35,189 bases of DNA from an uncultured bacterium (GCA_905235605.1 CAJOMF010000017.1:1-35189), one strand, 5' to 3'; shown: positions 1-35,189, numbered from the stretch's first letter. Numbers and translations: made by a program. Notes: generated from the letters alone by a model not told the origin.

Positions 1-522
1 CTTACAAGAAAGCTTGAAGCGGAGTACCTTCTGACGGTATCCGCCGAAAAAGCGTCAAAAGATACGTCTGTCGTAAAAGGTAATGTCATAATAATGGACA
101 ACAAAGGATATGAACACCGCGATCTTTACTGGTTCGGAGGCGGCGAAAAAGGATTGGTGCTTGATATAAGAGCTGACAGCGACCATATAATAGATAAAAT
201 ATATGTGAACGGGTCGTCTATAGAGCAGTTTGAAACAGATTATTTTAAACTGAAGCATAACAGCAAGTATCTCGAGTCCTTTGCGGATTATTCCGGAAAG
301 GGGAAGCTGTTCATGGAAATAAGCGATACCACACGGGATTATGATATAAGAGTTGTTTTCAAACCCGGAATTAACAGTGACTATACAGATTATCAGGGTA
401 TGGAGACTGAAAAAGAAAGCAAGCTTCCGCTGATCATAGCGATAGCAATAATTGTTGTGGCGATGATAGGCGGCGGTGTGGTGTTCATCTACAAATGGCG
501 TCAGGACAGAGATATAGATTAA
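1..522 (+). CDS. 5'-truncated CDS, C-terminal part of a membrane-anchored protein with a single C-terminal TM helix
   Basis: Frame 1 is open from base 1 (LTRKLEAEYLL...). It ends ...LPLIIAIAIIVVAMIGGGVVFIYKWRQDRDID*, a TM segment plus a positively charged tail. Confidence 0.6.
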   Translation, partial: LTRKLEAEYLLTVSAEKASKDTSVVKGNVIIMDNKGYEHRDLYWFGGGEKGLVLDIRADSDHIIDKIYVNGSSIEQFETDYFKLKHNSKYLESFADYSGKGKLFMEISDTTRDYDIRVVFKPGINSDYTDYQGMETEKESKLPLIIAIAIIVVAMIGGGVVFIYKWRQDRDID

Positions 523-544
523 TATAAAAAACAAGGAGAAAAAA

Positions 545-795
545 ATGAATTTAAAAAAGACTGTGACAATAGCGTTGATCTTATCTTCGATATTGCTTTG
601 CTCATGTAAAAAGAATGTTAAACCAAAAACGTCAGATACAACAGCTCCTTCCGCCGCTACGCTGGCGACTTTTCCGATACAGCCGAAGGCGACGAACAGT
701 TCGAGATCAACGACAGCCGCAGCCTCGAAAAAATGTATGAAGACATGTCGGAAGAGGGGATGCAGCCGGTTCTCAACGATTATATTTATCTGTGA
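545..795 (+). pseudogene. Small lipoprotein, apparently frameshifted at the A5 run 625-629
   Basis: Lipobox-like signal MNLKKTVTIALILSSILLCSCKK. The frame entered by adding one A gives ...KPKNVRYNSSFRRYAGDFSDTAEGDEQFEINDSRSLEKMYEDMSEEGMQPVLNDYIYL* with stop at 793-795. The annotated frame instead continues into xseB. Confidence 0.6.
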
Positions 796-817
796 AATAA
801 GCGGACACGGAGAAAAA

Positions 818-1051
818 ATGGAAAAGAAAAATAATTTAGCCTCAAAGATGAAAAGACTTGAGGAAATCGTCGAAAAACTCAACGAAAATCCTGAAATCGA
901 GGATGCAGTCAAGCTTTACGAAGAAGGTGTAAAACTCTCGGTTTCGATAAAAACCTATCTCGAAGACGCCCAGACAAAAATCAGAGTTCTCACCGAGGAA
1001 GGTGAGAAAACGGTCGATGCCGACAAACTTGGTAGGAAAGATTTCGAATGA
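818..1051 (+). CDS. xseB: Exodeoxyribonuclease VII small subunit
   Basis: 77-aa protein MEKKNNLASKMKRLEEIVEKLNENPEIEDAVKLYEEGVKLS..., typical XseB pattern. ATG at 818 after a purine-rich stretch; 4-nt overlap with the next gene. Confidence 0.8.
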   Translation: MEKKNNLASKMKRLEEIVEKLNENPEIEDAVKLYEEGVKLSVSIKTYLEDAQTKIRVLTEEGEKTVDADKLGRKDFE

Positions 1052-1653
1052 TATCCTACGGCTTCATAAAAGAGCGCGACGCAAAGGCTGAAATTGCACA
1101 GATCGAGGCTGAACTCAAGCAGAAGTTCGGTTTAAGCACGCTCTGTCGGCCTCATCAGATCCACAGTGATACGATTTTTGTTGACGGCGACGGCGAGGGT
1201 GACGGCATAATCATCACAAAACCATCGATCGCCCTCATCAGAACAGCCGACTGCATCCCTGTCCTCCTTTTTGACAGAACTGCAAATATCGCAGGAGTTT
1301 TCCACAGCGGCTGGCGCGGGACCGAGCAGAAAATCGTCTCGAAAGGGGCGAAAATGATGGCTGAAATGGGCTGCAAAAACATTGAGGCTATTATTTTCCC
1401 TGGAATCGGACTCTGCTGCTTCGAAATAGGGGATGAACTTCGCGAAAGATTTGAAAATGCAGAAATTCCAATGAGTTATGTTAACGGAAAACTTCACGCC
1501 GATTTAAAAACAGCGATAAAAAACGAGCTTGTAAAAACCGGGGTTGCGGAAATCACCGACAATTCGCAGTGCACTTTCTGCGGAGAAGGCTACTTCTCAT
1601 ACCGACGTGACAAAACCGAAAAACGGCACGCCACTTTTGCTGTTGTATCTTAA
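1048..1653 (+). CDS. pgeF: Peptidoglycan editing factor / laccase-domain (YfiH, DUF152) protein
   Basis: Motifs HQIHSD, TADCIPVLLFD, HSGWRGTEQKIV, FPGIGLCCFEIG, CTFC...YFSYRRD. Confidence 0.88.
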   Translation: MISYGFIKERDAKAEIAQIEAELKQKFGLSTLCRPHQIHSDTIFVDGDGEGDGIIITKPSIALIRTADCIPVLLFDRTANIAGVFHSGWRGTEQKIVSKGAKMMAEMGCKNIEAIIFPGIGLCCFEIGDELRERFENAEIPMSYVNGKLHADLKTAIKNELVKTGVAEITDNSQCTFCGEGYFSYRRDKTEKRHATFAVVS

Positions 1654-1674
1654 AATTCTTTAAAAAATTTTTCG

Positions 1675-1710
1675 CTTGGGCATTATACGCCCAACCTCTC
1701 GGGTATAATT
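1675..1710 (+). promoter_or_regulatory. Palindrome + TATAAT element, copy 1 (TTGGGC-N7-GCCCAA ... TATAAT)
   Basis: TTGGGC 1676-1681, GCCCAA 1689-1694, TATAAT 1704-1709; 31 nt before the WYL gene ATG. Confidence 0.6.
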
Positions 1711-1740
1711 TGCCCGTTTTTGTTGTTTTAGGAGGAAAAA

Positions 1741-2709
1741 ATGTCAAATCTTGAAAGGATCGTTTACATCAATCACATGATCAAAACGAAAGGTTTCGTC
1801 ACAAGAAAGGAGGTCTCGGACCGTTTTGAAGTCCACATTGACACAATCAAGCGCGACATCGAATATATGCGCGATTTCCTTTCTGCGCCGATAAAATACA
1901 GGCAGAGTGTCGGCGGATATGTCTATGAAACGCCGTTCGACATGCTTTTCGATTCGCTTGAAGACGCTGTGCTTTACTACATTTTCGTAAAACGGATCAG
2001 CGAGTCGCTCAAACTCGACGGTCTGCCCTACGTTCCGGTGATTTCAGACGAGATCCTGAAGAATATTTCGGGCTACATTCCGCCCGATTTCGACGAAATA
2101 ATGGATCATATTTCCTACGATTCATCCGATATCGACCTGATGGACATGAAAGATTTCAGGAATATCCTCGGTTCTTTTATGACGAAACGGTGTGTTTCTA
2201 TAAGATATCTGAATGCCGACGGAGAGGAGAGCGAAAGGGTCATCGAGCCGCTGAAACTTATGAATTACCTCGGAAAGTGGTATGTCATCGCCTTCTGCCG
2301 CAAAAAAAATGCTTTGCGCGTTTTTCTTCTTTCGCGCTTCCTTTCAAGCGAATTGAGCAGCGAAAAATTCGAATATCCAGTCACGAAGCGTGAACTCGAC
2401 GGATATATCGACGGCTCTTTCGGAATGTTCAAGTCGGAAACCTCCTCAACTGCCGTGATCCGCATTTTCGAACCGGCCTGCTACTACGTGAGAAACCAGA
2501 TCTGGCACAAAAACCAGAAAGTCAGAGAGTGCACTATTGACGGCAGGAAATGCCTCGAGATAACACTTCCGGTCGGCGACCGGGACAAGGAGATCCTGGC
2601 AAGAGTCCTCTCGTATTCGCCCGACAGCGAGATCGTTTCTCCGCCGGCTCTGCGCGAAAAGTGGCTTGAAAGGATCAAAACGCTCTATAAAAAGTTCTGC
2701 AAGAAATAG
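1741..2709 (+). CDS. WYL-domain (YafY-type) HTH transcriptional regulator
   Basis: N-terminal wHTH (TRKEVSDRFEVHIDTIKRDIEYMRDFLSAPIKY) and WYL-like region (SIRYLNADGEESERVIEPLKLMNYLGKWYVIAFCRKKNALRVFLLSRF). RBS ggagg. Confidence 0.85.
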   Translation: MSNLERIVYINHMIKTKGFVTRKEVSDRFEVHIDTIKRDIEYMRDFLSAPIKYRQSVGGYVYETPFDMLFDSLEDAVLYYIFVKRISESLKLDGLPYVPVISDEILKNISGYIPPDFDEIMDHISYDSSDIDLMDMKDFRNILGSFMTKRCVSIRYLNADGEESERVIEPLKLMNYLGKWYVIAFCRKKNALRVFLLSRFLSSELSSEKFEYPVTKRELDGYIDGSFGMFKSETSSTAVIRIFEPACYYVRNQIWHKNQKVRECTIDGRKCLEITLPVGDRDKEILARVLSYSPDSEIVSPPALREKWLERIKTLYKKFCKK

Positions 2710-2718
2710 GGGGCTTCA

Positions 2719-3300
2719 ATGACTGAAAGCAAAATCCCGACAAATGAAGAGATCATCGCGATGATCCCGTCAAAGGCGGTACGCGAATATTTAGTGAAAA
2801 TAAACTGGCAGTTTGAAGAGTACGAGCGCGATATCCTGCGCCGCTACATCAAGCCGAAGAATAAAGACGAGGCTGACAGCGTCTATGCCGAACAAAACTA
2901 TGTCACGCTGCCTCATCCTTTCAGAAAAGGCGACATCGTCACCGTCTGCGACAAAAGATTCAAAAACAGAAAGCCTGAAACCGGAATAATGTGGTCTCCC
3001 AAAGATGACGAGGAGTTCTGGAATTTCGACAAACGGGCAAAAACCGACCTTAAAGGTTTCGTCGATTTCACCGATGTTGCGACAACTGTCGATTTTCTCT
3101 CGCCCGAAGACGGCTTTTTCAGGCACGGACATCCGAACCCTCTCTGGATCGAATACGCAGAACTTGACGAAGATTCAGCCGAAGCACGCTTTCTCAGAAG
3201 CGCGGTAAAACTCCAGAACGGAAACGGCTCTCTCGAAGAAACCGACGAGCTCCGCAGTGAATATGTGGCAAGCAGGAAGAAAAAAATCTCAAAAAAATAA
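2719..3300 (+). CDS. Hypothetical protein in probable operon with the WYL regulator
   Basis: 193-aa ORF starting 9 nt after the WYL stop; no family recognised. Confidence 0.65.
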   Translation: MTESKIPTNEEIIAMIPSKAVREYLVKINWQFEEYERDILRRYIKPKNKDEADSVYAEQNYVTLPHPFRKGDIVTVCDKRFKNRKPETGIMWSPKDDEEFWNFDKRAKTDLKGFVDFTDVATTVDFLSPEDGFFRHGHPNPLWIEYAELDEDSAEARFLRSAVKLQNGNGSLEETDELRSEYVASRKKKISKK

Positions 3301-3312
3301 AAATTTTTTACC

Positions 3313-3348
3313 CTTGGGCATTATGTGCCCACCCAGGCGTTTATAATC
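3313..3348 (+). promoter_or_regulatory. Palindrome + TATAAT element, copy 2
   Basis: TTGGGC 3314-3319, GGGCA-N5-TGCCC inverted repeat, TATAAT 3342-3347; starts 14 nt after the preceding stop. Confidence 0.6.
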
Positions 3349-3447
3349 ACTTCCGTAAACTTTTTTTTCGAAAATTTTCGGAAAAACGGTTTTTCCAACG
3401 CTTTATAGTAGCGTAATTGCTTATTTTTTATTTTCAGGAGGAATTAA

Positions 3448-4083
3448 ATGAGTATTTTTGGTTCAGGTTTCGGTGGTTTCGGCAGAACAAAAAGTCCGGT
3501 AGAGCTTATTGCTCCGACAATTATTGCAAAATGTCCCATAATTCCAAAAAAATCCCGCAAAAAGAGCTGTGATTTCATCCGCACGGTCTCTGATTCGGGA
3601 CTTAAAAAAGGCGATGTAATCGGAGTCCACAGATCGGCGGTTTACGACCATTACGGCATATACACCGGACGCGGTAAGGTTATCCATTTTTCCAATGAAG
3701 GGAGCGATTTCGGCGGCGATATCCGCGTCCGCAGAGCAACTCTCTCGCAGTTCAAAAACGGAGCATCGAATGTTTTTGTCGTAGATTTCGAAGCTTACCG
3801 CGATTATGTTGAAAATCCTGGTTTGTTGGATTTGTTGGAAGAAGGAATCGTGGGAATCGCATTAAGAAAATTGTTCGGCAACGAACTCACCCTCTATTCG
3901 CCGGAAGAGACTGTCGAAAGAGCCAAAAGCCAGCTCGGAGAAGGCGACTACAACCTTGTGTTCAACAACTGCGAACATTTTGCCGTCTGGTGCAAAACAG
4001 GAGTCAAAGAATCAAGTCAGGTTCAGAGATTTCTTGAGGCGGTTGTCGGAACCATTCAGAAGTCGCAAACTCACAGAGTCTGA
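3448..4083 (+). CDS. LRAT-like / NC-domain protein (permuted NlpC/P60-type papain fold)
   Basis: KKGDVIGVHRSAVYDHYGIYTGRGKVIHF (H box) and YNLVFNNCEHFAVWCKTG (NC box), spaced as in LRAT/HRASLS-like proteins. RBS aggagg. Confidence 0.7.
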   Translation: MSIFGSGFGGFGRTKSPVELIAPTIIAKCPIIPKKSRKKSCDFIRTVSDSGLKKGDVIGVHRSAVYDHYGIYTGRGKVIHFSNEGSDFGGDIRVRRATLSQFKNGASNVFVVDFEAYRDYVENPGLLDLLEEGIVGIALRKLFGNELTLYSPEETVERAKSQLGEGDYNLVFNNCEHFAVWCKTGVKESSQVQRFLEAVVGTIQKSQTHRV

Positions 4084-4096
4084 TTTTTTATTATCT

Positions 4097-4270
4097 CCTT
4101 GGGCACTGTATGCCCATTCTCTCGTGTAAAATCGTGCTGTTTGCTTATGACGACAACAAACTAATTTTATAAAAGGCAACCACTTCACAAAACAGCGAAC
4201 TGAATTGTGAAGTTGTGTGAAGTTTTTGTGAAGTAATGAGTGAAGTTGAATGAAGTTTACTTCACTTTTT
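4097..4270. repeat. 174-bp direct repeat, copy A (matches 6060-6233)
   Basis: By-eye alignment shows one mismatch (c4196 vs t6159). Includes the palindrome element (4098-4133) and the TGAAGT array (4182-4264). Confidence 0.9.
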
Positions 4271-4273
4271 ACA

Positions 4274-4445
4274 ATGCCGTTGCACACAGAAATTATTTTA
4301 TTTCAGGCTCTCAGATAGAAATAAATATGTTTAAAGACCGCCTTGAAATAACCTCTCCCGGAGCTTTGCTCGGAGTGCGTGAAATCGAGAAAGAAACAAG
4401 AATTTCTTCAATAATCCCGCGCCGCAGAAACGAAGTTATATGCTC
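4274..4445 (+). pseudogene. Internal fragment of the AlbA_2/Schlafen-type gene (matches 7151-7322)
   Basis: Encodes NAVAHRNYFISGSQIEINMFKDRLEITSPGALLGVREIEKETRISSIIPRRRNEVIC, as in the intact gene. Joined directly to the copy-A upstream repeat, so about 0.9 kb is missing. Confidence 0.85.
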
Positions 4446-4549
4446 TCCCCGGGTTAAGTCAACTTCTTTCTGTAAATTCCGAGTCTTATTTTCACTAAAC
4501 AACTCCGAAAATCTTAAAGCCAGATTACCGAATGGCAATCTTTCAAAAC

Positions 4550-5902
4550 TTAAAGCAGCGGAGTCATGTAAAGCGGAAGGTATAAAACGCCGTCCTTTTC
4601 CTGCAGGTCCGATGTGTGAATGACACAAGGATGAGATATCTGCTCCGCATATTTGTGAGAGAATTTTTCAAGGGATGAAGTGGTGTATTTTGTGGTAGAT
4701 TTCACTTCTATCGGCGATATATTGTGCCTGTTTGTGAGATCAGGCTTTTGTATGAGAAAATCTATCTCCATCCGCTCGGAAGATTCTGTTTTGGAGTAGG
4801 AAGAGTAGAAGTATAGTTTATGCCCCGATGCGCACAGCATTTGAGCGACAATATTTTCAACCAGCATTCCTTTGTTGATCTCCAGTTTGTCAAGCAGCAG
4901 TCTGCTGTATAGTTTGTCAGCAGCGATGATTTTTTCGTCAAAAGTGTGGGAAATAAGCAGACCTGTGTCGGCCATGTAGCATTTGAGCGCGAGTTTGTCC
5001 ATTCTCATTTTCAGTCCGACAGTCGGTTCTGTGGCTGCATAGCAGATGTTGACGATTTTAGCGTCCGAAAGCCAGAAAAACGAGCTTTCATAGTTTCGGT
5101 ATCTGGCTGTTTCGGATATGTCGGCAAGTTTGAAACGTTTTTCGTGACGCTGCAACTCAGCCGGAATCCAGTCGAAAATACTTTTAACCTTGCTTTCGTA
5201 GCCGACAGCGTATTTTTCAATATCAGCACGGTAGAGCGCAAGAATATCGCGTTTTACGATGTCGGTTTCTTCAAAATTCCTTGTTTCAGTAAATGCAAGC
5301 ACAGCCTGCGGCATACCTCCGACAATCATATACTGCCGGAAAAGATCCATTGTTTTGCGGTGCACCGGTCCGAGCGGCATTTTGTGTTCAAAACAGTATT
5401 TTATGAACGGCATAGTCGTTTCGTCTCCAAAAGCCCAGAGAAACTCCTCGAAATCCATGGGATACATCGGGATTCTGTGCTCTTCCGAAGGAATGACAAT
5501 GTCTTTTACATTACGGTTTATGCTGACAAGCGACCCTGTTTCCAGATAATCGTATCTCCTGTCTGCAACGAGATATTTGATCGCTGCTCTGGCCCGCGGG
5601 TAAAGCTGCACCTCATCAAAAATGATGATTGAATCCCGTTCATAAAGTTTTACGCCGTAATAAGCCGAAAGCTGCATGAAAAACATATCAAGATTCTGGA
5701 GATAATTGTCGAAAATCTCAAAAAGACGTTTGTCTGCGTGGTTGAAATCCACAAGAATATAAGATTTATATTCGTTTTTGGCGAACTCTTCGGCGATGTA
5801 GCTTTTGCCGATACGCCTTGCTCCGTCAATCATTACCGCAGTTTTTCCCTGCCGCTCTTGTTTCCAGCGAACCAACTCATTGTAAATTTTACGTTTCATC
5901 AC
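4550..5902 (-). CDS. AAA_14 / DUF4143-family ATPase
   Basis: Walker-A-like GARRIGKSYIAEEFA, Walker B SIIIFDEVQLYPRARAAIKYL, ETGSLVS sensor, C-terminal DUF4143-like MLVENIVAQML...EIDFLIQKP...PIEVKSTTKYTTSSLEKF. Confidence 0.85.
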   Translation of the reverse strand: MMKRKIYNELVRWKQERQGKTAVMIDGARRIGKSYIAEEFAKNEYKSYILVDFNHADKRLFEIFDNYLQNLDMFFMQLSAYYGVKLYERDSIIIFDEVQLYPRARAAIKYLVADRRYDYLETGSLVSINRNVKDIVIPSEEHRIPMYPMDFEEFLWAFGDETTMPFIKYCFEHKMPLGPVHRKTMDLFRQYMIVGGMPQAVLAFTETRNFEETDIVKRDILALYRADIEKYAVGYESKVKSIFDWIPAELQRHEKRFKLADISETARYRNYESSFFWLSDAKIVNICYAATEPTVGLKMRMDKLALKCYMADTGLLISHTFDEKIIAADKLYSRLLLDKLEINKGMLVENIVAQMLCASGHKLYFYSSYSKTESSERMEIDFLIQKPDLTNRHNISPIEVKSTTKYTTSSLEKFSHKYAEQISHPCVIHTSDLQEKDGVLYLPLYMTPLL

Positions 5903-5910
5903 TGATCCTC

Positions 5911-5992
5911 ACGATTCCAAACGATTGAATTTGCGATTTCAGCACGATTCCAAGCGATTTTTGTCGGCTAAAACGCACGATTCCAAACGATT
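5911..5992. repeat. Three 33-bp-spaced copies of ACGATTCCAARCGATT upstream of the AAA_14 gene
   Basis: Copies at 5911-5926, 5944-5959 and 5977-5992 (exact 33-bp period); nested CGATT units at 5912, 5922, 5934, 5945, 5955, 5978, 5988. Confidence 0.85.
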
Positions 5993-6018
5993 TTTGCTTA
6001 AAATATCAAAAATGTCAA
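5990..6018 (-). promoter_or_regulatory. Putative minus-strand promoter for the AAA_14 gene
   Basis: Minus strand TTGACA (6018-6013), 17-nt spacer, weak -10 AAAAAT (5995-5990) abutting CGATT repeat copy 3. Confidence 0.35.
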
Positions 6019-6059
6019 TATCGACCCGATAAAAATCTCAAAAAATAAAAAATTTTATC

Positions 6060-6233
6060 CCTTGGGCACTGTATGCCCATTCTCTCGTGTAAAATCGTGC
6101 TGTTTGCTTATGACGACAACAAACTAATTTTATAAAAGGCAACCACTTCACAAAACAGTGAACTGAATTGTGAAGTTGTGTGAAGTTTTTGTGAAGTAAT
6201 GAGTGAAGTTGAATGAAGTTTACTTCACTTTTT
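6060..6233. repeat. 174-bp direct repeat, copy B (matches 4097-4270), upstream of the intact AlbA_2 gene
   Basis: Near-identical to copy A; contains a palindrome element (TTGGGC 6062, TAAAAT 6090) and the TGAAGT array. Confidence 0.9.
6145..6227. promoter_or_regulatory. Phased TGAAGT repeat array bracketed by inverted ACTTCA copies
   Basis: TGAAGT at 6171, 6181, 6192, 6204, 6214 (steps 10, 11, 12, 10); ACTTCA at 6145-6150 and 6222-6227. Confidence 0.75.
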
Positions 6234-6235
6234 GC

Positions 6236-6264
6236 TTGATTCTTCTGTTTTTGCGACTATAATA
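6236..6264 (+). promoter_or_regulatory. Putative sigma70-type promoter of the AlbA_2 gene
   Basis: TTGATT, about 16-nt spacer, TATAAT, immediately downstream of the TGAAGT array. Confidence 0.5.
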
Positions 6265-6291
6265 CCTATCGGTAATTTTGTTGGAGGCAGA

Positions 6292-7734
6292 ATGTTTATT
6301 TATGAATTGATTCCAGGACTCAATATCGAAGACACCAGAAACGAGTTCAAAGGGATTATTGAAGAAGGTGTTTCCGAGTCTGGAAAGAGTAAGGAAATCG
6401 GCTGGTTGAAGACGATTGCGGCTTTTGCAAACACCGAAGGCGGACACCTTTTTATCGGTGTTGAAAACAAAACACACAAGGTCGTTGCGCTGGATCACAA
6501 TACTGCCGACAAAACGGTTTTGATGATTCACCGCCAGATCAAACAGCGTCTTGAACCTGCTGTGGCTTACAAAATAAACGCTGTTCCGTGCGGCGGAAGA
6601 TTCGTGCTCGAAGTTGTTGTCGAGCCGTCAAAAGTGCTTCCGGTTACGCTGCACGAAGAAGGTCTTCTTGGGATTTATGTGCGGAATTTCGGGAATACAG
6701 TTCTTGCGACTTCCGAGCAGATCCGTGATCTGATTCTGATGAGTGACAGCAATCCGTTCGATCAGCCGTTTACTGATGTCGTTTTCAGACGTGAGGATTT
6801 CAATGACCTTTTTAAGGTTTATAAAGAAAAAACTGATTCGGAACTTACGGAAAAGGCTTTGATTTCAATAGGTTTTATGGATAGAAGAATGCTTTCACGC
6901 GGCGCGCTGCTTTTTAAAGACAATTCGTCCGATGAAAGAACCAAAATCACGGCAACGCTCTGGCCTGGAACAACAAAAGGGAGTTCTCTTATTCTGGCAA
7001 GCGAAGAATTTAGCGGAAATATCCTCAAAAGCATTGTTTTTGCTACGAAATTCATACAAAACCATTCGATAAACGGTTATCGGAAGGAAGATACAGGGCG
7101 GGTCGATTATTTTTCATATCCGATCCGTTCGATAACCGAAGGTGTTGTAAATGCCGTTGCACACAGAAATTATTTCATTTCAGGCTCTCAGATAGAAATA
7201 AATATGTTTAAAGACCGCCTTGAAATAACTTCTCCCGGAGCTTTGCTCGGAGTGCGTGAAATCGAGAAAGAAACGCGTATTTCTTCAATAATCCCGCGCC
7301 GCAGGAACGAAGTTATATGCTCGGTTCTTGAATTTTGCAGATATATGGAGTCGAAAGGTTCCGGTTTTGACAAGATTGAACACGATTACGCCGGAAAAGG
7401 GGATGAATACAAGCCCTACATCTCTTCTTCGGCCTCTTCTTTCACGCTGGTTCTGCCGAATCTCACTTTCAGCGGTATCGTGGATGAAAACAGTGTTCCC
7501 GAAGTCTATGCCGATGCAATCCTTGAAGGGAAAAACGACTTGAAAATATTAGCTTTTTGTTTTAACGGAAGTCGAACTGTTGCAGAAATTGCAGAACATG
7601 TAGGTGTTCACCCTTCGACTTATTTCAGAAAAAACGTCTTGGATAATCTTGTCGAAAAAGGCTATCTCTTTGAAGATTTGTCATCTAAAAAGTCGCGTTA
7701 CCTGACAAATACGAAAAAAGTATTCGCAAAGTGA
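6292..7734 (+). CDS. Schlafen-type AlbA_2 domain protein with ATPase-like C-terminal region and HTH (RNA-binding/transcriptional regulator-like)
   Basis: ESGKSKEIGWLKTIAAFANTEGGHLFIGVENKTHKVVAL (AlbA_2); VVNAVAHRNYFISGSQIEINMFKDRLEITSPG (HATPase_c_4-like); C-terminal wHTH (GSRTVAEIAEHVGVHPSTYFRKNVLDNLVEKGYL). ATG 6292 after GGAGG. Confidence 0.85.
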   Translation: MFIYELIPGLNIEDTRNEFKGIIEEGVSESGKSKEIGWLKTIAAFANTEGGHLFIGVENKTHKVVALDHNTADKTVLMIHRQIKQRLEPAVAYKINAVPCGGRFVLEVVVEPSKVLPVTLHEEGLLGIYVRNFGNTVLATSEQIRDLILMSDSNPFDQPFTDVVFRREDFNDLFKVYKEKTDSELTEKALISIGFMDRRMLSRGALLFKDNSSDERTKITATLWPGTTKGSSLILASEEFSGNILKSIVFATKFIQNHSINGYRKEDTGRVDYFSYPIRSITEGVVNAVAHRNYFISGSQIEINMFKDRLEITSPGALLGVREIEKETRISSIIPRRRNEVICSVLEFCRYMESKGSGFDKIEHDYAGKGDEYKPYISSSASSFTLVLPNLTFSGIVDENSVPEVYADAILEGKNDLKILAFCFNGSRTVAEIAEHVGVHPSTYFRKNVLDNLVEKGYLFEDLSSKKSRYLTNTKKVFAK

Positions 7735-7774
7735 CTTCACAATAGTCAAGCTGAAAACTTCTGAAATTCCCCGC

Positions 7775-7809
7775 CTTGGGCACTGTATGCCCACCCAAAT
7801 ATGATAAAA
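7775..7809 (+). promoter_or_regulatory. Palindrome element, degenerate copy (TTGGGCACTGTATGCCCA)
   Basis: TTGGGC 7776-7781; the -10-like position (7804) reads ataaaa. Confidence 0.45.
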
Positions 7810-7834
7810 AGTTTTGTTTTTATTGCTGATTTTA

Positions 7835-7862
7835 TTGTTTTGTTCATGGGTTTGGGTATAAT
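7835..7862 (+). promoter_or_regulatory. Putative promoter of the five-gene operon
   Basis: TTGTTT (7835-7840), 16-nt spacer, TATAAT (7857-7862); a second TATAAT at 7883-7888. Confidence 0.45.
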
Positions 7863-7905
7863 GCCGCCGGTTTTTGTAGATTTATAATGTAGACAGCATG
7901 ATTAT

Positions 7906-7970
7906 AGTCAGAAGTCAGAAGTCAGAAGTCAGAAGTCAGAAGTCAGAAGTCAGAAGTCAGAAGTCAGAAG
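7906..7970. repeat. Heptamer microsatellite (AGTCAGA)x about 9.3
   Basis: Uninterrupted agtcaga units from 7906 to 7970. Confidence 0.95.
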
Positions 7971-8100
7971 ATTATACTGATTTTTCTCGAAAAGTCAAGA
8001 AAAATCTTAATAAAATCAAATGTTTTTCAAAATTTTTCATTGATTTCACCTTGATTGAAAAAAAGAACACAGGCAACACTGTTGTGGAGATGTATCGAAT

Positions 8101-9474
8101 ATGACAGTTAAGTATGAACTGGAACGAAAAGTAGAAGAATACCAAGGATATTTGATTGCAGGATACGATGTTATCACTGTAAAGGAAACAAGGGAAGAGT
8201 GTGATAAATACGACTATATAATAGCGGCTTCTTGCGGAGTTATTGCAGGATTGGTTGACGTTTTCTTTGTCGGAGCTCCAGGTAAAAGCGTATTGGAGGG
8301 TGCTGTCAATGGAAGCGTTGACTCATTTGAAAAAAAGGCGGCACAGGTTTTTTACGAATTTGATCAACGTTCAGTTAAAAACAGAAACCGTCCTGAAACA
8401 TTAGATCAGTGTATCAATTATTTGGAACAGGCATTTCCTGTTCCTTACGATGCAAGATATGCAAAAGACTTGAAAAAAGCAGGTCAAAATACGCTGAAGG
8501 GGATGAATCCTAAAAACCACCATCTTTTATCTTTATCACATTCCCCGGATATTTTCGGCTTGATTTTTTCCATTATTGACCAGTTTACAGATGCGGGATC
8601 ATATATCGATAACGGGAAACTTATTCGTTTGGAACCTAAAAAGAGCAGTGGAAGTGTTCCATATTTACAAGGAAGTAATCCTGTTAGTAAATTTTTCTGC
8701 GGCTTTGTGAATTGGATCGGGCATATTATATCTGATTTAGCTGGCTCAAGTTCTGTCAGAAGAAAAGGCGGCAAAAATTCCGGTGTCTCAATTCCTTTTT
8801 ATGAACTTTTTCTTGGTTGTAATTTCGGAAATATAGATGGAAATACTATCGCCGAAATAGCCACAAAGGCTTTTGAAGAGGGATATAATCTGAACTGGGG
8901 ATTGACGATGGCAATTCCTGTTGTTCTAAACGATCTCTTCATAAGACTGATATGGTCCCTGAAAAAGCACTTTTATGCAGGAAAAGATTGGAAACAGTGT
9001 ATTCCGACAAACGACCATGACGATTTAAGAGTTATGCTTTTGGTGGGGCAGGCGGCAATGTGTCTGGTTGACGGATTGGATGCTTTTATAAGATCCGGAG
9101 GTAATGCATTGCTGTTTGTCAGCAGGATCAATTTGATAGCCTGGGGCAAATTGGCTTACATGGCAGTAAAGGAACTCGTTATAAGATACAAAAACCTTAT
9201 AGACAGTATTTCCCAACCTTACAAGTTGATAAATGAAGCCATGAGCGAATATTTGGAAAAACTGGAAAGCATAGATTTAGAAGCATTCAAGCATGAAGCT
9301 GAAGCTTTTGAATGTTTTTGCAAAAAAATGCTCGCGGCCAGCAATGAAGAGAGCCTTAATCAAGTTTTGATGGCATGGATGAAAGAATTGAAGTTCGAAC
9401 TTCCTTGGGAGGGTGATTTTAATACTTTCATGTCAAATTCCAAAAATTGTCTGGAATTTGGGAAAAGAAAATGA
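8101..9474 (+). CDS. Large protein of unknown function, first gene of the putative five-gene operon
   Basis: 457 aa with membrane-helix-like segments (YIIAASCGVIAGLVDVFFVGAP; LTMAIPVVLNDLFIRLIWSLKKHFY) and striking motifs KNHHLLSLSHSPDIFGL, WIGHIISDLAGSSSVRRKGGKNSGVSIPFYELF, DLRVMLLVGQAAMCLVDGLDAFIRSGGNALLF. Confidence 0.8.
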   Translation: MTVKYELERKVEEYQGYLIAGYDVITVKETREECDKYDYIIAASCGVIAGLVDVFFVGAPGKSVLEGAVNGSVDSFEKKAAQVFYEFDQRSVKNRNRPETLDQCINYLEQAFPVPYDARYAKDLKKAGQNTLKGMNPKNHHLLSLSHSPDIFGLIFSIIDQFTDAGSYIDNGKLIRLEPKKSSGSVPYLQGSNPVSKFFCGFVNWIGHIISDLAGSSSVRRKGGKNSGVSIPFYELFLGCNFGNIDGNTIAEIATKAFEEGYNLNWGLTMAIPVVLNDLFIRLIWSLKKHFYAGKDWKQCIPTNDHDDLRVMLLVGQAAMCLVDGLDAFIRSGGNALLFVSRINLIAWGKLAYMAVKELVIRYKNLIDSISQPYKLINEAMSEYLEKLESIDLEAFKHEAEAFECFCKKMLAASNEESLNQVLMAWMKELKFELPWEGDFNTFMSNSKNCLEFGKRK

Positions 9475-9734
9475 GCTTTAAGTGTGATAAATGCGGAGAA
9501 TGTTGCAGAAATTTAGGTCTGTCTGACTTATATGGTGACCTTGATTCCGGAAATGGAGTATGCAGGTACTTAATCGGAAATTTGTGCAGCATTTATGAAA
9601 ACAGACCGCTTAAATGCAGGGTTGAGGAGAGTTATTGTTTTTTTGAGGAGGTAATGTCAAAAGAGGAGTATTATGCAAAAAATTATGAAGTTTGTGCCGG
9701 ACTTAAACAAAAGGCAAAAAGAAAAAACAAGTGA
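9471..9734 (+). CDS. YkgJ-like cysteine-cluster (putative Zn/Fe-chelating) protein
   Basis: CDKCGECCRNLGL...CRYLIGNLCSIYENRPLKCR. ATGA overlap with the upstream stop (9471-9474). Confidence 0.75.
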   Translation: MSFKCDKCGECCRNLGLSDLYGDLDSGNGVCRYLIGNLCSIYENRPLKCRVEESYCFFEEVMSKEEYYAKNYEVCAGLKQKAKRKNK

Positions 9735-9760
9735 TTTATTGTCATTTTAAGGAGGAAAAA

Positions 9761-10783
9761 ATGCCAATTCCTATTTTTTTAGCAATTGGAGCAGGAATTG
9801 CTGCGGCAGTTGGTGTCGGAGCAGGAATTAACGGGGCTGTTAAAATGAGCGAAGCCAACGACACGATTAAATCTGCCGAGACAAAACAAAACAACGCTTT
9901 GAGAAAATTAAAAAATCATCAGGAGTCTTCATTTAAACTTATGGATGATTTAGGAAAGCAGGAACTGTTGATTTTAAAGAGTTTCGAGAAATTCTCGGAT
10001 ACAATCGAAAGAATTCAAGGTCGTCCTAAATTTCACGATTTCCAAAAAGGCAGTATAACGATTCCCAAATTTGAGCCCGGAGATCTTAAAGATGTTTCTG
10101 TCGGTGCAGGAATACTGCTTGGCGGTGTCGGCGGGGCTGCAGTCGGAACTCTTGGCGGATTTGCCGCGGCCGGTGCAACAACGGCAGCTGTTACAGCTCT
10201 CGGAACTGCTTCTACCGGAACCGCGATAGCTTCTTTAAGCGGAGCGGCTGCAACAAATGCGACATTGGCTGCATTGGGCGGCGGAGCGATTGCTGCCGGC
10301 GGCGGAGGAATCGCCCTTGGAACGACTTTGTTGGGAGCTGCAACGTTAGGTGTCGGTCTGCTTGTAGGAGGAGTTATTTTCAGTATAACAGGGAGTTCTT
10401 TATCTGACAAGGCGGATGAAGCATACCGTCAGGCTTGCAGCACAGAAGAAAAAGTTGATGCTATCTGTCAATATCTTTCAAAACTGAAAAAGTACGCTGG
10501 AGATTTCAAAAAGACACTCTCTGCTGTTGAATGTTCCTACAAAGAACACATGGAAAAACTGGAGCAGATAGTTATAGGACAGAACAAAGTGCAGTGGAAA
10601 GATTTTTCTGACGAAGAGCAGTTGATTACGCAAAATACTGTTTTGTTGGTTGCGTTGCTTTATGAGATGTGCACAGTTAAACTCGTTCTGAAAAACCGTA
10701 AGAATGATGATGAAAGTGAAGTCAATGTAAATGGTATTTTGGATGCAAATGCCAAGGCTGATAAATTATTGGAAGAAATTTAA
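9761..10783 (+). CDS. Glycine/alanine-rich membrane protein with coiled-coil-like flanks
   Basis: ATG 9761 after GGAGG. N-terminal hydrophobic helix, charged helical region, then a long GG/AAA-rich stretch (DVSVGAGILLGGVGGAAVGTLGGFAAAGATTAAVTALG...GLLVGGVIFSITG) and a C-terminal helical domain. Confidence 0.75.
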   Translation: MPIPIFLAIGAGIAAAVGVGAGINGAVKMSEANDTIKSAETKQNNALRKLKNHQESSFKLMDDLGKQELLILKSFEKFSDTIERIQGRPKFHDFQKGSITIPKFEPGDLKDVSVGAGILLGGVGGAAVGTLGGFAAAGATTAAVTALGTASTGTAIASLSGAAATNATLAALGGGAIAAGGGGIALGTTLLGAATLGVGLLVGGVIFSITGSSLSDKADEAYRQACSTEEKVDAICQYLSKLKKYAGDFKKTLSAVECSYKEHMEKLEQIVIGQNKVQWKDFSDEEQLITQNTVLLVALLYEMCTVKLVLKNRKNDDESEVNVNGILDANAKADKLLEEI

Positions 10784-10800
10784 TTGAATGGAGAAGAAAT

Positions 10801-11199
10801 ATGTTTTTAAATCAGTTGAGTTATCAAGAAAGAAAAATGTTCCTTAATTTAAGTGTTCACGTCGCGAAGGCGGATAATGTGCTTGAAGCTAAAGAAAAAG
10901 AGCTGATCAGCGCATATTGCAATGAAATGCAGCTTCCCGCTGTCGAGTTATTTGAAGTTGTACCGATGGAGACAATAACAGATTATTTTGCTCAGGCAGA
11001 TATGCACACAAAGAAGATTGTGCTCCTGGAGATATTGGGACTTGCCTATGTTGACGGTGCTTATTGCGAGGCAGAAAAGAATTTGATAAAGGGATTTGTT
11101 GAAAAAATTGAAATACCGGAAGAAGATTACCAGAAATTAAACGAACTGATTTCAAAGTATTACCTGATGTGTAAGGATTTGTTTGAGGCTGTTCAATAA
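10801..11199 (+). CDS. TerB-like (tellurite-resistance TerB/DjlA-type) protein
   Basis: All-helical 132 aa with SVHVAKADNVLEAKEKELISAYCNEM and LGLAYVDGAYCEAEKNLIKGFVEKIEIPEEDYQKL, typical TerB-type repeated acidic motifs. Confidence 0.6.
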   Translation: MFLNQLSYQERKMFLNLSVHVAKADNVLEAKEKELISAYCNEMQLPAVELFEVVPMETITDYFAQADMHTKKIVLLEILGLAYVDGAYCEAEKNLIKGFVEKIEIPEEDYQKLNELISKYYLMCKDLFEAVQ

Positions 11200-11270
11200 T
11201 TTATTTCCAGGGTTGAATTTTTGTGTTTTTTCATCTGATTTAGTGATGATTGGGGGTGAAAACCTGAAAA

Positions 11271-11972
11271 ATGTTTGAAAAAATCGGCAAATACATCATT
11301 GATCACGATGAAAAATTAACATTCAATATTGTCTATATCGCACTTTCCATAGTTTTGAGTGTGGTTTTCAACCTCTATTGGCTGATTGTCATTGTAACGC
11401 TTCACCTGTTCCTTGACATTTATGTATCAATGCACAGCGGAAAAATTTTCGGCAAGGCTGTTTTGTCCGGATTATGGAAACTGAAACTCGATTTTGTCCT
11501 TATTCTTTTTTCAATAGTTGTCTTTATATATCTTGAGGCAATGATCGGAGCTCTGGCAGGGCAGGGTGCCAAAGGTTTAAAAGGGGCGCAAGGAGTTAAA
11601 GGAGCTGCCAGTTCTTCAAAAATCGGAACAGGCGGCAAAATTATGAAAATCGGCAGCCAGACAGGTAAAGCGTTTAAAACCAGTGAAAAAATTGCTTTAG
11701 GACTGAAAGCACTGGGACCTAAAACGTTGGCAACAATAAGAACAGTTCTAAATTTAACGGATGATATTCCTAAATTCCTGATTATTTTAAGGAGTAATGG
11801 AAAGAAAGATGAAAAAGCAATGGAAAATGAGTCTTTTAAGATCACATGGGGAGATATAATCGTTCTTGGTTTTGGAGTTCTGTTTCTCGGAATGATATTG
11901 CTGTTTCCTTTCATATTTGATCTTTCTTTTTCGGAAAGCATGGATTTTATTCTGAAAAGCCTCGAATCTTGA
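11271..11972 (+). CDS. Polytopic membrane protein of unknown function, last gene of the putative operon
   Basis: Hydrophobic segments at both ends and a central Gly/Lys/Ala-rich linker (GALAGQGAKGLKGAQGVKGAASSSKIGTGGKIMKIG). Confidence 0.65.
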   Translation: MFEKIGKYIIDHDEKLTFNIVYIALSIVLSVVFNLYWLIVIVTLHLFLDIYVSMHSGKIFGKAVLSGLWKLKLDFVLILFSIVVFIYLEAMIGALAGQGAKGLKGAQGVKGAASSSKIGTGGKIMKIGSQTGKAFKTSEKIALGLKALGPKTLATIRTVLNLTDDIPKFLIILRSNGKKDEKAMENESFKITWGDIIVLGFGVLFLGMILLFPFIFDLSFSESMDFILKSLES

Positions 11973-12037
11973 TTCTTATGTCAGTGCTCTGGAGCAGGGG
12001 GCTGCTCGATCATCCTTTCGAGCTTTTTGAGCAGTTT

Positions 12038-12327
12038 TCAACGCCATTTTCCAGCCAATCTGAAATCTTGAATAAGTCTTAAAGCCAAAACACCGAATGG
12101 AATTCCGTAGGATTGAGCGAGCCTGTAGTTGAAGAATGTTTCGGCGAAAATTGCACGAGTAAAACGATAGAGACGAGCATCTTTAAGGTCGTCAGTAAGC
12201 CGCAATTCTACAAATTATGTATGATTTCGGGAATCCATGATGAATCCATAACTTCGAAAGCGAAGCACTGCTTAGCCAAATCTTTGAGTGATGCGCCGAT
12301 ATGGTAAAGAGTTTGGGGAATGTCCGA
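12038..12327 (-). pseudogene. Possible decayed minus-strand gene in two frames
   Basis: Minus strand SDIPQTLYHIGASLKDLAKQCFAFEVMDSSWIPEIIHNL*, then a second frame ELRLTDDLKDARLYRFTRAIFAETFFNYRLAQSYGIPFGVLALRLIQDFRLAGKWR*; no start codon or RBS. Confidence 0.35.
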
Positions 12328-12481
12328 TTATCCTTTTGCACCTTTTAAAGAGTTGTGAAGATTTTTTTCAAAATAATCTCTGTCTTAAAATATCATATAT
12401 TTAAATATTTTTACTTTTATTTTTGTAAAATTTTATTATAATGCTGTAAGAAATTTGTTGTTTGTAAAAATGTTGTGAGAC

Positions 12482-13465
12482 ATGAATGAAATTGACAATA
12501 GATTCGATGAAATAGCCAGAATAATCGAAGAAGCCCGCAACACAGCTTATCGCAGGGTGAATGAAGCTTTGATTATAATGTATCGCAGGATAGGGCGTTT
12601 TCTTTCCGAAAAATCAAAAGATGCAAACTACGGTGACGGCTATGTTGATTCTCTTTCAGAATATATTCAAAAACATTTCCCTGGCATTAAAGGTTTTAAC
12701 CGACGCGGTCTCTATCGAATGAAGCAGTTTTATGAGATTTATGCAGAAAATGAAAAAGTGTCAGCACTGCTGACACAATTGAGTTGGACCAATCATCTGC
12801 TTATTATGTCCGGCAGCAAAAGTGATGAAGAACGGGAATTTTATATGCGCCTCGCGGCAAAAGAACATTATAGTTCAAGAGAGCTTGAGCGGCAGATGGA
12901 CAGCGGATATTATGAGCGTTATATGCTTTCTCAAGGCAATTTGCTGCCTGATAAACTGCACTCTCAGGAAAATCCGTTCCTCGACTCGTATGTGGTGGAA
13001 TTTCTTAATTTGCCTAAAACATTTCAGGAAAACGACTTCCGTAAAGCTTTGGTGAAGGGAATGCGCAATTTCATTCTCGAATTGGGCAAGGACTTTTCTT
13101 TTGTCGGAGAGGAATATCCGATACAAGTCGGCGGCGATGATTTTCGGATTGATTTGCTGTTTTTTCATCGCACTCTGCACTGTCTTGTGGCAATAGAACT
13201 GAAAGAGGGAAAATTTAAACCGGAATATGTTTCAAAAATGGATTTTTATTTGGAAGGATTGGACAGACAAGTCAGAAAACCTGACGAAAATCCAAGTGTC
13301 GGACTTCTGCTTTGTGCGTCAAAAAATGACGAAGTGGTCGAATATGCCATGAGCCGCACACTCTCTCCGATGATGATAGCTCAGTATCAGTTGCAGCTAC
13401 CGGATAAGAATATCCTGCGCAGAAAATTGCAGGAATTGGCAAATTTACCGAAAATCGAAGAATAA
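12482..13465 (+). CDS. DUF1016 / YhcG-family PD-(D/E)XK nuclease-like protein
   Basis: N-terminal DUF1016 pattern (GFNRRGLYRMKQFYEIYA...LLTQLSWTNHLLIM) and C-terminal FRIDLLFFHRTLHCLVAIELKEGKFKPEYVSKMDFYLEGLD. Confidence 0.88.
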   Translation: MNEIDNRFDEIARIIEEARNTAYRRVNEALIIMYRRIGRFLSEKSKDANYGDGYVDSLSEYIQKHFPGIKGFNRRGLYRMKQFYEIYAENEKVSALLTQLSWTNHLLIMSGSKSDEEREFYMRLAAKEHYSSRELERQMDSGYYERYMLSQGNLLPDKLHSQENPFLDSYVVEFLNLPKTFQENDFRKALVKGMRNFILELGKDFSFVGEEYPIQVGGDDFRIDLLFFHRTLHCLVAIELKEGKFKPEYVSKMDFYLEGLDRQVRKPDENPSVGLLLCASKNDEVVEYAMSRTLSPMMIAQYQLQLPDKNILRRKLQELANLPKIEE

Positions 13466-13484
13466 TTTTTTCATATTTTTTGCG

Positions 13485-13520
13485 CTTGGACATTATATGC
13501 CCAACCATGCGTTTATAATC
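13485..13520 (+). promoter_or_regulatory. Palindrome + TATAAT element, copy 6
   Basis: TTGGAC 13486-13491, TATAAT 13514-13519, 32 nt before the ATG at 13552; similarity to copy 2 extends through GCGTTTATAATCAYTYYCGTMAACTTTTTT. Confidence 0.6.
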
Positions 13521-13551
13521 ATTCTCGTCAACTTTTTTTATGGAGGAAATT

Positions 13552-13950
13552 ATGACAGAAAGTTTATTTGAAGGCATTGCAGAAGCAATGGAAGGTGTTA
13601 CTGAAACTATGAATGTCGAGGCAGAAGATGAAAACAAAATCATTGAAAGTTCCGGAATTGATGAATCAGAGGAAGATTCTGCCGGTTCCGAATGCATTTG
13701 CGACGACTCCGCTGAAAACGAAGACGGAGAAACGGAAGATTACGGCGAAGAAACCTGCGGTGAAGAAAGCAGCGGCGGAGCAGAAGAGCCGGGTTTAATC
13801 GAGAGCATTTTCGGTTTCATCGACACGATGAGAACCGACGAGGTGTCGCGTGAGGTCGCTTTCGAAGAATTCGGGGAAATGTGCCGTGACAGCATCAACG
13901 AACTCTGCGACATCCTTAAAGAATTTCCGAAGATTTTCGAGAAAGAGTAG
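13552..13950 (+). CDS. Highly acidic hypothetical protein
   Basis: ATG 13552 after GGAGG; Glu/Asp-rich N-terminal half, helical C-terminus. Confidence 0.65.
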   Translation: MTESLFEGIAEAMEGVTETMNVEAEDENKIIESSGIDESEEDSAGSECICDDSAENEDGETEDYGEETCGEESSGGAEEPGLIESIFGFIDTMRTDEVSREVAFEEFGEMCRDSINELCDILKEFPKIFEKE

Positions 13951-13983
13951 GCAACTCACTGCCGCATCTTTTGTTCTTGTTTT

Positions 13984-14043
13984 AAACCTCAAGATTTTAC
14001 CAGACTGATTCGCAGGAAACTTCATGAAGTGTGAGGTTTCCTG
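13984..14043 (+). promoter_or_regulatory. Candidate leader attenuator with mutually exclusive hairpins upstream of thiS
   Basis: CAGGAAACTTCA (14013-14024) pairs with TGAGGTTTCCTG (14032-14043); AAACCTCA (13984-13991) is complementary to part of the same 3' arm (TGAGGTTT 14032-14039). Confidence 0.4.
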
Positions 14044-14120
14044 TGTAAGTGCAAATAAATATATTGCCAAACCCGAAAAAATAGGCGATAAAGGCGCGTG
14101 TTGGTCTTCTTGGAGGTAAT

Positions 14121-14315
14121 ATGACTAAAGTAAACGGAAAGACCGAGGCCGTTACCGGTCTCAATATAGCCGAGATAGTTGAAAAATTCGGCTACAACCC
14201 TGCGAGAGTCGCGGTGGAACTCAACGGTGCGATAGTTCCGAAGGCGAGATACGCCGAAACTGTCGTCAAGGAAAACGACACGCTTGAGGTCGTAAGTTTC
14301 GTGGGAGGCGGTTAG
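14121..14315 (+). CDS. thiS: Sulfur carrier protein ThiS
   Basis: 64-aa ubiquitin-like protein ending ...ENDTLEVVSFVGGG (C-terminal GG). Confidence 0.88.
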   Translation: MTKVNGKTEAVTGLNIAEIVEKFGYNPARVAVELNGAIVPKARYAETVVKENDTLEVVSFVGGG

Positions 14316-14951
14316 ATGATCCCCTCTAAGGAAGATTTTTTCAACGCTCTTGCGGCAAAACACGGGTCTGAACTTCAGAAAAAATTCGCGGCGGCTTCAG
14401 TCGCTGTCTGCGGTGCGGGCGGTCTCGGTTCGAATATCGCTATTGCTCTGGCTAGAGCAGGGGTAGGGCGGCTCAAGATCATCGATTTTGACAAAATCGA
14501 AGTCACAAATCTGAACCGCCAGCAGTATTTCGCAGACCAGATCGGTTTGTTCAAGGCTCAGGCTTTGAAAGAAAATTTGTTTAAAATCGCTCCTTACTGC
14601 GAAGTTACGGCTGAAGTTACTAAAATCACGGAAGAAAACGTCACATCGCTCCTCAAAGGCTTTCCGATAGTCTGCGAGGCTTTCGACAAGGCCGAGGCAA
14701 AGGCGATGCTCGTGAATGCGATCCTTGAAAACATGCCTGAGACTTATCTTGTTGCAGGTTCGGGCATGGCGAGTCTCAATCCGGCCAATCTCATAAAAAC
14801 GAGAAAAATCACTGACAGATTCTATCTCTGCGGAGACTTCACGAACGATGTCGATGCAGGAACCGGCCTTTTCGGAGCACGCGTTCTTGTCTGCGCGGCT
14901 CATCAGGCTCATACTGTTCTGCGGATAATCGCAGGCGAATTTGAAGTTTAA
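14316..14951 (+). CDS. thiF: ThiF-family adenylyltransferase
   Basis: GAGGLGSNIAIALARAGVGRLKIIDFDKIEVTNLNRQQYFADQIGLFKAQAL; directly follows thiS. Confidence 0.88.
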   Translation: MIPSKEDFFNALAAKHGSELQKKFAAASVAVCGAGGLGSNIAIALARAGVGRLKIIDFDKIEVTNLNRQQYFADQIGLFKAQALKENLFKIAPYCEVTAEVTKITEENVTSLLKGFPIVCEAFDKAEAKAMLVNAILENMPETYLVAGSGMASLNPANLIKTRKITDRFYLCGDFTNDVDAGTGLFGARVLVCAAHQAHTVLRIIAGEFEV

Positions 14952-14954
14952 ATT

Positions 14955-16637
14955 TCAGATTTTTTTCCTTTCGGTGATTATCTCTTTCTGACGTTTTCTC
15001 TTTGAGAAATTTTTTTCTACAAAGATTTTTTTTCCGTCAAAACTTTTTTCAGTCCAGTAGAGGGCGGTCGCTTCGGTCGAAGGCGTGGGAGTGAAAATCT
15101 GAACCTGTTTCGGGTTGGTTTTCAGAATGCTTGAGATAAATTTTTTCGCTTCTATCTGGTCGCGCTCGGTGCAGCCGGGAAATGCCGCAATAAAGTAGTA
15201 GGTGAGAAAGAGCGGGCTTTTGAGCTTTTTAACGGTTTTATCGAATAACTCTTTAAATTCCTTGAGATTTCTTCCGTCAGGTTTGTTCATCAGGTCGGTG
15301 ACGTTTTTGATTATATGTTCAGGCGCGATCTTCATCTGTCCCGAAATATGGTGTGTAAGAATCTCTCGAAGATATTCTTCTCCGTGTATCTTATCTGCAA
15401 GAATAAGGTCGTAGCGGATGCCTGAAGAAATGAATATGTGCTTGATATTCTTGATTTTTCTCACTTTTTTAAGGAGTGCGATCGGGCGCGAGTGGTCAAC
15501 GGGAAGTTTGTTGCAGACTTCGGGAAAAAGGCACTCTTTCAAGGCGCAGTGACCGTTTTCACCTTTGACGAAATCCATGCCGTACATGTTTGCCGTCGGG
15601 CCGCCGAGGTCGTTTATCACGCCGTTGAAATCGGGGCGTTTCGCAATTTTGGTGATCTCGCGGATTATTGATTCTTCGCTTCTCGAAACTATGTCGGCAC
15701 CCTGATGAGCTGTGATCGAACAGAAGGAACATGCGCCGAAACATCCTCTGTGAGTAAGGACAGAAGTTTTTATTGTGTCGAGAGCCCTAACTTCACCCAT
15801 TGCGGCGTAGTATGGGTGGACTTTCCTTTCAAAATCAAGTTCATGTATCTCGTCAAGTTCAGCACTTGTGAGCGGAGCCGCAGGCGGATTCTGCACGACG
15901 AACCTTCCCGCCTGTTTCTGGAAAATCCCTTTTTTGAGCTTGCACGATTTGAAAAAAAGTTTAGACATTTCAAGGAACTTCTCTTTCGAAGCGGCGCAAT
16001 CTTCAAAATCAGGAAGCTGCACGAAACCGTCAGGTGCAGCTTTGGCCATGCGGCATATCCCGCGGATTTCTTCAATGTTTCCGCCGTTTTTCAGTGTTTC
16101 AGCAAGTTCGAGATTGGCTCTTTCACCCATGCCGAAAACGAGGATGTCTGCCTTGGAATCGGTGAGGATGGAGCCCCTGATCTTGTCTGTGTGCGAATCG
16201 TAGTGTGCGAACCGCCTCAGCGACGCTTCGATCCCGCCTATCGTTATCAGTTTTTTCTCAGCAAAAGTGCGCTGGATCAGGTTCACATACTTCAAAACTG
16301 CTCTGTCGGGGCGTTTGTTGTTGATGCCTCCCGGCGTGAGATCGTCCTCTTTGCGCCTGAGTCCGAGCGAAGTGTAATTCGCCACCATGCTGTCCATCGC
16401 GCCGCCGCTCACTCCCCAGAAAAGTTCTGGCACGCCGAGACGGCTGATGTCAACAGGCGAATTTATGTCGGGCTGAGAGATGATCCCGACGCGGAAACCG
16501 TGTTTTATCAGATACTTGCCTAAAAGAGCACAGCCGTCGAAATAGGTGTCGATGTAGGCGTCTCCGCTTACGAAAATGATGTCGCATTTTTCCCATCCGA
16601 GAGCATCAAGCTCTTCTTTTGTGGTCGGTATGAACAT
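14955..16637 (-). CDS. YgiQ family (UPF0313) radical SAM protein
   Basis: MFIPTTKEELDALGWEKCDIIFVSGDAYIDTYFDG...; radical SAM motif HRGCFGACSFCSITAHQG; start at the MFIPTT Met (16637). Confidence 0.9.
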   Translation of the reverse strand: MFIPTTKEELDALGWEKCDIIFVSGDAYIDTYFDGCALLGKYLIKHGFRVGIISQPDINSPVDISRLGVPELFWGVSGGAMDSMVANYTSLGLRRKEDDLTPGGINNKRPDRAVLKYVNLIQRTFAEKKLITIGGIEASLRRFAHYDSHTDKIRGSILTDSKADILVFGMGERANLELAETLKNGGNIEEIRGICRMAKAAPDGFVQLPDFEDCAASKEKFLEMSKLFFKSCKLKKGIFQKQAGRFVVQNPPAAPLTSAELDEIHELDFERKVHPYYAAMGEVRALDTIKTSVLTHRGCFGACSFCSITAHQGADIVSRSEESIIREITKIAKRPDFNGVINDLGGPTANMYGMDFVKGENGHCALKECLFPEVCNKLPVDHSRPIALLKKVRKIKNIKHIFISSGIRYDLILADKIHGEEYLREILTHHISGQMKIAPEHIIKNVTDLMNKPDGRNLKEFKELFDKTVKKLKSPLFLTYYFIAAFPGCTERDQIEAKKFISSILKTNPKQVQIFTPTPSTEATALYWTEKSFDGKKIFVEKNFSKRKRQKEIITERKKI

Positions 16638-16685
16638 CGGAATCTCCAAACAATAACCATGGGAATTTAATAATTCTATTTCAAA

Positions 16686-16713
16686 TTGACAAGAAAAAGT
16701 AAAACTATAATAT
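16686..16713 (+). promoter_or_regulatory. Putative sigma70 promoter
   Basis: TTGACA (16686-16691), 16 nt, TAATAT (16708-16713), upstream of the gene at 16748. Confidence 0.5.
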
Positions 16714-16747
16714 ACGCCGCTTGTTATTTGTGGTTTTGAGAACGTTG

Positions 16748-17758
16748 ATGAAAGCTGAAACAAAATTTAAGTCTCGGAAATTACTAAAAGTATTTTTCTT
16801 TGTACTGTCACTTGTCATTCTTTTTTTCCTTCTGAAAAGCATCGGTTTCGACAAACTTAAAGATGTTTTTGTAAAAGTCGGCTGGAAAGGGGCGGTAATC
16901 CTTATATGCTGCGGATTTCTGGAAAACGGATCCGATGCTTTGGGGCTCTATTTTTCACTACCTAAAAGAAAAAATTTTTTCTATATCTTTTCATCAAACT
17001 GTATGGGAGCACTGACAAACTATATTATCCCTTGGGAAGTCGGTGAACTCGTAAAAATAGGGATGATAAAAAATATCGCCGGTTCTGAAAATTCGATAAA
17101 AGGTGTCGTTCTCTGGAACTATGTTTACAAACTTTCCAAAGGCTGTGCGATATTTGCGCTCGTTCTCCTTTCTCTTGTTTTTTCATTCATTATGCCGGAT
17201 GTTTCCTATCAAATGGATAAATTCTGGCTGATCGCTGCATGTTCGATGCTTGGTTTCCTTCCTTATTTCGGCATGATGATACTTATCAAGTCAAATATCT
17301 CGGTTAAAATTGTCAAGTTGCTGAAATTGTTGGGCAAGAAAAACACTGATGAGCTTGTGAAAAAAGCCGAGAATATGGATCGCGATCTTAAACTTTTCAA
17401 AAAAGAACGTCCGTCCGACTATAAAAAAACTTTCTGGCTGCAGTATTTTGCCCGTCATGTATCGCTTCTTACATTTATCCTTTGCGTTTATTTCGCAGGC
17501 TTCGACAGCTATGCTGTATCGGTTCTTATTTTACTGCACTGTGCAATAAATCTCGGTAACTACATGTCGGCGTTCATACCGATGAAATTCGGTGTGGGAG
17601 AAGGAATAGGATATATAATGTTCGCATTTTTCGGGCTTTCCGGCGAAGTAGGAGGTCTGGTGACATTTATCCTTCGGGTCAAAGCGATCATTGCAATGTC
17701 GCTTGTGTCATCACTTATATTTATTTCGCAGAAAAAGGAGAAAAATGATAAAATTTGA
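16748..17758 (+). CDS. Flippase-like / lysylphosphatidylglycerol synthase TM-region (UPF0104) membrane protein
   Basis: Multiple TM helices; FLLKSIGFDKLKDVFVKVGWKGAVIL N-terminus; MKFGVGEGIGYIMFAFFGLSGEVGG. Confidence 0.7.
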   Translation: MKAETKFKSRKLLKVFFFVLSLVILFFLLKSIGFDKLKDVFVKVGWKGAVILICCGFLENGSDALGLYFSLPKRKNFFYIFSSNCMGALTNYIIPWEVGELVKIGMIKNIAGSENSIKGVVLWNYVYKLSKGCAIFALVLLSLVFSFIMPDVSYQMDKFWLIAACSMLGFLPYFGMMILIKSNISVKIVKLLKLLGKKNTDELVKKAENMDRDLKLFKKERPSDYKKTFWLQYFARHVSLLTFILCVYFAGFDSYAVSVLILLHCAINLGNYMSAFIPMKFGVGEGIGYIMFAFFGLSGEVGGLVTFILRVKAIIAMSLVSSLIFISQKKEKNDKI

Positions 17759-17834
17759 CTGTGACTATCCGGCAAAAAACTTGTATGTATACAACTGATA
17801 AATAAAATTGTCTGTTATTTACCGAGGGGGTTGA

Positions 17835-19133
<1,299 letters not shown>

Positions 19134-19186
19134 GATTTTTCATGCGTTGGATGTATAATAAAATCAAATGATTATAAGAAAAAGTG

Positions 19187-19214
19187 TTGACATAGTGCTT
19201 TTGTGCTCTATTAT
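19187..19214 (+). promoter_or_regulatory. Putative sigma70 promoter
   Basis: TTGACA (19187-19192), 16 nt, TATTAT (19209-19214). Confidence 0.5.
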
Positions 19215-19303
19215 TCAGCGCCGTTTTTGTTTTTTTGTAAGTGTGATGATAGAAATCAACCGTTTGAAAATACAACATTACCAACTTTTTTCAGAGTAAA
19301 GCA

Positions 19304-19747
19304 ATGGCATCGAAAGAGAAATCCAAAAAGAAGGAGAAACCTTACACAGAGGTCATCACGGAGCAGAAGGGAAAACTCGAAGAGGGTTCGATTTACTGGG
19401 ATCTTATCGACATCACATCGTATCAGAAACCGAAAAACCGCTCTGAATGCCTCAAATTGAAGAGACCGTGCCTTTTTGTTTCGTGCAAGTATCATCTTTT
19501 TCTCGATGTAAACCCCGAAACAAAGTCAATAAAATTCAACTTCCCGGGCAAAGAAGTCTGGGAACTCCGCGAGACATGCGCGCTTGATGTCGCAGACAAA
19601 GGCGGAGTCACTCTTGAAGAGGTCGGAACGATCATGAATCTTACAAGAGAAAGGATCCGTCAGGTCGAAATGAGAGCTTTGCAGAAGCTCCGTCAGAACA
19701 GTACCCAGTATAACGTCCAGAGCATAAGTTTTCTGAGCGACAGATAG
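19304..19747 (+). CDS. Sigma-70 region-4-like HTH protein with Cys-containing N-terminal domain
   Basis: [31 protein letters not shown] (sigma region 4) preceded by [54 protein letters not shown]; no regions 2-3. Confidence 0.8.
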
Positions 19748-19770
19748 TTTGAAAATTTTGACTTAGGTCT

Positions 19771-21927
19771 ATGAAAGAAAAAATCACCGCTTTTTTCTTC
19801 GCGTTTCTTTTTTTTATCTTATACGTTCTGGTTGCAACAGATTTGTATTTTTTGTCTTATTTTACGGTGTTTTGGCCTAAATTGCATATATATTCCGCAG
19901 TCGCTGCCGTTCTTTTTGCGGCAATATATCTGATAAAAGCGGATGTTTTGGCCAAAATCGGGGAAATTATCGTAAAATATTCGATATTTGTTATTCCGGT
20001 TCTGATGTTCGGAGCATCGCTTGCCGTTAACCGTTTTGTTATTCTTACGGAGCAGCCTGATGACGGTCTTCACTATGTCTGGCTTGCAAAACTTATAGCA
20101 AACGGAAAGTTTTATCTCGAAATCCCTGATTTTTATGAGCATTACAGGGCGCCTTTCATGTTTGTACGTGACGGGAAATACACGTCGATTTTTCTCCCGG
20201 GTTTCAGTTTGTTCATGGCGACATTTGCAAAATTGGGTCTGGAATATCTTTTTAATCCGTTTATTGCAGGGATAAATACGTTTTTGGTTGGAATTCACGC
20301 CGAAAAGCTGAAAAACAGATATGCCGGTGTTGTCGCAATGCTTCTTTTTTCCTTCTCAACAACACATATTCTGCACGGAGCCCTGTATTTTCCGCATCAT
20401 TTCGGACTCATGCTTGTATTGCTCTCTTCTTATTTTTTGCTTTATAAGCAACCAAAATCATTAAATATTTTGTTTGCAGGATTTTTGATAGCCTATATGT
20501 TTTTTATTCGTCCGCAGAATGCCTTATATGTATATGCCGCTTTTATAGTGTATATTGTTGTAAAACACAGGAATTTTAAAACAGCAGCTCTATTCACTCT
20601 GCCGTTTTTGTTTTTCGGCTGTCTGCTCTGCGGCTACAATTGGTTTTTTACCGGCGATCCCTTTGTTTTTACACAGGATATTATTTTTAATCTTCTCGAT
20701 TTAAAGGATTTCTGCCATCGTCCGGGATTGGGAAAAGGGTGTGTTTTCACTTCCAAATATGAGCAGTCTCTTCCGCTTACCGGAACGACAATTCCTTATC
20801 TGGCAAGCATTTCGTTTCTTAGGTTAAACAGCTTCGTGCATAGGATAACATTTCACCAAATAATGCTGCTTTTTATATTTCCTGCAATAATATTAAAGCC
20901 TTACAAATATTTTCCTTACTATTTCACACCGCTTTGCGCACTTGCTTTTTATTTCTGGTTCTTCATTGAGGGGAATTATGCCGGTCCGCGTTATTTGGTT
21001 GAATCGGGAGCGATGATACTTATTGTCGCAGCATGCGGATTTGTCGGGGTTTTTGAGTATTTATTCAATAAAAGCAGCATCTTTTTAAAGATTTGTGCGG
21101 TTTCAATGAACGGAATTCTTGCCGGAATGCTAGTTTTTTTCACGTTTTTCGTCATGCCTTCATTTTTGGAGAGGAATACTTTCGGTGACAATCAGAAAGA
21201 ACTAAAAAAGCTTATTTCTGAAAACAAGATAGAAAAGTCAATAGTTTTAATACCTTTTTACTTTGGATTCAACAGTGAATCCATTCTTAAAATCCAGGAT
21301 GATCCTCCTTTTGACAGTAAAGGAAACCTGATAATCTACTCTCTCGGAAAATTGGACGAAAACATATTGAAATTTTATTCGGAACTGGATTTCAAAGAGA
21401 TTTGGAGGATAGATATTGTATCGGAATTCAACCTGAAAAGAACTTATTCCGCTACGAAACTGGACTTTAAAAAGGATGACGGAAATTCTTATATTGATTT
21501 TGCGGCTAAAAATCTTCCGGTAGGCGGTTCTCCGCAATTTATTTTGGGTCTGATCGGATCTTCAAATAAGTTTACAGAAGATTTTTTTGGTTACTACATG
21601 CCGGAAGAGTCCGATTTTTACGGTACTGCTGTCGTTTTCGGAGAGCCGGACGGTAAAAACCATTATCTTCTGGAGCACACAGTGAGTGAGTCCGGAATGT
21701 ACGATTTCAAGTTGAAATTTGTTCCGACAAAATGCACGACTAAATTTAATGTTGAAATAAACGACGTAAAATCAGCAAGTTACGATAATTCAAACCACGA
21801 ATCCGATAGCCGGCTAAAGACACTTGAATTCAGTGCTGAAATGCAAAAAGGAAAAAACACCATAAAATTTGTTCCGGAAGCAAACGGCTGCCTGATACTC
21901 GGAAATGCTGTTTTACAAAAAAGATAA
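19771..21927 (+). CDS. Polytopic membrane protein, GT-C/ArnT-PMT-like glycosyltransferase fold with C-terminal soluble domain
   Basis: Many TM helices; loop RFVILTEQPDDGLHYVWLAKLIANGKFYLEIPDFYEHYRAPF resembles the GT-C acidic first loop; soluble C-terminal region of roughly 250 aa. Confidence 0.6.
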   Translation: MKEKITAFFFAFLFFILYVLVATDLYFLSYFTVFWPKLHIYSAVAAVLFAAIYLIKADVLAKIGEIIVKYSIFVIPVLMFGASLAVNRFVILTEQPDDGLHYVWLAKLIANGKFYLEIPDFYEHYRAPFMFVRDGKYTSIFLPGFSLFMATFAKLGLEYLFNPFIAGINTFLVGIHAEKLKNRYAGVVAMLLFSFSTTHILHGALYFPHHFGLMLVLLSSYFLLYKQPKSLNILFAGFLIAYMFFIRPQNALYVYAAFIVYIVVKHRNFKTAALFTLPFLFFGCLLCGYNWFFTGDPFVFTQDIIFNLLDLKDFCHRPGLGKGCVFTSKYEQSLPLTGTTIPYLASISFLRLNSFVHRITFHQIMLLFIFPAIILKPYKYFPYYFTPLCALAFYFWFFIEGNYAGPRYLVESGAMILIVAACGFVGVFEYLFNKSSIFLKICAVSMNGILAGMLVFFTFFVMPSFLERNTFGDNQKELKKLISENKIEKSIVLIPFYFGFNSESILKIQDDPPFDSKGNLIIYSLGKLDENILKFYSELDFKEIWRIDIVSEFNLKRTYSATKLDFKKDDGNSYIDFAAKNLPVGGSPQFILGLIGSSNKFTEDFFGYYMPEESDFYGTAVVFGEPDGKNHYLLEHTVSESGMYDFKLKFVPTKCTTKFNVEINDVKSASYDNSNHESDSRLKTLEFSAEMQKGKNTIKFVPEANGCLILGNAVLQKR

Positions 21928-22007
21928 AGATTTTATTGAATAGTCGGAAACTTTGCTATACATTGCCGCGTCAAAATTTTTGACAGTGTTGTTTGTTGAG
22001 AGGAAAA

Positions 22008-23654
22008 ATGATCAAAGAAAATCTTGTAGAAACGCTTGAAAAATCTATTCTTAAAAATTGGGATAATCCTTGTTTCAGTGATTACGGCGGATCGACATGT
22101 TCTTACGGCGATGTGGCGGCAAACATCCTTGGACTGCATGAAATCTTTAAAAGTTTCGGTATACAAAAGGGCGACAAAATCGCTCTGTGCGGCAGAAATT
22201 CGTCGAACTGGGCGATAACTTACCTTGCGACAGTCTCTTACGGAGCGGTAATCGTTCCGATCCTTGTCGACTTTTCACCGGAAGAGATAGTTCACATCGT
22301 AAACCACTCTGATTCGAAGCTGTTTTTTGCGGCAGAATCTGTTTTCGAAAAAATAAAAGATTTCGCTCTTGAAAATGCTGAAGCTCTGGTTTCGCTTGAA
22401 AATTTCGGTTTTTTCTTTGCGGCAGACGAAGGAAAGAAAATTAATATTTCTGAAAAAATCAAACAAAATCCGCTTGTTAAAGAAAATTTCCATCTTGAAG
22501 CCGTATCAAACGATACTCAGGCTTCGATCGTTTATACTTCGGGAACCACAGGTTTCTCGAAAGGTGTAATGCTGACTCACAACGCTCTAATGGTTAATGT
22601 GAAATTTTTCGTAGACAAACTTATGAAAGACGAACCGGGAAATGTCCTTGCGTTCCTTCCGCTCGCACACTGTTTCGGCTGCGCCTACGACTTTTTATCG
22701 CAGTTTGCACGCGGCGCACACATTTATTTCCTCGGAAAAATCCCGACTCCGAAAGTAATTTTGCAGGCGTTCGAAGAGATAAATCCCGTCATCGTTGTCA
22801 CGGTTCCGCTGATTCTGGAAAAGATATACCAGTCAAAAATCGTGCCTCTTCTTGAAAAAGGGCTCTTGGCGGCACTCATAAAAATCCCGCTTCTGAACAG
22901 GGTGATATATTCGAAAATCGGGAAAGAGATAAACAGTGCTTTCGGCAGCAACCACTTCGAGCTGCTTATCGGAGGTGCTGCTTTCAATCCGCAGATCGAA
23001 GAGTTTTTTGCAAAGTGCGGCGTCAGATTCACGGTAGGCTACGGCATGACAGAATGCGCTCCGCTTATCGCTTATACCCACTATTTCGACGGCCGTCCGG
23101 TAGGCAGCTGCGGCAAAGTCATCGAATATCTTCAAGTAAAAATTGATGCTCCTGATGAAAACGGAGTAGGTGAAATCTGTGTAAAAGGCGAAAACGTCTT
23201 TACCGGTTACTACAAAATGGATAAGGAAACCGCGGAAGCATTCGACGGCGAAGGCTGGTTTCATACGGGAGATCTCGGATTTATTGATAACAAAGGATTT
23301 TTGTTCATAAAAGGGCGCATAAAAAGTATGATCCTCTCAGCTTCCGGACAGAACATTTATCCCGAAGAAATCGAGGCAAAACTGAATTCGATGCCTTATG
23401 TCGCAGAATCTCTTGTTATCGAAAACAGAGAACACAAGCTCGTCGCTTTTGTTTTTCCTGACACGGCAAAAGCTGGGAAAGACGGGGTCACTGATGAACA
23501 ACTTGCTGAAATCATGGAAGAAAACCGCGTAAAGTTAAATGCCGTTTCTTCTTCTTTCACAAAAATATCGGAAATAAAAATCCATCCGCAGGAATTCGAA
23601 AAGACTTCGACTAAAAAGATAAAAAGAAGACTTTATCAGAATCTGGCTGACTAA
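22008..23654 (+). CDS. AMP-binding long-chain fatty acid-CoA ligase family protein
   Basis: ASIVYTSGTTGFSKGVMLTHNAL, TVGYGMTECAPLIAYT, GWFHTGDLGFIDNKGFLFIKGR. Confidence 0.93.
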   Translation: MIKENLVETLEKSILKNWDNPCFSDYGGSTCSYGDVAANILGLHEIFKSFGIQKGDKIALCGRNSSNWAITYLATVSYGAVIVPILVDFSPEEIVHIVNHSDSKLFFAAESVFEKIKDFALENAEALVSLENFGFFFAADEGKKINISEKIKQNPLVKENFHLEAVSNDTQASIVYTSGTTGFSKGVMLTHNALMVNVKFFVDKLMKDEPGNVLAFLPLAHCFGCAYDFLSQFARGAHIYFLGKIPTPKVILQAFEEINPVIVVTVPLILEKIYQSKIVPLLEKGLLAALIKIPLLNRVIYSKIGKEINSAFGSNHFELLIGGAAFNPQIEEFFAKCGVRFTVGYGMTECAPLIAYTHYFDGRPVGSCGKVIEYLQVKIDAPDENGVGEICVKGENVFTGYYKMDKETAEAFDGEGWFHTGDLGFIDNKGFLFIKGRIKSMILSASGQNIYPEEIEAKLNSMPYVAESLVIENREHKLVAFVFPDTAKAGKDGVTDEQLAEIMEENRVKLNAVSSSFTKISEIKIHPQEFEKTSTKKIKRRLYQNLAD

Positions 23655-23660
23655 AAAGTT

Positions 23661-25223
23661 CTATTTTTCCGCTTCAACGGAAAGTTTTCTCATGAAGAAT
23701 TTGCCGAAGCAGAAAAGCGTTACAGGTGTGAGAAGCGCCATCGCACCGATCCAGAACCAGATCATCGCGTGGTCCGGCGAAGCGGGAAGGGGATGCCCGT
23801 TTTCAAACGGAGTGTAGATCTTGATGAGAAGTCCGGACATCGGACCGACGAAGAATTTTGCCGCAAACCAGGGCAGGATCGAAAGGGCGATATAGGTTCC
23901 TTCCTTTCCTTTGGGCGCGATCTCAGCGGTAAACTGCATGAGTCTCGGCGACCAGATCGATTCGCCGATCGTGAAAATGAAAATGAAGAAAATAAGCGGC
24001 CAGTATTCGGCAACTGCCGTGATCCCTGACATTTTTTCAGGAGAATCAACGAGATTCAGCCACTTTATGAAAACGAGTTCTCCAAGCGGAGTATTCGTCA
24101 GACCTTCAAAAAATGAAGGCGGAATGACCGCTATGAAGCATGCGAGCGACGAAACGATAGAGCCGATGATCATCATTTTGTAGGAGGAAGTCTTTTTCGT
24201 GATGTAGGAGACTATCGGAACTGCAAAAATGATGAGGACGGAGTTCAGAAAACCGTAGATGTTGCCGATCGGAGCACCTTCGCCCAAAACGCTGATGCCG
24301 TATTTCGGGAAAGTGTAGGAGAAGTGGAAGAATACGCAGCGGACGAAAAGGGTGAGGGCAAGGATCCCGATGTAGATCCAGAAAGTTTTTTCTACAACGA
24401 CGTTCCTGAGCATCGTCGCAACGTCGATTGCCGAGTTCTTGACCGATTCGAGGCCGCTTCCGAGCTCTTTTTTCGGCGTTTTTACAAGTTCGCCTTCATC
24501 GTTGATTTCAATGTGATCTCTGATGAAGAATGCGACGATGAGGCTGATGATGGTGAAGCCGAAACCGATGACGAAAACCATCTGGTAAGTTGTGAAATGC
24601 ATTCCTAAAAACATTGTTCCGGCGTTCTCATTGACGGCTCCGGCAGCGTCTGTGACAGAGAAAAAGCCTCTGATTTTGTCAAAAAGCATAGAGCCTATCG
24701 CGTAACCCAGGTTCATGAGAACGTAAAAAAGACCGAATCCCATCGCGGCGGTCTCTTTAGTCGTATATTTTTTGATCGCGATCGAAACAAGCGGGCCGAC
24801 GACGGCGAAACCTACCGCCATCGGGATAAAGCCGAGAACGAAAATAAGTGCCGGATTGGTGACGAACGACATAAAAAAGCGCGAAAAAAGCAGAAAGAAA
24901 ATGCTTATAAGCAGCGTTTTTCTAATGCCGATCGTGTCAACGACCGCGCCCGTCAGCATGCCGATGATAGAAAGGAGTATCGACCACACCATGATGTATG
25001 AACCCGCACCGAGATCGCTGATCCCGCAGTCTGCCGTGAGCCAGAGCGTGAGAGTGAGGTTCATCGCCATGTAGGCGGTGTATTCGATTATGTTGTAGAT
25101 GAAGAGGAGCCACATGTCGCGCGGACTTTTGCGCAGACCTTTCGCGTAACTCCAGATAATGCCGCCGAAAGCCAAAACTGCTCCGACGATAAGTGAATAA
25201 GTAATGATTTCAGTAACTTGCAA
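23661..25223 (-). CDS. MFS transporter
   Basis: About 12 TM helices, GAVVDTIGIRKTLLISI motif-A-like loop. Confidence 0.8.
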   Translation of the reverse strand: MQVTEIITYSLIVGAVLAFGGIIWSYAKGLRKSPRDMWLLFIYNIIEYTAYMAMNLTLTLWLTADCGISDLGAGSYIMVWSILLSIIGMLTGAVVDTIGIRKTLLISIFFLLFSRFFMSFVTNPALIFVLGFIPMAVGFAVVGPLVSIAIKKYTTKETAAMGFGLFYVLMNLGYAIGSMLFDKIRGFFSVTDAAGAVNENAGTMFLGMHFTTYQMVFVIGFGFTIISLIVAFFIRDHIEINDEGELVKTPKKELGSGLESVKNSAIDVATMLRNVVVEKTFWIYIGILALTLFVRCVFFHFSYTFPKYGISVLGEGAPIGNIYGFLNSVLIIFAVPIVSYITKKTSSYKMMIIGSIVSSLACFIAVIPPSFFEGLTNTPLGELVFIKWLNLVDSPEKMSGITAVAEYWPLIFFIFIFTIGESIWSPRLMQFTAEIAPKGKEGTYIALSILPWFAAKFFVGPMSGLLIKIYTPFENGHPLPASPDHAMIWFWIGAMALLTPVTLFCFGKFFMRKLSVEAEK

Positions 25224-25349
25224 TTTTCCCTCCTGAGTAGATCCACCCGTTAAAAAAATAACGGAAGATTATATTTATAAGCGAGTTTAAATCAATAATT
25301 TGATTTAGAGTCGCCCTGTGGCATAATTGCGCTGTTTTTGAGGGGAATC

Positions 25350-26516
25350 ATGCTGTTAAACGATTTCATTCCGGTAGATAAAAGTTCCGCGATAAGGGCA
25401 ATTCTCTTTTCGCTGCTTACTGATGAGGATGTCAAAATTATCTGTGAAAATGAACTGCCGGAAGATGTGCTTTCTGCTCTCAACTGCTTGAATTTATTCG
25501 CTAAAGTTGTTGAACGAAATGGCGGGACTTACAAGATTTCAGGAAAGACAAAAAAGCCGGAGAGTCCGATAGACTGCGGAAATTCGGCGACGATGATGCA
25601 CCTTCTTATGGGGATCTCGGTTTATCTCGGAGTGGATTTTGAACTAACGGGAGACGAGTCTTTAATGTCGCGTGATCACAGCGATTTTTCTGAGGCTGTA
25701 AAACTTTACACCGGAAATTTTGTCGAAACGGCTCTCACGAAAGAGAGTGCCCAGCTCAAGTCTTTTCACCTTATTTCGATGCTGAAATTTGGCGGAAAGC
25801 TTCATTTTAAAAGCAGGACCCGCAGGAATACCGAAGATCTTCTCACCAAAATGGGGGCTGAGATAGTTGAAAAACCGAGCTCCATTGAAGTTTTTCCGGT
25901 TGATCGTCTGCACGGCTATTCAGTCGAAATCAAACTTGATCCGTCGTCCGCTTTCATTGCAGCGTGCGCCGCTTTGATTTTTAAAAAATCTTTTGAAATT
26001 TCAAACAGTTATAAAGACGATTCACGGATGACGCCTTTCGTTCTGCTTCAGAATGCGGGATTTGATATAAAAATCGAAGAGGAGAGCGGTTCATTCAAAG
26101 TTTTTGGAAATCCGACTAACAAAGAAGCGCACGATATAAATGTTGAAGAAAATCAAGTTGCAGAAATCATTGATGAAATACCGTTTATTGCACTGATGAC
26201 AGCACGTGCAGGGAAAACATTCTCGGTAAGAAACGCCTCATGGCTCAGAAACAAGGAGAGCGACCGTATCAGCGAAAGTGTAAAAAGGTTTTCTCTTGTT
26301 TTTGAAACTGAGGAGTTTGCCGACGGTTTCAGCGTTTCCGGTGCTTCAAAACACGCTCCGGCTGGGGAGATACCGCACAGTTTCGACCATAGGATGGAGA
26401 TGCTTTCAAGTTTGATGGCCCAAGATTGCGGCATAGATTTTAAGATGAATGATTCCTATAAAATTTCATTTCCAAAATTTTATGAATTTTTTAAATATTT
26501 GCAAAATGACCAATGA
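25350..26516 (+). CDS. aroA: 3-phosphoshikimate 1-carboxyvinyltransferase (divergent)
   Basis: DCGNSATMMHLLMGISVYLG, DPSSAFIAACAALIF, RNKESDRISESVKRF, HSFDHRMEMLSSLMA. Confidence 0.88.
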   Translation: MLLNDFIPVDKSSAIRAILFSLLTDEDVKIICENELPEDVLSALNCLNLFAKVVERNGGTYKISGKTKKPESPIDCGNSATMMHLLMGISVYLGVDFELTGDESLMSRDHSDFSEAVKLYTGNFVETALTKESAQLKSFHLISMLKFGGKLHFKSRTRRNTEDLLTKMGAEIVEKPSSIEVFPVDRLHGYSVEIKLDPSSAFIAACAALIFKKSFEISNSYKDDSRMTPFVLLQNAGFDIKIEEESGSFKVFGNPTNKEAHDINVEENQVAEIIDEIPFIALMTARAGKTFSVRNASWLRNKESDRISESVKRFSLVFETEEFADGFSVSGASKHAPAGEIPHSFDHRMEMLSSLMAQDCGIDFKMNDSYKISFPKFYEFFKYLQNDQ

Positions 26517-26754
26517 AATCAATGAATTAAGAAAAGAACTCGATTCGTTCGATGACCAGATTTCTGACCTTCTTCAGAAAAGAGTAGAAATCGGAAAAAA
26601 GATCGTGAAACTGAAAAAGGAAGCGGGGATATCCAAAGACGATCCGAACCGCGAAAAAGAGATCCTTGAGCGGATCACTGCCGGAAAAAGTGAGATCACA
26701 GAGCTTTTGAAAGAAATCTACGGGAGAATATTCGATTGGGTGAAAAATCACTAA
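26506..26754 (+). CDS. Chorismate mutase, type II (AroQ-like)
   Basis: NEINELRKELDSFDDQISDLLQKRVEIGKKIVKLKKEAGISKDDPNREKEILERI; overlaps the aroA 3' end. Confidence 0.88.
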   Translation: MTNEINELRKELDSFDDQISDLLQKRVEIGKKIVKLKKEAGISKDDPNREKEILERITAGKSEITELLKEIYGRIFDWVKNH

Positions 26755-27791
26755 GTAGAGGAAAATATTTAAGAAAACTTGAGTTTCTGATCATAGTTCT
26801 GATCTCGTTTTCCCTCTATTTTCTGCTGAAGGAAGAGCCTCAAAAAGAAGAAATTCCCAAAATTCAGGAACTGGAAACCGTTTCAGCTCAGATCGAGCCG
26901 GAAAAGCCTGACAGTGAAGAAAAAGTTTCAGTCTATTTCGATAGAGAAGTCCTGCCGGTAGTTGAAAAAATGATAAAAAGCGCCGGAAAAACGATAGATG
27001 CGGCGACTTACACATATTCGAAAAACGAAGTGACACTCCTTTTGGAAAAACGGGCTTCCGAAGGTGTCAAAGTGCGTCTCGCGGCAGGAAAAAACAAGGA
27101 TAAAACGCTTCCGGTGTTCGATTTTTCGCTTGCAAAAACGGATAAAGGGATCTATCACCCGAAATTTTTTGTTTTTGATGATAAAGATGTGCTGATCCTT
27201 TCTGCGAATATCTCTTCTTCTGCTGACGCTTCGAACAACGCCGTCCTTTTCAGGAATGTTCCCGAGGCTGCGGCGATACTTAAAGCTGAAATTGACGACG
27301 TTTTTGCAGGAAAAATAGAAAAAAGATGCGCCGATGGCTGTAAAACCGAGATCGGAACGATAATTTTCAATCCCGGAAAGGGCTGTGTGAAGGTGCGTGA
27401 CGAATTTCTTGCTGCAGAAAAGTCGGTAAAAGGGGCGGTTTACACCGTGACGCAGAAAAATCCGCTCATCACCGGGCTGAAAAAAGCGGTCAAACGCGGA
27501 GTCGATACGCACCTCATCATCGACAACTGGCGCGGAGAAGACGGAAAGATCGTGAATAAAAAAGCGGCGAACTACCTTGAAAGTATCGGTGCAAAACTCA
27601 AATACGACGAGTCGGAAAGCACTGACAACCGTCTTTTCCACCACAAATTTGCAGAAATCGACGGAGAAACGGTGATTTTCGGATCGATGAACTGGACTGC
27701 TTCAGCATGTTACAGAAACCGTGAGATAATCGTTATTGCAAAAAATCCCGCGGTCGCGGCTGTTTTTTCCGATTATTTTGACAACTTTTAA
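26736..27791 (+). CDS. Phospholipase D-like domain protein, membrane anchored
   Basis: Two HxK-type motifs (YHPKFFVFDDKDVLILSANIS; FHHKFAEIDGETVIFGSMNWT); N-terminal TM. TTG start predicted, overlapping the chorismate mutase gene. Confidence 0.8.
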   Translation: MGEKSLSRGKYLRKLEFLIIVLISFSLYFLLKEEPQKEEIPKIQELETVSAQIEPEKPDSEEKVSVYFDREVLPVVEKMIKSAGKTIDAATYTYSKNEVTLLLEKRASEGVKVRLAAGKNKDKTLPVFDFSLAKTDKGIYHPKFFVFDDKDVLILSANISSSADASNNAVLFRNVPEAAAILKAEIDDVFAGKIEKRCADGCKTEIGTIIFNPGKGCVKVRDEFLAAEKSVKGAVYTVTQKNPLITGLKKAVKRGVDTHLIIDNWRGEDGKIVNKKAANYLESIGAKLKYDESESTDNRLFHHKFAEIDGETVIFGSMNWTASACYRNREIIVIAKNPAVAAVFSDYFDNF

Positions 27792-27795
27792 AATC

Positions 27796-27819
27796 AAACT
27801 TCTTCGGGGAGTTTTTATT
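27796..27819 (+). terminator. Putative intrinsic terminator
   Basis: AAACTTC-TTCGG-GGAGTTT stem-loop followed by a short T run. Confidence 0.45.
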
Positions 27820-27890
27820 CCGCCGATTTCTTTGTAAAAATTTTCAAACAATATAAAGTGCGCTGTTTTTTTGAATCGGAGGAGGAAAAA

Positions 27891-30272
27891 ATGAAGTCAG
27901 TAGTCAAAGAACTTAAACCGAAAGATTTGAGATATTATCCCGAACTTGCCAAATACAAAGGTAAAACTACCAAAGAAATCAAGCCTGTTTCACTGTTTTC
28001 GTTCCAGAAAAGAGGGTTCGAGGCACTTGATTTCGGAATGGATGTCAGCAAAAAGGGATTCAACATCTATGTCGCAGGCGAAGCCGGAAGCGGAAAGACT
28101 TCAAATGTCAGAAAATATATTGAGGATGTTGCGAAACACCTGCCGGTTCCTGATGATGTTCTCTATGTTTACAACTTTGAGGATTACGATTCTCCGAATA
28201 TGCTTTTCATGAAGGCGGGAAGCGGCGAAAAGTTCATCAAAGACATGGATGAACTGCTTGACGGATTCATCGAACAGATCCCGAGGCAGATGGAAAGCGA
28301 AAATTTTGAAAGTCTCCGTGCCGAAGTTGCCCAGACTTACCGGGACAATATGCAGAAAAGCTATAACGAACTTGAGGCTGAAGCTGCCAAACTCGATTTT
28401 GCGCTGAGTTCGACTGATAACGGGCTCGTTCTGAATCCGATCGTCGGCGGTCAGCCTATAGGCAAGGAGCAGTATGAATCTCTCAACGAAGAGGAAAAGG
28501 AAAAAATCAGAGAGAACGAAAGTGCGCTTCAGGAAAAGCTGATCGCGTACTTCCATCAGGACAGGAAAAACGAGAAGGAATACAAGGAGCAGATGAGCGA
28601 CTTGCAGCGCACAACGGTCAAAAAGATAATTTCAGAGCCGCTGAACGAACTATCGAAAAAATACGGCAAAAACGAGAGGATCAACGAATATATCAATTCG
28701 ATAGCCGAGTTTACGATAAACAACTTCAACGATTTTTTTATCTACCGTGATTTTCTCGAAGGGAAAGTCGATCCGATGAAGACAATCCTGCCTGATTTCA
28801 AGGAATACAAAGTCAATCTGCTTATAAACAACAAGGATCTGAAGGGCGCACCGGTGATCTACGAGACGAACCCGACATTTCAGAATATCATCGGATACTT
28901 CGAATATGAAGAGAACCACAATTCGCTTTTCACAGATTTTACAAGGCTGAAACCGGGCGCTCTGCACCGTGCCAACGGAGGGTTTCTGATCATTCAGGCC
29001 GACGACATTCTGAAAAACTACTATGCCTGGACCGCCTTGAAACGCGCTGTCCGCAACAGATTTATAAAAATCGAGGATATGGATGCAGATTTCAAATACC
29101 GCGTCATAACCGCGCCGAATCCGGAACCTGTTCCGCTTGAAATAAAGATCGTTCTTATCGGCGACGAGGAGATCTACCACCTGCTTTACGAGCGCGACCC
29201 TGAGTTCAGGCGCATTTTCAAGGTCAAGGCCGATTTCGAGTCCGTTGTAGACGTCAACGCTTCAACGACTGACACGCTCATCGGTTTCATTTCGAGGATC
29301 GTCAACGAAGACTGCGAGCTTCCGTTTGACATGAGCGCGATAAGAAGGCTGCTTTTCTACAGCTCGAGACGTGCCGAAGACCAGACGAAATACAGAGTCC
29401 ACGCAAGCGACATAGTCGAGATCATTGTCGAAGCCGTTTACTGGGCGCAGCATCATAACAAAAAAGTCGTCTCGGAAGAGATGGTCATCACCGCGATCGA
29501 AAGCCGTGAAAAAAGATACGACAGATTCCGCGAGCACTACTTCGAATCGATAAAGAAAGGAACGATCCTGATCGATGTCAAAGGGGCGAAAGTAGGGCAG
29601 ATCAACGGTCTGGCGGTCTATCAGATAGGTGATTTCAGCTTCGGTATCCCGTCAAGGATCACGGCTAAGGCTTTTGCAGGCCAGCGTGAGATCGTAAACA
29701 TTGAGCGCGAAGCGATGCTCTCAGGTGCTATACACGATAAAGGTTCAATGATTCTGGCTGGTTATCTCGGCGGGCTCTTTGCTGTCAAAAAACCGCTTTC
29801 CTTCTCGGCCTCTATCGCATTCGAGCAGAGTTACGGCGGAGTAGACGGCGACAGTGCAAGTTCGACCGAGCTTTACGCGCTGATGTCGGCTTTGGGCGAC
29901 GTTCCGATAAAGCAGTCGATCGCAGTTACCGGTTCTATCAACCAGATGGGCGAGATACAGCCTATCGGCGGAGTGAACGAGAAAATCGAAGGTTTCTTTG
30001 AAATCTGCAACCTCAGAGGATTGACAGGCGATCAGGGAGTCATGATCCCGATCCAGAATGTCGGCAACCTCAACCTCAGCGATGAAGTCGTCAAAGCGGT
30101 CGAAAACGGAAAATTCCACATCTACGCGATAAAAAACGTTCTCGAAGGGATCGAGATCCTGACAGGAGTTCCCGCAGGAACGAGAGGTAAGGACGGAAAA
30201 TTTACGAAAGGTTCGGTCTTTGCAAAAATAGATGCAAAACTTGAAGCACTCAGAGGAGACGGAGAGAAATAA
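27891..30272 (+). CDS. Lon-like AAA+ ATP-dependent protease (S16 C-terminal domain)
   Basis: Walker A AGEAGSGKTSNVRK; catalytic-type region GGVDGDSASSTELYALMSALGDVPIKQSIAVTGSINQMGEIQPIGGVNEKIEGFFEIC. Confidence 0.93.
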   Translation: MKSVVKELKPKDLRYYPELAKYKGKTTKEIKPVSLFSFQKRGFEALDFGMDVSKKGFNIYVAGEAGSGKTSNVRKYIEDVAKHLPVPDDVLYVYNFEDYDSPNMLFMKAGSGEKFIKDMDELLDGFIEQIPRQMESENFESLRAEVAQTYRDNMQKSYNELEAEAAKLDFALSSTDNGLVLNPIVGGQPIGKEQYESLNEEEKEKIRENESALQEKLIAYFHQDRKNEKEYKEQMSDLQRTTVKKIISEPLNELSKKYGKNERINEYINSIAEFTINNFNDFFIYRDFLEGKVDPMKTILPDFKEYKVNLLINNKDLKGAPVIYETNPTFQNIIGYFEYEENHNSLFTDFTRLKPGALHRANGGFLIIQADDILKNYYAWTALKRAVRNRFIKIEDMDADFKYRVITAPNPEPVPLEIKIVLIGDEEIYHLLYERDPEFRRIFKVKADFESVVDVNASTTDTLIGFISRIVNEDCELPFDMSAIRRLLFYSSRRAEDQTKYRVHASDIVEIIVEAVYWAQHHNKKVVSEEMVITAIESREKRYDRFREHYFESIKKGTILIDVKGAKVGQINGLAVYQIGDFSFGIPSRITAKAFAGQREIVNIEREAMLSGAIHDKGSMILAGYLGGLFAVKKPLSFSASIAFEQSYGGVDGDSASSTELYALMSALGDVPIKQSIAVTGSINQMGEIQPIGGVNEKIEGFFEICNLRGLTGDQGVMIPIQNVGNLNLSDEVVKAVENGKFHIYAIKNVLEGIEILTGVPAGTRGKDGKFTKGSVFAKIDAKLEALRGDGEK

Positions 30273-30559
30273 TGTCAACAGTAAATATCAACTACAAACC
30301 GGAAAAACCGGAAGAATATGTCTGGAACTGGATCGATGAAAACCTAGAAAAAATGGTGAAAAGAAAAGTTCCCAGTGAAAATATAAACCTAGTCGTTGAT
30401 AAGGCTAGACAAGTTGTTGAATTTAAAGGAAAAACGATCAAAGGACTGATGACTTTCAAAGAAGGCGTGATCGATATGAATATCGAAATCCCGCTTCTTT
30501 ACAGGATGTTCGGCCAAACTATCAGGACTTCGATCCTCGATATACTGAAATCTATATAA
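30272..30559 (+). CDS. Small protein of unknown function (possibly PHA_gran_rgn-like)
   Basis: 95-aa ORF coupled to the Lon-like gene (TAATG); pattern VVEFKGKTIKGLMTFKEGVIDMNIEIPLLYRMFGQTIRTSILDIL; family call is tentative. Confidence 0.55.
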   Translation: MSTVNINYKPEKPEEYVWNWIDENLEKMVKRKVPSENINLVVDKARQVVEFKGKTIKGLMTFKEGVIDMNIEIPLLYRMFGQTIRTSILDILKSI

Positions 30560-30572
30560 TTAGGAGTTTGAA

Positions 30573-31253
30573 ATGAAAAAATGTTTTAAAATCGTTACGT
30601 TTTTTTTGTTTCTGGCGGCTCTTTTTCTTGCCGTTTCCTGCGGCGAATCCGAAAAGAAGCCAGATCCGCTTGAAATCACACACAAAGTCCTGCTTGAAAC
30701 GAGTGAAGGCAACATCACTTTAGGTCTTTACGGCAACGGAATGCCTGGCACGGTCAACAATTTCATCGGCTATGTCGACCGCGGTTTCTACAACGGCCTT
30801 ATTTTCCACAGAGTCGTCAAAGGTTTCGTTATCCAGGGCGGCGGACTTGATGAAAATCTGAACGAAAAAGAGACTCTTGCTCCGATAAAACTCGAAATGC
30901 CGCCGAGTGCCGAAGTTAAGGACGAAAACGGTAAAGTTACAGGCAGAAAACTTTTGATAAGCCACGACAAATACACTCTTGCGATGGCGAGAAGGCGCGA
31001 TCCCGACAGTGCGGCAAGCCAGTTCTACATCACTCTCGAAGCGACTCACAACCTCGATCCGAATCCGAATACGGCACAGCCCAACGGTTACGCTCCTTTC
31101 GGAAAAGTCCTCGAAGGTTTTGAAGTCGTCGACAAGATCGGTGCGAAACCTGTAACTACAAAAAATATGTATCAGGGTGTTCCTGTCGAAAACGTAAAAA
31201 TTATTAAAATGAGCATTGTCGCAAGACCTCAGCCCAAAGAGGAGAAAAAATAA
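30573..31253 (+). CDS. Cyclophilin-type peptidyl-prolyl cis-trans isomerase, lipoprotein
   Basis: Signal ...LAVSCGES; FHRVVKGFVIQGGGLDEN, TLAMARRRDPDSAASQFYITL. Confidence 0.92.
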   Translation: MKKCFKIVTFFLFLAALFLAVSCGESEKKPDPLEITHKVLLETSEGNITLGLYGNGMPGTVNNFIGYVDRGFYNGLIFHRVVKGFVIQGGGLDENLNEKETLAPIKLEMPPSAEVKDENGKVTGRKLLISHDKYTLAMARRRDPDSAASQFYITLEATHNLDPNPNTAQPNGYAPFGKVLEGFEVVDKIGAKPVTTKNMYQGVPVENVKIIKMSIVARPQPKEEKK

Positions 31254-31630
31254 TGAAACTTGAAGTTTACCGCGAGGTGCAGTTTTCTTCGGCTCACCGG
31301 CTGAGGAATTATCACGGAAAATGCGAGAATCTGCACGGTCACAACTGGAGAATCCGCCTTTTCGTAACGAGGGAAAAACTCGATGAAACAGGCTTTGTCA
31401 TGGATTTCAAGGTCCTTGATGCCGTTTTGAAGGATATAATGGAACTTCTTGATCATAAGGATCTGAATTCATTAAAAGAATTTGAAACTGTCAATCCGAC
31501 TGCCGAAAATATAGCCATTCTCATATTCAGACTCGCTGAAAACGAAATTTCTGCAATCGACAGCCTTGTAAAAGTTTCCAAAGTGTGTGTCTGGGAAAGC
31601 GACAAATCGTGTGCAATAGTCGAGGCTTAA
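31253..31630 (+). CDS. queD: 6-carboxy-5,6,7,8-tetrahydropterin synthase
   Basis: FSSAHRLRNYHGKCENLHGHNWRI, LLDHKDLNSL, NPTAENIAILIF; TAATG coupling with the upstream gene. Confidence 0.92.
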   Translation: MKLEVYREVQFSSAHRLRNYHGKCENLHGHNWRIRLFVTREKLDETGFVMDFKVLDAVLKDIMELLDHKDLNSLKEFETVNPTAENIAILIFRLAENEISAIDSLVKVSKVCVWESDKSCAIVEA

Positions 31631-31867
31631 CCAACGCTCACAAATTCCGTAAATTTGAAACCGGGGAAAAGTAGCGTAAATCTTAAAAAGAGACAGAAAC
31701 CCGAACATTCTGTGTTTTGTCCGCTCGGTTCCGTGCAGCAAATGCGGCTGAGCAAGGCTCAACGAAAAGGCGCTTTTGCTATTTCACGAAATGAAAATAT
31801 TGTCAGCCAACAAATAAAAAATATAATTCTTCGTTGTTTTGAAATAATCACTTTTAGGGGGTTCAAA

Positions 31868-33433
31868 ATGTCGCTCCATTCAAGATTGGTTTTAGCTTTT
31901 TTAGCTCTGTTTTTTCTTTTTTCCTGCTCGTCATCAAAATCGCAGAATGATTCTGATTCAATTTCTGATTCAGACACGGACACGCAGGATTTGGAAACAG
32001 TTGACGTGGATTCAGACTCTCAAGAATCAGAAATCATTGATGATTCTGATGAAATGCCATGTGATGATGCCGATTTCGACACTATTCCCGACACAGATTC
32101 TGATGAATGCCAGCCGTCTTTAAGTGAAGCACCATTCCCATATTACGACAAAAATGGCAAGATTACATTTTGCCGCCCGAACTGTGACACTCCGACAGCA
32201 GATGATCCGATCTGCATCGGCAATCTTTGGGATGAACAGAATGAAAAACTGTGTCACGAATATCCGGAATACGCCTGCTGCGGAACACCGTGTGTCATGG
32301 AAAGTTTGAAACCGAACACAAGAGAAGAGCTTTTGGTGCAAGAACCGGATATTTTGGAATTTATCCCTATGCATAAATGCGATCTTGAGATAAGTCAGGC
32401 GAATTGGGGCATAGACGGTTCAGGCGGAGTAGTGAAGTCATGGAATATGAGTGAAGGAAAAATCGGATTTCAAATATATCCATCCCGGCTTAGTGTAGAA
32501 AAGTGGCCTGTAGGTGACAAATATGTAACTTACGATATAGCAACACAGAAATATTCTTTCGTTATTCCATCACGGCATCAGGAACAGGCCTATTTTAAAG
32601 GCAAAAGACTTGCATTGATTTCTGATAAAAGAAGTTATGAACTAAACAAGGAAAATATTTTTCTTGCATACATCGGCGATGATGCAAAAGTTGAGATTGT
32701 TTATGACAAAAAAGTCCAAAGCATTTCCTATGAACCGGCACTTAATGAAAAATGGGCGTTTGTCAACCTTGTGGAAGCAGGAAGCAAAAGAATGATGTAT
32801 GCCAAAATTGGAGAATGGGAATGGACTTCGTTGGGAAACGGTGTTACGAATCACACAAGTTTGGCAGACAATTATCTCGGAATTTATGATGAAAATAAAA
32901 ACGGGTATATCTGTGATTTGTCAAAGAATCCTAAATCATTTTCAGAGTGCATGAAAATCAACCGTGAAAATGAAAGAGTATCAATAATAGAATTGAATAA
33001 GGAAGATCCTTCAGAATTCGTTTTCAATCTTAACGGCGTCGGCATAACAAAAGCAAAGATAAAAGATGGAAAAATTGTAGATTATCAGACAATAATTCCC
33101 GATTTTACAGATGAAACAGCTCAAAATGCTTACACACTTTCACCGTATCAGTTCAGAGGGAATCTGCTTCTTTACGTTGAAATAACTTACAAAGACGGCA
33201 GCGGTTCAGGAGGCAGACTGTGTTACTATCGTCTTGATAAAAACAAAAAATACTGCATGAAAAAAATGGAAGACGATAAAACATATTCAGATGGAACAAC
33301 CAAATTTCCCTATGGATTCAGTGAGTTTGAAGGAAAATGGTTGTTATATCAGAAACTTAATTCGGATCCTTTCATTTTAAGAGACATGGAATGCTACTGC
33401 AAAGAAGAAGGCATATGCCCGTTTGAAAAATAA
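31868..33433 (+). CDS. Ser/Asp-rich lipoprotein, paralog 1
   Basis: Signal/lipobox LALFFLFSCSSSKSQ, D/S-rich tether, Cys-rich CRPNCDTPTADDPICIGNLWDEQNEKLCHEYPEYACCGTPC, beta-rich C-terminus. Confidence 0.8.
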   Translation: MSLHSRLVLAFLALFFLFSCSSSKSQNDSDSISDSDTDTQDLETVDVDSDSQESEIIDDSDEMPCDDADFDTIPDTDSDECQPSLSEAPFPYYDKNGKITFCRPNCDTPTADDPICIGNLWDEQNEKLCHEYPEYACCGTPCVMESLKPNTREELLVQEPDILEFIPMHKCDLEISQANWGIDGSGGVVKSWNMSEGKIGFQIYPSRLSVEKWPVGDKYVTYDIATQKYSFVIPSRHQEQAYFKGKRLALISDKRSYELNKENIFLAYIGDDAKVEIVYDKKVQSISYEPALNEKWAFVNLVEAGSKRMMYAKIGEWEWTSLGNGVTNHTSLADNYLGIYDENKNGYICDLSKNPKSFSECMKINRENERVSIIELNKEDPSEFVFNLNGVGITKAKIKDGKIVDYQTIIPDFTDETAQNAYTLSPYQFRGNLLLYVEITYKDGSGSGGRLCYYRLDKNKKYCMKKMEDDKTYSDGTTKFPYGFSEFEGKWLLYQKLNSDPFILRDMECYCKEEGICPFEK

Positions 33434-33452
33434 TTTTTTAATGGAGAGAAAG

Positions 33453-34997
33453 ATGAGAAGAATCTTTTATTTAATTTTACTGATCCTGTTTGTTTCCTGC
33501 TCATCATCGAAATCGCAGAATGATTCTGACTCAATTCCCGACACAGATTCAAACACGCAGGATTCAGGAACTGTTAATGATGATTCTGATACGCATGAAG
33601 CTGAAATCGTTGATGATTCTGAAGCAACGCCGGATCAGGATTCATATTCCGATTCTGAAAAATCCGATACAGATGAATGTTATCCATCGTTAAGTCAGGC
33701 AGCATTCCCTTATTACGACAAAGACGGCAAGATCACTTTCTGCCGCCCAGACTGCGACACTCCGACAGCAGATGATCCGATCTGCATCGGCAATCTTTGG
33801 GATGAACAGAATGAAAAACTGTGTCACGAATATCCTGAATACGCTTGCTGCGGAACACCGTGTGTTCTTGAAAGTTTGAAACCAATGACAAAAGAGGAAG
33901 TCGATGAAATGTATAAAGTAGGAAAGATTGCTATGCATAAATGTGACCTGAAGATAGATCCTTGGTCATGGGGTCACGACGGTTCTCACGGTGTAGTCAA
34001 ATCATGGAATATGAGTGAAGGGAAAATAGGCTTTCATATGTATCCGACACAAGTTAATTATCAAAAATATCCATCACAACGAAAATATATAACTTACAAT
34101 ATTGCGACACAAAAATATTCTTTCGTTATTCCATCACGTAGCCAGGAGCAGGCATATTACAAAGACAAAAGGCTCGGGCTTATTTCTGACAAACGAAGTC
34201 TTGATTTAAATAATGAGAACATATTTCTTGCCTATATCGGCGACGATGCAAAAGTTGAAATTGTTTATGACAAAAAAGTCCAAAGCATTTCCTATGAACC
34301 GGCACTGAACGAGAAATGGGCGTTTGTAAATCTTGTTGATGCTAACAGTAAAAGAATGATGTATGCCAAAGTCGGAGAATGGAAGTGGACTTCACTTGGT
34401 GACGGTTTGGGCTGGTTTCCGTCACTTGTCGGAGATACACTTTCTTTTGTCGATGACAACGTTAACGGCTGGATTTGTGATTTATCCAAAAGACCGCAAA
34501 AACTGGAAGAGTGTCTGAAATTCAATCAGGAAGGAGAGCAGACAGAATATCTCTATTTTGATAAAGAAAATGAAAACAGGTTCGTTTATTATGACACATT
34601 CAAAAGAAAAATCGTTCTTGTCGAAAGAAACGGAGATAAGTTTGAAAGAAAGGATCTTATAACAGAATTTACGGAAGAATCTGCTCCACAAGCCTCTTCA
34701 ATCCCGCCGAGAATGCTTCGCGGGAATCTTCTTTTATATGAGGAAATAACTTATAAAGATGGTGTCGGTTCAGGCGGCAGACTTTGCTATTATCGGATTG
34801 ATAAGAATAAAAAATACTGCATGAAAAAAATGGAAAAAGACGAAACTTATTCTGATGGTTCAACAATTTTTCCATACGGTTATGCAGAATTCGAAGGAAA
34901 GTGGCTGCTTTATCAGCAGAGAAATTCGACCCCGCTTATATTGAGAGACATGGAATGCTATTGCAAAGAAGAAGGCGTATGCCCGTTTGAACAATAA
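33453..34997 (+). CDS. Ser/Asp-rich lipoprotein, paralog 2
   Basis: MRRIFYLILLILFVSCSSSKSQNDSDS...; collinear with paralog 1 over its full length. Confidence 0.8.
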   Translation: MRRIFYLILLILFVSCSSSKSQNDSDSIPDTDSNTQDSGTVNDDSDTHEAEIVDDSEATPDQDSYSDSEKSDTDECYPSLSQAAFPYYDKDGKITFCRPDCDTPTADDPICIGNLWDEQNEKLCHEYPEYACCGTPCVLESLKPMTKEEVDEMYKVGKIAMHKCDLKIDPWSWGHDGSHGVVKSWNMSEGKIGFHMYPTQVNYQKYPSQRKYITYNIATQKYSFVIPSRSQEQAYYKDKRLGLISDKRSLDLNNENIFLAYIGDDAKVEIVYDKKVQSISYEPALNEKWAFVNLVDANSKRMMYAKVGEWKWTSLGDGLGWFPSLVGDTLSFVDDNVNGWICDLSKRPQKLEECLKFNQEGEQTEYLYFDKENENRFVYYDTFKRKIVLVERNGDKFERKDLITEFTEESAPQASSIPPRMLRGNLLLYEEITYKDGVGSGGRLCYYRIDKNKKYCMKKMEKDETYSDGSTIFPYGYAEFEGKWLLYQQRNSTPLILRDMECYCKEEGVCPFEQ

Positions 34998-35016
34998 TTT
35001 TTTAAAGGAGAGAAAG

Positions 35017-35189
35017 ATGAGAAAAATCGTAATGATGCTGATTCTGGTGTTAAATTTTATCTGTTTTGCAGAAGAGTACACCTACATGAATTATGAAGAA
35101 GCAGAAAAACTTCTGAATTATTACAACAGTCCTACATTTCCAACATTCCATTTAAAACCTTCTTTAAATGATTGCTCTAACATTATAGG
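35017..35189 (+). CDS. 3'-truncated CDS, secreted protein with signal peptide
   Basis: MRKIVMMLILVLNFICFAEEYTYMNYEEAEKLLNYYNSPTFPTFHLKPS...; leader (tttttaaaggagagaaag) nearly identical to that of paralog 2. Confidence 0.6.
   Translation, partial: MRKIVMMLILVLNFICFAEEYTYMNYEEAEKLLNYYNSPTFPTFHLKPSLNDCSNII

Follow-up and report, generated by a model that had tools for sequence, protein, structure and literature searches.

Anti-phage protection by Bunzi, a system composed of BnzA and BnzB, was reportedly demonstrated by Millman et al. in 2022. Bunzi is counted among the defence systems of unknown mechanism (PMC12926258), and a review table assigns the TerB family PF05099 to it (PMC10952713); these reviews regard both Bunzi and TerB systems as protective against phage. 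Two candidate systems in PADLOC, PDC-M09 (M09A-M09B) and PDC-M40 (M40A-M40B), are also relevant to the locus described here. BnzB, M09A and M40B are each represented in PADLOC, but a unit that combines such proteins with a YkgJ-type protein is not. No paper describing a YkgJ-containing unit was found in the literature searched, the scope of which excluded most subscription journals.

The window is a 35,189-nucleotide stretch of DNA from an uncultured bacterium (GCA_905235605.1, CAJOMF010000017.1:1-35189). Five genes lie in succession on its plus strand: gene A (8101-9474, 457 aa), gene B (9471-9734, 87 aa), gene C (9761-10783, 340 aa), gene D (10801-11199, 132 aa) and gene E (11271-11972, 233 aa). 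A and B overlap through an ATGA sequence at 9471-9474, and gaps of 26, 17 and 71 nt separate B from C, C from D, and D from E, respectively. Strand, sizes and junctions were as described in an initial annotation of this DNA. That annotation had also called B a YkgJ-like Cys-cluster protein and D a TerB-like protein, and both assignments were borne out by Pfam, in which B passed the PF03692 (YkgJ/CxxCxxCC) cut-off (25.3 bits vs 23, E-value of 2.5e-05) and D passed the PF05099 (TerB) cut-off (39.4 bits vs 24.4, E-value of 8.2e-10). The Pfam scan assigned no significant family to A, C or E, and nothing exceeded the NCBIfam cut-offs for the cluster genes.

The window genome has a close relative in its genus, recorded as 'uncultured Spirochaetales bacterium RUG11946' and referred to here as the sister genome, which contains A, B, C and D in identical order. 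As B and D were recognised by Pfam, A and C were recognised by PADLOC, and the A-D order was retained in the sister genome, we conclude that these are real genes rather than chance ORFs. The DNA from 8098 to 11199 was common to both genomes with 85% identity, and homology ended at the TerB stop codon. In the same DNA comparison gene E had no counterpart in the sister genome and the segment from 4117 to 8097 was absent; other blocks common to both genomes were 676-3282, about 3542-4116 and 12358-13949. BnzB was carried by 2 of the 15 genomes of the genus, i.e. the window genome and its sister. Because the shared DNA stops after D and just these two genomes carry BnzB, A-D constitute an accessory unit from which E is excluded. 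The five-gene operon of the initial annotation therefore held for A-D, which are co-inherited, but not for E, and the conserved unit consists of four genes extending from 8101 to 11199.

Gene A had been described as an unknown 457-aa protein, a description that has to be replaced. It matched the PADLOC BnzB model PDLC03834 with an E-value of 3.1e-115 across profile positions 153-482 of 504, and thus contains the core of a component of the described Bunzi system. An HMM constructed from five canonical BnzB proteins only covered residues 32-367 of gene A (8194-9201, plus strand) with an E-value of 1.2e-107. Alignment of this core revealed the conserved motifs NHHxxSLxHxPD and NWxGHxxSD, and conserved His and Asp residues are present, including H140, H141, H147 and D150. 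The N-terminal ~150 residues of canonical BnzB are absent from gene A. No fold was recognised for the BnzB core, and PDB sequence searches with A and C retrieved no meaningful relatives. AlphaFold2 models of A and C were of low confidence (pLDDT of 46 and 42), and Foldseek searches with these models returned nothing usable; for these reasons a catalytic fold was not assigned.

The proteins encoded by B, C and D have distinct features. Eight Cys residues of B were invariant in an alignment of 14 homologues from related loci and may form a metal or Fe-S site. The YkgJ proteins that were tested did not match any PADLOC model. Gene C matched the PADLOC PDC-M09A model PDLC04407 (1.6e-28). Alignment and hydropathy analysis identified a hydrophobic N-terminal segment, as well as helices on both sides of a Gly/Ala-rich core. 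This glycine-zipper-like core (about residues 113-210; 10097-10390, plus strand) contains 27 Gly and 25 Ala per 100 residues, follows the pattern GTASTGTAIxxLSGAAATNAxLAxLGGGxIAxGGGG, and was the most conserved block of the family in alignments. The composition of C, with its Gly/Ala core and hydrophobic segments, suggests a membrane-inserted scaffold or pore. Homologues of C are often publicly annotated as 'hypothetical protein' or 'chemotaxis protein'. In a PDB sequence search, gene D gave a weak match to the TerB protein 2ou3 (0.083). A TerB homologue adjoins C in G016, a genome from the family to which the window genome belongs, and on a Vibrio plasmid. Since TerB was present in a minority of loci only, its role is optional, and D is a candidate stress adaptor that the unit could do without.

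The A+B+C trio was adjacent on one strand in the window, in the sister genome and in at least 12 further loci, and three gene orders were found (A-B-C, A-C-B and C-A-B). Homologues of C led to loci in which C and YkgJ accompany a different large protein, PDC-M40B. The A position is occupied by an M40B-type protein in the order A-B-C on a Clostridioides (C. difficile) plasmid, in the order C-A-B in Allochromatium and Cupriavidus and on Raoultella (Raoultella/Klebsiella), Photobacterium, Acetobacter and Duffyella plasmids, and in the order A-C-B or A-B-C in five genomes of another phylum (that of G256). A Vibrio echinoideorum plasmid carries all four genes together with a WYL regulator, in the order WYL, TerB, C, A and YkgJ. 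In pairwise comparisons window D was matched by the TerB protein of this plasmid (5e-10), window C by its C protein (1e-18) and window B by its YkgJ protein (2e-15). The A proteins of plasmid and window gave no pairwise match; the core of the plasmid protein is of the PDC-M40B type with an HNH-like motif, and the resemblance to window gene A is found in its last ~90 residues. In G016 the TerB-C pair is followed by a third type of large protein. Thus, the neighbourhood conservation check proposed in the initial annotation gave a positive outcome, as the trio recurs in distant bacteria and all four genes are found on the Vibrio plasmid. The M40B core of the relatives follows the pattern LDHxxSAxExHDDxGRVL...N, and this motif, together with a weak Pfam match (0.047), resembles an HNH nuclease. 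M40B-type A proteins (L069-L072, L053-L058) are often publicly annotated as 'cobalamin adenosyltransferase' or 'ATPase'. BnzB cores were also found in other company: in canonical BnzA-BnzB pairs of Vibrio, Lactococcus and three IMG/VR contigs, in BnzB and M09A pairs without other partners (on Lactobacillus-group plasmids, in a human-gut phage and on one IMG/VR contig), and on IncHI2 plasmids, where BnzB adjoins a small membrane protein. We refer to C and B, with TerB as an optional member, as the chassis.

An early combined HMM suggested that M40B and BnzB were homologous over the whole protein. As this profile mixed both protein types, its E-values for gene A were circular and do not constitute evidence for whole-protein homology, and the BnzB-type and M40B-type profiles were therefore separated. 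Whole-protein homology was rejected on the basis of hhalign, in which the C-terminal end alone aligned between the two types, and of the split HMMs, which left only the tail in common. The tail HMM was built from 13 M40B-type proteins, using their C-terminal 105 residues; it included no BnzB-type sequence and was run on 3,222 ORFs plus gene A. It matched residues 363-445 of gene A (9187-9435, plus strand) with an E-value of 5.8e-11. Outside the M40B proteins, the A proteins of the window and sister genomes were the only ones to match, with no other unrelated ORF among the 3,222 at E<=1. An HMM of the M40B core did not match gene A. The BnzB and tail homologies meet at residues 363-367; because the tail match begins where BnzB homology ends, we conclude that gene A encodes a two-part protein, a BnzB core followed by a chassis-specific tail. 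This form was found in the window genome and its one sister only. According to the split HMMs the tail is lacking from canonical BnzB paired with BnzA, and it is likewise lacking from an M40B-core protein of a Pseudomonas plasmid, the gene of which is not accompanied by C or YkgJ. Since the presence of the tail follows the presence of the chassis, we infer that the tail is a docking part linking A to the chassis. The last ~30 residues of the Lactobacillus-type BnzB proteins paired with M09A (L008, L018, L020 and L024) weakly resemble the C-terminus of PDC-M09B (0.0004 and weaker), a likeness that is suggestive only of a possible second case of tail matching.

The unit resembles Bunzi through the BnzB core at residues 32-367, but it differs in its tail, in the loss of the BnzB N-terminal region, in its YkgJ, M09A and TerB partners, and in BnzA, for which no match was obtained in genes A-E at E<=1 with the PADLOC model. 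Because BnzA is missing, the unit is not canonical Bunzi as that system is defined, even though A-D may work like it. One could still view the locus as a Bunzi system with accessory genes in which C and D together replace BnzA. In its favour, gene A has a BnzB core, BnzA proteins match PDC-M09A weakly (0.0014), the small protein next to one IncHI2 BnzB matches BnzA 301-414 (1.6e-06), and TerB is tabulated for Bunzi (PMC10952713). We consider this explanation unlikely, as hhalign of BnzA with C or D yielded no significant match, the BnzA model found nothing, and gene A is without the N-terminal region of BnzB and ends in a foreign tail. A TerB domain inside BnzA was likewise unsupported by hhalign. 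The initial annotation had also asked whether the first gene is always found in a characterised, unrelated system. This is not the case, because Bunzi is a relative of the unit by virtue of BnzB, and the tail and the partners of gene A differ.

Other known or candidate systems share single elements with the unit. Gene C is the M09A protein of PDC-M09, but M09B is missing; gene A did not match the M09B models at E<=1, and C matched M09B weakly (0.003). The M40B-type proteins of PDC-M40 that occur in the relatives have the tail of gene A and its B and C partners, but their resemblance to gene A is confined to the tail, the M40B core giving no match. M40A had no match in the window genome (G000), the sister genome (G007), G256 or three plasmid records. 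Shango also has a TerB domain, but its helicase and ATPase are absent here, and the likeness to Dionysus (2025) is the presence of a TerB domain (PMC10250203, PMC12926258). Homologues of C matched LeoBC of Eleos weakly in PADLOC (down to 7e-07), probably through the glycine-rich membrane segment, and the dynamin-like LeoA was not found among the genes scanned.

The distribution and surroundings of the relatives bear on their function. In a collection of complete E. coli genomes (n = 5,426), the Raoultella trio used as query matched 379, always on the chromosome, and in 368 (about 7%) the trio was covered at >=80%. Four of these E. coli loci were opened for context. Three of them lay next to a tRNA gene (tRNA-Sec or tRNA-Phe) and an integrase, and one of these three also had a DNA methyltransferase and helicases nearby. 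The fourth was in an island with transposases, with a restriction S subunit further upstream. A gene for a helix-turn-helix regulator was directly upstream of the trio in all four, and WYL domains were present in both regulators that were scanned. BrxR-family WYL regulators are found together with phage defence systems (PMC9122601). In the window the nearest WYL gene is at 1741-2709 and none adjoins A-D; the region also encodes YhcG nuclease, AAA/DUF4143, SLFN/AlbA-RecG and E1-like proteins. A phage-borne trio was found neither in viral contigs nor by DNA search of a phage collection. The YkgJ gene of the E. coli trio was present even where it had escaped annotation, as at three of the four opened loci.

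The frequent occurrence on plasmids and tRNA-integrated islands is also what one would expect of a toxin-antitoxin or plasmid/island maintenance module, in which a toxin A is held by C/B and freed when expression falls. A toxin-like membrane protein, nuclease-like cores and swappable cores, which are common in toxin systems, fit this explanation. It nevertheless appears improbable given that the unit comprises three or four proteins, including large constant partners, that the WYL regulators are of the defence-associated type, and that there is homology to Bunzi, for which anti-phage activity has been reported. Less probable still is an operon for metal, redox or envelope stress, unrelated to phage, with TerB and YkgJ as the metal or stress proteins. 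Although the TerB and 8-Cys YkgJ domains and a homologue in metal-resistant Cupriavidus are consistent with such a role, no other Ter genes (TerC, TerD or TerZ type, as in tellurite resistance operons) were detected among the neighbours scanned, and the accessory, mobile distribution, the BnzB core and the PDC families argue against it.

On balance we favour the explanation that A-D form a mobile, Bunzi-related module of the anti-phage type, in which a constant chassis is combined with a swappable effector. We are highly confident of the anatomy of the unit, and homology and context make a defence role likely. The initial annotation's view of a module of Cys-cluster, TerB and membrane-type proteins agrees with their co-inheritance in a defence-like setting. 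Our model of how the module works is tentative. The chassis would comprise the glycine-zipper membrane protein C, the 8-Cys putative metal-binding YkgJ protein B and, optionally, the TerB protein D, and it would carry the exchangeable effector A through the conserved C-terminal tail, the effector core being of the BnzB type in the window genome and of the HNH-like PDC-M40B type in most relatives. C would be at or inserted into the membrane, holding A by its tail, and B and D would either restrain the complex in an inactive state or signal infection or metal/redox stress. Infection would then lead to release or activation of A, and C may permeabilise the membrane such that phage growth is stopped, probably at the cell's cost. 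There is about an even chance that these loci represent a widespread and as yet undescribed defence family whose hallmarks are a glycine-zipper membrane protein and an 8-Cys YkgJ protein, with TerB as an optional member, and which swaps whole effector cores while conserving the docking tail. One form of this family would be that found in the E. coli genomes, and the window would be a natural capture of a Bunzi effector. A BnzB core on another partner set tells the portable effector from the chassis, and the presence of the chassis in hundreds of complete E. coli chromosomes makes it testable in standard laboratory strains. The public annotations of A ('cobalamin adenosyltransferase') and C can also be corrected.

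Several additional features of the surrounding DNA were observed. The segment from 7906 to 7970, ~130 bp upstream of gene A, contains 9.3 perfect tandem copies of AGTCAGA and could be a slippage site or a regulatory element. The AAA/DUF4143 gene (4550-5902) is flanked on both sides by an identical 43-nt repeat (two copies, 23-nt unit), at 4205-4247 and 6168-6210; this gene and both repeats belong to the block that the sister genome lacks. A stand-alone ThiF/E1-like protein encoded at 14316-14951 matches PADLOC E1-E2 defence models. The YhcG/DUF1016 PD-(D/E)XK nuclease gene at 12482-13465 has 96% DNA identity with the sister genome. In the sister genome (L002) a gene for a short acidic protein occurs twice around the YhcG gene (11177-11614 and 13198-13593), and one of these copies sits at the place of window gene E.
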